Made by a program: the position numbers and the translations under genes. A stretch of DNA of 64,000 bases. It comes from Vulcanisaeta moutnovskia 768-28. GTDB taxonomy: Archaea > Thermoproteota > Thermoprotei > Thermoproteales > Thermocladiaceae. Numbering within the stretch: position 1 is the first letter of the stretch; every line of letters starts with the position of its first letter. The notes below the pieces were generated by a model, which saw only the letters and a program-made list of their open reading frames with translations, was not told the DNA's origin and did not search any database. Location: positions 1,674,001 through 1,738,000 of the forward strand of contig NC_015151.1 of assembly GCF_000190315.1 (NCBI RefSeq). The letters run 5' to 3'. Below, one piece after another: positions 1-64,000 of this stretch.

Positions 1-143
<143 letters not shown>

Positions 144-205
144 TTATTTTATCTATTTCCTAAATGATTATGCTTAAATTAATGAGTATCAAGGAGTATA
201 CTAAT

Positions 206-1180
206 ATGGTTAGTATTAAGGAGACGGAGGTAGTACTTGTCGAGGCAGTACAACCTTTCGACATTAATTCCCTGGGTAATTTATTCGGCGGTCGAATGCT
301 CGAGTGGATGGCCAACATAGGCACGGTAGCCGCTACGCGATTCTCAAGAGGCCCAGCAGTCCTTGCATACCTAGATAGGCACTTCTTCATAAGGCCTGTC
401 AGGCTTGGAGAATTCGTAATACTCAAGGCAAGGGTTGAGTACGTGGGTACGTCTTCCATGGAGGTAAGGATAGAGGCATGGAAGGAGAGCCTAGGTGGTA
501 AACAGGAATTAGTTACTATGACAACTGCCTCCTACGTGGCTATTGATGAGTATGGAGTTCCAAGGCCAATAAATAATGTGCTAGAGCCGGCAGATAATGA
601 GAGGCAGCTCTATGAGGAGGCTAAGAAGAGGTATGAGGAGAGAAGGAAGAAAATCGGGGACAGGAAGTTCAAGAGATTCGACATAACGGATCCAACTAGG
701 GGACTTAGGTGGCGCGTTGATTCTAGTCGTTGGGCAACGCCATCGGATGCCTTCGTTGGTAACCTAGTGTCTGGTGGTAGATTATTGGCGTGGCTTGATG
801 AGATAGCGGGACTACTCGCGGCTAGGTATTCAGGTGGTGCTGCCGTGACGGGTTCCGTGGATGAAACAGCGTTTTACGCACCAATTAGGGTTGGTGACAT
901 AGTCACAATTAGAGCTGGAATTACCTACGTTGGTAAGGCGTCAATGGAGATAATGCTTGATGTAATTGCTGAGGGTGCGTATGGACATGCAAGGCATGTA
1001 TGCACGGCATACTATACATATGTTCACGTCGATAGTAATGGGAGACCAGCCCCAGTGCCTGAGTACGTGCCTGTTAATGACTATGAGAAGAGTTTATTCA
1101 CTGAGGGTGAGAGGAGGAGGCAGGTTAGGGATGAGGAGTTGACGAGGATTAAGAGGATGTGGATGAGCCCTGAGTCTTAG
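206..1180 (+). CDS. Tandem hotdog-fold acyl-CoA thioesterase
   Basis: The protein has two hotdog domains in tandem, as in acyl-CoA thioesterases of the YciA/ACOT type that hydrolyse acyl-CoA to free acid and CoA. The first helix motif is NLFGGRMLEWMANIG (near residue 22) and the second is NLVSGGRLLAWLDEIAG. Only the second keeps the usual W-[LM]-D-E acidic pair, so the two halves are probably not equivalent. I prefer the ATG at 206 because an A/T-rich TATA-like stretch near 173-181 lies about 28 bp upstream, as for a leaderless message. In-frame ATGs also exist at 164 and 182. The 3' end overlaps the convergent rrp4 gene by 32 bp. Substrate chain length cannot be told. Confidence 0.85.
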   Translation: MVSIKETEVVLVEAVQPFDINSLGNLFGGRMLEWMANIGTVAATRFSRGPAVLAYLDRHFFIRPVRLGEFVILKARVEYVGTSSMEVRIEAWKESLGGKQELVTMTTASYVAIDEYGVPRPINNVLEPADNERQLYEEAKKRYEERRKKIGDRKFKRFDITDPTRGLRWRVDSSRWATPSDAFVGNLVSGGRLLAWLDEIAGLLAARYSGGAAVTGSVDETAFYAPIRVGDIVTIRAGITYVGKASMEIMLDVIAEGAYGHARHVCTAYYTYVHVDSNGRPAPVPEYVPVNDYEKSLFTEGERRRQVRDEELTRIKRMWMSPES

Positions 1181-1886
1181 CGCCCGCCTTCTTCTCCTTA
1201 TACTGAGTCACTATTAACCTGACTCTATCCGTTAACCCACTCGTGTGGCTCTCGCTCTCTATGAACTTTATGATCCTGGCAATAAATGCCTCATCCCCCG
1301 GGTCTTTACACCTAATCCAAACTCTACCGTTCTGGCCGACGGTGACGTCACAATTAAGCTCCTCACTAAATATACTAACCATTGAACCCCTCCTACCGAT
1401 TACCCTGGCCACCTTACTAGCGTCAATCTCAACCAGTGTGCCATTCTCAATCCTACCAAGTCTAGCCTCCTTAAGCGTTAACGTTACTGGGTTGTCCTTA
1501 GTTAGGTTGTAGTCTATTATTCTGGCGAGCACTATATCGCCAATGCCCAGCAGGCTCTTTAAATCAATGGTTGTTAGGTCAATGGGCTTTAGGGTAGCTT
1601 CCTGGACAGGTAGGTATGCTGAGTATGGGGACTTAATATCAATGACCCAACCAGTGAGCCCTATATCAACTACGTAACCAATTACTACATCGCCAACCCT
1701 AGGCTTATAAATACCGCTGAGTGGTATTACCTCCACATCCCTCTCGCTCCTAATGTTTATGAGACCAACAACCGCGGAGTAAGCTACATCACCATCCCAA
1801 TAAACACTACCACCAACATTATAGTCCCTAGTGGCTATGGCATCCCCCGGCAACACTATCTGCCTATCACTAACGTAGAGAGGCAT
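1149..1886 (-). CDS. rrp4: Exosome RNA-binding subunit Rrp4
   Basis: Rrp4 forms the RNA-binding cap of the archaeal exosome, the 3'-5' RNA-degrading and tailing complex. The order is an N-terminal domain, an S1 domain (roughly residues 60-130, around KPRVGDVVIGYVVDIG), and a KH domain with the GxxG loop in ARVIGRRGSMVSIF. Length (about 245 residues) is normal. The ATG at 1884-1886 is chosen over the GTG at 1907 because an A/T-rich box near 1909-1919 sits at the right distance for leaderless initiation. SBDS lies 51 bp upstream on the same strand. The usual next genes, rrp41 and rrp42, are missing; a convergent thioesterase follows. Confidence 0.93.
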   Translation of the reverse strand: MPLYVSDRQIVLPGDAIATRDYNVGGSVYWDGDVAYSAVVGLINIRSERDVEVIPLSGIYKPRVGDVVIGYVVDIGLTGWVIDIKSPYSAYLPVQEATLKPIDLTTIDLKSLLGIGDIVLARIIDYNLTKDNPVTLTLKEARLGRIENGTLVEIDASKVARVIGRRGSMVSIFSEELNCDVTVGQNGRVWIRCKDPGDEAFIARIIKFIESESHTSGLTDRVRLIVTQYKEKKAGAKTQGSSTSS

Positions 1887-1937
1887 AATCAAAATACCCT
1901 GTGGCACCCTATTTTATTTTTAATCCTAGTTCAATTA

Positions 1938-2636
1938 CTATGATGTTGACATTAACTTAACATCCCCTGAACCATGAGTCAACTCATTAACCTTAGCAAT
2001 AATAGTGTCCTGAAGTCCAGCGGGGATCTCGAGTTGCATCACTAGTGATCCATCACCCTCAAACCTCTCCTTAACAACCCTACCCATCCTCGATAATGTA
2101 CCCCTAACCTTATGCGCATACTCGGCTGGAGCTCTCACCTCAAGCACACTAACTGCTACCTTGAGAGGTAGGATCTTTTGCAGAGCCTTTATTATGGCGT
2201 TTACCTGCTCCTCAATGGGTTTGAATGGGTCTATGGCAACATCCACCTGCTGCATTGCGGTCTCAACCCTCTGTGGAGGTACTGGAGTCCTAGTCCTAGT
2301 GTCTATGCAGTTCCTACTGATCCAATCAATGATCTGCTTCCTCTTCTGCTCAATGAGTCTCTTCCTCTGGTCGGCAGTGAGCGGTAACTCGCCGTTCTTA
2401 ACAATGAACTCGGCAACCTTCCTGGGGTCTGTGGTCTTGAAAACCCTCATTAACGACTCCTCGCTCGCCCTAAGGCCCTTCCTCGCGTCCTTGTATATTG
2501 TGTCTGTAATCAACACCTTATCAATACCTATAGACTTGCCAAGTCTCATGTCCAGGGCTGCGTCAGGGTCGACAAGTATTTCGAAAACATAACCATCCTT
2601 CTCATACCTAGCAATCACGTAATTCCTCTTACTCAT
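1938..2636 (-). CDS. sbds: Ribosome maturation factor SBDS/Sdo1
   Basis: SBDS helps release aIF6 from the large ribosomal subunit and is commonly linked to exosome genes in archaea. The N-terminal FYSH domain contains YEKDGYVFEILVDPDAALD and the segment ending with KNGELPLTADQR, which is strongly conserved. The middle helical domain carries RNCIDTRTRTPVPPQRVE, and a ferredoxin-like C-terminal domain follows. At 232 residues it has the normal archaeal length. It is followed on the same strand by rrp4 (51 bp gap), so the two are probably co-transcribed. Confidence 0.95.
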   Translation of the reverse strand: MSKRNYVIARYEKDGYVFEILVDPDAALDMRLGKSIGIDKVLITDTIYKDARKGLRASEESLMRVFKTTDPRKVAEFIVKNGELPLTADQRKRLIEQKRKQIIDWISRNCIDTRTRTPVPPQRVETAMQQVDVAIDPFKPIEEQVNAIIKALQKILPLKVAVSVLEVRAPAEYAHKVRGTLSRMGRVVKERFEGDGSLVMQLEIPAGLQDTIIAKVNELTHGSGDVKLMSTS

Positions 2637-2683
2637 ATCATTTAGTTCTATGCAGGGGAATTTTTAATTCTTCCACACATAAC

Positions 2684-3451
2684 CTATGGAGTTCTCCACC
2701 TGGCAATCCTCAATGTTAGGATGGTACCCATCACACACCAAATAATACTAGAGAGATACGCACCACCCACCTGTAGTAGAGAGTAATGGGTTATCCCAAT
2801 TGCGTTTTGAATTATCATGGCGCTTGTTGATGTCGGCACTAGGTAGGCAATCCACCAGGCACTGCCTAGGTACGTGGCTGGGTAGTAAACTGGGGGCAAT
2901 ACCCCAAGCGCCAGCGTCAGTAGGCTAACGACAGCCCAGATATACCTAATGTATGTGAATAGGGTTGATGAGTAGAAGGCTATGGAGGAAATGGCGTACC
3001 AAAGGAGTATTAATGATGCGGTAATCTCCAGGGCACCCCATAAATCAATAACTACCCTAAGCGCCAATAGCACTGCGAATAATACAATACCAGGTAATGT
3101 AAAGACAGCCTCACTAAGCGCCAGACCAATGGTATATGCCAGTGGACTTGTTGGTGTTGCCACAATCATTTGCTGAAACTTAAGCTCAAGTCTATAGTAA
3201 GCAGAATCAGCGATAAGGGCTGTGCCACTCGAGAGCATTGTCCAAACAAGTCCACCGACAATGCCCATCATCATACCAATTCCACGATAAAGCACTGTGA
3301 GTAATATGAGTAATGAGATTGGTGTTGCTAGGGTCGATATTGTCCACAGTGGCGACCTAAGTATCGGCAACAACCCATTAAGCCAGGCGAGCACCAAAAC
3401 AGCCCTTAACTGATGCCTTAAACCACCCCTAGCCCTCCTCACTCTCCTCAC
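2684..3451 (-). CDS. ABC-2 type transporter permease
   Basis: This is an integral membrane protein with about six hydrophobic segments, the usual layout of ABC-2 export permeases, after a basic N-terminus (MRRVRRARGG). It overlaps the upstream ATPase gene by 23 bp, so the pair forms a two-gene operon and a complete exporter (two permeases plus two ATPases). The stretch SPLAYTIGLALSEAVFTLPG resembles the amphipathic coupling region of the DrrB/NodJ-like family. The substrate (drug, lipid or polysaccharide) cannot be inferred. Confidence 0.85.
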   Translation of the reverse strand: MRRVRRARGGLRHQLRAVLVLAWLNGLLPILRSPLWTISTLATPISLLILLTVLYRGIGMMMGIVGGLVWTMLSSGTALIADSAYYRLELKFQQMIVATPTSPLAYTIGLALSEAVFTLPGIVLFAVLLALRVVIDLWGALEITASLILLWYAISSIAFYSSTLFTYIRYIWAVVSLLTLALGVLPPVYYPATYLGSAWWIAYLVPTSTSAMIIQNAIGITHYSLLQVGGAYLSSIIWCVMGTILTLRIARWRTP

Positions 3452-4298
3452 CCCAGGACTTAATAGTAACTAGGACATAGTGCTCAAGGGACTTTGGCGA
3501 AACTCTAAGAGCACCATTGCCGACCTCATCGAGGGAGTTCACGAAGGAGAAACATGAAGAGCCAACCCTAATGCATGAGCCATTACTCATTGATGCTGGG
3601 TACTCAACAACGTACTTACCAGGCAATTTCTCAATGAGTTCACTAGGCCGTCCCCGCGTTATTACTAGACCATTATCTATTAGGAGGACAATATCCGATA
3701 TCTGCTCAGCCTCCTCGATGTAATGAGTCGTTAGGAATATCGAAGCGCCACCATTACTATATCGCCTCAGGGAATTCCAAACAATGCGCCTAGACGCTGC
3801 GTCAAGACCGACTGTTGGTTCATCGAGAAATACTACCTCAGCGTTTGAGGCAAGCACTGCAGCTACGAGAACCCTCCTCATCATGCCGCCCGACAATTGA
3901 TAAACAGGGGTATTCCTAAGTTCCCAAAGACCAAGTTCATCAAGTGAATTCCGGGTCGCTTCTCTAGCATCACTCCTTGATAGGCCGCGGAGTAGTAAGT
4001 ATGAGTAAACGAATTCGTAGGGAGTCATGTAGGATATGGGCCTAGCGTCCTGGGGTATTACGGCAATTCTACGCCTAACCTCAGAGACTTGCCTAACAAC
4101 ATCGAAACCAGCAACATAGGCCTCACCACCATGTGGCATCAACTCTGTCGTTAATATCCTGATCAACGTCGTCTTACCTGCCCCATTTGGGCCGAGTAAT
4201 GCGGCTATCACGCCATAATCAACATCAAGATCTATACCCCTCAAAACCTCCTTGCTGCCGAAACTCCTCCTCAATTTTCTTGTCATTATTGCCTGCAT
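3429..4298 (-). CDS. ABC transporter ATP-binding protein
   Basis: All motifs of an ABC ATPase are present: Walker A GPNGAGKTT (residues 36-44), a Q-loop IPQDARP near 80, signature LSGGMMRRV near 142, Walker B VVFLDEPT near 161, and the switch histidine in FLTTHYIEEA near 194. The C-terminal 80 residues resemble the extension of DrrA/CcmA-type exporters. It energises the permease encoded just downstream, which it overlaps by 23 bp. It is divergent from the S4 gene with 57 bp between the starts. Confidence 0.92.
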   Translation of the reverse strand: MQAIMTRKLRRSFGSKEVLRGIDLDVDYGVIAALLGPNGAGKTTLIRILTTELMPHGGEAYVAGFDVVRQVSEVRRRIAVIPQDARPISYMTPYEFVYSYLLLRGLSRSDAREATRNSLDELGLWELRNTPVYQLSGGMMRRVLVAAVLASNAEVVFLDEPTVGLDAASRRIVWNSLRRYSNGGASIFLTTHYIEEAEQISDIVLLIDNGLVITRGRPSELIEKLPGKYVVEYPASMSNGSCIRVGSSCFSFVNSLDEVGNGALRVSPKSLEHYVLVTIKSWGEESEEG

Positions 4299-4321
4299 TA
4301 CATGATCTGCTGAGGAACCTC

Positions 4322-4332
4322 AAATTTAAAAA
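4322..4332 (+). promoter_or_regulatory. TATA box of the S4 gene
   Basis: The A/T run at this position is centred about 29 bp upstream of the S4 ATG at 4356, as expected for an archaeal promoter with a very short leader. The divergent ABC ATPase gene starts on the other side at 4298. Confidence 0.6.
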
Positions 4333-4355
4333 GGGTTCTATGCCTATGTCGTTGA

Positions 4356-4895
4356 ATGGGCGATCCAAAGAGATCAAGGAAGAAGTACCTTGGTGGTAAG
4401 CCGAGGAGGCTTTGGAATAGGCAGTTGCTTGAGGAGGAGCTTAGGTTGATTGGTGAGTACGGCCTTAGGAATAAGAGGGAGCTTTGGCTCGCGAGGACAC
4501 TGCTCAGGGAAATAAAGCACAGGGCCAGGTCACTGCTCTCAATGCCCGCTGAGCAGAGAGCTAGGCTTGAGACTGAGTTCAAGGCTAGGCTGTTTAGGGC
4601 TGGTTTTATTCCCGAACAGGAAATACCGCTTGATGCCGTGTTATCACTTGACGTAAGGGCAATACTGGATAGGAGGTTGCAATCCATTGTTTATAGGAGG
4701 GGTTTGGCCAAGACGATTTATGAGGCAAGGCAGTTGGTAACTCATGGGCATATTGCCGTTGATGGCAGGGTAGTCAAATCACCAGGTTACCTGGTGCCAA
4801 GGGGCCTTGAGGATAAGGTGATCTATGCAATAACAAGCCCGATACTGAAGAGACTATTAACACAGCAACAAGGCACTACGACGCAGCCCGCATAA
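4356..4895 (+). CDS. rps4: 30S ribosomal protein S4
   Basis: S4 is a primary 16S rRNA-binding protein. The N-terminus MGDPKRSRKKYLGGKPRRLW and the block RNKRELWLARTLLREIKHRA are typical of archaeal S4. The S4 RNA-binding domain covers roughly residues 105-165 and includes AKTIYEARQLVTHGHIAVDG. Length (179 residues) is normal for Crenarchaeota. The archaeal partners S13, S11 and RpoD are not next to it here: it stands alone between an ABC transporter and a coiled-coil protein. Confidence 0.96.
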   Translation: MGDPKRSRKKYLGGKPRRLWNRQLLEEELRLIGEYGLRNKRELWLARTLLREIKHRARSLLSMPAEQRARLETEFKARLFRAGFIPEQEIPLDAVLSLDVRAILDRRLQSIVYRRGLAKTIYEARQLVTHGHIAVDGRVVKSPGYLVPRGLEDKVIYAITSPILKRLLTQQQGTTTQPA

Positions 4896-4952
4896 TCATA
4901 GTCGATATAAAGGCAAAAAGAATTTATTAACGCTAAGTGCATTCAATATGCC

Positions 4953-5639
4953 ATGGATGCAACGCTTATCGCTAGCATTATTGGGCCTATAGTGACTATA
5001 GTCACGATACTGGGCACAACGCTTTACTGGCTCGGTGGTAAGTTCAAGGAAATAGACATGAGGTTCAGAGAAATAGATATGAGGTTTGGGCAAATCAATG
5101 AGAAATTCGAGGAAATAGATAGAAGGTTTGAAGAGGTTGATAAAAGGTTTGAGGAGATGAATAAAAGGTTTGAAAGGGTTGATGAGCGTTTTGATAGGCT
5201 TGAGAAGAATTTAAAGAGTTATGTTGATGAGAAGTTCGACATACTTAATGCTAGGATTAGTAGGTTGGCTGAGGCCTATAGCGATTACCAGGAGTTCTTC
5301 GTTGAGTACTTGACGGCGGAGGGCTTGTTGAAGGCTGAGAAGGCTTCAATGCTTCGTAATGAGGCGAGGAGGGTCATGAGACTTGCCGCCTCGGGTAACC
5401 CACTTAGTAAGGAGGAGTGGGATAGGATTAAGGAGCTTCTTGATAAGGACGTGCTTACGCTTGAGGAGGCCCTGGAGCTTAGGGAATTGGCTAGGAAGGT
5501 GGTTAAGGAGTACGGTGAGTACCCGGAGGCCTGGAAACTGCACATATATGCGAGCATAATGGTTGGCGAGGCAATTAGGAGGCAGTCGCAGCAACAACAG
5601 CAGGGGCAGAGGGAGCAGGGCCAGCAGAAGCAGTGTTGA
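4953..5639 (+). CDS. Membrane-anchored heptad-repeat coiled-coil protein
   Basis: Residues 5-27 form one membrane segment, followed by a run of near-perfect heptads of the form FEEIDRRFEEVDKRFEEMNK (about residues 30-95), visible also as imperfect 21-bp repeats in the DNA. The C-terminal half is charged and helical and ends in a Gln-rich tail. The pattern suggests a parallel coiled-coil oligomer tethered to the membrane. No catalytic motif is seen and I do not recognise a function. A TATA-like box at about 4921-4931 fits a leaderless start at 4953. Similar proteins are common next to nuclease or HEPN-type genes in this family, which is only a contextual hint. Confidence 0.75.
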   Translation: MDATLIASIIGPIVTIVTILGTTLYWLGGKFKEIDMRFREIDMRFGQINEKFEEIDRRFEEVDKRFEEMNKRFERVDERFDRLEKNLKSYVDEKFDILNARISRLAEAYSDYQEFFVEYLTAEGLLKAEKASMLRNEARRVMRLAASGNPLSKEEWDRIKELLDKDVLTLEEALELRELARKVVKEYGEYPEAWKLHIYASIMVGEAIRRQSQQQQQGQREQGQQKQC

Positions 5640-5654
5640 GCACTGATTCTAGTG

Positions 5655-6014
5655 CTAATAGAGCAGGGCTCCCTTTCTCTTCCTGACTAGCCTACCCGTG
5701 CTCGGATCGACCATTAAGTTTAGAGTCTCCAAGGTTGTCTGTCCAATGAGGACCTTATCTAAACTGCCAATCACCATCACAGGCACAATCTTCCTACGAC
5801 CCTCAACCTCAACCAACGCCGAGCTAGCCACATACTCGACCTCACCCTTCGCCGTCTCGGCAACGTCCCTATAAAACATGGGTAACCTCAACTCCTCAGC
5901 CAAGTCCCTGGGCACCGCCGTGTCCGTGGCCCCAGTATCGACCAAGGCATCCACATCCTTAACGATAGAACCATCCAACGAGCCAATCCTAATCCTGACC
6001 CAGACCTCGCCCAT
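5655..6014 (-). CDS. Retropepsin-like (clan AA) aspartic protease
   Basis: This small protein (119 residues) carries the clan AA active-site motif LVDTGATDTAVP (catalytic Asp near residue 26) and the later block VLIGQTTLETLNLMVDP, which corresponds to the second conserved ILG-type element of retropepsin-like single-domain proteases. Such proteins act as dimers. The ATG at 6012-6014 is chosen because the paralogue at 6814-7176 begins in the same way (MGHVYVDI versus MGEVWVRI); a longer reading would add 22 unrelated residues. It is the last gene of an apparent four-gene cluster with a HEPN-MNT pair. The protease assignment rests on the motif only. Confidence 0.75.
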   Translation of the reverse strand: MGEVWVRIRIGSLDGSIVKDVDALVDTGATDTAVPRDLAEELRLPMFYRDVAETAKGEVEYVASSALVEVEGRRKIVPVMVIGSLDKVLIGQTTLETLNLMVDPSTGRLVRKRKGALLY

Positions 6015-6060
6015 GACAACCTCAATATCATAGATGAAACTAATAAGCCTTTGTAACCCT

Positions 6061-6384
6061 TCAAAAGATCCTGACAGCACCCCTCAAGAACCAGGTGTAT
6101 GGTGGCTTATCCCTATCCCTCGCATTAACGACCTTGATATCGAATAAGTAAGCCAATTCGCCAAACCTGTCCTCAATCTCCTCGATTATCCTGACCTTAA
6201 TATCCAATGGGTCCTCACTTTCAATCACTAAAAGAATATCTATGTCACTTGATCCTGTGATCCTGCCCGTGACCACGGAACCAAAGACGTAACACTCAAT
6301 ACCGTACTTCCTAAGTATCGGTAGAACCATATTAATCAACGACCTCCAATCCCTAAGTAGTTCAATCCTCCTTATAGGCTCCAT
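6061..6384 (-). CDS. MNT-family nucleotidyltransferase (HEPN partner)
   Basis: The minimal nucleotidyltransferase motif is complete: FGSVVTGRITGSSDIDILLV gives GS, ten residues, then D-I-D, with a further acidic strand in LAYLFDIKVV. Proteins of this size paired with a HEPN protein are the antitoxin or modifying half of HEPN-MNT modules. The start overlaps the end of the HEPN gene by 13 bp, which supports translational coupling. The catalytic residues look intact, in contrast to its HEPN partner, which is frameshifted. Confidence 0.85.
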   Translation of the reverse strand: MEPIRRIELLRDWRSLINMVLPILRKYGIECYVFGSVVTGRITGSSDIDILLVIESEDPLDIKVRIIEEIEDRFGELAYLFDIKVVNARDRDKPPYTWFLRGAVRIF

Positions 6385-6774
6385 AACCTCCTCACTAGAT
6401 CAACCACGGCCTCCGTGGTTTTAACAGCAATCTCAGCCCTATCCCTATCAATACTGGGTATCCCATACTGCCCAAGGCTCCTCGAATCCTCAAGTATTAT
6501 CAACTCCCTACGATTGCTACTCACGAAATCCCTAACATCCTCACCCACATTACCTCCTAACCGATTAACCACCAAACTCAGTAAAGACCTAATATTATGC
6601 GTCCTTGGAGGTTCAATGCCCAGCTTAATGAGTAGCGCCTTAACGGCTAATTGAGCCGCGATCCCCCGCGTTAACAGCCGCGGCATTGTAAAAACCTCTC
6701 TCAAACGATACCCTGGCAACAATTAAGTACTCCTCAGCCCTACTCATGAAATCCTCCGCGGTATCCAAACTCAT
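6372..6774 (-). pseudogene. HEPN-domain protein with a frameshift
   Basis: From the ATG at 6774 the frame reads MSLDTAEDFMSRAEEYLIVA and continues to the segment FYNAAAVNA, then runs into a stop at 6640. The rest of the domain continues in another frame as AAQLAVKALLIKLGIEPPRT followed by HNIRSLL. Removing one base from the five-base C run at 6663-6667 (G run on the coding strand) joins the two as a normal HEPN helical bundle. It overlaps the MNT gene downstream. It may be a true pseudogene, a sequencing error or, less likely, a programmed slip. Confidence 0.75.
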
Positions 6775-6813
6775 AGAAAGGCAAGTAATGCCTAACCATG
6801 CAGGGTAATAAAC

Positions 6814-7176
6814 CTATTGATATAGGGTTAGGAGCAACACGCCAATCCTCTCCAGCCTACCAGTGGTTAGGTCCACCCTAAGGCCGAAGGACTCCAGCGT
6901 GGTCACCCCAATCAGTAACTGCTCGATCTCATCGCCGATCAGAACTACGTTAGTCCTCTCCTCACCCATAAGCCTAATAACGGCAATGCCCTCCTCAAGC
7001 ACGACCTCGCCCCTGGCGGTCACCACTTTGACGCGCTTACCGGTGCTGGTTATGCCCAACTCCTCAGCGACCCTTCTCGGAACCACGGTATACGTGGCTC
7101 CAGTATCCACAAGCGCCCTGAACCTACCAACACCCTTACCGCCAATTAACTCAATATCAACATACACATGACCCAC
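6814..7176 (-). CDS. Retropepsin-like (clan AA) aspartic protease, second copy
   Basis: This 120-residue protein has the active-site motif LVDTGATYTVVP (Asp near residue 24) and the closing block QLLIGVTTLESFGLRVDLTT, the same architecture as the 119-residue gene at 5655-6014. The two are paralogues that flank the HEPN-MNT pair on the same strand. Each probably forms a homodimer, or the two could pair. The HEPN gene begins 39 bp downstream. No signal peptide is visible, so the protein should be cytoplasmic. Confidence 0.78.
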   Translation of the reverse strand: MGHVYVDIELIGGKGVGRFRALVDTGATYTVVPRRVAEELGITSTGKRVKVVTARGEVVLEEGIAVIRLMGEERTNVVLIGDEIEQLLIGVTTLESFGLRVDLTTGRLERIGVLLLTLYQ

Positions 7177-7245
7177 AATTAGACATTGGTTTTTGATATT
7201 TAAATAACCTGCATCAGGCTAAGGCTTAAGTAGTGGGGGTGATAC

Positions 7246-7560
7246 TTGCTCTTCAGCACGGAACCTAAGACATCGTTAGAGGAGCTTTTTGACAGGGAAG
7301 TTGAGGTTGAGAGGTTTAGGAGGGGTCTTAATGAGAGATTGATTCTGGTGCTTGGTGTTAGGAGAGTTGGTAAATCAAGTCTCGTACTCTCGGTGCTTAA
7401 TTCCTTAGGGATTGACTACGTATTTATCGATGTGAGGAAACTCTATGACAATGTCTCGAGGAAGGTACCAGCGGAGAGGATATACGATGAATTGAAATCA
7501 TCATTACATAGGCTCAGCCTTTGGGAGAGAGTTAAGGATATCGTTAATGAGGTTGATAGT
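7246..7560 (+). pseudogene. Archaeal P-loop ATPase, N-terminal remnant
   Basis: The frame starts at a TTG preceded by a G-rich ribosome-binding stretch (7235-7240) and encodes the N-terminal third of an archaeal-type ATPase, with DREVEVERFRRGLN and the Walker A box GVRRVGKSSLVLSVL. The host sequence is lost near 7560, and a TnpB element follows. A matching C-terminal winged-helix fragment appears after the element at 9053-9211. The middle part with the Walker B motif is missing, so the insertion came with a deletion or one followed. Confidence 0.75.
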
Positions 7561-7630
7561 GGTGGTGGCAGGCCTTGCTCCTTCTGGGGTGGGGTAGGGT
7601 TTTTAGGTTGAAGGTTTGTGCTCTTTTTCA

Positions 7631-9004
7631 ATGGCATCCTTCCCCGGTGAACTCTTGGAAAATGGGGAGTGGGGGCCGACTACTCCCGCAATACCGGGGG
7701 AGGGCGTCCGTGAGGTGGAATTCTCGAATGTTAGGACAAACGTTGTTCGTCTATTACCCAACGGTTTTCAGGATAGGAAGTTGAGGAGACTTGCTAACAT
7801 CTCGGCTAAGTTATTTAACGAGGTTAATTATGAAAGGAGGCAACAGTTCTTCCGTGGGGAACAAGTGGATTTTAAGGGGACGTGGAAAAAGTATTATGAG
7901 AAGTATAAGGGAATACTAGGTGTTAATGCCCAGGCGGTGCTTCAGAAGAATAATGAGGCTTGGTCCTCATTCTTCTCCCTATTGAAGCTTAAGAAGGAGA
8001 GGAAATTACCACGTTTCCTAAAGCCAAACCCACCTGGCTACTGGAAGGATATGGAGACTAGAAGGAGGAAACTAATACTAGTTATTAGACAAGATAGGTA
8101 TGAGGTTGATGAGCAGAGGCATGTAATCATCCTCAAGGATTTTAAAATGGAGATTGAATTCGCTGGTAGGTTGAGGTGGTTTGGTAAGCAGGGTAGGCTC
8201 GAGATACACTATGACGAAACCAGGAATGCTTGGTACGCCTCAATACCTGTCGAGGTTGGTGTTGAGGAAACAAGGACTGGTAAGAGGAGTAAGTACATCG
8301 TGAGGGGAGAAAGGAGGAGTATACAAATCGCTACTCCTAAAGGGAGTAAGGTTGCTTCAATTGACTTGGGTGTTAACGTTTTGGCGAGTGTGGTGGTTAG
8401 TGATGGGACGTGGTTGCTGTACAGGGGTGTTAGGGCTAAGGAGGACTACTTCTACTTCCAGAGGAGGATTTCTGAAATTCAATCCTGGCTGGATAAGAAT
8501 AAGGACAGGCTCCTTGATGACGCAATTGAGGAGGTAAGGAGGGAGGTAGGGAGACTTCATGGCAAGCTAAGGAGGAGGTTGCTCCACCTCTACAGAAACC
8601 TGGCATCCCACCTCATTAAAAAGCTCCATGAACTAGGCGTCTCAACCATCTACCTTGGCTACCCATTCAACATTGCCCAGGAGAATGGTAACAAGTTCAC
8701 GGTGAACATGTGGTCATACCGCAAGTTAATGGAGGTCATTGAACTAAAGGCACAGGAGTACGGCATTAAGGTGTATGAGGTCCTTGAATACAACACGTCT
8801 AAATACTGTGCTTACCATGGTGTTGAGGTTAATAGACAACCGAGGGGTGTTGTTAACTGCCCAATGGGTCATAAATTGCATGCTGACCTAAACGGCGCAC
8901 TGAACATAATGAAGAAAGCCACAAACCCAGTGGTCCCAGCAATTAAAAAACCACTATCTTTCCTTGTCCTTCATAACAGAGTAGCACCCACAAAAGGGGT
9001 GTAA
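7631..9004 (+). CDS. tnpB: TnpB-family protein with unusual RuvC-II
   Basis: The protein (about 457 residues) has the TnpB/OrfB layout: an N-terminal helical block around KLFNEVNYERRQQF, a wedge region, then a split RuvC domain. RuvC-I is VASIDLGVNVLASVV and RuvC-III is HKLHADLNGALNIMKKA, both with the expected Asp. At the usual RuvC-II position (hydrophobic strand ending in Glu) it reads TIYLGYPFNIAQENG, with Gly instead of Glu. The zinc motif is also atypical: CAYH and later CPMGH. The ATG at 7631 is preferred; the coding could begin still later, near VRTNVVRLLPNG. It may be an active member of a divergent crenarchaeal subfamily or a cleavage-deficient one. Confidence 0.85.
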   Translation: MASFPGELLENGEWGPTTPAIPGEGVREVEFSNVRTNVVRLLPNGFQDRKLRRLANISAKLFNEVNYERRQQFFRGEQVDFKGTWKKYYEKYKGILGVNAQAVLQKNNEAWSSFFSLLKLKKERKLPRFLKPNPPGYWKDMETRRRKLILVIRQDRYEVDEQRHVIILKDFKMEIEFAGRLRWFGKQGRLEIHYDETRNAWYASIPVEVGVEETRTGKRSKYIVRGERRSIQIATPKGSKVASIDLGVNVLASVVVSDGTWLLYRGVRAKEDYFYFQRRISEIQSWLDKNKDRLLDDAIEEVRREVGRLHGKLRRRLLHLYRNLASHLIKKLHELGVSTIYLGYPFNIAQENGNKFTVNMWSYRKLMEVIELKAQEYGIKVYEVLEYNTSKYCAYHGVEVNRQPRGVVNCPMGHKLHADLNGALNIMKKATNPVVPAIKKPLSFLVLHNRVAPTKGV

Positions 9005-9052
9005 CCCCCAAGACCCCAGGAAACCCACGCCCTCCAGGGCGAGGAAGGGGTC
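9005..9052 (+). ncRNA. Putative omega RNA 3' scaffold / right end of the element
   Basis: The 48 bases between the tnpB stop and the resumed ATPase sequence hold two short stems, including CGCCCT-CC-AGGGCG, and end in a G-rich tail plus TCA. In IS200/IS605 elements this region overlaps the tnpB 3' end and forms the guide-RNA scaffold, with the guide read from the flank beyond the end. The RNA 5' boundary within tnpB cannot be set from sequence alone. Confidence 0.5.
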
Positions 9053-9211
9053 ATGAGGTACGTAATGGCTAGACTCGGTGTGAGACCGACGAATGTCACA
9101 CTGTCTAGGGACTTAAATAACCTAGTTAAGATGAGTTTCCTGACCAAGGACGGTGAGTTTTACGGCATTCCGGACCCAATAATTAGGTATGCCGTGCTTA
9201 AGATGAGGTAG
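9053..9211 (+). pseudogene. Archaeal ATPase, C-terminal remnant
   Basis: The frame reads MRYVMARLGVRPTNVTLSRD and then LNNLVKMSFL, GEFYGIPDPIIRYAVLKMR and stop. This is the winged-helix C-terminal end typical of archaeal ATPases (a strand-turn of the type GxYxIPDPixry). With the N-terminal remnant at 7246 it forms one gene broken by the tnpB element. The true reading frame entered from upstream, so the ATG at 9053 is only an internal methionine. Confidence 0.7.
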
Positions 9212-9224
9212 TTAATTACGGCAT

Positions 9225-9490
9225 CTACAGTTTTTCATAAATATTCTCCCGCTTGCCTATGGTGATTACCCTTATGGCGCGTTGCGTATGGTTTATTTTG
9301 GTAGATTATCCTGTAATCACCCACCCTAGCTTGGCATAATCCCCTGAGCCTTCCCTTAAGCTCCTTACTCGCAAATTGGGTTGCTGGCTAGCTCATTAAT
9401 CCTCTCTAGGATCCTATCACACGCATCATTAGGGAGATCCCTCAATGACCTCTCTGCTTCTCGCGAAAACTCCACCCTGTAACTATTCAT
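9225..9490 (-). pseudogene. RelE/ParE-type toxin, frameshifted
   Basis: From the ATG at 9490 the protein begins MNSYRVEFSREAERSLRDLP and stops early at about residue 41. The RelE fold then continues in a second frame (KELKGRLRGLCQARVGDYRI) and a third (INHTQRAIRVITIGKRENIY, then EKL and stop). The second shift lies at a T4 run on the plus strand (9296-9299). Reassembled, it is a full RelE/ParE-like mRNA interferase or gyrase toxin of about 88 residues. The upstream 86-residue gene overlaps its start by 4 bp and is the likely antitoxin or cassette partner. Confidence 0.8.
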
Positions 9491-9747
9491 TGTTTAATCA
9501 CGCCCTCCTCCCTCAACGCCTTGTAGCTCTCGTCACTGATTAGTAGGTCTAGCGTGTCTATGTATGCATCAAGCTCCTCCGCGTATGCCCTGGACCACTG
9601 GGCAAGTGCGTCGAGGTTCTCCCTCCTGAATTCCTTAACAATGCCCAGCACTGCGGTTGTTGCTGAGTACCACGCGAACATTGTAGCCATTAGGTAGGCC
9701 GACGTTTCACCAACCTCATTAAGTGCTCGTTCGTTAATCCTGCTCAT
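9487..9747 (-). CDS. Small protein upstream of relE remnant, possible antitoxin
   Basis: This 86-residue acidic, helical protein (ALAQWSRAYAEELDAYIDTL near the C-terminus) is not one I recognise. It overlaps the relE remnant by 4 bp on one side and a 160-residue gene by 4 bp on the other, so the three are translated as one operon. Its size and position suggest the antitoxin of the RelE-like toxin, but no ribbon-helix-helix or other DNA-binding motif is evident. Confidence 0.6.
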   Translation of the reverse strand: MSRINERALNEVGETSAYLMATMFAWYSATTAVLGIVKEFRRENLDALAQWSRAYAEELDAYIDTLDLLISDESYKALREEGVIKQ

Positions 9748-10226
9748 GAGTCCATCAAAAACCCATACCTAACCATGTTATCTATGACCCACTGGTCATG
9801 TTCAATGAGTATGGATAATGCGTAAATGAGGTCCTCGGCACGTGGGTAATTGGTCGACCTAATCAACCTAGTCAATTCCCTACCAAGCCCCAACTCGGCC
9901 CTGCTAAAATCATTAATGCTAATTCTCCCCAAACCAATGTTGCTGGACACATACTGGGTTAGCCTGATTATGGGGTTTATGATCTTAACCGTGAATGTCG
10001 ATAAATTAGTTAGAAATGCATTGCTGAGGTTATCGGCACTCAGGACAGTACGAACCTCATTATCTAACACATCCCTAAAGGCGCTCAAGGCGCTATCCAT
10101 TAAATCCCTTGGTATGCCCAGGGCAGTCACGTAATCAATGGATTTCTCAACAACCAATGCCGCAGCCCCACCAAGTCCCACAGGCCTCGGAATCAAGTAC
10201 TGCTGCAATATAACCGACGCTTCCAC
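9744..10226 (-). CDS. Hypothetical helical protein, first gene of the relE cassette
   Basis: A 160-residue protein with mostly helical, uncharged sequence (PRPVGLGGAAALVVEKSIDY at the N-terminus; YALSILIEHDQWVIDNMVRY at the C-terminus). It starts with GTG at 10224-10226 and ends by overlapping the next gene by 4 bp (ATGA type). No family is recognised. The operon position with a small gene and a relE remnant suggests a third component of a toxin-antitoxin-like cassette, which is an inference from context only. Confidence 0.6.
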   Translation of the reverse strand: MEASVILQQYLIPRPVGLGGAAALVVEKSIDYVTALGIPRDLMDSALSAFRDVLDNEVRTVLSADNLSNAFLTNLSTFTVKIINPIIRLTQYVSSNIGLGRISINDFSRAELGLGRELTRLIRSTNYPRAEDLIYALSILIEHDQWVIDNMVRYGFLMDS

Positions 10227-10323
10227 ACTAAATTTAGCCTAATTCCTCTTAAAAATCATTCCCATCAAAGACCAATGCCAGTCGTTGTAGTGCCTTATTA
10301 ATTAAGTTGGTAGTACTCTATCG

Positions 10324-11505
10324 ATGAGGAGCAGTGGTTCACTATCGACAATACTCGCCGGAGTACTAGTACTAATTGCCCTACTCATGGGTATTGGCAT
10401 TGCCGTTGAGGTTATGTCCACGGTAATAACCCTGGAAGGCATAGCCGCTAACCACGTGAATACGGTGGGCAGGGTAGCAGCCACGTACAGCGGTCTAATA
10501 ACGCAGGGAGATACATTAATAAGCACCAAGGGTCCGGTGACGGTGATTGGTGCCGTGACGCCAAGTGGCTTTGAGGCAATTAACCTAACGACTTATGAGT
10601 ATGTAAATAACGGCACAGAACCCGAGTTACTGCTGACTAATGTTGGGCCTGTGATGCTTGACCCAACGCAACCAGTTACAAATAACCCAGCCCTAGATGC
10701 TAACCCAATTAGCTACTACCTATACCACTGGGTCTCCGCGGTGATAACCACGAGGCAGAACCAACAAAGCCAGTACTCAGGGGTCATAATAACACTGGGC
10801 AATAATTACTACTTACTGCACATAGACCCTAATTACGTGATTGGTCCTTTAAATAGCCTAAACACGTACATAACCAAGGATTATGGTATTGGGCAGTGGG
10901 GTTGCGAGGCATTATATGGTGGTATCGGTGTTGGCGGTTCATGGTCCACATGCCCAGTACCGCCACCTGGGCCAATAGGCACGGCCGTTTATAGTGGGTA
11001 CTGGCCGCAGATAATCATTAATCCCATTAATAACACTGCAATAGGTATAAGCCTGATAATCCCCAACGACACGAGCTTCATTAGACAGCCCCAATACTTC
11101 ACACTCTACGTACTGAGCCAAGGTAATGAGGCTTGGCTTAATTCAGCATGCCAGGGAACACACTCAATAACACAGATACCCAACCCAAACCCACCCTACA
11201 ACCCATTACCTGCACCGAATAATTGCACATTCGACATGACCTGGATACAATTCCCAAATCAAAGAGGCATTACGTGTTATAGCCACGGCTGGGTTTGGTG
11301 CACATTATCGCAGATAGTGACGTACAATATAACGATGAATATGAATCAACAAGTACCGAGTAAGTACTACCTAGTGATGGTAATTACATACCCGCAGGGA
11401 TACCCAAGCCAATGGTTCGTGTGGAACGTAACGAGCACAGGGCAGGGCTACCCAGTTTGGTTGGATGCGACTGGTCAACCGGCAATGGTTGAGATGCCGG
11501 GTTAG
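10324..11505 (+). CDS. Secreted or pilin-like surface protein
   Basis: The N-terminus has a short polar lead (MRSSGS) and one long hydrophobic segment (about residues 7-35), as in archaeal type IV pilin-like or membrane-anchored surface proteins. The remaining roughly 355 residues are Asn/Tyr/Pro/Thr-rich with several N-x-S/T sequons and paired cysteines (for example CPVPPPGPIG, FDMTWIQF region), typical of extracellular beta-rich proteins. A TATA-like box (about 10293-10303) lies 26 bp upstream of the ATG, suggesting a leaderless message. The giant surface-protein gene follows 179 bp downstream. The exact role is unknown. Confidence 0.7.
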   Translation: MRSSGSLSTILAGVLVLIALLMGIGIAVEVMSTVITLEGIAANHVNTVGRVAATYSGLITQGDTLISTKGPVTVIGAVTPSGFEAINLTTYEYVNNGTEPELLLTNVGPVMLDPTQPVTNNPALDANPISYYLYHWVSAVITTRQNQQSQYSGVIITLGNNYYLLHIDPNYVIGPLNSLNTYITKDYGIGQWGCEALYGGIGVGGSWSTCPVPPPGPIGTAVYSGYWPQIIINPINNTAIGISLIIPNDTSFIRQPQYFTLYVLSQGNEAWLNSACQGTHSITQIPNPNPPYNPLPAPNNCTFDMTWIQFPNQRGITCYSHGWVWCTLSQIVTYNITMNMNQQVPSKYYLVMVITYPQGYPSQWFVWNVTSTGQGYPVWLDATGQPAMVEMPG

Positions 11506-11655
11506 TCCATCATCAATCAATTCCTAATAAAACGCACAGAGGAGTTTACGGAAGCTAAATATATATTAATGATGGAATTATAAATATTATATTTATTTGT
11601 TCCACGATATGTGCAGTTCCACGGGATTACTCAACGATCTTTCCAAGCGAGTCCC

Positions 11656-11662
11656 TTATAAA
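11656..11662 (+). promoter_or_regulatory. TATA box of the giant surface-protein gene
   Basis: The sequence TTATAAA is centred about 26 bp upstream of the ATG at 11685, so transcription should begin at or next to the start codon and the message should be leaderless. The preceding 100 bp is very A/T-rich (an ATATATT-type stretch near 11565-11600), which may add to promoter strength. Confidence 0.7.
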
Positions 11663-11684
11663 CCCAATCGTACATTGAAGCCCG

Positions 11685-14600
11685 ATGTCAAAACCCAAAA
11701 CCAATTGGGAACTACCTAAACTAATAATACCAGTAGTAACTCTACTAGTAATAATAGGAATAGTTGCCGGGCTGGGACACCCAGCCTTAGCACAGCAGTA
11801 CGGACCAACATCAGTGCCAATACCACCAGTAACCTACACCTATACAATGTACTGGAACCTAACAGACGCAAGACTAACAATGACGTACCCACTCAGTACC
11901 TCTTACTGCCAAAGCTGTTATACCCTAATAAATCGCACAGTGCCTTGGTACTTCACAGCCGGTAAATCCTTCACCATATACATAGCCAACGCAAGCGACG
12001 TCTACTACTGGAACAGCCAGAGCCAGAGCTTTGTATTGTATTCACCTATTGAAATGACCGCTACAGCCACGGCAAACTCAACAGGAGGCGTAACCTGGAC
12101 AGTAAGCACAACACTAACCGGCGGAGTAACACCAAGCCAGGTCTACGCAAACTGGACAGTAGTGGTGGTCCTAAATAATTACGGAGGAGCGAACTGGATG
12201 GTATTTAATGTAACAACCGTAAATGCATCGTTAAACAGCCTAATGACTAACCTAACCAGCGTAAGTCCATCGACATACTTATCAACACCAACAGGCCCCT
12301 ACTACTTATTCAGACCAGTATATGGCGCTGAGACCACAAATAGCAGCCTATACGTGGTACTACCAGACCTATACTTCTTCTTCCTATATGTTGGCACGGC
12401 AACAAGCACAACATCAATATCACCGTTACCATCAACATCACAACTGGAGGCCTCAGTAACGCTGGGCACCGGCGTAACAGTCTTCGGACCAACCACCTAC
12501 AACAGCACAGTGTCAGGTGCCTCAACTAACATCTATGGCTATTCATACACGGGCTTCGGCCCAATCTACTACGTAACCAACGAGTTCAGCGGCCTGAACT
12601 CCGCAGACCACAACTACCCAAGCGTCACTGCCCAACCAATAACAATAACAGTTAATTACGTATACCCAAGCGGCCAGGCAGTAACACTATTCAACTATAC
12701 AACTGCAACAGAAAATAATGCAACTACACCGGAGTCATTTAATGCGGCTGTGGCATATACGTGGAATTATACCCATACTGGCGCATCAGGTATGGTAAGC
12801 TTAACGGCACTATGCAACGCCACTGGTGTTGACCCAGCATTGCTGGTTGGTATACCGGTGGTTTCATTCTACATAGGCAGTGTCTATGACCTAAAGGGCA
12901 ACCTAATAATTGGAAGTGCCAAAAACATACCCAACCCAATACTTGCGGAGAAACTATACGTAAAGTGGTTACTATCAACAACACCAACAGCCACCGTAGT
13001 CAGTGAGAACTACCTACGCTACTACGAATCAACACCAGCCCTGGTACCCGTCGGCTACTTCAGCGGTACTGGACCAGGCGCGCCATCATTTGCATCCACC
13101 GGATTCCCAACGCCGCAGCTCTACATATTCTATGAGAATCTGCCAGTATTCACGGCAGCAATATCGTCGGTTAGCTCAGGAGTGTCCATGGTCAATATAA
13201 CCAATGTATTCGTGTCTCTAATGCCAGTATTCATAAACATAACCCAGTACCAGCCAGGAGTTCCAGCATCAAGCCAGTTACCACTCAGCCCCAACATAGT
13301 ACCATACCTAACTGTGTACTACTTATACTCAACAACACCAACCATAAGCCAGACACCACCAACCAGCGCAGTACAGGGCATGCTATATTATGAGGAGCAA
13401 GTATGGACTAACGAGACAACCTACGGCACGTACTACCCAGCAACAATAGCCCAATTCCCACCATTTGAGCAATCCTCAGTATCCGGTGTGCTAGTTACAC
13501 CTGAGGTTAATTGGTTCCCAGCACCACCGCTCAGCGGTACGGTATCTGCCACAGCAAATGGTCCAACGTCAGTCACAATAACACCGCCAACATCGCAGCA
13601 GGTATACTACTACACCTTCTGGCTGCAGTACAATGGCATGACCGTGGGCTTTGGAACTTATGCGCTTGGTTATGAACCAGGTACTATCTACAATGAGCAA
13701 TACATGGTCAGTACACCAGAAATGCCAGTATTTGATGTGTATCCACTTAGCGAGAGTAATACAACATTATTATCATTCTACGACAATGCCACTGAACTGG
13801 CTGTAATGACACCAACGGGTGTTTTACCAAGTGGTACAATACAGTTTGCCAATGTAACCGTTGAGAGGGCATTCATAGCCGCGACATACACAGTCTATAA
13901 CGTGCAGTTCCTCAACCTATGCAATGAGACAATAACTTCGGGCACAGTCTACATAAGTGAGCTAACACCGAGTGGTATGTCCGTTACATTACCGCCAGTA
14001 CAGTTGAGTTCCTCGGCTTATATAATGAAGATAACAGCACCAATGGCCCTAGAGATATCATCAGTGTCCGGCGCGCCGTACATAGAGGCCATGTCACCAG
14101 TATTCAACTTCACATTGAACTACTACGGCTACGTAATGCCAAGCGTTAACTACACCAGTAGACAGCCCGAGTACAACTACATGCTAACTCCTGGCATTGT
14201 CAATGTTGTTTACTTCCCACTCATTGACATTAATATTCAAGTACTCAGTGAGACAACGCCGCAGTATCCACTACAGGGCTTCGTTGTAAATCTATACAGC
14301 GCAGTGACTGGGCAGAAAATGTGGGAAGCAATAACCAACTCGAGTGGCTATGTATACATAATGAATGTACCAATCAACGCCAGTTACATAACGCCAGTCT
14401 CATACGTAATGCTTAAGGTCAGGACAATAAGCCCAGCCACAGACAGTGTCTACCCATACGCCTCTGTGTCACAGCAGTATGGACAGACGTACCAGGCATA
14501 CGCAAGCGCTTTAGGAATACCGAGTGGCTACTACGCCTACACGCTTGGTACTAGGGGTCCATTCGATGAGAACTTAACGATTTACTACGAGCAGTTCTCA

Positions 14601-17600
14601 GTGCCAGTAACAACCGTATGCGGTCAAGTATTCCCAATAACCGTACCGGTTGAGAACCTACACATAATAGTAACTGATCTGCAGGGCAATGTGCTGAGCA
14701 GCCAGCCAGTCTACCCATGCGCAACGCCAAGCTACTGCCCAAGCTTCTACTACAACGTGACCCTAGTACTTGATGACCAGTACAGTCCATACTACCTAGC
14801 CAGCCAGTGGTTAGTATTCCCAACGTACTGGCTGAACCTAACCGACTTCAGGGTTGTTGGACAGACCTGGATGCAGCCTCAATACGAGGCTCTGGAGAGT
14901 ACATTCCAGTCATTACTAGCCGCTGATCAGGCAGCCTACCAGAGCGGCACAATTGGTTTACAGCAGTTTGCCGAGTGGTACGTGGGCAACTACAGCTACT
15001 ACACACTAGCCGCATTACTGGCTAACTACAGTACACCATCACCATTCGCAATATTCACATTCCCATCAATAGTACCTCACGAGGGCACAATATTCATGAG
15101 ACTATTCATGCCAGGCCAGGCATTCCAGATGAAGGTCTACTACCTAGGCCAGGAGGTATTCAACCAGATAGTGCCGGTGCCTTCACCTAATGAGGACGTG
15201 ATAATAACACCAACAGGACAGGTTGAGTACACCACAAGCAATGTAACTGTCTACATAGCTGGGCAGGCAGTGACAGTACCACCAAATGGCACAATAATAA
15301 TCGAGAGCAGTGTTTACCCAGTCACCTTCAACATAACGAGTAAGAGCGGCATATACCCAGTGGGCAACACCTACCTAGGACTAACATTCACAGACGTCCT
15401 ATACAGGGAGTACGTGATGCCACCATACTCAGCCCTAAGCACTAACATAGCCCAGAACTACATAAATAACACGGCCTATCCATTCAATGTAACAAGCTTT
15501 GGAATACTAACACCAAGCCAGCTTGAGCTACTGACAATGGGTACATACTCAATAATCGAGTCATACCAGACATCAACAGTTAATTACAACCCAAGCGCTG
15601 TGGCCAGCGAGGAGCTGATTGATAATGCCTACTCAATGGCTGGTTATGTACTGCCTAACCTAATGGGCTTCTTCGTTAATGCCAGCAGCCCAACAACAGG
15701 CCTAACACCACTATACATGACGAGTATATACCCGAACGTATTCAGCACAACGACGCCGAGTGCGGTGGCCTTTAACCTAACCATGGGCATACCAATATAT
15801 GCACATGTTGGTACATCAATAACAGCCACAGCAACGCCCAATGATACGTTCCTATACGCACCAAGCGCGGCCTACAGCGAGTATAGACTATTGGTCAATG
15901 AGTCGCTGATGGAGCCAGTAACGCCATTGCCGGCAGTCATTGACGGCTCATCAACCACATTATCAGCTAGTCCACTAACTGGCTTATACCCAATGACATA
16001 TGCAGTTGAGGTTTCACAGACGGCGAGCAGCCAGGTTAACTTCACATACTACACAGTGCCTAACCTAGCGAGCTATAGGTTGTGGGAGGCTTATGTTAAT
16101 GCCACTGGAATGAGCTCAGTCACCAATGCCACAGTTGGCATTTACGCAGCTAATGCAACTGGTTGGTACTACGTATACAGTGTTAATGTAACATCAACAT
16201 TCCAGCAGGCAATGGTTAGGACAGTACCACTATACATCTACCTGAGCTACAGCAAGATAACCAGTGTAGTCCAGTCACCAACTGAAGTGGCGGTAATACT
16301 GTACGTGAGTGGCAGCGGTACATACTACTTACTACCACCAGCCTACTATGGCGACCACACGCAGGTTGAGTATCCAGTAATAAGCAGCGGTTTCGGTGGT
16401 GTGGTGCATTACTACACGGAGAATTTGTACACTGTTGCGACGGGTTCAATGGCAGGAACAACGCAGACAATAACATTCACATACCCAACAGTGAACTCCA
16501 CGTGGTATCCATACTTCGGAAGCCCATTAACCGTGGTAATACCCGTTGGCTCTAATGGCGAGGCTGTGTTTGACGTGCCATGGTGGGCACCAACAACTGG
16601 AGCCTATGGTACAAGGATTGCGAGGTTCTGGATAATGGGCACAACAAGCACGACCAATGTTGGTTACGGCAGCATAACACCGGTAATAACACCAAGCCAG
16701 TACGTAGCTGGTACAGTATCACCACTGCCTGAGTATGCAGTCAGCAGCTATGTACTACTGAACTACATAACGCCAAGCGGTGGAGCAACGACAGTCTACA
16801 CCGGCGAGATACCGCCAGGCACAGTAACGAGCAGCGGGTCACTATACATGACAGCCATTGGCGCAGGCACAGGTGGCACATCAACGCCAATGCTAATGTT
16901 TGACACACTGTTCCCAGAGGACCTGTGGAACGTAACGATGAGCGCAATACAGGCTGTCAGTGGTGTCTATAACCTAAGGACAACAGCTCTAGAGAGCGTT
17001 GAGATCTACAACAATGCCACATTCCCAATATTCGTTACAGGCTTCATGTTCTCAACACCAACCAAGACATACTCACTAAGTGCACCAACAACTGAGGTAG
17101 GTCCAGGAGCCATCGTCGATGTACCCGCGCAGTACATCTACGGCAGCAGCTATGAGTTCACATCAACATGGTGCGACTTAGGTAACTACACACCATACAT
17201 ACCAGACCTATCGGCGACCTTCTACTACACACCACCCAACGCCACATTCTACCTAGCCAATGGAACGGCATTACCATTCACAGTATATCCAAATGGCACA
17301 GTAGCAATTAATGGTGTGACCTACAGCATAAGCCAGCTAGAGGCTCCATTGCAGTCACCGAGCATTAACTTCACGACACTCTACGCAGGCAGTGAGTTAG
17401 ACAACAGCAACACCACGGTTGCAATACCGCAGTACGGAGAGAGTGCCAGATCAAGTGTATACTATGAGTCCTACTATAACTACAGCAGTTCGATCGTTGG
17501 TGCTCAATCGTATGTGTATGACGACATGCCATACCCAGTCAATGGTAAGTGGGATATAGCTGGTTATGTTGGTGTTCCTCCATCATTGCTTAACCTATTG

Positions 17601-19151
17601 CCCAGCGCCAGCAGTGATACTGAGGCTAAGTTAGTCTTCACATACCCAACAATACCGCTAATGTCAATTGAGGATTGGGACGGTAGACCACTACCTAACC
17701 AGATGATTGTTGAGTACGGTACAGGCACATCACCAGTACTCTGCGCAGGCACTGCACCAATAGCCATTGACTTCAGTGGCGTTAATGGCCAATTACTACA
17801 GCCAATGCCAGTGGGCAGTAGGACTGTTGTGTATTGGTATGACAGCTGCTTGCTCTATACAATAACCAGTGGTGCCTACCCATACATCAACATCTATGAC
17901 ACAAGCATAAGCACTGACGTAAGCACACTGGGCAATGCAGCCACAACGGCAACTGTTGAGACCCACGTCGTACCCGCCACCGTGTACCTAAAGAGCGCCA
18001 CAGGCACTGGAATACCCGGCGCACTGGTTGTTGTGTTTGATCAGCCAACAATGGGTAATGAATTCCTAGGCTTCAACGTAACTGGTACTGACGGTTCAAT
18101 AACACCAGTTGACTATAGGATATACCCACCAGCCACAAGCCAACTACCACCAACCAATTACTACGTTGTTGTTTACTATGCAGCTAACGGCACACCATTA
18201 ACATGGCAGCAAATACACCAGGCAATAAGTAGTGGAACACCGCTTGAACTAGTGCCTGTATTTGAGAACACCTTCAGCATACAGAGGACTGTCACGGCCA
18301 CCGAGGCAATCGAGTCCTTCACACTAAGTAACATACTAACAACAGCAAATATAGTGGTTGTGCTATCAAGCTTCGGCCCAGCACCAGGCGTGACCCTAAG
18401 CTACAGCGTATCTGAACCAGAGTGCCCAGTGACAATAACAGCAGTGTCACCAGCATCAACAATTGTTGGCTATACATACACAGTATCGCCACTGGTGCCA
18501 TCACCAAGTACATGCACAACAACCACAGCAGTGAGTGGTACTGGAACGACCAATGCTCAGGGACAGTTAACAACGGCAACCTTCGTGACACCAATATCGC
18601 CGTTTGCAGCCCAAGTAACTGTGTCAGTGCAGTCATGGAAGGGAATACCACTGGGCTATACCTACACCTACTACGTAACGAGTAGCAATGCATCATCGCC
18701 AATACAGGTGTCAGTACCGGCTGTTGAGTTAACGGTGACTCCAGTGAGTGCCAGTGGTGCTCCATTGATGAGTGAGGCTACTGTGAATGTTACATGCCAG
18801 ACCCCAAGCGGTACTGTGCCAGTGGCCAGTGGTGTTGGTTCACAGACCGTTGTTGTTCCAATACCAAGCAGTGGTTCAATAACATGTACAGTGGCTGGTT
18901 ACAGCTATGGAAAGAGCGCGAGCACCACGGTGACGCTGACGAGTAGCCAGGCTGGGCAGACAATAACTAAGACACTAACAATACCAGTGAGCGGCTACTA
19001 CATACCTGGTGTGGGCTTCGTGCCTGTGAGCACATTCATACTGCTGGCTGTTGTGATAATAATCATAATAATACTAATAGTGATACTGCTAATTGAGTAC
19101 AGCAACTGGAGGAGGAGGAGACTAGCTGGCTTGCTGGGCCCGCCGAAGTGA
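11685..19151 (+). CDS. Giant cell-surface (S-layer-like) glycoprotein
   Basis: At 2488 residues this is by far the largest gene here. A signal peptide (PVVTLLVIIGIVAGLGHPAL within residues 15-36, cleavage likely after ALA-Q) is followed by about 2400 extracellular residues rich in Thr, Ser, Tyr, Pro and Asn, with very many N-x-S/T glycosylation sequons and few charges. A membrane segment close to the C-terminus (VVIIIIIILIVILLIEY) and a basic tail (SNWRRRRLAGLLG) anchor it. Local Ig-like or carboxypeptidase-regulatory-like pieces are suggested by blocks such as YPLQGFVVNLYSAVTGQKMW. Biased, uniform codon use and the strong leaderless promoter fit abundant expression. It could be the S-layer protein or a giant adhesin. 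The last 145 residues recur in the 173-residue protein at 33617-34138. Confidence 0.82.
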   Translation: MSKPKTNWELPKLIIPVVTLLVIIGIVAGLGHPALAQQYGPTSVPIPPVTYTYTMYWNLTDARLTMTYPLSTSYCQSCYTLINRTVPWYFTAGKSFTIYIANASDVYYWNSQSQSFVLYSPIEMTATATANSTGGVTWTVSTTLTGGVTPSQVYANWTVVVVLNNYGGANWMVFNVTTVNASLNSLMTNLTSVSPSTYLSTPTGPYYLFRPVYGAETTNSSLYVVLPDLYFFFLYVGTATSTTSISPLPSTSQLEASVTLGTGVTVFGPTTYNSTVSGASTNIYGYSYTGFGPIYYVTNEFSGLNSADHNYPSVTAQPITITVNYVYPSGQAVTLFNYTTATENNATTPESFNAAVAYTWNYTHTGASGMVSLTALCNATGVDPALLVGIPVVSFYIGSVYDLKGNLIIGSAKNIPNPILAEKLYVKWLLSTTPTATVVSENYLRYYESTPALVPVGYFSGTGPGAPSFASTGFPTPQLYIFYENLPVFTAAISSVSSGVSMVNITNVFVSLMPVFINITQYQPGVPASSQLPLSPNIVPYLTVYYLYSTTPTISQTPPTSAVQGMLYYEEQVWTNETTYGTYYPATIAQFPPFEQSSVSGVLVTPEVNWFPAPPLSGTVSATANGPTSVTITPPTSQQVYYYTFWLQYNGMTVGFGTYALGYEPGTIYNEQYMVSTPEMPVFDVYPLSESNTTLLSFYDNATELAVMTPTGVLPSGTIQFANVTVERAFIAATYTVYNVQFLNLCNETITSGTVYISELTPSGMSVTLPPVQLSSSAYIMKITAPMALEISSVSGAPYIEAMSPVFNFTLNYYGYVMPSVNYTSRQPEYNYMLTPGIVNVVYFPLIDINIQVLSETTPQYPLQGFVVNLYSAVTGQKMWEAITNSSGYVYIMNVPINASYITPVSYVMLKVRTISPATDSVYPYASVSQQYGQTYQAYASALGIPSGYYAYTLGTRGPFDENLTIYYEQFSVPVTTVCGQVFPITVPVENLHIIVTDLQGNVLSSQPVYPCATPSYCPSFYYNVTLVLDDQYSPYYLASQWLVFPTYWLNLTDFRVVGQTWMQPQYEALESTFQSLLAADQAAYQSGTIGLQQFAEWYVGNYSYYTLAALLANYSTPSPFAIFTFPSIVPHEGTIFMRLFMPGQAFQMKVYYLGQEVFNQIVPVPSPNEDVIITPTGQVEYTTSNVTVYIAGQAVTVPPNGTIIIESSVYPVTFNITSKSGIYPVGNTYLGLTFTDVLYREYVMPPYSALSTNIAQNYINNTAYPFNVTSFGILTPSQLELLTMGTYSIIESYQTSTVNYNPSAVASEELIDNAYSMAGYVLPNLMGFFVNASSPTTGLTPLYMTSIYPNVFSTTTPSAVAFNLTMGIPIYAHVGTSITATATPNDTFLYAPSAAYSEYRLLVNESLMEPVTPLPAVIDGSSTTLSASPLTGLYPMTYAVEVSQTASSQVNFTYYTVPNLASYRLWEAYVNATGMSSVTNATVGIYAANATGWYYVYSVNVTSTFQQAMVRTVPLYIYLSYSKITSVVQSPTEVAVILYVSGSGTYYLLPPAYYGDHTQVEYPVISSGFGGVVHYYTENLYTVATGSMAGTTQTITFTYPTVNSTWYPYFGSPLTVVIPVGSNGEAVFDVPWWAPTTGAYGTRIARFWIMGTTSTTNVGYGSITPVITPSQYVAGTVSPLPEYAVSSYVLLNYITPSGGATTVYTGEIPPGTVTSSGSLYMTAIGAGTGGTSTPMLMFDTLFPEDLWNVTMSAIQAVSGVYNLRTTALESVEIYNNATFPIFVTGFMFSTPTKTYSLSAPTTEVGPGAIVDVPAQYIYGSSYEFTSTWCDLGNYTPYIPDLSATFYYTPPNATFYLANGTALPFTVYPNGTVAINGVTYSISQLEAPLQSPSINFTTLYAGSELDNSNTTVAIPQYGESARSSVYYESYYNYSSSIVGAQSYVYDDMPYPVNGKWDIAGYVGVPPSLLNLLPSASSDTEAKLVFTYPTIPLMSIEDWDGRPLPNQMIVEYGTGTSPVLCAGTAPIAIDFSGVNGQLLQPMPVGSRTVVYWYDSCLLYTITSGAYPYINIYDTSISTDVSTLGNAATTATVETHVVPATVYLKSATGTGIPGALVVVFDQPTMGNEFLGFNVTGTDGSITPVDYRIYPPATSQLPPTNYYVVVYYAANGTPLTWQQIHQAISSGTPLELVPVFENTFSIQRTVTATEAIESFTLSNILTTANIVVVLSSFGPAPGVTLSYSVSEPECPVTITAVSPASTIVGYTYTVSPLVPSPSTCTTTTAVSGTGTTNAQGQLTTATFVTPISPFAAQVTVSVQSWKGIPLGYTYTYYVTSSNASSPIQVSVPAVELTVTPVSASGAPLMSEATVNVTCQTPSGTVPVASGVGSQTVVVPIPSSGSITCTVAGYSYGKSASTTVTLTSSQAGQTITKTLTIPVSGYYIPGVGFVPVSTFILLAVVIIIIIILIVILLIEYSNWRRRRLAGLLGPPK

Positions 19152-19179
19152 GGGCCTTAAATACATAAATCGCCTCAAA

Positions 19180-19226
19180 ATCACCTTCCCCTCAAATTTT
19201 CCTTCCTTCATTTTATTTTTCCTCCA
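19180..19226 (+). terminator. Pyrimidine-rich terminator after the surface-protein gene
   Basis: About 30 bp after the stop codon comes a run dominated by T and C, with TTTT and TTTATTTTT tracts. Archaeal RNA polymerase terminates at such T-rich tracts without a needed hairpin. It separates the highly expressed giant gene from the nuclease-like gene at 19280. Confidence 0.5.
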
Positions 19227-19279
19227 ATCCCTCCTCAAGGACCAACAACCTTATATTTAGCTCCAGGGATTAACAATCA

Positions 19280-20317
19280 GTGGGTGGGCAAGCCAATAAG
19301 ATTAATAGGGATGAGTTGCTCAGGCTTCTTAGGGAGGATGAGGAGCTTAGGCTAGCCGTAATGGGTTTGCTTGGCATTGTTGATGTTCAATCATCACTAA
19401 GGCAATTAATCAATGCCATTAACAAACTTGCCGAGGCCCAGACCAGGTCTGTCAATGCGATGCAGGGCATTGCCGAGGGTGAGACGAGGATTACCGAAAT
19501 GCTCGGTAAGGTGACTGACATGCTGGCGAAGATCAATGAGATGATTATGGACCTCGCGGAGACCCTGAGCAGGACCATCGACATGGTCGAGAGGCTCGCC
19601 AAGGGGCAGGAGGAGCTGGGCAGCGCCATTAAGCAACTCACCGAGGTCCAAAGGGTTACCTGGGAGGCCGTTAAGCAGTTAATTGATGGTGAGGGCAAAA
19701 TACTCGACTTACTAAGGCAGTCCCTTGACTCGCAGGGTAGGCTTTGGCAGGAGGTTAGGGTCCTTCAGGAGGGCCAGAACAACCTATTGGTTGAGGTAAA
19801 GAGGTTAGGTGAGAATATCGAGAGGTTGTGGCAGGAGGTTAAGGCCATGAGGGAGGAGGAGACTAGGTTGCGTGAGGGTCAGGAAAGGCTTTGGGAGAGG
19901 TATGATAGGCTTGATAGGAAGTTATCGGCGCTCGGCGCCAGGTGGGGCGTGTTCAGTGAGGAGGCGTTTAGGAGAACAATCGAGGAATTACTCAGTGGAG
20001 TTGGTTACAAGGTTGAGAAGTGGAGTTATAATGACGCGGAGGGCTACGTGTTCGGATATCCAAGCGTTGTTGACCTGGACATAGTGATTATGGATGACAA
20101 GGCCTTTGCCGTGGAGATAAAATCCTCAGTAAGTAGAAGCGACCTAGTGGTATTTAAACGCATTGCGGAGCTTTACGAGAGGGTCACGGGTAGGAGACTC
20201 GATGCCAAGTACCTGGTGACCTACTTCATTGGCGAGAGGGATGAGAAGTCCGTGATTGACCTGGCCAACTCCCTGGACATAAAGATCGTAGAGCCCGAGG
20301 AATTAACGAGGCAATGA
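19280..20317 (+). CDS. Coiled-coil protein with PD-(D/E)XK nuclease-like C-terminus
   Basis: The N-terminus DELLRLLREDEELRLAVMGL and the following block up to DVQSSLR define a paralogous family also seen at 31373-32155. A long coiled coil follows (about residues 45-215). The C-terminal domain has PSVVDLDIVIMDDKAFAVEI followed by KSS: the Asp and the E-x-K of a PD-(D/E)XK nuclease core, as in the DUF3782-like families of hyperthermophiles. GTG at 19280 is used. The stop overlaps the start of the HepT-MNT gene (ATGA), so the two are co-translated. DNA cleavage is inferred, not shown. Confidence 0.78.
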   Translation: MGGQANKINRDELLRLLREDEELRLAVMGLLGIVDVQSSLRQLINAINKLAEAQTRSVNAMQGIAEGETRITEMLGKVTDMLAKINEMIMDLAETLSRTIDMVERLAKGQEELGSAIKQLTEVQRVTWEAVKQLIDGEGKILDLLRQSLDSQGRLWQEVRVLQEGQNNLLVEVKRLGENIERLWQEVKAMREEETRLREGQERLWERYDRLDRKLSALGARWGVFSEEAFRRTIEELLSGVGYKVEKWSYNDAEGYVFGYPSVVDLDIVIMDDKAFAVEIKSSVSRSDLVVFKRIAELYERVTGRRLDAKYLVTYFIGERDEKSVIDLANSLDIKIVEPEELTRQ

Positions 20318-21096
20318 GCGTGATTTCCATGAGACTCAAGGGAATCCTCGAATTACTAACGAAGTACTTCGGAGAATTCCAGGCAATACGGCGGAGTGGT
20401 GGGAGTATCTACGCAATCGAGAGGCTTGCGCAATTAACGATACAGGCATTGCTGAACATGGGCGCGATGCTCGCGGTGGAGCTGAGGGATGAGAAGCCCG
20501 AGACATATAGGGGCATTGCTGATTACCTATCCAATAAACTAGGCCTTAGTGAGGACTTGAGGAGATTCCTGAGGAGCCTCGCCGGCTTTAGGAACGTGTT
20601 GGTTCACGGGTATGCGGAGATTGATAGGGGCCTTGAGGAGGAGGCCTTCAGGGAGATGGAGGAGAGGTTGCCAACCATTCTCGAGAAAATAAGCAGCCTC
20701 ATAATGAGCATCGGTGACCCGGGGCAGATAGGCATTGAGGAGTTGAGGGTTAGGCTAAGGCCAGTGTTTGAGAGGCATGGCGTCAAGTTCGCGTTCCTAT
20801 TCGGCTCAAGGGCCAGGAAGGAGGTTGGTAAGGACTACGACATCGCTATTTCAGCAAACCTCAGGAGCGCCCTGGAGATTGGCGGGTTAATAGTGGATAT
20901 AGCCGAGGCCCTGGGCGTAAGTGAGGACTTAGTCGACGTGGTCCACATAGAGAGCGCGGACGCATCAATCCTCTACTCAGTGATTAGTGATGGCGTGGTG
21001 ATCTACGGCAATGAGGATGAAGCCGTGAACTACCTATGGAGGAGGTACCTGGAACTCCTCGACATAAATGAGTACGTAAACCACCTAGAAAGGTGA
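20314..21096 (+). CDS. HepT-MntA fusion (HEPN toxin and nucleotidyltransferase in one chain)
   Basis: Residues 1-130 are a HepT-like (DUF86) HEPN domain with the RNase motif RNVLVHGY, an exact R-x4-H-x-Y at residues 93-100. The Tyr is the residue that MntA modifies with AMP in studied pairs. Residues 150-260 form an MNT nucleotidyltransferase with FLFGSRARKEVGKDYDIAIS; the position of the second catalytic Asp of the GS-x10-D-x-D motif holds Ala (D176-I-A178). Toxin and antitoxin are normally separate genes. The gene overlaps the PD-(D/E)XK-like gene upstream by 4 bp, which suggests a joint module. Whether the MNT half is still active is uncertain. Confidence 0.85.
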   Translation: MSVISMRLKGILELLTKYFGEFQAIRRSGGSIYAIERLAQLTIQALLNMGAMLAVELRDEKPETYRGIADYLSNKLGLSEDLRRFLRSLAGFRNVLVHGYAEIDRGLEEEAFREMEERLPTILEKISSLIMSIGDPGQIGIEELRVRLRPVFERHGVKFAFLFGSRARKEVGKDYDIAISANLRSALEIGGLIVDIAEALGVSEDLVDVVHIESADASILYSVISDGVVIYGNEDEAVNYLWRRYLELLDINEYVNHLER

Positions 21097-21203
21097 TGGG
21101 CACCTAACTAATGGGGACCTAACCACCTGGTCGATAGACGCCGCCACAGAGGAACGGCTAGGCTGCCCTGGCTGGGTTAGGTTGGTTTTTCTTCTCTGGT
21201 TAT

Positions 21204-21221
21204 GTTTAGAAATTTCTAAAC
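21204..21221. repeat. Perfect 18-bp palindrome (left copy of an inverted pair)
   Basis: GTTTAGAAATTTCTAAAC is its own reverse complement. The larger segment 21198-21226 matches 24407-24435 in inverted orientation at 26 of 28 positions, beyond the palindrome itself. It lies between the HepT-MNT gene and the 3' end of the ATPase pseudogene. It could be an operator, an insertion-element end or a recombination site. Confidence 0.75.
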
Positions 21222-21291
21222 GTGGCGGGCAGCGCGTTGATCGCTCATGATTGGGGCGTGGCTTTGTTGGGTGGGTCCTTGGTTTTGGTTT

Positions 21292-22322
21292 TCACTGTGT
21301 TGTTTCCTGTAGTGCTTTTTTGATGGCTTCTCTGTGTAGTGGTGTTTGCCATGCGACGTACTTCCCAATCCCGAGCTCAGGGTCCCTCTCGGGCGGTGGT
21401 TGGTCTATCCATAGGGGCTCGTCCCTCCATTGTGGTATTTTAATGGCTAAGTTTAACCTAATTAGTTTGTTCATTAGTGGTATCCCCTCCTTGGTGAATA
21501 ATGCGTCTGGATCATCAATGGCCTCCGCCAATAAATGCCTCTTCTCGCTGCTCAGCGAAGCTATGAATGCATCAACACCCCTCTCCTCAATTAAGCCCGT
21601 GATTAATCTACCCACGTCCCAATTAACCTCGTAGAGCCTACCCAGTAGTTTTGGGTTTCCTCCGGTTATTCTCCAAACCTCATTGAAGTCGGGGGTTTAT
21701 TACCCGGTATCTGCTCGTATAATTGCCTAAACCCCTCCCTACTCATGTTCCACATCGCCAATAAATCAGCCCACCTATGACGCCCAATTTCGCGTCTCGA
21801 AACACCCTCACTCGTGGCTGCTATTGCCACTATCCTCTCGTACATCTCAGGCGGGTACTCAATTAGGTTCAATAAGGCCTTCACGTATAGTGTTGACTCC
21901 CTAACGCCGATCACTTGAAATGCATCATTAACAATAATCGCCACCTTACCCCTGGTCGCCTTAATCAAGTCGTAGGCAATGTTGTAGGCTATCCACGCAA
22001 TCCTAGTAAGGGCATTCTGATTAATTGCCTCCTCAATGAGTTTCATGAACTCATCCCTGAGACCAGCCACGCTAATCTCCGCAATGGCAAGCCTGTTGAT
22101 CGGGTTCACATAGATAACCTCAAAACCCAAATCCCTAAGGAGCTCCACGGGCTGCAGGAGCCACGCAGTCTTACCGCAGCCCTCAGGACCATAAACAACC
22201 TGAACCACAGACATACCGCGCCCAGCCCAATACTCAACCCTCCCAAGGGCTTGTTCCCTATCTGCAAATTTGACCTGCAGGTTCGAAGCCAAGTTCAGCC
22301 TAATCCTCCTCACCACATTCAC
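21292..22322 (-). pseudogene. Archaeal AAA/STAND-like ATPase, frameshifted
   Basis: The 5' part encodes an archaeal P-loop ATPase: Walker A VVYGPEGCGKTAWLLQP near residue 45, a Walker B-like strand GKVAIIVNDAFQVIG, and the sensor region IVAIAATSEGVSRREIG. The frame ends at 21666, but the family-typical continuation VWRITGGNPKLLGRLYEVNW occurs at once in another frame and runs to 21292. The slip lies at the five-base G run 21691-21695. The full product would be about 340 residues. Such ATPases are abundant and mobile in Thermoproteales; their function is unclear. Confidence 0.78.
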
Positions 22323-22344
22323 CTACTGGTAGAACTAACCCTTG

Positions 22345-22824
22345 TCACTTACCTAAGTTCCTCAGCCCCTTAAGGGCATTGCTACCCCACCTAACCCTAG
22401 CCTTCAACTTCTCAACATGCCTAACCAACTCACCAATGAGCAAAACAATATCCTTAGCTGTCTCTTCTTCGTTTCTATAGTTTGATAGTACCATATCTGG
22501 GTCTGGCCAATTACATTGATAATCGTGGAGTTCTAGGGCTGTGCTCAACCATGTTGATAATTCACTGTGTCTAACCTCTTTAAGCGTTTGTGTTAATGCC
22601 TTTACTCTACTTGTTAGAATCCTAGGCACTACCTTCTTCATAAGTCACTTCCTCATGCCTTTGGCTATCTGAATCGGTCCTTTGCTAGAGGCATCCCTAA
22701 TAAGGTAATCTTTAAGGAGTCTAAGGGCTAAACCAGTCTCAACCAAAGTCTCCGGTAGCCTAGCATTAACATAGTCCTCAGTAGTAGGCTTAAGCCATGG
22801 TTTCTCAATAATCTCAACACCCAC
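22345..22824 (-). pseudogene. PaREP-type HEPN-like protein with internal deletion
   Basis: From a GTG at 22822-22824 the frame gives EIIEKPWLKPTTEDYVNARL and ALRLLKDYLIRDASSKG and then ends. A second frame, starting MKKVVPRILTSRVKALTQTL, supplies the C-terminal half with ALELHDYQCNWPDPDMVLSN. Both parts align with the intact paralogue at 23812-24291, but about 30 residues of the hydrophobic middle are missing. The result is a deletion plus a frame change, so the gene is very likely dead, though the 98-residue C-terminal piece could still be made. Confidence 0.7.
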
Positions 22825-23117
22825 GGACCTATACTACTGGTGCTCCTATAAATGCCTAAACGCTGCTAGTGGTTGCTGAGAAATCTCCATCAATGCGCCA
22901 CACCGTAACTAGCACGCGGATTCATAGGTTTTAGATTCATTGTGGCTAATAGTTATTGACTATTAGTTACTTGACCCTATAGCTGCATGCTAAACTTGAA
23001 GGTATTGGATTCCTCAATAAGAGCATTGACCTTTAAGGTTGGGAATTAGAGTGCCTAGGCCAAGAGTAAGGCGAATCATTAAAACAGTAAAACCATACTC
23101 CAAAAAGGTTAGAGTAT
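22825..23117. other. Non-coding stretch between PaREP-type genes
   Basis: No gene of normal size is visible. A short inverted repeat (GGCTAATAGTTATTGACTAT and following) lies near 22944-22968. A 33-codon basic reading frame from a GTG at 23050 looks like a remnant and runs into the PaREP1 gene on the opposite strand; I could not identify it. Confidence 0.4.
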
Positions 23118-23600
23118 TCACACTGAGCCTTGTTGAAGGAGGATTTCCTTAGCCTCATCTAGCATTTTCCTAACCTTATTTACGCCAACCTTTACATAGT
23201 CTATTGTTAGCTTCCCCTCGTGGAATCCCCATACGTGTAGGTCATATGCAGCGTTCCAACCATCAATAACCCAGTCACCCAGACTCTTAGCTAGGGTCTT
23301 ACTAGCCATACTTAGTAGATACGTGTACCATCGGCCCTCCCTCAGGAACCTATCATACTCAGGTGTCCTGAACTTCTCCGCCAGGGCCTTAATGACCTCC
23401 TCCGCAGCCTTGTAGGCCTTCTCGCTTGCCTGTGCAGCATCGCCCTTATTCACGTACTCCTCACACTCCCTCATGTACTTTTCAGCAATACTAATCCTCT
23501 CCCTAGAACTCTCCTCAGGATCCTTAGCACCCAGTGCATCAAGTAGTAATTCATTAACATCAATACCCAGTTCCATTAACCTCCTAATCAACCCCTCCAC
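23118..23600 (-). CDS. PaREP1-family HEPN-like protein
   Basis: A 160-residue helical protein with the family blocks QASEKAYKAAEEVIKALAEK and NAAYDLHVWGFHEGKLTIDY, shared with the gene at 30877-31380 (YDLHVWGFHEGK identical). PaREP1 proteins are a repeat-like gene family of Pyrobaculum and relatives and fall in the wider HEPN superfamily of helical, often RNA-targeting proteins. No nucleotidyltransferase partner is adjacent. The function is unknown. Confidence 0.8.
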   Translation of the reverse strand: MEGLIRRLMELGIDVNELLLDALGAKDPEESSRERISIAEKYMRECEEYVNKGDAAQASEKAYKAAEEVIKALAEKFRTPEYDRFLREGRWYTYLLSMASKTLAKSLGDWVIDGWNAAYDLHVWGFHEGKLTIDYVKVGVNKVRKMLDEAKEILLQQGSV

Positions 23601-23811
23601 GCACTAATAATAATTGAGCCCACCTTATAAACCTGCCCCACCACAACGAATACCTTAAACAGGTGACTCCTAAAGGGTTAGGGGTATGGAATGGGGGCCA
23701 TTATCAGGAGTTGAGCATTAGTACGATTTACCCACTTTATTTACCTCCTCCTTAAGTGCCTTGAATGCGTTTTCTAATTCATCACCCATTTCACCCTTAG
23801 TTTCAATTTCT

Positions 23812-24291
23812 CTATTCCCCCATTAATTCGTTTATAACGAGTTTTACGCCCACTACAGCCTCCTCCCTACTTCTGTACTTCGATAACGCCATGCCTGGAT
23901 CCGGACCATTGTACTGATAGTCATGTAGGTCTAATGCCTTGTCCGTCCATGCTGATAACCCGCCATAACCAACATCCTCGAGCAATTGGGACAATGCCTT
24001 CATCCTACCCGTCGGTACCCTAGGCACAGCCCTATCCATAAGCCACCCCCTCTCCTCATCAGACCTAGTTACCTGCATCAATTTACCCAACTCAAGCCTG
24101 AGCAAGGCAGCCAACAATGCCCTCCACACCCGGAAGGCCTTACCAGCAGAATCCCTAACCAAGCCCCTACCCAGGAACTTAAGGGCCAACCCAGCCTCAA
24201 CTAAAGCCTCCAACAACCTAGCACTGACATAATCCTCCATGGTCAGCCTAGGCAAAGGCCTCTCAAGGGCCTCAGCACTCATGCCCATCAC
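23812..24291 (-). CDS. PaREP-type HEPN-like protein
   Basis: A 159-residue helical protein. The N-terminal block TMEDYVSARLLEALVEAGLA and the C-terminal block KALDLHDYQYNGPDPGMALS identify it as the intact relative of the deleted gene at 22345-22824. The arrangement (an N-terminal DYV-x-AR helix, a hydrophobic middle with GKAFRVWRALLAAL, a DLHDYQYNGPDP motif) is that of the PaREP1/PaREP8-like families of Thermoproteales. The molecular role is unknown. In-frame ATGs at 24291, 24288 and 24282 are all possible starts. Confidence 0.72.
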   Translation of the reverse strand: MMGMSAEALERPLPRLTMEDYVSARLLEALVEAGLALKFLGRGLVRDSAGKAFRVWRALLAALLRLELGKLMQVTRSDEERGWLMDRAVPRVPTGRMKALSQLLEDVGYGGLSAWTDKALDLHDYQYNGPDPGMALSKYRSREEAVVGVKLVINELMGE

Positions 24292-24726
24292 CTAACACAC
24301 CCCACGCCGACCATAACAACGATAGCAACAACCACACCCAACAAAACCAACACAAACACAACCAACACCTCAAACGCGGAAAGCCACGATTAATTTATTT
24401 GTCTAAGCCACGTTTAGAAATTTCCAAACACAACAAAAACCAATAATTAATCTTAACATCCTCACGGTTTAACCCCCACATTACCTAAATGGTTGGAAAC
24501 CGGGCGGAGTAATGTTAGACCATGGATAATGGGTCCTATAGAGTTAGGTTGGGATAGCCGAGTTATTTAATGAGATAAATAAATGTCGCGTTACGTTGGC
24601 TGGTATTCAGGGATACGTTGCGTTAAGTATTTCGGAGACGGGGGGATTCTATACCTCGTTTAGTATTTAATGAATAGGATGAGTTAGTTGTGAACTTAGC
24701 TTAACCGAGGCGCCATTTATTCTAGG
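24292..24726. other. Intergenic stretch with a palindrome copy and possible TnpB remnant
   Basis: This 435-bp gap holds the right copy of the inverted palindrome (24407-24435). Around 24549-24670 a plus-strand frame reads IAELFNEINKCR, which recalls the N-terminal helix KLFNEVNYERR of crenarchaeal TnpB proteins, but the match is too short to be sure. The first 100 bp is a C/A-rich low-complexity tract. No complete gene is seen. Confidence 0.4.
24412..24429. repeat. Near-perfect 18-bp palindrome (right copy of the inverted pair)
   Basis: GTTTAGAAATTTCCAAAC differs by one base from the perfect palindrome at 21204-21221. With flanks included (24407-24435) it is the inverted match of the left copy. 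It sits about 120 bp upstream of the PaREP-type gene that starts at 24291 on the minus strand. Confidence 0.72.
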
Positions 24727-25872
24727 TCATAATGCGCCGCTTATGATGTCCTTAACCCTATCCCTAAATTTCTCAAAGGAGAATTCCCTAGCCCTCTTTA
24801 CCACCAACCTACTCATCCTAGCGAATTCCCTATCGCTCGTTAATACCCTGCACAACGCCTCCACAGCCTCCTCCCTGCTTGAGTATCCATAGCCATACCT
24901 ACCCATGTCCACTATGTCAAACCAGGGACCCCCAGACCTATGAACAATCGGTACAGCACCGGCTGCCATGGCCTTGATAACTACCATGCCAAGATGTTCA
25001 TGAGGCTTTACATGGATAAACGCCATGGATTTATTAAGTATCTTATAAATATCATCAATACTTAAATTTATAAAAATTCTAATTTTCTCTTTAATACCTA
25101 GTTTTTCCGCTAAATTAAGTAAATATTTTACATGTCTAATATCCGTATTATTATTAATAGATCCTATTAAATATAACTTTATATTATTAATGCCGCATTT
25201 ATTAATTAAATCTTTAAATACGATAAGGATGAAATCCCAGTCCTTTGCATATTCAAACCTTGCTAATATGCTTGCAATTAAGTCTTTATTACTTGAGTAC
25301 TTCATTACTCTATTAACATCAATAGGTGAGTGAAGAATCTTTGGCATATAACCTAGTGCACTTCTTGATAGCATTGCTGAGTACAAACTGTTAGTAAATA
25401 CTCTATCAGGATTAGGTAATATTATTCTATAATCTGAAAGCAGATTTAGCAATGCATGAAGGATTAATCTATTAAGTTTATATGTCAATAATGGTCTTGG
25501 CTTTTTATCGTAATTGGCCCATATACATAACATACGTAATTCTTTCTCTTAATAATCGTTTACCCGCTGGTGCGATTGATAATGCATCTATGAAGATTAT
25601 ATCGTAATTATCCACGATATTCGATAAAACAATATTACCCTCCACGTTATTGATAAGATCGCAATAAGGCCCGCATCTTATAACTCCATAATTAATAATA
25701 CGTGCATCACTTAATGCTACTCCGTGATACAATTCAACGTCTTTGATACTTACTGAGGAAGGTATTAATGCATGTGTCTCAAGCCCAGGTCTAATAATGC
25801 CCCTGTTAATAATGCATCAAATCTCTGGATACTGCCGATACCGCTCAAAGCTCAATAAACCAGCGCCTTCAC
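24727..25872 (-). pseudogene. GT4-type glycosyltransferase, multiply frameshifted
   Basis: The C-terminal 268 codons form a clear GT-B glycosyltransferase half with the donor-site block FIHVKPHEHLGMVVIKAMAA (the second Glu of EX7E is Lys) and VPIVHRSGGPWFDIV. The N-terminal half is spread over three other frames: LSFERYRQYPEI, DALLTGALLDLG, and GLETHALIPSSVSIKDVELY up to ERITYVMYMGQ. At least three indels separate them, and the putative start is a GTG at 25870-25872. The DNA is much more A/T-rich than the surroundings, which suggests an old import now decaying. Confidence 0.75.
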
Positions 25873-25911
25873 GAATTAACTTAAATGACCCTTTCTTTAA
25901 AAGATTTTTGA

Positions 25912-26688
25912 ATGGTTACATTAATAACGTATCTGCCCTTTTATAGGATTTACGAAATAAATGAGTACTTCGTAAGGAATATCGAAATCGTAAGACCAAA
26001 GAATGCAATCGTATACGTAGATAACGTATCACATGACAAACAAAAAGAAATAATTAGTAAAAGTAAAATTGTAACTAGTGGGATTGAGATTAGGGTAGGT
26101 AATTGGCGCAATAGAAATAATACTTGATTAGCCATGTTGAAGGATCTCCTTAATATTAATGACATAGCAATGGTCGTTGATAGCGATATTATTTTAGCGT
26201 CATCCTTTATTGAAGGTTTAAAGAAAATGCTCCCCTGGGTAGGATGATAGGTGTAGAAGACGTAAAAGTAGGACTTAAGACAAGGGACATTATCATTGAT
26301 GGTATACCGTATACGAAAATATAATATATTATAAGTATGGGCATCTACCTATTTTCTTCGAACCGAAACGAGCAGTTATTATTAATCATAAAATTGATAT
26401 AATTGATATTGAAGCATTAACAATATTAGTATTAGAGAAACTCTCTATAATGTTCCTATTATTAGAAACTGTATAGCAGATGAGGTAATACTTGGCCTTT
26501 ATGCATTATTGACTGGTCAAAGATTGACACCATGGTTTAATGGAGTAATTAATGAAGAAAGAATTAGACTGGATGAATGTAATAAGCATCTTAAGGCTTA
26601 TGCTTATTATAAATTATTTCAGAGCATTAAGAAAAATAAAATCAAGATTGAAGATTTAAGGTTATCACTTATAGAAATCAGAAATTAA
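25912..26688 (+). pseudogene. Decayed copy of the DXD-type glycosyltransferase-like gene
   Basis: Segments in three frames line up in order with the gene at 28094-28824: LITYLPFYRIYEINEYFVRN, AMVVDSDIILASSFIEGL, TRDIIIDGIPYTKI, YKYGHLPIFFEPKRAVIINH, and RNCIADEVILGLYALLTGQR followed by LTPWF. It is interrupted by several frameshifts and is A/T-rich. This copy keeps the uncorrupted segment PIFFEPKRA, which shows what the intact form of the other copy must have been. It is the first gene of a decayed duplicate of the glycosylation cassette. Confidence 0.78.
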
Positions 26689-26724
26689 GTATCTAATTTT
26701 TACCTTAATTAGGACTATGTCTTA

Positions 26725-27431
26725 GATTCCTGCAGTATTAACAATACTTAATTTAAAGCCTGGTTTTGTATTTATGGATTTTTGCCAATCTAAACCGATC
26801 ATTATTCTGAAAAATATTATAAATTTAAAAGTGGTGAATATATACATTATCTATGTGAGGCTATTTATGGTAGAAACTGGAGTGATAATCCTTATTTCAT
26901 TGAGAAATACAATAAATTTCCGTGGAATTTATGTTTTAAAGGTTCATTATGGTTAGAAAGAAAGTTCAATCGTGACGATCCCTTTGAAGTTAATGACATA
27001 GTATGGACAAATTCGAGGTGGACGGCAGAAATTGCTAAACAAATATGGAGAACGCCCTCGTATTTTAAACCCGCCTATTCCACTAAACGTAAGAATAGTT
27101 GAGAAACCGAGACCCTTTGAGGAAAGAGACAATGCGGTGATAATGATTGGCAGGTTCTCATTCGAGAAGCGTAATCACTGGGTTGTGACCGAGTTAATGC
27201 CGAGGCTCATTAAAGAGGTGCCTGATGTGAAGCTGGACATTATTGGTGGCACGGGCACAATACCTAGTGAGTCATATTACTAGCAAATCTTAAAGTTGAT
27301 TAAGAAGCACGGCATCAAGGCAGAGCTTCATAAGAACGTGCCTGGCAAATTAAAAATCGAGTTAATGGATAAATCACGAGTTTTCCTTCACGCCACAGTC
27401 AATGAGCACTGAGGCGTGGCTGTGGCCGAGG
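26725..27431 (+). pseudogene. Decayed copy of the GT4 glycosyltransferase
   Basis: The reading passes through several frames: NLKPGFVFMDFCQSKPIIIL, NPYFIEKYNKFPWNLCFKGS, WTNSRWTAEIAKQI, then the long stretch with VIMIGRFSFEKRNHWVVTEL and a final HATVNEH before an in-frame stop, then GVAVAEAMVR. All have direct counterparts in the intact gene at 29612-30820. About 90 N-terminal codons are missing, and the gene is cut off at 27431 where RecA-like sequence begins. Confidence 0.8.
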
Positions 27432-28045
27432 CGATGGTGAGGAAGACACGCCAGGCGCTTACTCTGGCTAAAAGGTTTTTGGGTAGCGATAAGAGGGTTT
27501 TGTACATAGCGTCTGAGGTGAATTTGATACCGCTCATGGATAGGATCAGGAAACTGCTCGGTGGTGCTGATGTGGCTTATGAGGAGAATCCATATAACGT
27601 TTTCGATTCCGTGAAGAACCTGTACAGGAACAGGTCTAGGGTTAGGTATGACTTCATTGTGCTTGACAGTGTTGGTGGTATTAGGGAGAACTACAGGGCG
27701 ATGTTCGGGACCGGCAGGCTGGCTGACGTGGCACAGGTGAACCAGTTGGTCACGAGGATACTGCATGCTCTTGCCCTGTATGCAATGCACAACAAGTCAA
27801 TCGTCTTCGCAATAACGCACATGTCCAGGGCAATAGGCAGGATGTAGCATGGCAGGGATGCGATGCCCACGACCACATTGCACGCATCTCACGACGCCAC
27901 ATCAATAATTCACATGTACATTAGGGAGAGCTATGACGAGGAGGGCAATGTGGTAGGTATCGAGAGGGTTACCGAGGTTGTTGAGCATAGGGTCATGCCC
28001 GAGCTTGTGGGCATGAAGATAAAGCTACTCGAACCACCACTATAA
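27432..28045 (+). pseudogene. RecA/RadA-like ATPase fragment with internal stop
   Basis: Directly after the truncated glycosyltransferase, the same frame continues as KTRQALTLAKRFLG, which looks like the end of a P-loop (GKT) and first helix of a RecA-like ATPase, then VRYDFIVLDSVGGIRENYRA (Walker B) and KSIVFAITHMSRAIGRM. A single TAG at 27845-27847 interrupts the frame, which then goes on as HGRDAMPTTTLHASHDATSI to 28045. The N-terminal part and most of the Walker A are missing, so this is a 5'-truncated remnant of a RadA-paralogue or KaiC-like gene. Confidence 0.65.
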
Positions 28046-28093
28046 TAACTATGATAAATATCCTTAAAAATTACTTTTATTTTTTATTCATGA

Positions 28094-28824
28094 ATGAGGC
28101 TATTCACGTACCTGCCGATCTCGCGTATTGCGGAAATCAAGGAATTCTTTGCCTATAATATCAACCTCATAAGGAGTAGGTTGGGCGGCGCGGATGCTGT
28201 GGTTTACCTTGACAACGCACCCGCGTGCTGCATCGATATCGATCGCAATGCCTTGGGGCTCAGTGATTGTGTGGTGTATAAGTACGTGGATTACGGCAAT
28301 AGGTCTGAAACGATTCTTTCTATTTTGAGTATTGCGGAACCAGGCGATGTGGTTGTGGATAGTGATGTTGAGTTGGTGCCGTCGTTTATTGACGTGTACA
28401 GGAAGGCACGTGGTTTGTCCACAAAGCTTGTTGGTGTGGCCGACATAAACGGCAAGCTGGGCGTTAGGGACGTGGTTATTGATAATATACCGCACACGAG
28501 GGTGCTATACAATAAGCGTGGGCACAGCCCCGTGTTTTCGGGCCTAAGCAGGCCGTGATAATCAACCACAGGCCTGATGAGGACATTATTGAGTTGTTGA
28601 TGGATGTGGTGCGTGCAGTGCCTAAGCAATTGAGGAACTGCATTGCGGATGAGACCGTGCTGGGTTTCTATGCGTTGTTGGTTGGGCAAAGGCTGACGCC
28701 CTGGTTCCCGGCAGCTGTGAATGCTGGGCGTGGTGGCGACACATGCGGTAGGCATGTTAGGGCCTATGCATATTACCTATTTTTAAATCCATGGCGAGGC
28801 ACAATATACACATTAGTGAGTTAA
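28094..28824 (+). pseudogene. DXD-type glycosyltransferase-like gene with one frameshift
   Basis: The first 154 codons contain FTYLPISRIAEIKEFFAYNI and the acidic DXD-like motif in DVVVDSDVELVPSFIDV, suggesting a GT-A-like nucleotide-sugar transferase of a family I cannot name. The frame ends just after SPVFSGLSRP. One added T in the T4 run 28535-28538 restores SPVFFGPKQAVIINHRPDED and the rest (RNCIADETVLGFYALLVGQR, then LTPWF) up to 28824. The decayed copy at 25912 confirms this reading. The break may be real or a sequencing slip. Confidence 0.75.
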
Positions 28825-28876
28825 ATATAACAAAGAATATTGCTAGGTATTGGCTGTCAGCAGCGCTTCACTTGTG

Positions 28877-29590
28877 ATGCGCATATTGGCGTACATAATC
28901 AAGAGGTTGGCGTGGAGGTTTAGGTCAATGATTTGGTTATTCCCAATGGTTATCCGCGGCGAGGTACCACTCAATGAGTGGTTTAGCGACCCTATAAGCA
29001 TCAAGCACGGCATTGAGCACGGGTGGTATTATGACAGGGAAAGGAAGTGCTGGAGACACGCTAAGGTGGATATCCCGTGCTTTGTGAGGTACAGGATGAT
29101 ACTGCACGAGACATTCATTGATAATCAGTACGGCATGGCCGATTACAAAGGAAAGGTGGTGCTTGATGTGGGCGCCTACGTTGGCGATACCCTGCTGTAC
29201 TTCCTGCATAATGGGGCTAGGTACGTCATTGCCGTGGAGCCCGTTGGCAAGTACGTGAGTGAGTTGGCGAGGAATGCAATGCTGAATAGAATAGACAGTA
29301 GGAAGTTCACCATCGTTGGGGCGCACTACGGGAAATTGAGTATTTGTGACTTCCTGAACGCATTCGGTGGTATTGACGTGGCTAAATTCGATTGCGAGGG
29401 CTGTGAGTTGGGGCTTGCCAAGGATCCGTGCATTGGTAAAATCCCGGAGTACGTCATTGAGTACCATAGCAATGACATACTTATGGAATTATTAACTAGG
29501 TTCAACAATGAGGGCTTTAAATGCAGCGCCGTGAGTGGCGACGCGAATGTGGGTATTATTATGTGTAGGCATGGGATAGCTTTAAAATGA
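28877..29590 (+). CDS. FkbM-family SAM-dependent methyltransferase
   Basis: The Rossmann SAM-binding motif is KVVLDVGAYVGDTLLYFLHN, followed by YVIAVEPVGKYV (the acidic residue for the ribose) and the FkbM signature DVAKFDCEGCELGL. FkbM enzymes O-methylate sugars and are frequent in surface-glycan clusters, matching the glycosyltransferases on both sides. The ATG at 28877 is chosen; a TTG at 28850 would add nine residues. GC content is normal for the region. The decayed duplicate cassette lacks this gene. Confidence 0.82.
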   Translation: MRILAYIIKRLAWRFRSMIWLFPMVIRGEVPLNEWFSDPISIKHGIEHGWYYDRERKCWRHAKVDIPCFVRYRMILHETFIDNQYGMADYKGKVVLDVGAYVGDTLLYFLHNGARYVIAVEPVGKYVSELARNAMLNRIDSRKFTIVGAHYGKLSICDFLNAFGGIDVAKFDCEGCELGLAKDPCIGKIPEYVIEYHSNDILMELLTRFNNEGFKCSAVSGDANVGIIMCRHGIALK

Positions 29591-29611
29591 GAAGTAAGCT
29601 TTGCTTGATTA

Positions 29612-30820
29612 ATGAAGGTTTTAGTCACGCACCACTACTGGGACAGGCCGGGCGGCGGTGAATTGGTGGCTGGGGCGTTCGCCCTGGCATTCAGCACCAT
29701 GGGGCATCATGTGGAGTTGACTGCGACTACTAGGTTCTGCGTATCGTGTTATAAGGAGTGGTTCGGAATGGACCTAACGAAATTCAAGGTACACTCACTG
29801 CCGTTCAAGCTACGTGCCTTTGGGATATACTTAAGGGCTCTTTCGTGGGTGCCTGCCGTCGCCGTCATACCAAGGATGAAACCGGACCTGGTATTCATCG
29901 ATTTTTACCAGACAAAGCCCATCGTACGATTGAAGCGTAGGTACGGCTTCAAAACAATCGAGTACATACACTTCCCATTCGAAACAGTGTATGGACCACG
30001 AAAGATAAGGTCATGGAGGGACGACCCGTACTTAGCCGAGAGGTACGGCAAGTTCCCGTGGGACATATACCTAATGGGTAGTCTGTGGCTCAGCGAGAGG
30101 TTTAACAGGGGTAATCCCTTCAAGGTTCATGAGCTCGTTATGGCGAATTCGAGGTGGACCGCTGACCTGGTCAAGCAAATACACGGCGAGTACCCATTGG
30201 TGGTTAACCCACCACTGCCACCAAACGTCAATGTTGCCATGGAGCCGAAGCCCTTCGAGGAGAGACAGGACATAGTGGTCATGGTCGGCAGGTTTAGTAA
30301 TGAGAAGCGTTATCACTGGGTTGTGAGTGAGGTGATGCCAAGGCTAGTCAAGGAGGTCCCAGACGTTAGGCTAGTCATTATTGGTGGAACAGGTACCGTA
30401 CCCTCCGAGAACTACTTCGAAAAAACAATCGAGTTGGCAAGGAAGAGCGGTGTGTTTAATAACGTTGTACTTATGAAGAATGCGCCCGGCGATGCAAAGC
30501 TGAACGCGTTGGACAGCGCGAAGGTCTTCCTGCATGCAACAATCAACGAGCACTGGGGCGTTGCAGTGGCAGAGGCCATGGCAAGGGGCTTGCCCGTTGT
30601 CGTGCATAGGAGCGGTGGCGCCTGGAGTGACCTGGCGATGAGTGGTGAGGTTGGGCTTGGTTATGAAAATGCTGACGAGGCTGTGAATGCGATAGCTAAG
30701 CTTCTAACGGATGGGAGGGCGTGGGGTGATTACTCGAGGAGGAGCCTGGAGAGGGTTAGGGACATAACCTTTGATAGGTTCGTTGAGAGGTTGGCGGAGC
30801 TCGTGAAGAAAATGCTGTAA
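29612..30820 (+). CDS. GT4-family glycosyltransferase
   Basis: The protein (402 residues) has the two Rossmann halves of a GT-B enzyme: N-terminal HHYWDRPGGGELVAGAF with the glycine loop, and the donor half from VVMVGRFSNEKRYHWVV. The EX7E motif is EHWGVAVAE in the segment HATINEHWGVAVAEAMARG, typical of retaining GT4 enzymes that transfer from nucleotide sugars. It is probably cytoplasmic or peripheral to the membrane and acts on a lipid-linked glycan. It is the intact member of a pair with the pseudogene at 26725-27431. Confidence 0.88.
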   Translation: MKVLVTHHYWDRPGGGELVAGAFALAFSTMGHHVELTATTRFCVSCYKEWFGMDLTKFKVHSLPFKLRAFGIYLRALSWVPAVAVIPRMKPDLVFIDFYQTKPIVRLKRRYGFKTIEYIHFPFETVYGPRKIRSWRDDPYLAERYGKFPWDIYLMGSLWLSERFNRGNPFKVHELVMANSRWTADLVKQIHGEYPLVVNPPLPPNVNVAMEPKPFEERQDIVVMVGRFSNEKRYHWVVSEVMPRLVKEVPDVRLVIIGGTGTVPSENYFEKTIELARKSGVFNNVVLMKNAPGDAKLNALDSAKVFLHATINEHWGVAVAEAMARGLPVVVHRSGGAWSDLAMSGEVGLGYENADEAVNAIAKLLTDGRAWGDYSRRSLERVRDITFDRFVERLAELVKKML

Positions 30821-30854
30821 AGGGGTCATAGGCTTTTAAAGCTATTTCCGGTAC

Positions 30855-30882
30855 TATCACTAATGGTTTATCACTAATGGTT
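30855..30882 (+). repeat. Tandem 14-bp duplication across a start codon
   Basis: TATCACTAATGGTT occurs twice in a row (30855-30868 and 30869-30882), so there are two ATGs 14 bp apart. The TATA box CTTTTAAAG (30833-30841) is 26 bp from the first ATG, which opens a four-codon frame ending in TAA that overlaps the second ATG (TAATG), the true start of the PaREP1 gene. Confidence 0.7.
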
Positions 30883-31380
30883 GTTTCATTAGAGTTGCCG
30901 AGGGTTATTTATGAGAAGGTTAGGGAAAAGGGCCTGGACATTGAGGACCTTGTGATATATACGCTGATGAATGTCATGCAGTTAGATCCCGGCGAGCTGG
31001 CTAAGGCGAGGCTTGAACTCGCGGATAAGTACTTAGGTGAGGCCAGGGAATACATCGACAAAGGCGATGCCGTCCAAGCTAGCGAGAAGTTGTATAGGGT
31101 CGCTGAGGAGTGCGTCAAGGCCTTGGCAGAGAAGTACAACACACCTGAGTACCAGGAGGCAGTTAGGGAGGGTAGGTGGTTCGCGTACCTGCTCGGTAGG
31201 GCCGCTAGGTCGTTGAGTGCTAGGCTTAATGAGCCGAGGATTGCCGATGCCTGGTCCAGGGCCTATGATCTACATGTGTGGGGTTTTCATGAGGGTAAGT
31301 ACGGAATTGATTATGTGAGGGTTGACCTACCACTCATTGAGTGGTTGGTGAATTATACGAGGCAGTTAGTGGCTAGGTGA
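30877..31380 (+). CDS. PaREP1-family HEPN-like protein
   Basis: This 167-residue protein shares the blocks QASEKLYRVAEECVKALAEK and SRAYDLHVWGFHEGKYGIDY with the gene at 23118-23600. The N-terminal 30 residues (VSLELPRVIYEKVREKGLDI) resemble a short ribbon-helix-type strand often fused to such proteins in archaea. The start is the second of two duplicated ATGs. The end overlaps the convergent coiled-coil nuclease-like gene by 8 bp. The function is unknown; HEPN relatives often act on RNA. Confidence 0.82.
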   Translation: MVVSLELPRVIYEKVREKGLDIEDLVIYTLMNVMQLDPGELAKARLELADKYLGEAREYIDKGDAVQASEKLYRVAEECVKALAEKYNTPEYQEAVREGRWFAYLLGRAARSLSARLNEPRIADAWSRAYDLHVWGFHEGKYGIDYVRVDLPLIEWLVNYTRQLVAR

Positions 31381-32155
31381 GTTCCTCGAAGTCATCCTCA
31401 CCATGATGCTTAACCACCTTAATGCCATTGAGCCTAGCCAGCTCAATGGCTTTACCGGTATCCCTTGACTCATTTACGTAGGCGATGATGGCTATGACCT
31501 CTTTACCAGCCTTGGCACTCCTTAATTTGCCCACCTTATCCACGAAGTCCTTAACGTCCCTAACCCTAAGCGTTGCCTTAACCTCGACAGCAATCACCCT
31601 ATTATCAGCCTCAGCATAGCCATCAAACTCACCAATATCCTCAACCCTAGCCCTCCTAAGCCTATCAACGTTAACTCCAACCTTAGCCCTAACCCAGGCA
31701 GGTAAGTAATGCCTGGCATCACGCTCAACTAACACACCCACAGTATTAGAAACGCCAGAAACCTCACGCCTAAGACCCCTTAACTCTTTCCATATCTTGT
31801 TGTTTTCCTCCCATAGTCTCCTTATGTCCTCCCTCATCGCATACTGGCCCTCACGTAGAGCCCTTATTTCCTGCCAAATCTTGTTATTCTCCTCCCATAG
31901 CTTGTTCTGGTTTTCCCAAAGTTTTTCCTCGTTCTCGGTAAGCCTCTGGACTGCCTCGAGAACCTTGTTCAAAACCTCCATCATCACTGACTGATTCCTA
32001 GCCAAAGCCTCCTGACCATCAACAAGCCTCCCAACAACATCAACCAACCGCCTAAGGGAAGACTGAACATCAGAAATACCCAAAAGCCCAATAACAGCAA
32101 GCCTAAAAACCTCATCCTCCCTCAACAAACGCAAAAACTCATCCCTAAGAGACAT
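31373..32155 (-). CDS. Coiled-coil protein with PD-(D/E)XK nuclease-like C-terminus
   Basis: The N-terminus DEFLRLLREDEVFRLAVIGL and DVQSSLRRL match the gene at 19280-20317. The coiled coil (about residues 40-140) shows repeated LWEENNKIW units. The C-terminal domain has GEFDGYAEADNRVIAVEVKA, giving the Asp and E-x-K of a PD-(D/E)XK core. It is followed by a strand AIIAYVNESRD typical of the fold. Here it is not paired with a HepT-MNT gene but lies convergent to a PaREP1 HEPN-like gene with an 8-bp overlap. Confidence 0.78.
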   Translation of the reverse strand: MSLRDEFLRLLREDEVFRLAVIGLLGISDVQSSLRRLVDVVGRLVDGQEALARNQSVMMEVLNKVLEAVQRLTENEEKLWENQNKLWEENNKIWQEIRALREGQYAMREDIRRLWEENNKIWKELRGLRREVSGVSNTVGVLVERDARHYLPAWVRAKVGVNVDRLRRARVEDIGEFDGYAEADNRVIAVEVKATLRVRDVKDFVDKVGKLRSAKAGKEVIAIIAYVNESRDTGKAIELARLNGIKVVKHHGEDDFEELT

Positions 32156-32182
32156 GACCCGTGAGTTAATGTTATGCTCATA

Positions 32183-32734
32183 TTAAAATACTTTTTGCGA
32201 CATATTCTCGCATACTTCCTGAGCTGTGTTAATGTCGCTTGGAGTATTTATATTGAGTAATTCCTTGCTCCATGGAACTACTAGTGATACCCACGGGATA
32301 ATGCCTTGGTCTAGCTTTATTCTCCTTACAAGGCTTATTCCCGTAAATCCTAGGATTTCATCCCTCCTATACATGAGTGTTATCATTGGTGCCATGACAT
32401 ACGCAGCCATAATCAAGAACTTCCTAACTAACTGCTTGTTTAAGAATGGCATGTCAGCAGGAACTATGAGGGCAGGTATACCTACCCTATTTATGGCCTC
32501 CAGGAAGTCCTCAGGGTAACCCTTACCGCCTGTTATTAGGGCTTTATAGCCATGGTTTCTCGCAAATTCTATAATGGATGAGTGCCTAATTGTGGTTGCA
32601 ATGTATACAGCGCCTAAGTCCTCAACAGCCTCGATGACGCGCATTATCATTGGCTTACCGCATACCTCAATCAACGGTTTATTGGGGTTAGAGAGCCTAG
32701 TTCCTGCGCCGCCGGCCATGATTATTACATTCAT
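32183..32734 (-). CDS. cobY: MobA/CobY-like nucleotidyltransferase
   Basis: A 183-residue GT-A-fold nucleotidyltransferase with the G-rich loop IIMAGGAGTRLSNPNKPLIE and VPADMPFL for the metal. The short length and NVNT-like end (LLNINTPSDINTA) resemble the archaeal GTP:adenosylcobinamide-phosphate guanylyltransferase CobY, which activates adenosylcobinamide phosphate in cobalamin assembly. A molybdopterin-type role cannot be excluded, because its start overlaps the end of a mobA-like gene by 4 bp. The symbol is tentative. Confidence 0.72.
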   Translation of the reverse strand: MNVIIMAGGAGTRLSNPNKPLIEVCGKPMIMRVIEAVEDLGAVYIATTIRHSSIIEFARNHGYKALITGGKGYPEDFLEAINRVGIPALIVPADMPFLNKQLVRKFLIMAAYVMAPMITLMYRRDEILGFTGISLVRRIKLDQGIIPWVSLVVPWSKELLNINTPSDINTAQEVCENMSQKVF

Positions 32735-33597
32735 GCCTTATCAACACCGAATGAGGTCAATATGCGCCTACCGAGCTGCTTAACATTCTCATTAACTGAG
32801 TCAAGCAGTACATGAGCAGCCAGGAAGTGAAGACCTGCCTCAGCATATAGCCTGAACTCGGGCCAGGGATCACTTGTAATTAATGTATACCAGAGCGAGC
32901 CTACTATCTTATTAAGGTCTTTACCCACTACGTCATTAATTACGTACTCCCTAATTATTGAAATATCGCTCTTAATTACCTGCCCGTTAATTCTCATGGA
33001 AGTGCCCGTTAAGTCACTACGTGTATTCACGTTTACGAGACTCTTCAACTCAATTCCATGCATCAATGGATCTAGGAATAGTACCTTTGGTAATCCCCTA
33101 ATTAGGTCGAAGATCTTCGATCTACCGTAATTAACAAGTAAGTCCATGTATTGGAGAGTTACAGTCCTCCTGACCGCCATTAATGCATTCTCTAAATGCC
33201 CGTTTGGGTATACATAGGTAGTAGCATCAAAATTTCCTAGTTCGCTTATTAATGGTTCGAGGGCTTTTGGCGTTATGTAAGGCATGTCGTTGGGAACCAC
33301 CACGGCGTACTCCTCACCACACTTATTAAGTGCTGAGTAAATACCCGCGAGTGGTCCCTTGAATTTCTCATCATCAATGACATAGTCGGCGCTTGGTATT
33401 ATCGATCTATATTTCAAGGCTTTATCAACTTCATTCACTGCTATGATAACTTTACTGGTTATTTGCGACAAGGCGTTATAAATGAGTCTTATCATTGGTT
33501 CATTACCCACCATATACAGGGCCTTATCAATCCATGGTTCACCACGTACCTGAAATCTCCGCGATAAACCACCACTCAATATAATGCCGCAGATCAT
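32731..33597 (-). CDS. mobA: MobA-like molybdenum cofactor guanylyltransferase
   Basis: The N-terminal about 190 residues form a MobA-type domain: GIILSGGLSRRFQVRGEPWI with the conserved glycine-rich loop, the Lys in IDKALYMVGNEPMI, and VVPNDMPYITPKALEPLISE with the metal-binding Asp. MobA attaches GMP to molybdopterin. A C-terminal extension of about 95 residues (SDPWPEFRLYAEAGLHFLAA) is mostly helical and not part of the usual MobA. It overlaps the cobY-like gene by 4 bp, an operon of two related guanylyltransferases. Confidence 0.75.
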   Translation of the reverse strand: MICGIILSGGLSRRFQVRGEPWIDKALYMVGNEPMIRLIYNALSQITSKVIIAVNEVDKALKYRSIIPSADYVIDDEKFKGPLAGIYSALNKCGEEYAVVVPNDMPYITPKALEPLISELGNFDATTYVYPNGHLENALMAVRRTVTLQYMDLLVNYGRSKIFDLIRGLPKVLFLDPLMHGIELKSLVNVNTRSDLTGTSMRINGQVIKSDISIIREYVINDVVGKDLNKIVGSLWYTLITSDPWPEFRLYAEAGLHFLAAHVLLDSVNENVKQLGRRILTSFGVDKA

Positions 33598-33616
33598 CCT
33601 AGGTAGTCACTTAACC

Positions 33617-34138
33617 CTACTCAGGTGGCCTTATAAGTCTCGCCAGTCTCTCCCTCCTCCACCTAGCATATTCAATTAAACCAATGACTATTAGTATTAT
33701 GACTATTATGATTACCACGGCAATTGCTATCAAAGTGCCTATTGGTATGAAGCCTATGCCTGGTACGTAATAACCACTGACCGGTACTACCAAGGTCACT
33801 GATATTGCCTCCCCACTCTCGTTTGCGGTGAGAATCACGGTCTTGCTTGAATAAACACCAAAGGAGTAGGCATAGGCTCTGCAGGTTATTGAGCCTGTAC
33901 TCGGTATTGGTATCACAGTGCTCATAAGGCCTATATTACTTACATTGTACCCTGCGCATGATAAGCCGACGGTAGCATACTTCGTTAGTGGCATGCCGTT
34001 TGCTGATAATGCGGTTATGCTTACGTTGACGGCAGGTATGTATATGGGTAATTGAACTTGCTGAGCATACAAAACCGAGGCAATACCCATAAGTATGGCA
34101 AGCGCCATAATCATTAATAGGTATTGAGACCTCACCAC
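33617..34138 (-). CDS. Stand-alone membrane-anchor module of the giant surface protein
   Basis: The protein (173 residues) has a signal peptide (LLMIMALAILMGIASVLYA-Q), about 100 extracellular residues, and a C-terminal membrane segment with a basic tail. From PAVNVSITALSANGMPL to the end it matches the last 145 residues of the giant protein: TVIPIPSTGSITC against TVVVPIPSSGSITC, PVSGYYVPGIGFIP against PVSGYYIPGVGFVP, then the Ile-rich membrane helix and LIEYARWRRERLA. It could be a second S-layer stalk subunit, or an anchor that caps gaps in the layer. A TATA-like TTTATTT lies about 24 bp upstream of the GTG start. It is alone on its strand between the mobA and HDAC genes. Confidence 0.78.
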   Translation of the reverse strand: MVRSQYLLMIMALAILMGIASVLYAQQVQLPIYIPAVNVSITALSANGMPLTKYATVGLSCAGYNVSNIGLMSTVIPIPSTGSITCRAYAYSFGVYSSKTVILTANESGEAISVTLVVPVSGYYVPGIGFIPIGTLIAIAVVIIIVIILIVIGLIEYARWRRERLARLIRPPE

Positions 34139-34292
34139 GTTATTTACATTGTGCGGGGAAATAAATCACTAACTCACAATAATTAGCCAAAGATTTAGGA
34201 TCAGCGCTATTAACCTAAATCACTGATCATCAAGCCCAGCATCATCACGCAGGTACGCATTAACTATGGTAAATTATAAGTATTTAGGTTAT

Positions 34293-35339
34293 TTAAGCCA
34301 GGTGCCAGTAATTTCTCTGGGTATTGATCACATCCTTAATAACGGAGTTCACACGGGCCATAATCCTTGGCTCAGTCTGTGTCACCCCCTCATCAATCTC
34401 CACGTCCCTATTACTCATGATATCAATTAAAAGCCTTGAACCCCTGCTTAGGGTATCACTATTATAACCACCTTCAAGCACGAAGACAACACCCCTAACT
34501 TTACCAATCATATTCCTCAATCTCCTAAATACATAGGCATACGTATTAAGGGACAGTCTCAGGTTAGCTATACTATCAAGCATGTGCGCATCAAAGCCCA
34601 GGGAAACCAGGATCAATTGCGGCCTGAACTCCTCGATTATCGGCCATACAACCCTATCTAGGGCATTCATGTAGGCATCATCCGCCGTAAATGGCGGTAA
34701 TGGAACATTAACGTTAAAACCCTCGCCCTCCCCCTCACCAACATCATCAATGAATCCAGTACCTGGATAAATAGTTAATGGGTCCTGATGAAGACTTACG
34801 TACAAAACCCTTGGATCCTCATAGAATATTTCCTGCGTGCCATTTCCATGATGAACATCAACATCAAGTATAACCACCTTATTAAAACCGTGCTCCAAGG
34901 CATAAACGGCACCGACGACTACATTATTGAATATGCAGAAGCCCTGGGTTGGTGCCATTAATGCCCTACCACTACGACCGACATGATGGCCAGGCGGCCT
35001 AACAACCGCATAAGCAGTACCCCACTCACCACTTAGCACCTTATCAACCCCCTTTAAGACAGCGCCTACAGCAAGTCTCGCAGCCTTGCAGGTACCTGGG
35101 CTAACGTATGTATCCGCATCTATGAATACGTAACCCATATCACAAGCCTCATCAATTCGCCTCACGTAATCCTCATCATGAACCTTAAGTAACCACTCAT
35201 TAACATCATTAATAGGCTTCTCCATAGTTACAGTACCGCTTATTGATTTAATGATTGTCATAATCCTACTTGGGTTCTCAATGTGGCTTCTTGGGGGCTT
35301 ATGTTCCAGGTATGCATTGTCATAGATTATACCAATCAT
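34293..35339 (-). CDS. Histone deacetylase-family amidohydrolase
   Basis: The zinc site of the arginase/deacetylase fold is complete: VRPPGHHVGRSGRA with the general-base His pair, ILDVDVHHGNGTQEIFYED with the Asp and His ligands, LVSLGFDAHMLD with the second Asp, and LEGGYNSD with the catalytic Tyr. At 348 residues it is a typical archaeal class II-like HDAC or acetylpolyamine amidohydrolase. Alba-type chromatin proteins or polyamines are possible substrates. No partner gene is adjacent. Confidence 0.92.
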   Translation of the reverse strand: MIGIIYDNAYLEHKPPRSHIENPSRIMTIIKSISGTVTMEKPINDVNEWLLKVHDEDYVRRIDEACDMGYVFIDADTYVSPGTCKAARLAVGAVLKGVDKVLSGEWGTAYAVVRPPGHHVGRSGRALMAPTQGFCIFNNVVVGAVYALEHGFNKVVILDVDVHHGNGTQEIFYEDPRVLYVSLHQDPLTIYPGTGFIDDVGEGEGEGFNVNVPLPPFTADDAYMNALDRVVWPIIEEFRPQLILVSLGFDAHMLDSIANLRLSLNTYAYVFRRLRNMIGKVRGVVFVLEGGYNSDTLSRGSRLLIDIMSNRDVEIDEGVTQTEPRIMARVNSVIKDVINTQRNYWHLA

Positions 35340-35393
35340 AATTACCGAATTATCATAGTGCCTTATTAATCTACTTGAGATTTCCTAATTGAT

Positions 35394-35657
35394 ATGTTTG
35401 GCAGGAAAAGGAAGGTGGATCTTGAGGAGCTTCTTCAGGAGTTGACTGGCGATGAGGATGGTGATGGAAGAAGTAGGGTTAGGAAACGCGTTAGTGAGAG
35501 TAATGAGGATTACGAGCAATCAGGAGGTATTAGGTTTAAGGTTGAGTTTGAGGGTGTTGATGAGTTAATAAGGGAGATAAGGTCCCTGAAGGAATCAATT
35601 AATGAATTAACCACACTACTAAGGGAACAGGGAGAGCCGACCACTACGAAGAAGTAA
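35394..35657 (+). CDS. Small conserved acidic protein upstream of rqcH
   Basis: An 87-residue protein with a basic start (MFGRKRKVDLEELLQELTG), an acidic low-complexity middle, and a C-terminal helix DELIREIRSLKESINELTTL likely to form a coiled coil. I do not recognise it. It lies 40 bp upstream of rqcH on the same strand and probably shares its transcript, so a role in ribosome quality control is possible but only inferred. Confidence 0.65.
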   Translation: MFGRKRKVDLEELLQELTGDEDGDGRSRVRKRVSESNEDYEQSGGIRFKVEFEGVDELIREIRSLKESINELTTLLREQGEPTTTKK

Positions 35658-35697
35658 ATCGTTTTTAAATACCTACCCTCCTTAAAACTTAAGGTAA

Positions 35698-37704
35698 ATG
35701 CCTAATCAAAAGAGGTCATTAAATGTCCTGGACCTATTAGCAATCTCAATTGAACTTACTGAGTTAAGGGATTCAATAATTGATAAGGTCTATACCATGA
35801 GCAATTCATTACTACTTAGGTTTAGGAAGGAGTCTGAGAAGTACTTCGTAATAGCCAACTCCCATAGGTTTGGATTGACGAGTTACGTCCTTGAGCATGG
35901 AGCCGAGGGAGTAACACCGCTTAGGAGGTTGATTGAGGGAATGAGGCTAAGGAGCATTGAGTTATTGAATTTTGATAGGATTGTTAAGTTAGTGTTTAGT
36001 GACGGTTATCTGGTAATTGAATTACTGGAGCCCTGGAATGCCATTTACATGAGTAATGATAACGTAATTAGATGGGTCTTAAGGGCATATAGAAGTAGGG
36101 ATAGAGTGATAAATATTGGCCTTGAGTATAAGCCACCGCCCCAAAGCTTTGTCAAGCCCACTGATGATCGTGAAAGTGTGGTTAAGGCCTTACAGGGCTA
36201 TGATACTATAGGTAAGGCAATTGCCAGAGGCTTAGGTTTAGGTGGTGAAATCGCCAATGAGGTATGCACTAGGGCATTGATTGATTGTGCATTACCCGTT
36301 AATTCCATTAATTTAGATAGTGTTATCTCAGTAATTAGGTCCATGGTAAATACCGTAGGCAGAGGGGAATTGGAGCCCACCATTTATTATAGTAATGGTG
36401 CACCAATAACAGTAACTCCAATTAAGTACCTATCAATTAAGTACGATAACATTAAGCAGTTTAGGAGATTTAATGAGGCTGTTGATGAGTATTTCCATGA
36501 GATTGAGGTTAGGGAGGAGTCTGAGAAAAAACTTGCCAGTATTACTGGTGAGATTATGAGACTTGAGAAGAGTGTTGATGAATTAATGATGAGTATTGAG
36601 GGTTTTAGGAAGGGTTCTGAGGAGTTGAGGATTAAGGCGGAGACGGTACTTAATTGGAAGTACGTAATTGAGGAGTTACTTAATGTGCTTAGGAATTATT
36701 GGTCATCGTATAAGGATGAGTTCCAGGAGTTGATCAAGGGTATGGAATACCAGGGAATTAGGGTTAAGGGCTTTGATCCGAGAAGTAAGGTAGTGCTTCT
36801 TGATATTAATGGTATTACGGTGTCAATACCATTGAATACCGATGTTGGTGATGTAATTAATAATCTCTTCAATAGGGCTAAGGAGCTTGAGCGCAAGGCC
36901 AAAAGCGCAGAGGAGGTGATGAGCCAACTTAGGGCGCGTATTGAGGAACTTAGGGCTGAGGGAGAGAAGGTAATTGAGAGTATTAGGGAGGGGTCTATTC
37001 ATGTGATTTATGGTGCTAGGGAGTGGTTTGAAAGGTTTAGGTGGTTCATAACCAGTGGCGGTAAGCTGGTGATAGCAGGTAGGGATGCTGCGCAGAATGA
37101 GGTAATCGTGAGGCATTATTTAAGGCCTTGGGACATATTCGTACACGCCGACATACCAGGTGCTGCGGTTGTGGTTATTCGACTCTCGAACCCTAGTGAT
37201 AATGCCAGTAATAGTGATATTTACGAGGCGGCGCAGTACGCTGCAGCCTATTCAAGGGCTTGGGTCATGGGTTTGTCAGTACTCGATGTATTCTATGTTA
37301 GGGGTGAGCAGGTGACCAAGAAGGCCCCGTCTGGTGAATACCTTGGTAAGGGTAGTTTCATGATCTATGGGACACGGGGTTGGATTAGAAATGTTGAACT
37401 TAGGCTTGGGATTGGCTTAAGGATAGATAACCTTAGTGATGCTTCCCTGATTAGGTTGATCACGGCACCATTAAGCATGGTTAGTTCTCTGACTAATTAC
37501 TATGCCGTATTAAGGCCTGGGTCGAGGGATAAGGTCAATATTAGTAAGGAGATTTATAATTGGTTTAAGAGTAAGGTGCCTGGATTTACCAAGGTAATTA
37601 ACTTGAGTAATGTTGTGGATGTGGTGCCGGGTCCATCGATTATTGAGGGTTTTTACGAGGGCAGTCCAATGCCGTGGGACAAATTAGAGAGTTTGGTGAA
37701 GTGA
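35698..37704 (+). CDS. rqcH: Ribosome quality control protein RqcH/NFACT
   Basis: RqcH (Rqc2/NEMF family) binds stalled large subunits with peptidyl-tRNA and, in bacteria and probably archaea, adds C-terminal Ala tails. The NFACT-N domain (residues 1-210) has the conserved Asp-Arg in NFDRIVKLVFSDGY (93-94). Coiled-coil stretches flank the middle (about 265-310 and 390-425). The NFACT-R domain (about 440-560) has SGGKLVIAGRDAAQNEVIVR and WDIFVHADIPGA. Length 668 is normal for archaea. Confidence 0.93.
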   Translation: MPNQKRSLNVLDLLAISIELTELRDSIIDKVYTMSNSLLLRFRKESEKYFVIANSHRFGLTSYVLEHGAEGVTPLRRLIEGMRLRSIELLNFDRIVKLVFSDGYLVIELLEPWNAIYMSNDNVIRWVLRAYRSRDRVINIGLEYKPPPQSFVKPTDDRESVVKALQGYDTIGKAIARGLGLGGEIANEVCTRALIDCALPVNSINLDSVISVIRSMVNTVGRGELEPTIYYSNGAPITVTPIKYLSIKYDNIKQFRRFNEAVDEYFHEIEVREESEKKLASITGEIMRLEKSVDELMMSIEGFRKGSEELRIKAETVLNWKYVIEELLNVLRNYWSSYKDEFQELIKGMEYQGIRVKGFDPRSKVVLLDINGITVSIPLNTDVGDVINNLFNRAKELERKAKSAEEVMSQLRARIEELRAEGEKVIESIREGSIHVIYGAREWFERFRWFITSGGKLVIAGRDAAQNEVIVRHYLRPWDIFVHADIPGAAVVVIRLSNPSDNASNSDIYEAAQYAAAYSRAWVMGLSVLDVFYVRGEQVTKKAPSGEYLGKGSFMIYGTRGWIRNVELRLGIGLRIDNLSDASLIRLITAPLSMVSSLTNYYAVLRPGSRDKVNISKEIYNWFKSKVPGFTKVINLSNVVDVVPGPSIIEGFYEGSPMPWDKLESLVK

Positions 37705-37710
37705 TCTGCC

Positions 37711-38256
37711 TTGGAGATTGCCCGAGTTAATACCTGTGTTTCCCTGCCCATAAGTGATGATGAGGTTTTTGTCGATTCAATGCTTGGTTGGCTTGTTAGG
37801 TGGTTGAGGATGTTGGGTGTTAGGGTGATCTATAGTCCGAACTTTAGTGATAATGAGTTACTTAATGTAAATCATTTATTAGTTACTAAGGATAGGGAAT
37901 TATTTAGGAAGAGGTCACGATTAAGCCTTCTACTGAGTACGCCTAGGCATGTTGAGTGGTTGTCCGTCTTATCATTGGTTCTTGGTTTTCCATTAATGCT
38001 AAACATGGAGAAAAGCCTATGCCCCATCTGTGGTTCAAGGCTTGTTAGGGTCAGTAGGGATTCGGTTATTGGTAAGGTACCAAGTAGCGTATTACTTAGG
38101 AATAATGAATTCTGGCTTTGTACTGGTTGCGGTAAGGTTTATTGGGTCGGTAGTCACCATGCACGTATAAATAAGGAATTAGAGGTTGCACGTGGCGTCT
38201 TAGGTACACTCAGTACCTCCTGTGTTGGCAATAATTTACTAATAATTCGTGAATAA
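37711..38256 (+). CDS. Mut7-C RNase domain protein with zinc ribbon
   Basis: A 181-residue protein with the Mut7-C layout: a PIN-like core with FVDSMLGWLVRWLRMLG and LLVTKDRELFRKR (acidic residues for metal), followed by a zinc ribbon with CPICGSRL and, about 37 residues on, CTGCGKVYW. The family is thought to cut RNA. It starts from TTG only 6 bp after rqcH, so it is probably co-translated with it. That link would fit clean-up of faulty mRNA. Confidence 0.85.
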   Translation: MEIARVNTCVSLPISDDEVFVDSMLGWLVRWLRMLGVRVIYSPNFSDNELLNVNHLLVTKDRELFRKRSRLSLLLSTPRHVEWLSVLSLVLGFPLMLNMEKSLCPICGSRLVRVSRDSVIGKVPSSVLLRNNEFWLCTGCGKVYWVGSHHARINKELEVARGVLGTLSTSCVGNNLLIIRE

Positions 38257-38302
38257 TCAGGGAGGGCACTGCATATAAATCATTACTTATAGCGTTATAT
38301 GC

Positions 38303-38998
38303 ATGCAATTATTCAGGCCACTTAATGAGCAGGAGTACACAAGCCTCATTAAGTACCTGAGGTCTAGGATTCTTGAGAGACTCGGTGTTAAGGCTGAGTA
38401 TGATATTGATCCAACGCACCTGGTTAAGATTGCGGAGCTTAAGTTCGGGGTCTTCGTATCAATAGAGAAACTTATGTACTCAGATGGCATGATCAAGAGG
38501 GTTCTCAGGGGGAGCATGGGAACAATAAGGCCTATAAAGAATCTTCTCGAGGATTCCATGACAGCTGCAACGCACGCTGCATTTTATGACCCGAGATTCT
38601 CACCAATATCCATTGCTGAATTTAAGAATTGCGTGCTCGAGATCACAATCGTATCTCCCCTAACGGATGTCAGTATTGATTGGGTTAGGAGGGATATGGT
38701 GCTTGGTTATCATGGGTTGTACATCGTTGAATCAGGGAAAGCATCAATACTACTTCCACAGAAGGTTGTGGAGATGGCGGAGAATTATTATCAAAGGGTG
38801 AGTAAGCCACTTGATAATGAGGGCTTCATTAAGGAGCTTTGCGAATCCCTAAAGATATGCAATCCCATGAGTATTAAGGCATTTGAGACTCAAATAATAT
38901 ATGAATTGCGTCCTGATGGTAATGCAATCGAGCGTAAGCTTTACCTTAATAGGTTATTAAAGAATAGTGTAAAAATATCAGTAGTAACGAGTGGTTAA
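38303..38998 (+). CDS. AMMECR1-domain protein
   Basis: The AMMECR1 fold is recognised by VLRGSMGTIRPIKNLLEDSM, which matches the LRGCIGT family signature, and AATHAAFYDPRFSPISIAEF. The usual Cys of LRGC is Ser here (LRGSMGT). The family occurs in all three domains and often sits near radical-SAM and MEMO genes; its biochemical role is not settled. The 231-residue length fits archaeal members. Confidence 0.9.
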   Translation: MQLFRPLNEQEYTSLIKYLRSRILERLGVKAEYDIDPTHLVKIAELKFGVFVSIEKLMYSDGMIKRVLRGSMGTIRPIKNLLEDSMTAATHAAFYDPRFSPISIAEFKNCVLEITIVSPLTDVSIDWVRRDMVLGYHGLYIVESGKASILLPQKVVEMAENYYQRVSKPLDNEGFIKELCESLKICNPMSIKAFETQIIYELRPDGNAIERKLYLNRLLKNSVKISVVTSG

Positions 38999-39064
38999 CC
39001 TGATTAATGTTATTTTAGACACTAAAGATTTATTAATATCGGCTTATATCAAGAATTGAGGTAT

Positions 39065-39790
39065 ATGCCGGTCATGATTAAGTTTTATATGGTTGTCGGT
39101 AGGGATGAGAACTACGAAAACGTTATTAGAAACGTTGTTTCGGAGATTAGGGAGAAGTTTAAGGGGAGTGAGAGAAATGTTAATGCCACATTCATTAGGA
39201 TAAAGCCTGAGGCTGTCGATGCAGCCCTCAATGCATTAAGTATGCCCGAAAGCCAGGTACCGCAGAACCTAATATACCTAGTCAAGTCAATGAAGCAGGA
39301 TGGCGTGGCATCACTACCCGCATTAATAATCAATGGTAAGAAGATATACGAAGGCCAACTACCACCACCAGATACCGTTAAGCAGACAGTGATGGATGAG
39401 GTAATGACCGCCCTATCACCACCACAGGCACCGCCACAACCAGCACAGGTGGCGCCTCCACCCCCGCCACAACCACCAAGCACACCACCTCCACCCCCAA
39501 TTCAGCTTCCACCGCCACCGCCTCCGCCTCCACAGGTAGAGACTAAGCCACAGACAACGGAGGCGATAGAAGTACAGCCATTAAGGCAGGTGGAGACAAC
39601 AGTTAGCGAGAGGCCTCAATTACCATCATTACCCACGCCCCAAACTCCATTACCAAGTGGTGTTAAGATAGTTGTGGGTAGGCCTAACGATTGCAGGGAA
39701 TGCGTTTACTATGGAGCGAATACTGGCGTGTGCCTGTTATTTGGATATAGGATAGTTGATCCGACGAAGCCGCCCTGCAAGTCAGCGTGA
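39065..39790 (+). CDS. Thioredoxin-like protein with Pro-rich linker and Cys-rich tail
   Basis: Residues 1-115 suggest a thioredoxin-like fold (cis-Pro-like VASLPALIINGKKIYEGQLP) without a CxxC active site. A linker of about 60 residues is almost pure Pro/Gln/Ala. The C-terminal 40 residues carry four cysteines (CRECVYYGANTGVC and later PPCKSA), which could bind a metal or [Fe-S] cluster. The ATG at 39065 is used; a TATA-like CTTATATC box (39043-39050) supports a start at 39065 or 39074. The function is unknown. Confidence 0.72.
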   Translation: MPVMIKFYMVVGRDENYENVIRNVVSEIREKFKGSERNVNATFIRIKPEAVDAALNALSMPESQVPQNLIYLVKSMKQDGVASLPALIINGKKIYEGQLPPPDTVKQTVMDEVMTALSPPQAPPQPAQVAPPPPPQPPSTPPPPPIQLPPPPPPPPQVETKPQTTEAIEVQPLRQVETTVSERPQLPSLPTPQTPLPSGVKIVVGRPNDCRECVYYGANTGVCLLFGYRIVDPTKPPCKSA

Positions 39791-39800
39791 TTTATTACCA

Positions 39801-40097
39801 TTACCTATTAAGTATCAAATCCACAGTATCACCTAGGGCTTGTCCAGGCAATCCTTGCCTAAACCTAACAAGTAATTGACCGTGCTTACCCCACACCCTA
39901 AGCACATTGCCTATTGCCTCAATACCCGTCCTTGATTTCCAAATAACCTTAGCATTTATGAACTTGGCCGCATCTATCGCGGTCTCGATGCCAGGTACTA
40001 TGATTATTGCATCCCTTGAGTAGCCAATGGAACCCCTCCTTATTGAGTATATCCTGGCCTTAATGGTCCTTATCTGCGTCGACACGTTAGATACCAC
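39801..40097 (-). CDS. rpl35ae: 50S ribosomal protein L35Ae
   Basis: This 98-residue basic protein has the L35Ae pattern: AKFINAKVIWKSRTGIEAIG, then VLRVWGKHGQLLVRFRQGLP and GQALGDTVDL at the end (families read G-K-x-x-W and LPxQALGxxV). It is present only in some archaea and eukaryotes. The end lies 10 bp from the end of the convergent thioredoxin-like gene. Confidence 0.9.
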   Translation of the reverse strand: MVSNVSTQIRTIKARIYSIRRGSIGYSRDAIIIVPGIETAIDAAKFINAKVIWKSRTGIEAIGNVLRVWGKHGQLLVRFRQGLPGQALGDTVDLILNR

Positions 40098-40192
40098 AAC
40101 TCAGAATTTTTAAATGCTACTTTCGTGGGTAATCGTCACCAGGTCTCTGGAGGAATAATGCTTAAATTCTACAATTAACCTTTGTCTTTCGA

Positions 40193-42715
40193 ATGCCAAT
40201 AGCGAGACTTATTGAGTATAAGATTGCATTACCATCAGAGTACGCCTTCGATCTACTGATGAATATTGGTGATGCTGGTTACTTCATGCCAATAACTAGG
40301 CCCGGGGTAATACCAGCGCCTAAGGTACCAGGTAAATACTCAGAGAGAATTAGGAGGGTTGAGGATATTTCCAGGGAGTTAAACAGGATATTAAGTCAGT
40401 ACTCAATACCACCGCCTGTAACCCCTCACGAAGTGAAGATCGGTCTATTTAATGAACTTCTTGAGTACATAATTGAGGATGGTGAGGACCTACTCACCAG
40501 GGTAAGGCAGTACCTAGATTCTATTGAGGGCATTAGAAATGAGTACATGAGATTGAGGGGCATTGTAGATGTTTTATCATTAGTTGGTGATATCGTCATT
40601 GAGAAATTAAGGCATTTCTCGGTCGATATTGTGCCAATAAGTGAGGAGGATTTCAATGAATTCAGGAACGCGGTCATTAACCACGGCGCAGAGACGTTGC
40701 CAATAAAGGTTCAAGAAAGGTTTTACGCATTGGTGATATACCCAGAGTGGGCTAGGCAGGGCTTATTAAACACGTATAAACTATTCAATGCAACTCCACT
40801 TGAGGTACCCAGTACCATTGATTTGAATTCCATGAAGAGTAAGTTGGCGGAGTTAGAGGGTAGGTTGGGAAAGCTTGAGCAGGAATTTCGGGACTTCCTG
40901 ACCAAGGTTAGTGATAGGGCCTATGCAATTATTGATCTTTCAGACACAATAACGAACATAGTTAGGCAATACATGGACTCGGCAATTCCTGAGGGTAAGG
41001 ATATCGGTGATAGATTGTTACAAATTATGAATTCTGTAAACGATACCAGGAATAGGATTAGGGAGTTGGAGGTTGTTCATGAAGCCTTAGGTTATATGAA
41101 GAAGACAGGTATTTCCTTTGAAGGCCTTAGTAGGTTAAGGATTAGGGTATTCGTGATTAGAGGTGGTGTAAATAAGGATGCTATTAAGGGATTAATGTAC
41201 ATTAAGCGTGATGTTGAGGGTACAGACCTATCAATACTCACATTAGTAGAGTCTCCTGAGGGTTTAGACGTAAGGTCACTTGGAAAGGAGGTTTATGAAA
41301 TAAGTAGGGATTACTTAACCAATATTAAGTCGGCGTATGAATTAACAGGTAGGGAATTAACAGACCTAAGGTCTAGGCTTAAGGACCTAGAGAAGGAGTA
41401 TGAGGAGTTCGTGAAGGAGTTTAATGAGGTCTCCACATACGGTGTTGAGGGTATTAATAAGGTCAGTGGTGATGTCATAACGATAGCTGGCTACGTTAAG
41501 GAAAGCCTCTCAAGTAAGTTTGATATCTTGCTAACATCACTATTAAGTAAATTAGCCATTGATGCTAAGGTTAGGAAGGAAAGCAAGGTTGCCTATGTTA
41601 AGGAAATAGAACCAGAGAAGGCTCCGACGCTCGAGGAGTATCCAAAACCCGTTGATGCGTTTAAGAAAATAACGTATATGTACGGTGTACCGAAGTACAT
41701 CGAGATAAGCCCAATAATACTTACATTCATACTATTTCCAGCATTCTACGGCTGGATGTACCCAGACCTGGGTCACGGCATAGTACTATCCCTATTCGGT
41801 TATTCCCTGTATAGGTCTCGTTATAAGGGATCCAATGCCTTTCTACGGTCGATATTTGGCGGTAAGTACTCAATGTGGGGCTTGGTGTTCTTGATGGCTG
41901 GTATATGGTCCATAATATTCACGTTTGTGGAGAGTGGCACAATATTTGGTATAGAGGTATTACCGGCACTCTTCAGGCTAGTTCACGTTAGTGGCACAGC
42001 GCTGGAGGTACTTTCCAACTCAATATATGCAATGCTGGCTGTATCGATAATGGTTGGTATAGTATCATTATTACTAGCCTTCATTCTTAAGGCCATTAAT
42101 GCACATAGGGGTGGTGAGAGAGATCTAGCCATAGGCTTTTATGTACCATTATTCTTCTTCTTCACATTCCTAGTGCTCGCCTTAATGGGTCCTGGATTCG
42201 TACCTGTCATAAGGATTGGTGAGAAGACACCATTATTAAAGCCCCTGTATCCATTGTTTAATGCAATAGAGGGTTTAATGTGGTATTGGGCGTATGCCGC
42301 ATTTGCCGTGCTTGCAATACTAATGTTCTCGCTATTTTACTTCAGGGCTAAGTACAGGGGTGTTCCAGGGTTTAGTGCCGCCCAGTTAGCCGTTGAGGTT
42401 AGCGCCGAGGCAGCAATACCAAGTTTAACCAATACGATATCCTTTATGAGATTGAGCATAGTGGCGATTATGCATGCGGTATTTACGGCAATGACCTATG
42501 CCTGGGCTGTATCGCTGGGTTTGTTCACGCCGGCTGGCTTAGCCGTGCTGATAATATTCAACTTGATAATAATACTTGGTGAGGGGTTCGTAGCCTTCGT
42601 ACAAAGCCTGAGGCTTCACTTCTATGAGATGTATACGAAATTCTTCAGTGGCGCTGGTGTGTTATTCACACCATTCATGCTTGGGTTAAGGTGGGTTAAG
42701 CTCTTCATAGTCTAA
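40193..42715 (+). CDS. atpI: A-type ATP synthase subunit I (a/I)
   Basis: Subunit I holds the proton half-channels and the stator of the A-type ATPase. The long cytoplasmic N-terminal half has coiled coils (for example KSKLAELEGRLGKLEQEFRD), and the membrane half begins near residue 510 with about seven to eight segments. Diagnostic pieces are FYGWMYPDLGHGIVLSLFGY, AAIPSLTNTISFMRLSIVAI with the essential Arg region, and EGFVAFVQSLRLHFYEMYTK at the end. At 840 residues it is longer than most archaeal members. The other ATPase genes are not in this window. Confidence 0.95.
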   Translation: MPIARLIEYKIALPSEYAFDLLMNIGDAGYFMPITRPGVIPAPKVPGKYSERIRRVEDISRELNRILSQYSIPPPVTPHEVKIGLFNELLEYIIEDGEDLLTRVRQYLDSIEGIRNEYMRLRGIVDVLSLVGDIVIEKLRHFSVDIVPISEEDFNEFRNAVINHGAETLPIKVQERFYALVIYPEWARQGLLNTYKLFNATPLEVPSTIDLNSMKSKLAELEGRLGKLEQEFRDFLTKVSDRAYAIIDLSDTITNIVRQYMDSAIPEGKDIGDRLLQIMNSVNDTRNRIRELEVVHEALGYMKKTGISFEGLSRLRIRVFVIRGGVNKDAIKGLMYIKRDVEGTDLSILTLVESPEGLDVRSLGKEVYEISRDYLTNIKSAYELTGRELTDLRSRLKDLEKEYEEFVKEFNEVSTYGVEGINKVSGDVITIAGYVKESLSSKFDILLTSLLSKLAIDAKVRKESKVAYVKEIEPEKAPTLEEYPKPVDAFKKITYMYGVPKYIEISPIILTFILFPAFYGWMYPDLGHGIVLSLFGYSLYRSRYKGSNAFLRSIFGGKYSMWGLVFLMAGIWSIIFTFVESGTIFGIEVLPALFRLVHVSGTALEVLSNSIYAMLAVSIMVGIVSLLLAFILKAINAHRGGERDLAIGFYVPLFFFFTFLVLALMGPGFVPVIRIGEKTPLLKPLYPLFNAIEGLMWYWAYAAFAVLAILMFSLFYFRAKYRGVPGFSAAQLAVEVSAEAAIPSLTNTISFMRLSIVAIMHAVFTAMTYAWAVSLGLFTPAGLAVLIIFNLIIILGEGFVAFVQSLRLHFYEMYTKFFSGAGVLFTPFMLGLRWVKLFIV

Positions 42716-42750
42716 AAAGTATATATAGGTCCTAAGGCACTTACTTATGC

Positions 42751-43224
42751 ATGGCAATACCGCGTGTTAGGGACGTGATGAAGGAGGTTCCCGTAACCGT
42801 GAGGGATGACGAGCCATTAATTAGTGTAATTAGGATAATGAATGAGAGGAATATTGGTTCAATAATAATAACTGATGAGGAGGGCAGGGTCATTGGGGTA
42901 TTTACCGAGAGGGACCTATTAAGGCTTGTTGCAAGTAATATTGATATTAGTACGTTGACTGTTGGTGATGTTATGACTAAGGATGTAATAGTTATTGAGC
43001 AGGATGCCAGTCTAATAAAGGCCGTGCATATAATGGCTAAACATGGTATTAGGCATTTGCCAATAGTCGATGAAGATGGAAAGATAGTTGGCATAATATC
43101 AATTAGAGATACGGCAATAATATTAGCGAGACTACTTGTTGATATGGGTATGGGGAGACTTGGAGCTACGGAGGAGGAGGTTAGTATGATTAAGGACATA
43201 ATAAATATTGATGAGGGTAGGTAA
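42751..43224 (+). CDS. Two-CBS-domain protein
   Basis: The 157 residues consist of two CBS motifs: RVRDVMKEVPVTVRDDEPLI with IGVFTERDLLRLV, and TVGDVMTKDVIVIEQDASLI with VGIISIRDTAIIL. Such pairs bind adenosyl ligands (AMP, ATP, SAM) and act as energy or ligand sensors. There is no fused catalytic domain. It follows the ATPase subunit gene by 36 bp and could be co-transcribed with it. Confidence 0.92.
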   Translation: MAIPRVRDVMKEVPVTVRDDEPLISVIRIMNERNIGSIIITDEEGRVIGVFTERDLLRLVASNIDISTLTVGDVMTKDVIVIEQDASLIKAVHIMAKHGIRHLPIVDEDGKIVGIISIRDTAIILARLLVDMGMGRLGATEEEVSMIKDIINIDEGR

Positions 43225-43227
43225 TCC

Positions 43228-44154
43228 CTAAAGTGTGATAACGTACGGCAGTAATTCCGGGAGTATCATTGTTATTACGAAACCGCTCACAAACGCTATA
43301 AAACCGCCCGTCTCACCCATGTAAAGCCTATAAATTGGTAATGTGTCGTCCATTGACGTAGCGCCGCCAATCGATACAAGGGTTACATTCCTAAAACCAG
43401 CAACAACTATTGAAGGCACCAGTAGGTATGTTAGTTGCTCCCTGAGGAAGTTGGTTAGGAATGCCAGTGTGCCAATTGCTGGCCCAAACCTAACGCTAAG
43501 GAGTGGTCCAACCAATGAGTACCAGCCCATACCCATCGATATCCCCAGGGACGCCGTTAACGGTATTTTAATTAAATAATGCAGTATTAAGCCACTTATG
43601 GAGCTTCCCAGTAATGATGTTATGGCAATTATTATGCCTAGGTAACCCTGCATAAGGAGTGATGTGTTTATTGAGGAACCAATGTCAAGGCCTATTACCA
43701 GGATCAATATAAGTAGCTCAAGTGTAATTAAGTAATTAATATAGTAATTAATTGATTTATACCTCACGTAATAACCAAGTAACCATCCAATGATTAGAAT
43801 TGTTAATAATATTAATGGTAACCTCATACCTGTTTTGCCATCGTTATTCACACGTATTTCTAGGGCATGCCTTGAATTGAAAATAAGACCAATAGGTATG
43901 GTAAAGACCAGGCTTGTTACTATGGAGAATAATGCATAAATTATTGAGTAAATTATTATGTAAAAAACGTAGTTACTGGCTACGATGTTGCCCGCCCAAA
44001 AGGCCATGGTGAATATTAAGGCCATAACAACATACTGCAGGTAATTACTAATTCGGAGATTCTTTATTCTATTCCTAAGGATATAACCAATAAACATGGT
44101 TATTGGAAATACCACCAGGAATAAATCACCAATTAGACTAACGATGCTTGTCAC
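43228..44154 (-). CDS. LysO-family lysine exporter-like membrane protein
   Basis: The protein (308 residues) has about eight to nine hydrophobic segments. The two LysO (DUF340) halves are recognised by the conserved block SMGMGWYSLVGPLLSVRFGP and by FLTNFLREQLTYLLVP plus VSIGGATSMDDTLPIYRLYM. LysO proteins export lysine or its toxic analogues. Its neighbours (CBS, RadA) give no support for a particular substrate. The 3' end is 3 bp from the end of the convergent CBS gene. Confidence 0.88.
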   Translation of the reverse strand: MTSIVSLIGDLFLVVFPITMFIGYILRNRIKNLRISNYLQYVVMALIFTMAFWAGNIVASNYVFYIIIYSIIYALFSIVTSLVFTIPIGLIFNSRHALEIRVNNDGKTGMRLPLILLTILIIGWLLGYYVRYKSINYYINYLITLELLILILVIGLDIGSSINTSLLMQGYLGIIIAITSLLGSSISGLILHYLIKIPLTASLGISMGMGWYSLVGPLLSVRFGPAIGTLAFLTNFLREQLTYLLVPSIVVAGFRNVTLVSIGGATSMDDTLPIYRLYMGETGGFIAFVSGFVITMILPELLPYVITL

Positions 44155-44237
44155 AAATCTCAGTTAAAATACCTTGATTTTTAATTCTTAACAAATACCT
44201 ATTTATTATTGGCAATGAATTATGTTATTGAGGAGGC

Positions 44238-45194
44238 ATGGTTCAGGATAACGTGGATTTAGAGGATTTGGAGGGTATTGGACCCAAGACAGCGCAATTG
44301 CTGAAGTCCAAGGGAATACTTAGTGTGAGGCATCTGGCTCTCTTTAACCCTGAGGAGCTAATTGAATTGACAGACATGACCCCTGATAGGGTTGAGAAAA
44401 TACTGAGGTCTGCGAGGGATATTGTCTTCGGTAGTAATAGGGTTTCAAGGGCTACTGATATTGCCAAGAGCTTTGAGGGTATTACCAGGTTGAGAACTAA
44501 TGTTAGGGCCATTGACGAATTACTGCAGGGTGGTTTAGAGCCTAAGGCTATCTATGAGTTCGCTGGTGAGTTCGGCACAGGTAAGACTCAGCTTTGTCAT
44601 CAATTATCAGTGACTGTTCAGCTAAGTCAGGATAAGGGTGGTGTTGGTGGTGCGGCCGTTTATTTAGATACTGAGGAGGCATTCTCACCAGGTAGGATTA
44701 TTAATATTGCCCAGAGGTTTGACCTGGACCCCAATGAGACCTTAGATAACATATACGTTATCAAGGTTATTAATGCCGCGGATCTGGAGGATAGGATTAA
44801 GTTCGATGTTGTTAAGCTCGTGGAACAGGCTAATGCTAGGCTTATAGTTGTTGATTCAATAATAGCCCTTTACAGGGCTGAGTTTAAGGGTAGGGAGAGA
44901 CTTGCCGAGAGGCAGCAGAGGCTTAATTACATCCTTGATTGGCTGATGAGGATTGCTAAGTTGTATAATGTTTACGTTGTTCTCACGAATCAAGTACTCG
45001 ACGTACCCATGGGCTACATAGAGATTAAGAGACCGGCTGGCGGTAATGTGCTTGCCCACGCTGTTACTCATAGGCTTTTTCTTAGGAAGTCAAAGGAGGA
45101 TGTCAAGGTGATGGAGGTCCTGGACTCACCGAGACTACCCTTCAAGGCCAGCGCCATGTTTAGGATCACGGATAAGGGCATTGAGGATGTTTAG
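44238..45194 (+). CDS. radA: DNA repair and recombination protein RadA
   Basis: RadA is the archaeal RecA/Rad51 recombinase. It has an N-terminal helix-hairpin-helix domain (LEDLEGIGPKTAQLLKSKGI), Walker A GEFGTGKTQLCHQL (residues about 108-116), Walker B RLIVVDSIIALYRAEFKGRE, the L2 region around TNQVLDVPMGYIEIKRPAGG, and a conserved C-terminal HRLFLRKS. Length 318 is normal. The next gene on the strand is the DRG GTPase. Confidence 0.97.
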   Translation: MVQDNVDLEDLEGIGPKTAQLLKSKGILSVRHLALFNPEELIELTDMTPDRVEKILRSARDIVFGSNRVSRATDIAKSFEGITRLRTNVRAIDELLQGGLEPKAIYEFAGEFGTGKTQLCHQLSVTVQLSQDKGGVGGAAVYLDTEEAFSPGRIINIAQRFDLDPNETLDNIYVIKVINAADLEDRIKFDVVKLVEQANARLIVVDSIIALYRAEFKGRERLAERQQRLNYILDWLMRIAKLYNVYVVLTNQVLDVPMGYIEIKRPAGGNVLAHAVTHRLFLRKSKEDVKVMEVLDSPRLPFKASAMFRITDKGIEDV

Positions 45195-45245
45195 TGACGT
45201 TTAAATAATTTATTTAACTCATAGTTTCCTAGGTAATTACTAGTA

Positions 45246-46424
45246 ATGCCTGCTAACTTACCACCTGAGGCTGGGAAGAAGTGGGAGAAGGTCATGGAGG
45301 CCAAGACACCTGAGGAGAAGCTGAAGGCACTTGAGGATTTCCTTAGCGCTGTGCCTAAACATAAGGGTACGGAGAACCTGATCCACTGGGCCAGGAGGAG
45401 GATGGCTCAGTTAAGAAGGGAGATAGAGGAGAGGAAGGTCAAGGAGAGATCATTGAGATCAGGTAGTGGGGTTAATATCTATGTTGAGAAGGAGGGTGAT
45501 GCCCAGGTTGTGATTGTTGGTCCACCATCATCAGGCAAGTCAAGCCTATTGAGATGTTTAACGAACGTTAAGGTTGAACCCGATGATATACCATTCTCAT
45601 CCCTTGAGCCAATACCTGGCATGTTTATTCATGACAATGTATACTTCCAATTGGTGAAGTTACCATCAATGAATATTGAGGATGTAGATTCTGATGTGAA
45701 TTCCATGGCGCTGTCAATGATTAGGAATGCGGATAGTGCAATAGTGGTTCTTGACGCAAGTGGCGATGTTGAGGTTCAGTACAATGCCTTGAAGAGCATC
45801 CTAAGGGAGAACGGCATATACATAATTAGGCCCAGGGGATTTGTTACAATAGAGAGAAAGCCAACAGGCGGTGTTCAGGTTATTGGTAGGTTGATTAATG
45901 GTACTGCAGAGGACGTTAAGAAGTTACTGGTTAATTATGGCATAAATAATGCGTTGGTTACAATAAATGGTGAGGCCACGCTAGATGATGTTGAGGAATC
46001 AATATTTAAGGAAATAGTGTATAAGCCCTCGCTCGTATTGATAAATAAGATAGACCTGGCAGATAATGATTATGTAAAGAGCATTACCGCGAAGTTAAGT
46101 GGTGAGGTGACGGTACTAACGGCGTCACTTAAGAATTGTGCCATTGATTCTAGGGCTCTTGGTGAGTCGTTATTGAAGATCATGGACTTAATAAGGATTT
46201 ATACGAAGGAACCTGATGCAGATACATACTCACCAAAACCCTTTGTTCTTAAGAGGGGTTCTACTGTTGGTGATTTGGCCAGGAGGATTCATAGCAGGTT
46301 TTATGAGGGGTTTAGGTATGCCAGGGTTTGGAGAATTGATAGGTTCCCACTAGGTGTTAAGAGAGTTGGTATTAATTATGTTCTTACTGATGGTGATATT
46401 GTGGAGATACACTCATCATTGTGA
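45246..46424 (+). CDS. DRG/Rbg-family GTPase with TGS domain
   Basis: The G domain is seen in [20 protein letters not shown] (P-loop), [14 protein letters not shown], and [14 protein letters not shown] (NKxD). N-terminal helices [20 protein letters not shown] and a C-terminal TGS domain ([20 protein letters not shown]) complete the DRG layout. These GTPases act with ribosomes. The stop codon TGA (46422-46424) falls inside the terminal sequence of a TnpB element that has inserted at the end of the gene, so the final residues (EIHSSL) may differ from the ancestral ones. Confidence 0.92.
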
Positions 46425-47405
46425 GCTACCCCGCCCTGAAGGGTGAGGCTTCCTGCTTCATTGCCCCGCCTTGCCCCTGGATATACTCCAGGGGTATTGG
46501 GTGGGACTCCGCAGGCTGTCGGGCTGGCTCCCAGCCCTCCATGCTTGAGTATGTTTAGACTAGCATTCAAGTCCCTATCCATAATTAACCCACATCTTGG
46601 GCACTTGAACACCCTATCACTGAGTTTGAATTCCTTAACCACATAGCCTCATCTCGAGCATGTCCTTGAGGTGTCCCTTGGATCTACAAGCCTAAACTCC
46701 TTACCGTACTTAACCACTTGCCATTGGATGATACTCCTAAGCTCGTGAAAGCCAACATCATGAAGTCTCCTCCTCAACACCCTATTCGACTTACCAATCA
46801 ATTGCCTGGCCTTAATATCTTCCATGACTACCATGTCGTAATTCAACGCCAAGTACTTACTAACCTTAAAGTACAAGTCCCTCCTGAAGTTGGCGAGGCG
46901 TTCATAAGCCCTAGCCAACCTAACCCTAGTCTCCTCCCATTCCTAGAGCCCTTGACCTTACGGCTTAATGCCCTGTGCAACCTCCTAATCCTATAAAGCA
47001 CCCCCTCCAATGGCCTTGGGTTGGGTATGAACCAGCCATCACTGGCTGTGATAAGCCTCTCAACACCAACATCAAGCCCAACAACCCTACCAGTCCTCGG
47101 CATTTTTGGATACTCATAATCCTCAACCGTGAATATTACGTAGAGCATACCACCCCTGTAAAGCTTTATTGTTACCCTAGCCACCTTATTCAGTGGGAAG
47201 TCCCTATGGACAATAACCTTGAATATCCCTAGGTTACTTAACCTCAACAGCATTAGCCCCTTCCTCCCATGCCTAATCGACCTAGTGGCAAGCACTTTCC
47301 AACCACCCTGTGGATACGCCAGTGAGTAGTACCTGCCAGGTCTCTTCTCTTTAGGGTACCTCCCGCTCAAGCCCTTTAGGAACCTCTCCTTAGCCTCATA
47401 GAACC
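46421..47405 (-). mobile_element. IS200/IS605-type element remnant with degenerate tnpB
   Basis: The element end lies at 46421, where the minus strand closes with CCCTTCAGGGCGGGGTAGCT followed by CAC, including the hairpin seen in related elements. The tnpB inside is 5'-truncated (about 100 codons lost), with one frameshift near 46925-46945 and a stop replacing a zinc-site Cys (CSR-stop-GYVV) near 46649. RuvC motifs are otherwise canonical: VVGLDVGVERLITASDG, DMVVMEDIKARQLIGKS and [20 protein letters not shown]. The left boundary at about 47405 is approximate. Confidence 0.75.
46430..47405 (-). pseudogene. tnpB: tnpB remnant (canonical DED type)
   Basis: Read on the minus strand, segments in two frames give GLSGRYPKEKRPGRYYSLAY, the RuvC-I Asp (VVGLDVGVERL), after a frameshift ARAYERLANFRRDLYFKVSK with RuvC-II Glu (VVMEDIKARQLIG), and after a TGA the zinc pair CPRCG with RuvC-III Asp ([10 protein letters not shown]). 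All three acids are kept, unlike the copy at 7631-9004. Loss of the N-terminus, one frameshift and one nonsense codon show that it is dead. Confidence 0.8.
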
Positions 47406-47454
47406 TATAAAATAAAATAAAGCCCTTATTAATTGGACCTAGGTGGTTATAGTA

Positions 47455-47928
47455 ATGAGTTCATCATGTAATGAATGTGTTAAACTGCTTAAGGAGGTTC
47501 TTGAGCGTCTTGCATCGATTGAGGGAGAACTAGACCTAATTAGGGAGGAGATAAGGGAGTTGCGTGGTCAGGGGGTTAGGGAGTCTCGGTCATCATCGGA
47601 AACAAAGCAGGTAGGTGGAGGTTTACTTAGGGCAATAGATGATAATTTATTCCTTGAGACTAGGGACGTGATATCCAAGAGACTTCTTAAGAGGTTGATA
47701 GATAATGGAAGGGTCATCCTGCTTAGGGATGAGACAGCCAATAGGGAGATAGTCACGACAAAGGAGATCATTAGAAGATTACTAAGTAAATTACCAATAT
47801 CGATTAATGAAATTGATAAACTCAGTGATAGGGAATATGAATTACTAACAATACTAAATAGGTTGGGATATGTCTTACTTAAGGATAATAAATACGTTGT
47901 CTCAGACGCTGCAAAGGAATTTATTTAA
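47455..47928 (+). CDS. Hypothetical protein upstream of rfcS
   Basis: A 157-residue protein with an N-terminal coiled coil (LERLASIEGELDLIREEIRE), a Ser-rich linker and a C-terminal winged-helix-like part (REIVTTKEIIRRLLSKLPIS; LNRLGYVLLKDNKYVVSDAA). I do not recognise the family. It lies 23 bp upstream of rfcS and is probably co-transcribed. The ATG at 47455 is preferred over the GTG at 47443. The C-terminal HTH-like form would fit a nucleic-acid-related role, which is only a suggestion. Confidence 0.68.
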   Translation: MSSSCNECVKLLKEVLERLASIEGELDLIREEIRELRGQGVRESRSSSETKQVGGGLLRAIDDNLFLETRDVISKRLLKRLIDNGRVILLRDETANREIVTTKEIIRRLLSKLPISINEIDKLSDREYELLTILNRLGYVLLKDNKYVVSDAAKEFI

Positions 47929-47951
47929 GGAAAGAAATAAGGATCAATATA

Positions 47952-48935
47952 ATGTCCTCTGAAGAGACTCTATGGGTTGAGAAGTATCGTCCTTCGAGGA
48001 TTGATGACATTATTGACCAGGACCACGTTAAAGCTAGAGTAAAGGAGATGCTTGCCAATGGTAATATACCTCACCTGCTGTTCTTTGGTCCTCCTGGTAC
48101 TGGTAAGACTACGATGGCTCTTGCCATAGCCCGTGAGCTGTATGGTGATGCTTGGCGTGAGAATGTCCTTGAACTAAACGCAAGCGACGAGAGGGGTATT
48201 GCAATGATTAGGGAGAAGGTTAAGGAATTCGCAAAAACAATACCTACTGTGAAAGCTCCCTTTAGGTTGATAATACTTGATGAGGCTGATAACATGACGC
48301 CAGACGCTCAGCAAGCCCTTAGGAGGATAATGGAGATGTATACATCATCTGTTAGGTTCATTTTATTGGCAAATTATTCATCTGGAATTATTGAACCAAT
48401 TCAATCAAGGTGCTCCTTATTCAGGTTTTCTCCTTTGCCTAAGGATGCTGTTCTTGGTAGGCTTAGGGATATTGCTTCGAGGGAGGGTGTTAAGGTTACT
48501 GATGAGGCCCTCGAGGCCATCTGGGACATAAGCCAGGGAGACATGAGAAAAGCAATAAACACACTACAGGCAGCGGCTTCGTTAGGTGGCGTAGTTGATG
48601 AGGAAGCGGTTTATAAGGCGTTGGGTAAGGTCAGTCCAACAAGGGTTAGGGCAATAATAACGGAGGCTGTTATCGGTGATTTCAGTAAAGCCGTTAAGGA
48701 AGCGATGTCGTTGATAAGGGATGAGGGTGCCGACCCGCTTGATATAATTAAGATAGCCCATAGGGAAGTTGCCTCTGCGACCTCGCAGTTAAAGGTTCCT
48801 GAGGAACTAAAGCCCAAGGCTATCTACATAGTTGGTGAGCATCATTATAGGTTACTTAGGGGGTCCAGCGGTGAGTTGCAGGTATATGGTTTGTTAGCCA
48901 GAATTAGGAGGTTACTTCGTGAAGGCTATAAATAA
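47952..48935 (+). CDS. rfcS: Replication factor C small subunit
   Basis: RfcS forms the clamp loader that puts PCNA on DNA. Motifs: the RFC box WVEKYRPSRIDDI, Walker A LLFFGPPGTGKTTMALAIA, Walker B RLIILDEADNMTPDAQQALR (DEAD), and the SRC motif PIQSRCSLFRFSPL. Length 327 is typical. The large subunit is not in this window. The gene is between a small coiled-coil gene and TFB. Confidence 0.97.
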   Translation: MSSEETLWVEKYRPSRIDDIIDQDHVKARVKEMLANGNIPHLLFFGPPGTGKTTMALAIARELYGDAWRENVLELNASDERGIAMIREKVKEFAKTIPTVKAPFRLIILDEADNMTPDAQQALRRIMEMYTSSVRFILLANYSSGIIEPIQSRCSLFRFSPLPKDAVLGRLRDIASREGVKVTDEALEAIWDISQGDMRKAINTLQAAASLGGVVDEEAVYKALGKVSPTRVRAIITEAVIGDFSKAVKEAMSLIRDEGADPLDIIKIAHREVASATSQLKVPEELKPKAIYIVGEHHYRLLRGSSGELQVYGLLARIRRLLREGYK

Positions 48936-49002
48936 CTTTTTATGGAGAGAAAGGTTTATAAATAATTAAACAATACGCGAAAAGCTTTAATAGGGGATAT
49001 TT

Positions 49003-50013
49003 ATGTCTAACCCCGAACAGGAAAGGAAGGATCAGCAGGGTGGATCTAATTTATTAAGTAAGTTGAAAGTATCAGGTAAAATTATAGAATTCAAATCCGA
49101 GGGTGAGGAAAAGCTTGTGTGTCCATACTGTGGATCAACAACGTTCATCTTCGATTACGAAAATGGTCAAGTAATTTGTGCTAAATGTGGTTCAGTGGTT
49201 CTTGAACACGTTATTGACCTAAGGCCTGAGTGGAGGGCATTCACGGCTGAGGAGAAGGAAACAAGGGCAAGGGCTGGTGGTCCACTTAATAGATTAACCA
49301 GCGAGGCTTTAACTACGACGATTGATTGGGCAACCAAGGATGCAAGTGGTAAGGAGCTTGATATTAAGAGGAAGCTTGAGATTTTGAAGTATAGGAAGTG
49401 GCAGCAGAGGGTTAGGGTTCAGACGAGCTATGAGCGTAACATAATACAGGCAATGAATGAGTTGAGCAGGATATCCTCTCAGCTAGGTATTCCTAAGGCA
49501 TGCGTTGATGAGGCTATGGGTGTCTATGAACAAGTATTAACGAAGGGCTTGGTCAGGGGTAGGAGCGTTGAGGCTATTGTCGCTGCATGCCTGCACATGG
49601 CCTGTAGGAAGATTGGAATGCCCAGGAGTCTTGATGAGATTAGTCAATACACTAGGGCGAGTAGGAAGGAGGTTGCTAGATGCTTTAGGCTTATTGCTAG
49701 GGAGTTGGGTGTTAGGTTGCCACTTAGTGACCCCAAGCTCTATGTGCCTAGGATTGTCGAGCAGTTGAAACTTAGTGGCGAGATACTTAAGGAGGCGCTT
49801 AATATTCTCGAGCAGGCTAAGAGGAAGGGCTTAACGGCAGGTAAGGACCCAGCTGGGCTCGCTGCCGCTGCGGTCTACATAGCATCCTTGCTAAGGGGTG
49901 AGGTCAGGACACAGAAGGAGGTCGCCATGGCCGCCCAGGTCACGGAGGTTACGGTTAGGAATAGGTATAAGGAGTTGGCAAGGGAATTGAATATCAAAAT
50001 ACCAATAAAGTAA
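49003..50013 (+). CDS. tfb: Transcription initiation factor B
   Basis: TFB bridges TBP on the TATA box and RNA polymerase. The N-terminal zinc ribbon has CPYCGS and CAKCGS; the B-finger/linker region includes DLRPEWRAFTAEEKETRARA; two cyclin folds follow, with ARKEVARCFRLIARELGVRL and AAQVTEVTVRNRYKELAREL (recognition helix for the BRE). Length 336 is full. A likely TATA box (TTTATAAATA, about 48955-48964) and a GGGG stretch upstream suggest a short leader. Confidence 0.96.
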   Translation: MSNPEQERKDQQGGSNLLSKLKVSGKIIEFKSEGEEKLVCPYCGSTTFIFDYENGQVICAKCGSVVLEHVIDLRPEWRAFTAEEKETRARAGGPLNRLTSEALTTTIDWATKDASGKELDIKRKLEILKYRKWQQRVRVQTSYERNIIQAMNELSRISSQLGIPKACVDEAMGVYEQVLTKGLVRGRSVEAIVAACLHMACRKIGMPRSLDEISQYTRASRKEVARCFRLIARELGVRLPLSDPKLYVPRIVEQLKLSGEILKEALNILEQAKRKGLTAGKDPAGLAAAAVYIASLLRGEVRTQKEVAMAAQVTEVTVRNRYKELARELNIKIPIK

Positions 50014-50063
50014 GGCTAAAAGCCTTAAAAATTATTAATCCTCCTATTCCTCCTGGGATTTTA

Positions 50064-50459
50064 GTGAATTGCGAAATATGTGATTTAATGGGTAATGAGG
50101 AATTGATAATAATGAAAAATGAAAGAATAATAGTTCTTCATAACCCACATCCATTTAATAACGGCCATTTAATAATTGCACCCATTAGGCATCAATCAAT
50201 TAATGAAATTAGTGAGTCACTACTTATTGAGCTTATGGAGATAACAAAGAGATTCATTAATATTCTAGGGAGGGTTTATAATCCACATGGCTTTAATGTG
50301 GGGATATCGTTAACGCCGCATGTACATGTTCAGGTGGTTCCTCGGTGGAATGGTGATGTGAGTTTCATGACATTATTCTTCAATGTTAAGGTTGTTCCAG
50401 AAACCGTTAGGGAGTCCGTGAGTAAAATAAGGAATGCGGTGAGGGAGTATGGCCTTTGA
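50064..50459 (+). CDS. HIT-family nucleotide hydrolase
   Basis: The histidine triad is in TPHVHVQVVPRW (H-x-H-x-type, with the last His replaced by Q-V-V-P-R-W as in Ap4A-phosphorylase-like members). NPHPFNNGHLIIAPIRHQSI is the conserved N-terminal region. Products cleave nucleoside phosphoramidates or dinucleotides. It starts with GTG at 50064 and overlaps the next gene by 11 bp. A conventional HIT active site would need a third His, so the enzyme may be of the GalT-like or inactive type. Confidence 0.82.
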   Translation: MNCEICDLMGNEELIIMKNERIIVLHNPHPFNNGHLIIAPIRHQSINEISESLLIELMEITKRFINILGRVYNPHGFNVGISLTPHVHVQVVPRWNGDVSFMTLFFNVKVVPETVRESVSKIRNAVREYGL

Positions 50460-50823
50460 GATTGTTGACTTAATAATATCAATAATAATATTGATTATCG
50501 GATTCTCCATATTTACGGCGTTAGTTAATGATTATAGGATTATTGCCACAATCTCAAGAATACTTCGGAAAGAGATAAAGGTTTCCGCATTTCGTGAATT
50601 AATGCTACCAATATACCCATCATTGGTTCACATTAGGATAATTGATGTTAAGCCATTAACGGATAACATCGATGTTGAGGTTCATGGTAACATGATTAGG
50701 ATTATTAATAAGGAGGGCATTATTAATAATTCTGAAGTAAAAATTCTTGTGGAGGCCGTTGTAGTTGGTCGATTGGGGGATTATCCCGTTAAAGGCATCA
50801 TAAAAATTATTTTATTTCCTTAA
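50449..50823 (+). CDS. Small membrane-anchored hypothetical protein
   Basis: The 124-residue protein starts with one membrane segment (IVDLIISIIILIIGFSIFTA) and continues with a basic then beta-rich domain of about 95 residues (PLTDNIDVEVHGNMIRIINK). No family is recognised. It overlaps the HIT gene by 11 bp, which implies translation from the same message, and ends close to the convergent PaRep2b remnant. Confidence 0.65.
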   Translation: MAFEIVDLIISIIILIIGFSIFTALVNDYRIIATISRILRKEIKVSAFRELMLPIYPSLVHIRIIDVKPLTDNIDVEVHGNMIRIINKEGIINNSEVKILVEAVVVGRLGDYPVKGIIKIILFP

Positions 50824-50834
50824 TTTTTAGGATT

Positions 50835-51622
50835 TTATTTGGGCCCAGCGGGCCCTGGGCGAGGGTCTTGGCAGTTTAGTCTCGCCATTGCCCTTATTAT
50901 CGCCCTTGCCCTCTTTTCCTTACCCTTGCTGACTGTCTCTTCGTGCATTCTCTTCAGGACTTCGCAGACTTTGGCGGTGAGTTCTTTATCCTTCTCGATT
51001 TCGTACATGCCCACATAGATTTCGAAATCGCCACCATCAGGCCTCAGCCCAGCATCGTAGCCTGCCTTCCTTAACAACTCTAAAATCCTCACGGCATCCC
51101 CATAGTCCCTAAGCCAAGCCCTAAGCTCAACCGTGCCGTTGTTATTCACGTGAACATTCATCCTTACCCCTGCAACCTCAACCATTGAACCATCCCTCGG
51201 TTTAACCCTCATATTCATTAGTTCGTTCAATCGCCTTAACTTCTCTGCATCTGGTAATTGAGCCAAGTCCTCAATCAACGCCTTAATCACTAGGTCGCCA
51301 AGCATTCTCTTAGCCAACTCAACGGCCTTAGAGGGCCTAACCACGTACCTAATTGCATACCCTCCATCAACCCTCCTAAACCCAAGGCCCTCCAATCTCT
51401 CGATTATGCCGCCTCACAACTCAAGCTTCGACTTACCCATGATGAGCCTAACCATCCTCTCCTCAATATCCACATCACCATCGCCCAGCACCAGCGGTGG
51501 TCTCTGGCTGGTGGTCCAAACTCCTTAATTGCCTTCCCGACAGGCTTCCTATACTCACTGAATACCTTCCTCGGGAATTCCACGGCCTTCCCCGCCTTAC
51601 GCTCTATGTAATCCCTATTCAA
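50835..51622 (-). pseudogene. PaRep2b-family protein, interrupted
   Basis: The C-terminal 186 codons match the PaRep2b repeat family of Thermoproteales (SKAVELAKRMLGDLVIKALI; RVKPRDGSMVEVAGVRMNVH). In the same frame upstream there is an in-frame TGA (about 51415) preceded by GDGDVDIEERMVRLIMGKSK. The start of the protein (MNRDYIERKAGKAVEF) is in yet another frame, so one stop and one frameshift break it. The function of the family is unknown; many copies are degraded in related genomes. Confidence 0.7.
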
Positions 51623-51631
51623 CTCATTGTA

Positions 51632-51985
51632 TTATCTCCTTATTAATTCAAAAACTATAACAATTATTAATATATCAAGTATAATGTTTATGAAGCAAGT
51701 CGTGTATAGTCCAATGGCTGATACTGGGGGTGTTGCCACAGCTAAAACAAGCAATGTTGCATCCGCGCCGGTCATCGCCAATACTAATAGTAATACTATC
51801 CACATATTTATTACGAAGGAGTAACTCGACACGGCAAGTAATGAATACACTATTGCGGTCATCAGTATTGCTATCAGGAACTTATTCAGTGGATTGAGTA
51901 TACCTAAATAGGCAAGGTCAAGTACTATAAGCATGAATTCCACATACCGTATTAAGGCCATGTACGTAAACAACCTATACATCAA
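51632..51985 (-). CDS. Small four-helix membrane protein
   Basis: The 117 residues are mostly hydrophobic, with four likely membrane segments (around residues 13-30, 36-58, 62-82 and 92-114). No motif of a known carrier or enzyme is visible. It is alone on this strand between a PaRep2b remnant and L13e. Its real start could be the second ATG. Confidence 0.6.
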   Translation of the reverse strand: MMYRLFTYMALIRYVEFMLIVLDLAYLGILNPLNKFLIAILMTAIVYSLLAVSSYSFVINMWIVLLLVLAMTGADATLLVLAVATPPVSAIGLYTTCFINIILDILIIVIVFELIRR

Positions 51986-52050
51986 CCTAGATCTAGAGCT
52001 ACTGTGTTAATTAAGTATTCTCTCAGGTAATGTCATGAAGGGCATTAATA

Positions 52051-52058
52051 CTTATAAA
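52051..52058 (+). promoter_or_regulatory. TATA box of the L13e gene
   Basis: CTTATAAA lies about 28 bp upstream of the ATG at 52084, and a G-rich run (GGGGGG) immediately follows the box. The arrangement fits an archaeal core promoter with a short or absent leader. Confidence 0.6.
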
Positions 52059-52083
52059 GGGGGGTGTTGGTTACGCGTACGAG

Positions 52084-52560
52084 ATGTCGCAAACAACGCA
52101 ACCGTCCATATCACCACCGCCGGATCCACTCGTTAAGAAGCCCAGGTTAATTAGTAGTGGTGGTAGTGTTTTAGGTAGTGAGTGGAGGGTTGGTAGGGGT
52201 TACTCAATTGGTGAGGTTAGGGCTGTTGGTTTAACGGTAAGTGAGGCTAGATTACTAGGCATTAGGGTTGATCCTAATAGGGATACCATTTGGGATATTA
52301 ATGTTCAGAGACTTAGGGAGTGGTTGAGTAAGGTCATTAGAGGTGAGGTATTACCACCAGAACCTGCATTACATAAGACTATTAAGATAAAGCGTAAGAA
52401 GGGCAGGGTATTTAGGGCATTGACACCTGCGGGTCGTAAGATGAGGGGCTTAATGAGTGTTGGGTTAAGGGAGACTCATGTACATAAGTGGAGGAAGAAG
52501 GCTAGGGAAAGGATTGAGAAGAGGAGGCATGAGGTAGTTAGGACCAAGGGCGGTCATTAA
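52084..52560 (+). CDS. rpl13e: 50S ribosomal protein L13e
   Basis: A 158-residue basic protein. EWRVGRGYSIGEVRAVGLTV and LLGIRVDPNRDTIWDINVQR with LREWLSKVIRG are the L13e signature. L13e occurs in eukaryotes and some Crenarchaeota. The long basic C-terminal tail (HVHKWRKKARERIEKRRHEV) is rRNA-binding. The stop is 1 bp from the end of the convergent HAD gene. Confidence 0.9.
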   Translation: MSQTTQPSISPPPDPLVKKPRLISSGGSVLGSEWRVGRGYSIGEVRAVGLTVSEARLLGIRVDPNRDTIWDINVQRLREWLSKVIRGEVLPPEPALHKTIKIKRKKGRVFRALTPAGRKMRGLMSVGLRETHVHKWRKKARERIEKRRHEVVRTKGGH

Positions 52561-52561
52561 T

Positions 52562-53263
52562 TTAGGTAAGCTTACTTATTATTTCTGGTAATTGCGTTAG
52601 TGTATTTATTTCATAAAATGGCTTAACGGGTAATTGCACATCAACTCTCCTCACAAACACTACCTTCAAGTCAAGGAATTTAGCACCAATAACATCCTCA
52701 ACCAAGCCACTCACAATTAGTGCATCACTCGGCGGGACACCAGCCCTATTTAGTGCTGCTTGGAATATCTTAATCGCAGGTTTACCAACCTTTGTTAAGT
52801 CTGAACTAACAACTCCCTTAAAATGCCTTAACAAATTATTCCTAAGGAGTATTTTCTTTGCTACGTCGTTATCTAGGTTCGTGAGTATATACATTGAAAT
52901 GCTCATCTGGGATAACGCGTTTATAGCCTCAATAACATCAGGATAAAGCTCTGATGTTTCAACTATGAGCGATGATATTGCATTACCAAAGTAATCAAGT
53001 TCAGCCGGACTTAGGCTTAGCGAGTATTTCCTTAGCAGTGATATCATTGTTTCCCTAGCTAATTGTCTCAATGACCTGTAAACACCCTTACTTATCAACA
53101 TATTATACCTGTCCTCCCACTCCTTCCTGAATTGACTTGCTAATTCATCAAGTGATATCCTTATGTTTAATTCATCCCTAATTAGCCTGGCGCTTTCAGT
53201 TTCAAAATGGGTCAGCCTAACCAATGTATTAAGTACCTCAAAAAACAGCGTCTTCATACGCAA
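52562..53263 (-). CDS. HAD-superfamily protein lacking the catalytic aspartates
   Basis: The overall form is that of a HAD hydrolase: N-terminal LFFEVLNTLV, a helical cap, YILTNLDNDVAKKILLRNNL (motif II Thr), VGKPAIKIFQAALNRAGVPP (motif III Lys), and ALIVSGLVEDVIGAKFLDLK at motif IV. But motif I reads F-E-x-L-N-T-L, with Glu at the position of the nucleophilic Asp (residue 9) and Leu in place of the second acid, and motif IV lacks the GD pair. It may be inactive or have a different role. Length 233 is usual. Confidence 0.8.
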   Translation of the reverse strand: MRMKTLFFEVLNTLVRLTHFETESARLIRDELNIRISLDELASQFRKEWEDRYNMLISKGVYRSLRQLARETMISLLRKYSLSLSPAELDYFGNAISSLIVETSELYPDVIEAINALSQMSISMYILTNLDNDVAKKILLRNNLLRHFKGVVSSDLTKVGKPAIKIFQAALNRAGVPPSDALIVSGLVEDVIGAKFLDLKVVFVRRVDVQLPVKPFYEINTLTQLPEIISKLT

Positions 53264-53341
53264 CCCAAACTCTAACTGAATATTTAAAGATTAATGTGCA
53301 TGAAACCTAATCCTTAAAATACCTCAGTACTGAGTCATAAC

Positions 53342-53776
53342 GTGAGAACCGAGGTTTGGGTTGAGGTTAGGCCCACGGAGGATGAGGATAAGGTTAAGAG
53401 GGCATTGAGTAATGTGTTTATTTATGATGAGTTGAGGGTTGAGGAAAGTGAAGGAAAGAAGTACATCGTTGCCTTAGGCATTGGTTTTAAGTCATTAGTT
53501 AGGGTGCATAATTTAATTAAGGAGCAGGGTATTGAGGACAGCGCTAGGTCAGTCCTAATGAAGGGAATTGACGGCAATAGAGTAATATTTCATTTACATA
53601 AGCAGGCTGCATACGCTGGTATGCTCACCTTCGTTACCGAGGAGAACGAAAGTCCACTGGGGCCCATAACCTTTATCGTTGAAACGAACGATCCCAAGAG
53701 ACTCATTGACTGGTTAGCGCCGAAAACATCGAGAGGTAGGAGACTTTATGAGGTGCAGCCCCCTGAGGATCCATAA
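53342..53776 (+). CDS. UPF0201-family protein
   Basis: The pattern VRPTEDEDKVKRALSNVF, the central GIEDSARSVLMKG, and HKQAAYAGMLTFVTEENESP with LGPI, then DWLAPKTSRGRR, is that of the archaeal UPF0201 family of ribosome-like ferredoxin folds. The function is not established; an RNA-related role has been suggested. It uses a GTG start and lies 39 bp upstream of the PRPP synthetase gene on the same strand. Confidence 0.88.
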   Translation: MRTEVWVEVRPTEDEDKVKRALSNVFIYDELRVEESEGKKYIVALGIGFKSLVRVHNLIKEQGIEDSARSVLMKGIDGNRVIFHLHKQAAYAGMLTFVTEENESPLGPITFIVETNDPKRLIDWLAPKTSRGRRLYEVQPPEDP

Positions 53777-53815
53777 GGATAAATTTCTTAAAAGAAGGTA
53801 AATAATTAATTAACC

Positions 53816-54703
53816 GTGGCGAAGTACCTAATTGCATCGTTTCCGTGGTCCTCAGACGTGGGTAATGATGTAGCAAATGCCCTAGGGCTAATCCACGTGA
53901 CCCTTGAGACAAAGCAATTCCCAGATGGTGAATCATACATTAGATACCCCATTGATATTACGACATATGACGGCTTAATACTCATTCAGAGAGCTTATCC
54001 TGAGCAAAATAATAGGTTAATCCAGGTAATGCTCGCAATGCATGCAGCGCATGATTTGGGCATTAAGAGCATTCATGTTGTTCTACCTTACTTACCATAT
54101 TCACGGCAAGATAGGAGATTTAGGGATGGTGAACCTGTGAGTCTACAAACCATTCTCTCATTGTTATCATCACTTGGCGCCTCAACAATAATTACCGTGG
54201 ATATTCATAAACCCGAAGCCTTTAGGATTAATAATGCACAATGCATTAATATCGAGCCCTTTAAACTATATGCAGATAGACTTAGGGGAATTAGCAATGC
54301 CGTATTGCTAAGCCCTGACATTGGTTCCCTATGGAGAGTTGGGAAGGTTAGTGAGTATTTAGGGGCGCCATTTAGTTACCTTGAGAAGTTCCGTGATAGG
54401 GTTACAGGCGAGGTCACAATGAAGCCTAAGGAACTCGATGTTGCTGGTAAGGAGGTCTTTATAATAGATGATATAATAGCGACTGGCGGCACAATAATAG
54501 AGGCCACAAAAATATTAAAGTCTCTAGGTGTGACTAGGGTTCATGCAATCGCAACGCACTGTCTATTACTGAACATGGCCGATTCAAGGATGTTTGAGGC
54601 TGGTGTATCGTCAATAACGTGCTCCAACACAATACCAACAAGGTATACCGAGGTTAATGTAAATCAGTTAATTATTAACGTAATTCGAGAGTTAATTAAA
54701 TAG
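53816..54703 (+). CDS. prs: Ribose-phosphate pyrophosphokinase
   Basis: PRPP synthetase makes PRPP from ribose 5-phosphate and ATP for nucleotide and histidine synthesis. VVLPYLPYSRQDRRFRDGEP holds the ATP/flexible-loop region and EVFIIDDIIATGGTIIEATK is the PRPP-binding loop. TVDIHKPEAFR carries the metal-binding His. Length 295 is a usual archaeal length, with a GTG start. Confidence 0.95.
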   Translation: MAKYLIASFPWSSDVGNDVANALGLIHVTLETKQFPDGESYIRYPIDITTYDGLILIQRAYPEQNNRLIQVMLAMHAAHDLGIKSIHVVLPYLPYSRQDRRFRDGEPVSLQTILSLLSSLGASTIITVDIHKPEAFRINNAQCINIEPFKLYADRLRGISNAVLLSPDIGSLWRVGKVSEYLGAPFSYLEKFRDRVTGEVTMKPKELDVAGKEVFIIDDIIATGGTIIEATKILKSLGVTRVHAIATHCLLLNMADSRMFEAGVSSITCSNTIPTRYTEVNVNQLIINVIRELIK

Positions 54704-54736
54704 TGCCTTATAAGACGTATTGAGGATTTTAATAAT

Positions 54737-56281
54737 GTGAGGACACTGAGACAGGTGATTAAGAATTACCTGGATAGGATGGCTCTTGTTGGTGGATATT
54801 CATGGAATACCAATGAATTGTCGTCAATTGCGGAAAAGACTACGTACTTACTAATACCGACTCCATTCATTATTTATATGGTCACTAAGTCATTATTTCT
54901 ATCACTAATTTTAATACCAATACCGGCATTACCCATAGTACTCATGCTTATTTGGGCCACTTACTCTGTGGATGCTGTTAAGGATGGTGTTGAGTGGGAA
55001 TTACCATTCTTTGTGGTCCTGCTAGATATAATACACGATATTGGTGGTAATATAACGCATGCCTTTGAAATAAGCAACAAGGTTGGACTTAAGTGGATTG
55101 GCAGGGAGTGGTCATTAATTAAGGTTTTCTCATTAACTACAAATTCAGTAACAAACGCCATGCAATTAAGGGCTAGGTTTCATCCGAGTATTGAGTTCCA
55201 GAGGTTCATAAACGGTTATGTATCTGTGTGGGGTTATAGTGGTGATGTAAACACTTACGTTAGGAGTGTTGAAAACACGTACTTATCAATACTGAGTAAT
55301 AAATTGTCAGCATTATCAAAGCAAATAATCGATGTTGTAATAGCAATAGTATCATCATTAATCGTATTAATACTCTTCGTAATTATTGCGACAATACTCG
55401 GTATGAACTACGCAATACTATACATAATGCCGGCCATGGCATTATTACTACCTGCCCTTATAGTGAGAGTTCATCAATCAATACCATACATAATACGTAT
55501 GGATCTCAATCATGATAAAAGTACATACATTGTTCTAGGTATATCGGTAATTATTACCGTTCCGTTCATTATTTATTTTGGAATTAGGGGTGCAGTGTCT
55601 CTGGTAATACCGCCACTTTTCTTTTCCATATTAGTGACGCGTAGGATCAATGACATTAAGAGCTCAATAATGGCATTACCCGACTTAACGCGTGATATAT
55701 CGGAAATAGTTAAGGCAGGAGTTAGTATAGGCGCTGCGTTTGAGAGGGTGGTAGATAATCCATACCCACGGTCATTAACTACATATTTACAAAGGATTAA
55801 TCAATTGAATGATAATGTTGATGTTCATGAGCCATGGATCATAAAATTCGCAATTAGCGCCTTAAGGGAAGTGGCTAACCTTGGTTCTCCATCAAGAGCC
55901 CTTGATAGGCTTGTTGAGGTGTTTTTGGATTTAAAAACCATAATCACGAACATTAATTACAACGCAAAGCCATTGCAGTTACTTAATTTTTCATTACCTT
56001 TCATATTCGGTGGAGTTACGTATATAAGCAGGTTTGTGGTTTTAACCATAAGCTCCATCATAAGAAATGCCCCCTATACATTAATTGGCCTATCAATACC
56101 CAGTGTAAACACCATACTAATGCCTTTATTACTTACGGCATACATAATAAGCCTATCCATAGCACTGTTAACCTCACTATTGAGCAATTTAACCCTAAGT
56201 CCAACAATAAAATTAACAATACCAATACCAATAACGCTAATTTTCATGTTCATGGCCATGGAAATACCCGTATTGGCGTAA
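54737..56281 (+). CDS. Type II/IV secretion system F family membrane platform (TadC/FlaJ-like)
   Basis: This 514-residue protein has two T2SF-like repeats and about eight to nine membrane segments. The cytoplasmic block DLTRDISEIVKAGVSIGAAF is the conserved T2SF motif. It should be the inner membrane platform of a type IV pilus-like system. The matching motor ATPase and pilin genes are on the opposite strand at 59184-61528, about 3 kb away, with unrelated genes between. It starts with GTG and is followed by a small zinc-ribbon gene. Confidence 0.82.
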   Translation: MRTLRQVIKNYLDRMALVGGYSWNTNELSSIAEKTTYLLIPTPFIIYMVTKSLFLSLILIPIPALPIVLMLIWATYSVDAVKDGVEWELPFFVVLLDIIHDIGGNITHAFEISNKVGLKWIGREWSLIKVFSLTTNSVTNAMQLRARFHPSIEFQRFINGYVSVWGYSGDVNTYVRSVENTYLSILSNKLSALSKQIIDVVIAIVSSLIVLILFVIIATILGMNYAILYIMPAMALLLPALIVRVHQSIPYIIRMDLNHDKSTYIVLGISVIITVPFIIYFGIRGAVSLVIPPLFFSILVTRRINDIKSSIMALPDLTRDISEIVKAGVSIGAAFERVVDNPYPRSLTTYLQRINQLNDNVDVHEPWIIKFAISALREVANLGSPSRALDRLVEVFLDLKTIITNINYNAKPLQLLNFSLPFIFGGVTYISRFVVLTISSIIRNAPYTLIGLSIPSVNTILMPLLLTAYIISLSIALLTSLLSNLTLSPTIKLTIPIPITLIFMFMAMEIPVLA

Positions 56282-56313
56282 GACTTTAAAAGCACTAAGG
56301 ATCAAACGTAGTT

Positions 56314-56487
56314 GTGTACGTATCTAAGACCCTAGTGATTGGTAGGTGCTGGAGGTGTGGTAGGAAGATATTTAAGTATGATGATTATTACGTATGTCCC
56401 AAATGCCATGCAATATACTGCCCAACATGCGCCAAGAAGGTGTTCTATAAGTGTCCAGCGGATGGAACACCACTAGAGGCTAAGTGA
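56314..56487 (+). CDS. Small zinc-ribbon/RING-like protein (57 residues)
   Basis: This short gene starts at GTG 56314 and encodes VYVSKTLVIGRCWRCGRKIF, then YVCPKCHAIYCPTCAKKV and KCPADGTPLEAK. The Cys pairs C-x2-C, C-x2-C and C-x2-C plus a further Cys and a His suggest two zinc sites. The pattern resembles a treble-clef or RING-like domain. It lies 32 bp after the secretion platform gene and overlaps the start region of the next gene, so it belongs to the same transcript. Function unknown. Confidence 0.75.
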   Translation: MYVSKTLVIGRCWRCGRKIFKYDDYYVCPKCHAIYCPTCAKKVFYKCPADGTPLEAK

Positions 56488-56489
56488 CG

Positions 56490-56945
56490 ATGGCAATTCT
56501 AACGGGCTTAATGTCCTTCACCAAAGGGCATGGTATTAGAGCACTGAGTATTACAGGTCCTAAGGGATTATTTGTATCTCAGGTAATAAATGGTGTAATG
56601 TTAACTGCAGTGATTAATGAGCATGATTACGTGAGACTTGATGACGAAAGATTCGGGAAACTACTATTTGCTTTCTCACCCATTATTAGTAAGGTTATTA
56701 AGATGACCGATACCAATTATTACACGTTCCTAGGCAGGTATGTATATTCTGGTGAAAGGTTTACCTATGAGCCGTATGTAGATATAATGAAGACCATAAC
56801 AATAAGCATTACGAAGAGGAGTGTGAGGATAATATATGGCGAAAATAAGGTAAATCTAAAAAGAACTAAGAAGGGCTACACACCTAGGGAAATGCTTGAT
56901 ACGCTAGGTTATATCATTGAGAAACTACACAGTGGTAATGCTTAA
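56490..56945 (+). CDS. Hypothetical protein
   Basis: A 151-residue protein, probably beta-rich at the N-terminus (GIRALSITGPKGLFVSQVIN) and helical at the end (TPREMLDTLGYIIEKLH). The ATG at 56490 is 2 bp after the zinc-ribbon gene's stop codon, so the two are translationally linked. I do not recognise the family. Confidence 0.65.
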   Translation: MAILTGLMSFTKGHGIRALSITGPKGLFVSQVINGVMLTAVINEHDYVRLDDERFGKLLFAFSPIISKVIKMTDTNYYTFLGRYVYSGERFTYEPYVDIMKTITISITKRSVRIIYGENKVNLKRTKKGYTPREMLDTLGYIIEKLHSGNA

Positions 56946-56969
56946 AGCGTATCCTCTTGAATAATCATA

Positions 56970-57467
56970 ATGTCTCAGGGTATAAAGTTTGAGGTAATAG
57001 ACGTACCAATTCCGGAGGGTACAAATGTAATTGTTGGCCATAGTCACTTCATAAAGACTCTTGAAGATGTATATGAAGCCCTGGTAAATTCGGTACCTAA
57101 TATAAAGTTTGGATTGGCCTTTTGTGAAGCCTCTGGTAAGAGGTTAATTAGGCATGAAGGTACTGATGATGAATTAAGGAAGTTAGCAATAGATTTATGT
57201 GGTAGGATTGCCGCTGGTCACACGTTCGTGATCTACCTAAGAAATGCATGGCCAATAAACGTATTAAATGCATTGAAACATGTGGTAGAGGTCGTGAATA
57301 TATACGCAGCCACTGCAAACCCTCTCTCTATTATTGTTGCCGAGATAGCTCCTGAAAGGAGGGGTGTGGTTGGTGTTGTTGATGGTCACTCACCACTTGG
57401 TGTTGAGGGTGATTCCGATATTAAGGAGCGTAGAGAATTAATTAGGAGGTTTGGTTATAAGCTTTAG
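56970..57467 (+). CDS. Adenosine-specific kinase-like protein (DUF355)
   Basis: The sequence [40 protein letters not shown] and [20 protein letters not shown] follows the archaeal/bacterial PF04008 family, which has been described as adenosine-specific kinase from the structure of a Pyrobaculum member. The closing [11 protein letters not shown] is also conserved. Length 165 is normal. Its 3' end overlaps the convergent gene by 26 bp. Confidence 0.9.
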
Positions 57468-57921
57468 GGCATTGAGACTTGGCAACATTAATAATAGAAA
57501 TCAATCTCTCCCTAAAACTCTCTAACTCCTTCATTAGTTCATTTATTGCCTCCTCAACTAAAGTCCCTGGAGCAGCATCCGAGGGTAGTGATTTCGCCAC
57601 CTTATCAAGGAACTCCCTAAGGTCAGGCGGTAGTACTGGGTAGGCATTTATTAATTGCCTTGCTACATCATCGTAGTCCCGAATCCTCATCAACTCCCTA
57701 ATGAAATACCTAATCCTACCCTCTGTATTGTAGTAATCATCAAGTAGATTAACCAGGAAGTCCAAGTCAAGATTCACAGAGCATCCTTTATAATTAAGAT
57801 CAACGAATCTTAGTAGCGTAATTATGTGCTTAACGCCACGTTCACCAACGGCATGCTTAAACCAACCCTTATTGATTAATTGAGTTACGTAATCCCTAGC
57901 CTCAATAACTTCATCAACCAC
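57442..57921 (-). CDS. Hypothetical helical protein
   Basis: A 159-residue all-helical protein ([40 protein letters not shown]) without recognisable motifs. It overlaps the DUF355 gene tail-to-tail by 26 bp, and the membrane-protein gene at 57953-58606 ends 31 bp upstream on the same strand. The two probably form a small operon with a start near 58606. Confidence 0.6.
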
Positions 57922-57952
57922 GCAATACCATGATTAATACTCAGTTAAATTC

Positions 57953-58606
57953 TTATCCATGACTAAGTAATTCAGAAAGAGCCATGTGAGTGCCCTGCGT
58001 CAATGCGTAATTTAGGAAGTCCCTAATACCGTCAGGATAACCCTCACTCCTTATGCCCTGGCACATCCCTATTATCAGCATTATGATTACTGTGGTTAGT
58101 AATACGGACATCACATTACCAATAAGTCCAAAGGCCACGTTATTCTTACCTTCAAAATCATCAATATAATCCCTAACATCATTATAAACAACTGCATAAA
58201 CACTATGATCAACCTTAACGGGTTTCAGAAAACTGGGTCTCGCCTGGTCTTTCTCATTACCATAAATAAACTTAACCATATATGTCTCAGAAACGATACC
58301 TGCAGCATCAATAACATCATCACCATCACCCTGAGAGGCAAAAAGAACCTCAAAAACATCCTTCATAAAACTCGCGTTAAATATCTTCGATAACGAAACA
58401 ACAAGAGAAAACCTAGATCCCTTTCCATCCCTTATTAATGACGCCATACCATAAATAACAAAAGAAGCAACGGCATAACTAATCCTAATAACCTCCTTAA
58501 CAGCACTATCGCTAACATCACCAATTAACGACCTAACAAACTCATCAACAACAGAACTACTCATCAAAATAATTATCGAAAACAGCAAAATAAACCTACC
58601 GCCCAT
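57953..58606 (-). CDS. Membrane protein of unknown function
   Basis: The 217-residue protein starts with a signal-like or membrane segment (FILLFSIIILMSSS), has a second hydrophobic stretch around residue 45-60, and a clear membrane helix near the C-terminus (VMSVLLTTVIIMLIIGMC). The part between is soluble, with charged helices. No family is recognised. ATG 58604-58606 is used. It is divergent from the SRP RNA gene, whose TATA box lies just 15 bp beyond the start. Confidence 0.62.
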   Translation of the reverse strand: MGGRFILLFSIIILMSSSVVDEFVRSLIGDVSDSAVKEVIRISYAVASFVIYGMASLIRDGKGSRFSLVVSLSKIFNASFMKDVFEVLFASQGDGDDVIDAAGIVSETYMVKFIYGNEKDQARPSFLKPVKVDHSVYAVVYNDVRDYIDDFEGKNNVAFGLIGNVMSVLLTTVIIMLIIGMCQGIRSEGYPDGIRDFLNYALTQGTHMALSELLSHG

Positions 58607-58618
58607 ATTCAATGAAAA

Positions 58619-58627
58619 AATTTATTT
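58619..58627 (+). promoter_or_regulatory. TATA box of the SRP RNA gene
   Basis: The A/T stretch AATTTATTT is centred about 26 bp upstream of the predicted 5' end of the 7S RNA near 58648-58650, which agrees with the start of terminal helix 1. Confidence 0.65.
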
Positions 58628-58649
58628 CCCCATTAAGAAAAACAAGACA

Positions 58650-58968
58650 GGGACCAGGCCTGGAGGACCTACCCAGTCCTCCCCTGGGCAAAACCCAGGC
58701 CGATGGGTTCGGAGGCCGAAACCCGTGCTCTGTGTTGTATGGTAAGCCAAGGACCACCGGTACCTCAATGATAGCCGGTCCCCTGGGGCGTCCACGCCGT
58801 AGTCGGTCAACCGTAGGGTTGATCGGCTACGGAACCCGACGAACCGGGTTAGGCCCGGGAGGGAGCGGCCCTAAGTCGGGGTGGGCGCGTTCAGGGGGTT
58901 GCCGGTTGGAGAATGGGCCGGTGAAATCCCTGGTTTACCATACAACACAGAGCACGGGGTTGGGTCTC
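58650..58968 (+). ncRNA. ffs: Signal recognition particle 7S RNA
   Basis: The secondary structure fits archaeal SRP RNA in order. GGGACC at 58650 pairs with GGTCTC at 58963-58968 (helix 1). Near the 5' end are the hairpins GGAGGAC...GTCCTCC and CCTGGG-CAAAA-CCCAGG (helices 3 and 4). A roughly 23-bp helix joins GCTCTGTGTTGTATGGTAAG (58729 on) with the segment ending CATACAACACAGAGC near 58953 (helix 5). The helix 6 hairpin CAACC-GTAG-GGTTG holds the SRP19-binding loop. The helix 8 loop TAGGCCCGGGAGGGAGCGGC binds SRP54. The length is about 319 nt. It assembles with SRP19 and SRP54 to target secretory proteins, such as the surface proteins in this window. Confidence 0.92.
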
Positions 58969-59183
58969 ATTCTTAGCCAACTCAGTTGTCTAGTAAGGGG
59001 TGCTTTGATTAATTAGTTATGATGCTTATAGATTGAATGCGTAATACATATTATGCGAAATAAAATCACTGCAATAATAACAATAGGAAGAATAATAAGA
59101 TGAGTTCTGGATCTAAGCTAAATGATGAAAAATATGGGTTAATTTCCTAGGAAATTACGGATGCTGTTGGGTATCAAAACTAA

Positions 59184-60503
59184 TTACCATTGAATCACCT
59201 CCTCGATCTCGTAATCAGTAACCTTATTGCTCCTCAGCATTCTCTCTCTTCTAATTAGTTCCTCCTTCACGTCTATTCCATAGGCCTTGCTTAATATCTT
59301 TAATTTCATGCTTCTCTCAATATCTATATCACCTGTGCCTGTTAATACATTCTTAAACTCTATTTCCCCATTATTTATTTCTGGTTCGGCTATGTTGGTG
59401 ATTATTCTCTTACCGTTCCTTATGGCTGTAAATACAACCGTAGTCAATAACTGTAGATTACCTGGATTGACATTCAGCGGTGGATTTGTTAATCTTATCA
59501 GTAATTCCTCAGGTGATGATGCGTGGAATGTTGTTAACATGCCATGTCCAAGTGCTGAGGCTTGGAATAATGCATGAACCTCCTCACCCCTGACCTCACC
59601 AACAATTATGTAATCAGGCCTATACCTCACGGCTAGTTTAACTAAGTCAAACATTTCTATTCTAGACTTCTCATCATCGCTCTCCCTAGTGAACATCCTA
59701 ATCCAGTGCGGATGTGGTAAGCGTATCTCTGGCGTGTCCTCTATCGTCACAATCTTTGAGTACGTGGGTAACTTGCTGGCTATCGCACTTAATAGCGTTG
59801 TTTTTCCACTGCTCATTGGGCCAGTAATCATTATGAAGCCCTTAAGCTCGGCAATTAACCATAGGTAGGCAGCCGCACTGGGCTTGAGGGTTTCCTTCAG
59901 CATTAGTTCTTCAAGGGTTAGGGGTTGTGGTGGGAACTTCCTTATGCTAAATGTTGGTCCTATGGTTATTTCACCAATAGTACCCGTGAACCTATGCCCT
60001 TCAGGAAGTATTGTCTCCAAGTACGGCTTTAATAATGAGATTGATCTCGGCAAGCCCCTCTTACTAATACTCATTATAAAGTCCTTAGCCTCAATCTCTG
60101 AATTAAACCTGATATTCGTCACCAACCTAATCCCTGGAAGATCCCTGTGTACAACGGTTATTGGGTGTAACCAATTATTGAGCTCAACTTCCTCAATATT
60201 CATGTCTGAGAGTGGTACCGTTATTGGGCCATACCCCTTTAAATCCCTCAATAAGTAATAAACCACTGACTCCACTAATTGCTTACTGCTTGTGTTCCTT
60301 ATTGCATTATTTACGGCATCAAGTATTGTGGTGTTTCGTTGCCTCATGATTTCAATAACCCTACTCTTTAGGTCTAGGCATTGGGTATCGCACTTCGGCT
60401 CCTTCACTATATAATAGTACGTATTTTCCTTAGTGGTTATGGAAACAGGTACCTTAAACGTAAACCCCTCTATGCTGACTGGAACTACGTAATTATCCAT
60501 CAA
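59184..60503 (-). CDS. Type II/IV secretion system motor ATPase (TadA/GspE-like)
   Basis: A 439-residue hexameric motor ATPase: Walker A MITGPMSSGKTTLLSAIASK, Asp box IVTIEDTPEIRLPHP, Walker B DYIIVGEVRGEEVHALFQAS and His box GHGMLTTFHASSPEELLIRL are all present. It drives assembly of a pilus-like fibre with the T2SF platform (54737-56281). It is the third gene of a run on the minus strand after two pilin-like genes (75 bp gap). The N-terminal about 150 residues are the usual recognition domain. There is no archaellum-specific gene nearby, so a non-archaellar pilus is the better guess. Confidence 0.9.
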   Translation of the reverse strand: MMDNYVVPVSIEGFTFKVPVSITTKENTYYYIVKEPKCDTQCLDLKSRVIEIMRQRNTTILDAVNNAIRNTSSKQLVESVVYYLLRDLKGYGPITVPLSDMNIEEVELNNWLHPITVVHRDLPGIRLVTNIRFNSEIEAKDFIMSISKRGLPRSISLLKPYLETILPEGHRFTGTIGEITIGPTFSIRKFPPQPLTLEELMLKETLKPSAAAYLWLIAELKGFIMITGPMSSGKTTLLSAIASKLPTYSKIVTIEDTPEIRLPHPHWIRMFTRESDDEKSRIEMFDLVKLAVRYRPDYIIVGEVRGEEVHALFQASALGHGMLTTFHASSPEELLIRLTNPPLNVNPGNLQLLTTVVFTAIRNGKRIITNIAEPEINNGEIEFKNVLTGTGDIDIERSMKLKILSKAYGIDVKEELIRRERMLRSNKVTDYEIEEVIQW

Positions 60504-60578
60504 TTAGAACCTCTCAATTAAAGATATAAGCCACTAACGTGGTTTTAACCAAGGATTATTATAGTTATTTTGACTAAC

Positions 60579-61028
60579 TTATTGCGATATGGCTATACTC
60601 TCTGCAGCAACCTCCTGCCCACCATCGGTGTGTCCCTCAATAACGACTATGTACTTATTACCAGTTATGAATTGTGTTGATGATGTACCAACAATACTCG
60701 TTGATTGCCCCGGATTTAATTCAGTGTCTATTGTCTGCGTTATTACGGGTGTTTGTGAGTTCTGTGAGTATATTGATATTGAGGTTATTGTTACTGGTGT
60801 TGTTCCTATGTTTTCTACGGTTATTGAGTAAACGTTTCCAGCTAATTGCGGATTAACAATGCTTATCTGTGCCTGTGTGGTTAGTACTGAGGTTCTTGAT
60901 TGGAAGTAATTGTATAGCATTATTGCGGCTACTATTACGAAGACTATCATTAGTATTGTGTATATCGGCCCACTTAGGTCTCCTCTTTTTTGTCTGTTTA
61001 TTCTTCTTGTATTATTCCTGTAATACAT
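60579..61028 (-). CDS. Archaeal type IV pilin-like protein
   Basis: The N-terminus has the class III prepilin form: a basic leader (RRINRQKRG), then DLSGPIYTILMIVFVIVAAI as the hydrophobic helix. Cleavage would be expected after the Gly before DLS. The mature part is beta-rich, with a C-terminal domain like the DUF1628-type pilins (VENIGTTPVTITSISIYSQN). It lies between a related gene and the motor ATPase on the same strand, so it is the likely major or minor pilin. Confidence 0.8.
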   Translation of the reverse strand: MYYRNNTRRINRQKRGDLSGPIYTILMIVFVIVAAIMLYNYFQSRTSVLTTQAQISIVNPQLAGNVYSITVENIGTTPVTITSISIYSQNSQTPVITQTIDTELNPGQSTSIVGTSSTQFITGNKYIVVIEGHTDGGQEVAAESIAISQ

Positions 61029-61072
61029 CAGTAGGTTAATCTCAAGTTAATATTTAAGTCACTAATGGTTAA

Positions 61073-61528
61073 TTAAGGCTGCGAAATAACGTACCGTGTG
61101 GTGTTTGTTTCGTAGGCCATGCATATTGTGGTGTTGGCAATACAAAAGATATTGCTGACACTGCATTGTTGGTAAGGTATTTGCTCATGAATAATTAAGT
61201 AATTACCTGGGACTAGGTATGTATTATTCAGGTCTATTTTCATTGTACTACCCTGACAGTTCATGTATACTTCCCTTAAGTTTATTGCTATGTGACCGTT
61301 ATTATAAATTACCAAGTATAATTGATTACCTGTACCATTGGTTATTATTACTGCGTCGGGCACGTAAATACTCGCACTAGCCATTTGATCCATGGAATTA
61401 ACCAACGATATTGCTGTTCCCATATGACTTAACACTATGAATAGGGTGTAGCCTAGGTATATTGATCCTACTAACAGCATTACCTCGGCAATAAGCCTAT
61501 CCAGCGCCATCTTAAGTACTAATCTCAC
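61073..61528 (-). CDS. Minor pilin-like or FlaF-like membrane protein
   Basis: One hydrophobic helix near the N-terminus (AEVMLLVGSIYLGYTLFIVL), then a beta-rich outer domain with two N-x-T sequons and several Cys (YMNCQGS, QQCSVSNIFCIANTTIC) that may form disulfides. It is the first gene of the pilin-pilin-ATPase run. The pilin role is inferred from position and layout; the leader lacks a clear class III cleavage site, so it could also be an accessory membrane protein. Confidence 0.7.
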   Translation of the reverse strand: MRLVLKMALDRLIAEVMLLVGSIYLGYTLFIVLSHMGTAISLVNSMDQMASASIYVPDAVIITNGTGNQLYLVIYNNGHIAINLREVYMNCQGSTMKIDLNNTYLVPGNYLIIHEQIPYQQCSVSNIFCIANTTICMAYETNTTRYVISQP

Positions 61529-61601
61529 TCTGATTAATAAGGAGCTACGTTGTTAATTTATGGTGTAAATATTTTTAAATGGTTTAGTTACGCTTTGGTC
61601 A

Positions 61602-62213
61602 ATGAGTGCCGAGTCTGCTGTTGAGGCTTGGCAGCCTAGGACATGGATTGGTAGGTTAGTTAAGGAGGGTAAGGTGAAGTCCATTGATGACCTATTCAGA
61701 CTTAACCTGCCCATTAAGGAGCCTGAGATCATCGACTTCTTTCTGCCAAACCTTAAACATGAAGTTGTTGGTATAAACATTGTGCAGAGACAGACTGACG
61801 CTGGTGAGGTTAGTCAGTTCCAGGTGGCTGTGGTTATTGGTAATGAGGATGGTTATGTGGGCGTCGGCATGGGTAAGGGTAAGCAGGTTAACCAGGCCAT
61901 TGAGAAGGCAACTAGGGAGGCTAAGCTAAACATAGTCCCTGTAAGGAGAGGCTGCGGCTCATGGCACTGCTCATGTGATGAACCCCATAGCATTCCATTT
62001 AAGGTTATTGGTAAGAGCGGTAGTGTGGAAATCGTATTAATACCAGCACCTAAGGGTGTTGGTCTCGTCGCTGCTGATTCCGCTAAGGTTGTACTTAGAC
62101 TAGCTGGCATTAAGGATATCTGGTCATATACCTGGGGCGAGACGAGGACAACGCACAACCTGGTCAAGGCTACATACGATGCCCTGAAGAAGACCTATGC
62201 ATTCTCCATCTAA
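61602..62213 (+). CDS. rps5: 30S ribosomal protein S5
   Basis: The S5 double-stranded RNA-binding-like domain is seen in FQVAVVIGNEDGYVGVGMGK with KGKQVNQAIEKATREAKLNI, and the C-terminal domain in GVGLVAADSAKVVLRLAGIK with DIWSYTWGETRTTHNLVKA. S5 belongs to the spc-type operon; L30, L15 and SecY follow in the same order. Length 203 is archaeal. A TATA-like TTTAAATGG run lies about 25 bp upstream of the ATG. Confidence 0.97.
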   Translation: MSAESAVEAWQPRTWIGRLVKEGKVKSIDDLFRLNLPIKEPEIIDFFLPNLKHEVVGINIVQRQTDAGEVSQFQVAVVIGNEDGYVGVGMGKGKQVNQAIEKATREAKLNIVPVRRGCGSWHCSCDEPHSIPFKVIGKSGSVEIVLIPAPKGVGLVAADSAKVVLRLAGIKDIWSYTWGETRTTHNLVKATYDALKKTYAFSI

Positions 62214-62262
62214 TCGCAGGAGGGCTAAAGTTTAATAATTATAGGTTTACTGGGCGTTGTTT

Positions 62263-62817
62263 ATGCAGGTTCAGGAAAGTGCCCGGTATAGTAAGGAGGC
62301 GCCTTACACACGCATAGCAGTGATAAGGCTTAAGGGATTAGCCGATACACCGCCAGATGTTGAAAGAGCACTTGATCTACTTAGATTAAGGAGGAGGTAT
62401 ACATGCGCAGTGATTGATGAGAGACCATCATACGTGGGAATGCTTAATGTTGTTAAGGACTGGGTCACCTGGGGTGAGATAGACGCCGATACATTGACTG
62501 AGTTACTAAGAAGGAGGGGTAGGTTAATTGGCAATAAGCCTCTAACTGATGATTGGGTTAGGAAGTATGGTTGGTCAAGTATTGATGAGTTTGCGCTGGC
62601 GTACATAATGGGTGAAGTTAATCAACTCGCATGCCCTGAGAACAAGCCATGGCCTAAATCAGGTAATAAGGTGCTATGCATACCTAAGTTAAAACCGGTC
62701 TTTAGGCTTCATCCACCATCAGGAGGCCTTAGGAGCATTAAGAAGGGCTTTAATGAAGGTGGGGATCTGGGTTATAGGGGCATTGCAATTAATGAGTTGA
62801 TACTTAGGATGCTATAA
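62263..62817 (+). CDS. rpl30: 50S ribosomal protein L30
   Basis: The L30 fold is recognised by YTRIAVIRLKGLADTPPDVE and RRYTCAVIDERPSYVGMLNV. The archaeal form is longer than the bacterial one, about 180 residues, with a C-terminal part (RLHPPSGGLRSIKKGFNEGG) typical of the L7-like archaeal/eukaryotic family. ATG 62263 is preferred over the TTG six bases upstream. It is in the order S5-L30-L15-SecY. Confidence 0.95.
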   Translation: MQVQESARYSKEAPYTRIAVIRLKGLADTPPDVERALDLLRLRRRYTCAVIDERPSYVGMLNVVKDWVTWGEIDADTLTELLRRRGRLIGNKPLTDDWVRKYGWSSIDEFALAYIMGEVNQLACPENKPWPKSGNKVLCIPKLKPVFRLHPPSGGLRSIKKGFNEGGDLGYRGIAINELILRML

Positions 62818-62952
62818 TTTAATCATTAATTTTAACCATAAATTAATAACCCGCGTTATTAATAATTATTGTGTAGGACCTTAATAATTTATTACGTATA
62901 GTGCAGGTAAGGTCATAAAATTTATTAAGGGTTTCAATAGTCAATCGTAGTC

Positions 62953-63426
62953 ATGGTTAGGCGATTTGAGAGAAAGTCTAGGAAGTATAGGGGTTCGAGA
63001 ACCCATGGTTGGGGTAGGGTTGGTCAGCATAGGAAGAGTGGTTCAAGTGGTGGTAGGGGTAAGTCTGGTCTCCATAAACATAAGTGGTCGCTCGTTATGA
63101 AGTATGCCGAGGATTCGAGTGGTTATCCATTCTTTGGTAAGCATGGGTTTAAGCAGCCCGAGGCTATAGTCGCGGCTAGGGTTGGTATTAATGTTGGTGA
63201 GCTTGACTCAATGCTTGATGAATTGGTTAACAAGGGCTTGGTGCAGGTAGTTGATGGTAAGTATGTAGTTGATTTATTAAAGATTGGTTTTAATAAATTG
63301 CTGGGTAGGGGTAAAGTCAGTAGGCCCATGATTGTTAGGGCTGTTTGGGTTTCGAGGAAGGCTGAGGAGAAGATCAGGGCTGCTGGAGGTTCCGTGGAAT
63401 TAATACGGGGGGTAGTGCATGGCTAA
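62953..63426 (+). CDS. rpl15: 50S ribosomal protein L15
   Basis: The basic N-terminus RGSRTHGWGRVGQHRKSGSS and GGRGKSGLHKHKWS is the archaeal L15 (eukaryotic L27a) signature, and the C-terminal part includes VDGKYVVDLLKIGFNKLLGR, the L15e/L18e-type domain. The stop overlaps the SecY start by 8 bp (ATGGCTAA), showing translational coupling. The 135-bp gap before it is A/T-rich and may hold a separate promoter. Confidence 0.96.
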   Translation: MVRRFERKSRKYRGSRTHGWGRVGQHRKSGSSGGRGKSGLHKHKWSLVMKYAEDSSGYPFFGKHGFKQPEAIVAARVGINVGELDSMLDELVNKGLVQVVDGKYVVDLLKIGFNKLLGRGKVSRPMIVRAVWVSRKAEEKIRAAGGSVELIRGVVHG

Positions 63427-64000
63427 TAGTGAGCGTAGGTTCATTGATGCTGTGGAGCCGATACTGCGTTTCATACCGACTGTACCCAAACCCAGGGAAG
63501 CCCTGAGCATGGGTTCAAGGCTATTCTGGACGTTTCTAGCGGTAACTGTTTACCTGCTAATGTCGATAACACCACTTTATGGGTTAAGCCCAGTGACACC
63601 ATCATTCTTTCTATCACCTGCCATAGCATCCATACTAGGCATAACCTTCGGAACGCTGGCTCAGTTGGGTATAACCCCAATAGTCGTCGCCGGTATAATA
63701 CTTGAGATACTCGTTTTCTCGGATATGATCAATGTAGATCTTGAGGATCCAGAAGATCAGGCCAAGTTTAATGCGTTACTTAAGCTCCTTGCTATAGTCT
63801 TTGGGCTTCTCGAAGCCATAGCCCTAGTAACCAGTGGCCAGTTAATCCCCGTTAATGCCCTTGGTGGAACCCTAATAGTTATTCAGTTGTTAGTGGCCAC
63901 GGTAATAATAATCTTAATGGATGACATGATATCAAAGGGCTGGGGATTAGGTAGTGGTATATCGCTATTCATCCTCGTAACCATAGTTAAGCAAATGTTC
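63419..64000 (+). CDS. secY: Protein translocase subunit SecY, N-terminal part
   Basis: The gene runs off the right edge after 194 codons. The sequence from MANSERRFIDAVEPILRFIP through SRLFWTFLAVTVYLLMSITP (first membrane helix), the plug region around ASILGITFGTLAQLGITPIV, and GWGLGSGISLFILVTIVK is typical SecY. It is the core of the translocon, which accepts SRP-delivered proteins. It starts by overlapping the rpl15 stop codon. Confidence 0.96.
   Translation, partial: MANSERRFIDAVEPILRFIPTVPKPREALSMGSRLFWTFLAVTVYLLMSITPLYGLSPVTPSFFLSPAIASILGITFGTLAQLGITPIVVAGIILEILVFSDMINVDLEDPEDQAKFNALLKLLAIVFGLLEAIALVTSGQLIPVNALGGTLIVIQLLVATVIIILMDDMISKGWGLGSGISLFILVTIVKQMF

What the first reader, a model, noticed from the sequence alone, without database searches (positions are those of the whole stretch)
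19280..21096. PD-(D/E)XK coiled-coil gene coupled to a single-chain HepT-MntA fusion
The two genes overlap by 4 bp. The first combines a long coiled coil with a nuclease-like core (D...E-x-K). The second fuses HepT (RX4HXY at residues 93-100) with an MNT domain, which normally are two proteins. A sensor-like coiled coil, a DNase-like end and an RNase plus AMP-transfer module together look like a defence or abortive-infection unit that is not, to my knowledge, described.
Basis: partly seen in the sequence, partly recalled or inferred. Interest (0 to 1): 0.68.

Follow-up and report, generated by a model that had tools for sequence, protein, structure and literature searches.

The report
Coiled-coil nuclease gene plus HepT-MntA fusion
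Two overlapping archaeal genes, a coiled-coil DNA-cutting-type protein and a single-protein version of a known RNA-cutting toxin with its own off-switch, are really there and kept by selection, but they travel together in only one genus, so they do not look like a general new defence system.

Summary
Gene 1 (19280-20317) is a heptad coiled coil with DUF3782 and PDDEXK_10 domains and intact D267/E279/K281. Gene 2 (20314-21096) is a single-chain HepT (R93-X4-H98-X-Y100) plus MNT nucleotidyltransferase (D174, D176, D208). They overlap by ATGA. In two same-genus genomes the overlap is kept; dN/dS is 0.10-0.15.

Both families are described: coiled-coil PD-(D/E)XK family DUF1626 (2007), and HEPN-M 'occasionally fused to MNT' (2013); the 2013 table also places MNT and DUF1626 genes in operons with PaREP1. 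Of 52 distinct HepT/MNT fusions sampled across the phylum, 3 have the DUF3782 gene upstream and overlapping, all one orthologous locus of one genus (two more orthologues are frame-broken in poor assemblies). The closest outside relatives (54-55% identity) lack it.

Most likely gene 2 is a resident RNase that AMPylates itself (type VII-like logic in one chain), co-produced with a DNase-like partner. Self-AMPylation, toxicity and any defence role are inferred, not shown. More general result: the fusion is a diversified family with several deep clades; the window's clade has a shortened GSX8DXD loop.

The parts
19251..19260 (+). TATA-like promoter element (TTATATTTA) about 20-29 nt before the GTG start, compatible with a leaderless transcript of the operon
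   Evidence: sequence; CCAACAACCTTATATT is conserved upstream of gene 1 in three of the same-genus loci (L096, L098, L099)
19280..20317 (+). gene 1: coiled coil + DUF3782 (PF12644, aa 185-261) + PDDEXK_10 (PF07788, aa 262-335), 345 aa; candidate catalytic residues D267, E279, K281, with E227 and R231 invariant in the family sample
20314..20317 (+). ATGA overlap of stop of gene 1 and start of gene 2 (translational coupling inferred)
   Evidence: 4-bp overlap also in L096 and L097
20314..21096 (+). gene 2: single-chain HepT (PF01934, aa 12-125, R93-X4-H98-X-Y100) fused to MNT (PF18765, aa 149-235, GSX8DXD at 164-176, D208), 260 aa

Best explanation
Gene 2 is a single-chain, type VII-like toxin/antitoxin protein. 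Its N-terminal HEPN half is an RNase kept off because its C-terminal MNT half puts AMP on Y100 of the RX4HXY motif, either within one chain or across a dimer. Because toxin and antitoxin are one chain, release cannot come from selective loss of an antitoxin; it would need AMP removal, ATP shortage, cleavage or a partner. Gene 1 is an oligomeric coiled-coil PD-(D/E)XK protein (probably a DNase or DNA-binding partner), made from the same leaderless transcript by translational coupling. In this genus the pair is a resident, vertically inherited stress or growth-control locus rather than a mobile defence cassette. Shown: anatomy, intact motifs, selection, conserved overlap, genus restriction. Inferred: RNase and AMP-transfer activity, the way of release, any interaction between the two proteins.
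For: Domains and motifs. Catalytic columns conserved over 17 fusions (Y65, N94, H98, Y100, G164, D174, D176 invariant; R93, D208 nearly so). Both motif patterns recognisable in 48 of 52 distinct fusions sampled across the phylum. dN/dS 0.10-0.15 for both genes and for each half. ATGA overlap in G000, G015 and G018 and common promoter element. Y-adenylylation by GSX10DXD MntA shown in Shewanella and in the archaeon Thermococcus cleftensis: PMC7641770.
Against: Both NCBIfam type VII equivalog cut-offs (60 bits) are missed (53.2 and 49.3). The MNT loop is two residues shorter than the tested GSX10DXD. No expression, toxicity or structural data: single-sequence AlphaFold models were poor (pLDDT 39.9 and 58.5). 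No partner for gene 2 outside this genus, so interaction with gene 1 rests on one ancestral event, and its conserved order is shared by the whole neighbourhood.
Confidence: 0.5

Rival explanations
1. A two-gene defence or abortive-infection unit: the coiled-coil nuclease senses or cuts invading DNA and triggers release of the RNase.
For: Nuclease + HEPN pairings are common in defence (PMC3710099). The pair is overlapping and under selection. DUF3782 and HepT genes lie within 2 kb of one another more often than random placement gives (9 pairs against 1.2 expected, 4 of them this orthologous locus).
Against: The overlapping pair occurs only in one genus, at one syntenic locus; 49 of 52 fusions lack it. 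No defence genes next to it; DUF3782 and HepT are both abundant island genes, so the excess proximity outside this locus may be general clustering. No relatives found in IMG/VR viral contigs.
Confidence: 0.15
2. Accidental neighbours: a stand-alone HepT-MntA fusion and a stand-alone DUF3782 nuclease that became adjacent once in the genus ancestor and have no joint function.
For: Both families mostly stand alone: 136 DUF3782/PDDEXK_10 places in 45 genomes, almost none with a fusion; the closest outside fusions (L147, L148) have no DUF3782 neighbour. Flanking genes (2488-aa protein, ATPase_2, PaREP1) are conserved in the same order, so pair conservation is weak evidence for function.
Against: The exact 4-bp overlap and the single upstream promoter element are kept over dS of about 0.7-0.9, so the genes are at least co-expressed.
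Confidence: 0.3
3. The HEPN half is only a substrate-binding half of a nucleotidyltransferase that modifies another molecule, as in kanamycin nucleotidyltransferase-like enzymes, and is not an RNase.
For: HEPN is homologous to such substrate-binding domains (PMC3710099); one-chain architecture; some fusions sit among metabolic genes (L147, L149).
Against: The RNase motif R-X4-H and the acceptor Tyr are conserved in nearly all fusions, including the window's, which a mere binding domain would not need.
Confidence: 0.15

Closest known systems
HEPN-M (PF01934/DUF86) proteins fused to MNT (Anantharaman et al. 2013, PMC3710099, Table 1)
   Same: Same two domains in one chain; Rx4-6H conserved; archaeal
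   Different: Described only as 'occasionally fused'; here the fusion is a diversified family with several deep clades, and this clade has a GSX8DXD loop
Type VII toxin-antitoxin HepT/MntA (PMC7641770)
   Same: RX4HXY in HEPN and G-S...D-X-D in MNT
   Different: One chain, HEPN first; loop two residues shorter; below both NCBIfam equivalog cut-offs
DUF1626 / PF07788 coiled-coil PD-(D/E)XK proteins (PMC1913061) with DUF3782 stalk (PMC4786415)
   Same: N-terminal coiled coil, DUF3782 and PDDEXK_10; catalytic D, E, K present
   Different: Usually not next to a HepT-MntA fusion; this copy keeps motif III Lys, which is Thr in 13 of 35 family members sampled
PaREP1 operons with MNT and DUF1626 genes (PMC3710099, Table 1)
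   Same: Same kinds of genes near each other; PaREP1 genes lie 1.2-3.2 kb downstream here, and L105 holds DUF3782-PaREP1-MntA-HepT plus ATPase_2
   Different: Here HepT and MntA are one protein and overlap the DUF1626 gene directly
DPANN MNT-HEPN fusion cluster cls.004259 (PMC6393860)
   Same: Single-chain HEPN/MNT, steadily conserved rather than patchy in a lineage
   Different: Different lineage; no comparison of sequences was made here

Membership tests
Type VII toxin-antitoxin HepT/MntA | HEPN of PF01934 with RX4HXY | tested here: met
   PF01934 60.1 bits (cut-off 23.5), RNVLVHGY at 93-100
Type VII toxin-antitoxin HepT/MntA | MNT with GSX10DXD | tested here: not met
   GSX8DXD (164-176); G, S, D, D retained, loop two residues shorter
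Type VII toxin-antitoxin HepT/MntA | Two separate proteins, MNT gene usually upstream | tested here: not met
   One 260-aa chain, HEPN first
Type VII toxin-antitoxin HepT/MntA | NCBIfam equivalog scores (NF047751, NF047752, 60 bits each) | tested here: not met
   53.2 and 49.3 bits
Type VII toxin-antitoxin HepT/MntA | HEPN toxic as RNase; neutralised by AMP on the motif Tyr | not testable with these tools
   needs expression and mass spectrometry
HEPN-M/MNT fusion proteins | PF01934 HEPN and MNT in one open frame | tested here: met
   52 such distinct ORFs found
PDDEXK_10 / DUF1626 coiled-coil family | PF07788 over cut-off with N-terminal coiled coil | tested here: met
   72.5 bits (cut-off 21.2); DUF3782 86.7 bits; 3.50-residue period
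PDDEXK_10 / DUF1626 coiled-coil family | PD-(D/E)XK active-site residues | tested here: met
   D267 33/35, E279 34/35, K281 18/35 of aligned members, all present here
New two-gene defence system | Pair recurs in different lineages | tested here: not met
   Overlapping pair only in one genus; 3 of 52 fusions
New two-gene defence system | Location among defence genes | tested here: inconclusive
   No defence system in the flanking ORFs tested, only TA-like HEPN/MNT, PaREP1 and an IS605-type OrfB/TnpB; not all window ORFs scanned

The most novel reading that the evidence does not exclude
A genus-specific module in which an oligomeric coiled-coil PD-(D/E)XK nuclease controls a self-AMPylating single-chain RNase, releasing it when DNA damage or foreign DNA engages the nuclease.
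Probability: 0.1. Interest if true: 0.6.

Novelty: new variant of a known kind. Interest (0 to 1): 0.32.

Why it matters
If the single-chain HepT-MntA proteins are active, they are toxin-antitoxins whose two halves cannot be separated by antitoxin decay, so the usual addiction logic cannot apply. That makes the open question of what switches HepT on (noted as unsolved in PMC7641770) testable in a simpler one-protein form. The clade-wide GSX8DXD loop also tests how much of the GSX10DXD definition is needed for AMP transfer.

Tried and rejected
Single-sequence AlphaFold2 of both proteins gave low confidence (pLDDT 39.9 and 58.5); no fold search was run on such models. Sequence search of solved structures gave no significant hit for gene 2 (best E=0.088, MNT antitoxin 7ae2; 7ae9 HEPN toxin E=0.098) and nothing meaningful for gene 1. 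Scans of genome contigs and viral contigs found no relatives, so organism names could not be attached. Rejected: that the breaks in the G017 and G020 orthologues are pseudogenes; the giant upstream gene is also broken into several pieces on those contigs, which points to base-calling errors. Rejected: PaREP1 or ATPase_2 as specific partners from proximity alone; both are very abundant (26 PaREP1 and 10 ATPase_2 matches in this genome). Considered and dropped: that the second MNT aspartate is lost ('D-I-A'); the alignment shows DYD as the DXD pair with a shorter loop.

Full report
What is there. The window is positions 1674001-1738000 of a 2.30-Mb, single-contig archaeal genome.

Gene 1. Residues 36-220 are a coiled coil with a sharp 3.50-residue hydrophobic period. 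Pfam finds DUF3782 (E=1.2e-24) and PDDEXK_10, formerly DUF1626 (E=2.8e-20). In an alignment of 35 family members, E227 and R231 are invariant, D267 is kept in 33 and E279 in 34; K281 is Lys in 18 and Thr in 13. This copy has all of them. The K-to-Thr swap and the coiled-coil N-terminus of the family were described in 2007 (PMC1913061), and the DUF3782 stalk in the alpha/beta coiled-coil work (PMC4786415). The stalk length varies: 345 aa in the window, 473 and 515 aa in the two orthologues.

Gene 2. HepT-like (E=2.2e-16) followed by a Polbeta/MNT domain (E=6.6e-12) in one chain. RX4HXY is RNVLVHGY at 93-100; the MNT motif is GSRARKEVGKDYD, i.e. GSX8DXD rather than the GSX10DXD that defines MntA (PMC7641770). 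In 17 aligned fusions Y65, N94, H98, Y100, G164, D174 and D176 are invariant and R93 and D208 nearly so, so both active sites look intact. It misses both NCBIfam type VII equivalog cut-offs.

Is the pair functional? Between the window and G015/G018, dN/dS is 0.10-0.12 for gene 1 and 0.13-0.15 for gene 2, at dS about 0.7-0.9; both halves of each protein are constrained. The 4-bp overlap recurs in both orthologous loci. A TATA-like element, CCAACAACCTTATATT, sits about 20-30 nt before the GTG and is conserved in three further same-genus loci, which fits a leaderless operon transcript.

Is the pair general? In 45 genomes of the order there are 136 DUF3782/PDDEXK_10 places and 138 HepT places; nine pairs lie within 2 kb where random placement gives about 1.2, and four of the nine are this one orthologous locus. 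The locus is syntenic in G000, G015, G018, G017 and G020: a 393-aa gene, a roughly 2,500-aa protein, gene 1, gene 2, a convergent ATPase_2 gene and then PaREP1 genes (the 393-aa gene was not seen in the shorter G020 stretch). Adding genomes from the class and phylum, I collected 52 distinct ORFs spanning both a HepT-like and an MNT half. Only three have a PDDEXK_10 gene upstream and overlapping, all at this locus. Two others are loosely near one: L014/L104 (978 bp away, convergent) and L109 (123 bp away, order reversed, the HEPN motif reading RNILAYTY, and a truncated frame). The nearest outside relatives of gene 2 (L117/L147 and L118/L148, 54-55% identity) have no DUF3782 neighbour, though L147 has under 0.8 kb of sequence upstream.

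What is more general. The single-chain protein itself. 48 of the 52 fusions match both motif patterns; 47 of the 52 are HEPN-first and fall into four main groups in a maximum-likelihood tree, most with full support, and five are MNT-first. The window protein belongs to a 12-member clade (support 100/99) that includes four further families of the phylum beyond the order; every member has the GSX8DXD loop. The 2013 survey calls such fusions occasional (PMC3710099), and a DPANN lineage keeps an MNT-HEPN fusion in a housekeeping context (PMC6393860).

Context. Flanking genes tested give no known defence system: a two-gene HEPN/MNT module (6061-6722), PaREP1 genes, an IS605-type OrfB/TnpB, glycosyltransferases. 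PADLOC's weak coiled-coil hits are uninformative. PMC3710099 Table 1 already notes PaREP1 in operons with MNT and DUF1626 genes; L105 shows that kind of cluster (DUF3782, PaREP1, MntA, HepT, ATPase_2).

Reading. I take gene 2 to be a self-silenced RNase: type VII chemistry in one chain. Type VII membership is not claimed, because the loop spacing, the two-protein architecture and the equivalog scores were tested and not met; the claim is that it works like one. Gene 1 is a known kind of coiled-coil nuclease that in this genus is co-expressed with gene 2. Whether the two proteins act together is open: the shared overlap is real, but the whole neighbourhood is conserved in order, so the pairing counts as one evolutionary event.

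Limits. Searches covered one genome per species and a sample of 398 genomes of the phylum; fusions were sought with one query, and in the wider phylum only in genomes that carry PDDEXK_10, so counts are lower bounds and that part of the sample is chosen in favour of co-occurrence. The random-placement figure ignores clustering of island genes.

Noticed in passing
21292-22322 (-): The convergent ATPase_2 gene is split by a single frameshift in the window (218 + 107 aa), while it is intact in L096 (334 aa) and L097 (337 aa).
   Followed up: yes
31373-32155 (-): A second coiled-coil protein with an N-terminus like gene 1 but a C-terminus with no Pfam PDDEXK match (GEFDGYAEADNRVIAVEVKA, PD-(D/E)XK-like by eye); its end overlaps a convergent PaREP1 gene at 30877-31380.
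   Followed up: partly
11685-19151 (+): A 2,488-aa protein with no Pfam match, an apparent signal peptide and C-terminal membrane helix, directly upstream of gene 1 and conserved at 74-75% in the syntenic loci; looks like a surface (S-layer-like) protein.
   Followed up: partly
23118-23600 (-) and L108:7301-8011: The PaREP1 protein near this locus is 79% identical to one beside a fusion gene in another family of the order, while the fusions themselves are about 41% identical; suggests recent transfer of PaREP1 genes.
   Followed up: no
6061-6722 (-): A separate two-gene HEPN (PF05168) / MNT module in the same window.
   Followed up: no
7616-9004 (+): IS605-type OrfB/TnpB (Cas12f-like) gene.
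   Followed up: no
L112:4754-6398 (-): In another lineage the fusion gene overlaps an upstream coiled-coil protein with a membrane helix, similar in style to window 4953-5639; coiled-coil genes before HepT-MntA fusions may recur in unrelated forms.
   Followed up: no
L154:5020-9071: A fusion gene embedded in an array of three ATPase_2 genes on the same strand.
   Followed up: no
genome G001 contig C3: Matches appear at mirrored positions from both ends of the contig (for example 684-1043 and 290386-290745), as in a palindromic assembly artefact.
   Followed up: no
PADLOC model PDLC01085 (C3a181): A model described as diadenylate cyclase matches the coiled coils of gene 1 and of the 31373-32155 protein; the label looks wrong or is driven by coiled coil.
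   Followed up: no

Follow-up and report, generated by a model that had tools for sequence, protein, structure and literature searches.

Genes and features at the locus

The window, that is, the whole 64,000-nucleotide stretch of the Vulcanisaeta moutnovskia 768-28 genome analysed here, contains a small gene on the reverse strand and a very long gene on the forward strand, the products of which end in the same kind of membrane-anchor module. The features are the following, with positions counted within the window:

33617..34138 (-), the small gene, read from a GTG: a stand-alone anchor-module protein of 173 aa, composed of a signal peptide, a single beta-sandwich domain, a membrane helix and a basic cytosolic tail
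34064..34138 (-), its signal peptide, residues 1-25, placed by the modelled helix 2-25 and by alignments, with presumed cleavage
33779..34039 (-), its ectodomain (residues 34-120), a beta-sandwich with homology to the giant protein's final domain
33620..33742 (-), its C-terminal part, residues 133-173: the membrane helix followed by the cytosolic tail, EYARWRRERLARLIRPPE
34159..34178 (-), promoter-like element TGTGAGTTAGTGATTTATTT, conserved upstream of the small gene
11685..19151 (+), gene for the giant, a candidate S-layer protein of 2488 aa from a family that spans the order
18714..19148 (+), region encoding the giant's own anchor module (residues 2344-2488), to which the stand-alone protein corresponds

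The A/Q junction of the signal peptide (AQQ or AQE) is invariant across 11 genomes. The small gene is flanked by a histone-deacetylase-family gene on one side and by two MobA/CobY-like nucleotidyltransferase genes on the other, with no obvious wall gene adjoining it. At 173 aa its product is not a very large, Ser/Thr/Asn-rich, canopy-forming protein, and no Pfam or NCBIfam family was found above cut-off for either the small protein or the giant. Elsewhere in the window are a 260-aa frame in which HepT-like and Pol-beta-type nucleotidyltransferase domains are fused (20314-21096, +), a TnpB-like transposon protein judged by eye (7616-9004, +) and an archaeal SRP RNA (58648-58970, +). The HepT and nucleotidyltransferase parts of such toxin-antitoxin systems are usually separate genes.

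About 24 bases ahead of the small gene's start codon lies the end of a 17-base element, TGTGAGTTAGTGATTTA, and a TATA-like TTTATTT is centred about 24 nt upstream of the GTG. The core of the element is kept in all 11 aligned genomes, and together with the TATA-like box it looks like a leaderless archaeal promoter. Co-regulation of the two genes by a common promoter motif was considered and rejected, as the 17-mer occurs once in the window, once as an exact copy in the genome, and not at the giant gene. The two genes do not form an operon and are not co-transcribed. Between the deacetylase gene and the small gene lies a C/D-box-like small RNA (GTGATGA ... CTGA, about 50 nt; 34199-34250, -), which is conserved in most Vulcanisaeta genomes; an Rfam search of the region upstream of the small gene, including this RNA, returned no family.

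Match between the small protein and the giant

Residues 34-173 of the small protein align by BLASTP with residues 2344-2488 of the giant with 75/145 identities (52%), 106/145 positives and E 2e-36, collinearly except for a single gap of 5 residues. Because long hydrophobic helices match one another easily, the ectodomain was scored separately: alone, it reached a score of 186 against the last domain of the giant, whereas shuffled sequences gave 35.5 +/- 6.5 (z = 23) and every other stretch of the giant scored at most 43. The similarity thus extends beyond the hydrophobic helix. Identity amounts to 39/87 in the ectodomain and 36/53 in the juxtamembrane hairpin, helix and tail, the helix and tail (residues 133-173) being the segment of greatest likeness. 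Homology covers the last domain, the helix and the EYxxWRRxRL tail, with a profile E of 2.5e-66. The preliminary description had read the small protein as a signal peptide plus the final domain and helix of the giant, nearly collinear, encoded about 14 kb away; the 145-residue alignment bears out the first point, and the second agrees with a measured gap of 14.5 kb between genes that lie tail to tail on opposite strands. In the whole genome (one contig of 2,298,983 bases), the giant and the small protein are the only copies of the anchor module.

The giant as a probable wall protein across the order

Of 45 genomes of the order, 35 matched a profile of the anchor module, as a rule with a single copy each, and wherever the assembly is good the module forms the end of a frame of about 2400-2900 residues. 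The giant of the window has the size, the signal peptide and the helix expected of a Thermoproteales S-layer giant. It resembles T. tenax TTX_1887, a protein of 2,663 aa with a signal peptide, Ser/Thr/Asn-rich composition and a C-terminal helix that was proposed as the S-layer protein (PMC3189178), and Thermoproteales lattices have a spacing of about 30 nm with pillars across a 25 nm gap (PMC5744192). From this likeness and from the pillared lattice, the giant is very probably the S-layer protein. Directly upstream of it (10324-11505, +) lies a gene for a 393-aa secreted protein with a pilin-like N-terminus, which keeps this position throughout Vulcanisaeta, even in the genome that diverges most (34% identity), and is a candidate for a better-placed partner of the giant.

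Distribution and origin of the stand-alone copy

The stand-alone copy is present in 12 of 12 Vulcanisaeta genomes; one of these is a draft assembly rich in frame breaks, and there such a break splits the small gene. Wherever both genes lie on one contig in this genus, they are convergent and 14-22 kb apart. No stand-alone copy was found in the other genera of the family or in Pyrobaculum-like and Thermoproteus-like genomes, except for a 90-residue frame in one fragmented Thermoproteus-like genome. The possibility that a diverged small gene sits at the same locus in the sister genera was rejected, since the deacetylase gene there stands without it; viral contigs were likewise without a match to the module, and carriage by viruses was set aside. 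As most sister genera lack the small protein, this kind of wall does not depend on it.

The small gene is under purifying selection, with dN/dS of about 0.07-0.19, close to the value for the module of the giant. In the tree, the small proteins form a single clade (98/97) beside the Vulcanisaeta giants, nested within the giant anchors of the order. On this phylogeny the small protein descends from the anchor module of the giant, the end of which was duplicated at or before the base of the genus. A long-branched giant (L029) is placed beside the small clade, so that the timing of the duplication is approximate. The small clade also has an invariant ectodomain pattern of its own, SANGMPLxKYAxVGL, which differs from that of the giant.

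Short partners in other families of the class

With a broader profile, other families of the class yielded giants about 1560-1955 residues long that likewise terminate in this type of module, and at least 12 genomes of these families also carry a stand-alone frame of about 200-300 residues (mostly 230-260). This longer form consists of a signal peptide, the last two domains, the helix and the tail (L138-L149, L152); one further frame of the two-domain type (L137) may be a cut giant. The two-domain forms are split from Vulcanisaeta by a 100/98 branch, so that stand-alone anchors arose at least twice. The preliminary description had proposed a search of relatives for similar pairs, and such pairs do exist: the pair is genus-wide in Vulcanisaeta, and a giant with a short copy arose separately in other families of the class.

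A third form, a microprotein about 50 residues long and reduced to the helix and an EYxxWRxxR tail, occurs in 16 genomes of other families of the class (L157-L167, L193-L208). By eye, the microprotein genes occupy conserved positions, either beside thiI or beside a pair of methyltransferase and metallo-beta-lactamase genes, and pN was lower than pS in every pair compared (0.16-0.36). A search of ten genomes for the EYxxWR tail motif was too strict to recover the small protein and was replaced by a profile search. Over 81 genomes, the microprotein profile matched almost only giants, stand-alone modules and microproteins, and in the present genome its only matches were the giant and the small protein. 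Genus g28, the richest in microproteins, has one in 7/7 genomes; genus g27 has the two-domain form only. Further secreted single-helix proteins with similar domains and no tail motif were seen in Vulcanisaeta and Pyrobaculum-like genomes (L022, L025, L150, L151, L174, L175).

Predicted structure and a possible stalk role

As modelled (mean pLDDT 84.9), the small protein contains a signal helix, a seven-strand sandwich at residues 36-117, a hairpin and a helix at residues 133-169, which is mostly the membrane span itself and which is predicted to cross the membrane and continue into the basic tail; it has a single sandwich domain, about 85 residues long, and lacks a coiled coil. For the last 500 residues of the giant, the model was of low quality in everything that precedes the final domain (mean pLDDT 55), and it was used for that domain only. 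Among solved structures, the modelled small-protein domain matches best the SlaB chain (chain B) in the S-layer of S. acidocaldarius, with a Foldseek E of 1.8e-3 and a Z of 9.5 over 83 residues, rmsd 2.1 and 22% identity. However, the unrelated small protein 6hif_Y reached a Z of 9.4, and transthyretin, carboxypeptidase and CnaB domains reached 6.5-8, so that the SlaB match points to a common fold rather than kinship. A profile of 13 modules found no SlaB chain among PDB sequences up to E 10.

These results bear on the earlier suggestion of a two-part wall similar in concept to SlaB, with the small protein as a stalk or filler unit. SlaB is indeed the top solved-structure match, and a filler unit is possible, but the stalk role, in which the small protein would be the main pillar raising the giant canopy off the membrane, is improbable. 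One such sandwich domain is about 4 nm long; set against the 25 nm gap, the small protein cannot be a stalk by itself, and since the giant has its own anchor, no separate stalk is needed. Besides the single domain, the lack of a coiled coil, the equal scores of unrelated folds and the lack of both an operon and a sequence relation to SlaB, the small protein is absent from Caldivirga, Thermoproteus and Pyrobaculum, all of which have the giant.

Proposed role of the small protein

Tentatively, and at somewhat less than an even chance, the small protein is taken to be an auxiliary subunit of the membrane base of the S-layer, co-assembling with the foot of the giant. The last pillar domain, helix and tail of the giant were duplicated to give a separate secreted, membrane-anchored protein, which would insert through the same helix and EYxxWRRxRL tail and pack against or beside the pillar feet of the giant, either in mixed oligomers or between pillars, thereby adding anchoring density or spacing and no canopy mass. 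Contact between the two proteins would run through the shared helix, tail and juxtamembrane part. This is the best explanation because the short partners retain these parts and shed the pillar and the canopy. A precedent exists in Sulfolobus islandicus, in which a paralogue that has part of SlaB in common with it helps to anchor the S-layer (PMC6712394). The similarity of helix and tail may, however, only reflect common descent.

The duplicated anchor could instead have been recruited to a role outside the wall, e.g., as a docking or adhesion domain that serves some other secreted protein at the membrane. The distinct invariant ectodomain pattern of the small clade, the lack of transcriptional linkage and the neighbouring deacetylase-family and nucleotidyltransferase genes would all fit such a role, which nevertheless seems unlikely, considering that the helix, tail and juxtamembrane part remain closest to those of the giant and that the arrangement of giant plus short copy evolved twice. 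Rather unlikely as well is a regulator of wall growth, i.e., a short protein that, as competitor or chaperone, would cap anchor sites or free them during insertion of the giant or at division. An anchor without canopy or stalk could fill an anchor site and leave the lattice unextended, and the microproteins with only helix and tail fit a dominant-negative or spacer role, whereas the conserved ectodomain of the small protein would be unneeded by a mere helix competitor. The order of motif, helix and basic tail, with a PG-containing motif before the helix, also resembles archaeosortase tags, in which case the shared end would be only a processing tag, a sorting signal removed by an archaeosortase-like enzyme. 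This is very improbable: no archaeosortase-core gene was found in the genome (TIGR04178 is absent here and present in three control genomes), no CTERM family matched, and the tail is conserved.

Returning to the auxiliary base subunit, the results suggest that long and short anchors together hold these walls. A broader generalization, doubtful on balance, is that they belong to a wall system not described in the literature found: giants with a mixed membrane base and short partners that share the helix and tail. The partners would carry zero, one or two ectodomains and be of separate origin in at least two lineages, and the conserved EYxxWRxxR tail may organise them from the cytosolic side. 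In the same literature there was no solved structure of a Thermoproteales wall. The finding bears on how S-layers made of a single giant are held, spaced and inserted on crenarchaeal membranes. A detached anchor in every Vulcanisaeta genome, together with recurrent short partners, leads to the testable claim that the pillar foot is a mixed assembly, and the conserved cytosolic tail would offer a handle on any inner machinery ordering the wall.

Comparison with known systems

The giant of TTX_1887 type shares the whole anchor module by homology, including the last domain, the helix and an EYxNWRRRRL tail, and the module was seen in all well-assembled Thermoproteus and Pyrobaculum genomes examined. 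There, however, it occurs only at the C-terminus of a protein about 2,700 residues long, and no stand-alone copy carrying the tail was found in the complete Thermoproteus and Pyrobaculum genomes.

SlaB (PDB 8QOX; PMC6911244, PMC10903991) is likewise secreted and S-layer-linked, with a C-terminal membrane helix and a beta-sandwich ectodomain of what may be a similar fold. It differs in having 2-3 sandwich domains rather than one (PMC6911244, PMC10903991) and a helix of about 132 residues that forms a trimeric coiled-coil stalk, in contrast to the small protein, which has no coiled coil. Moreover, slaB adjoins slaA, whereas the small gene lies 14.5 kb from the giant on the opposite strand, and SlaA is without an anchor of its own, whereas the giant keeps its own.

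Among tested precedents, M164_1049 / SSO1175 (PMC6712394) comes closest: it is a membrane-anchored, partial paralogue of the anchor protein SlaB, helps to hold SlaA and, like the small protein, is encoded elsewhere in the genome. It is larger and thermopsin-like, with predicted helices at both ends, and the part it shares is that of SlaB, whereas the small protein of Vulcanisaeta shares the canopy protein's own anchor.
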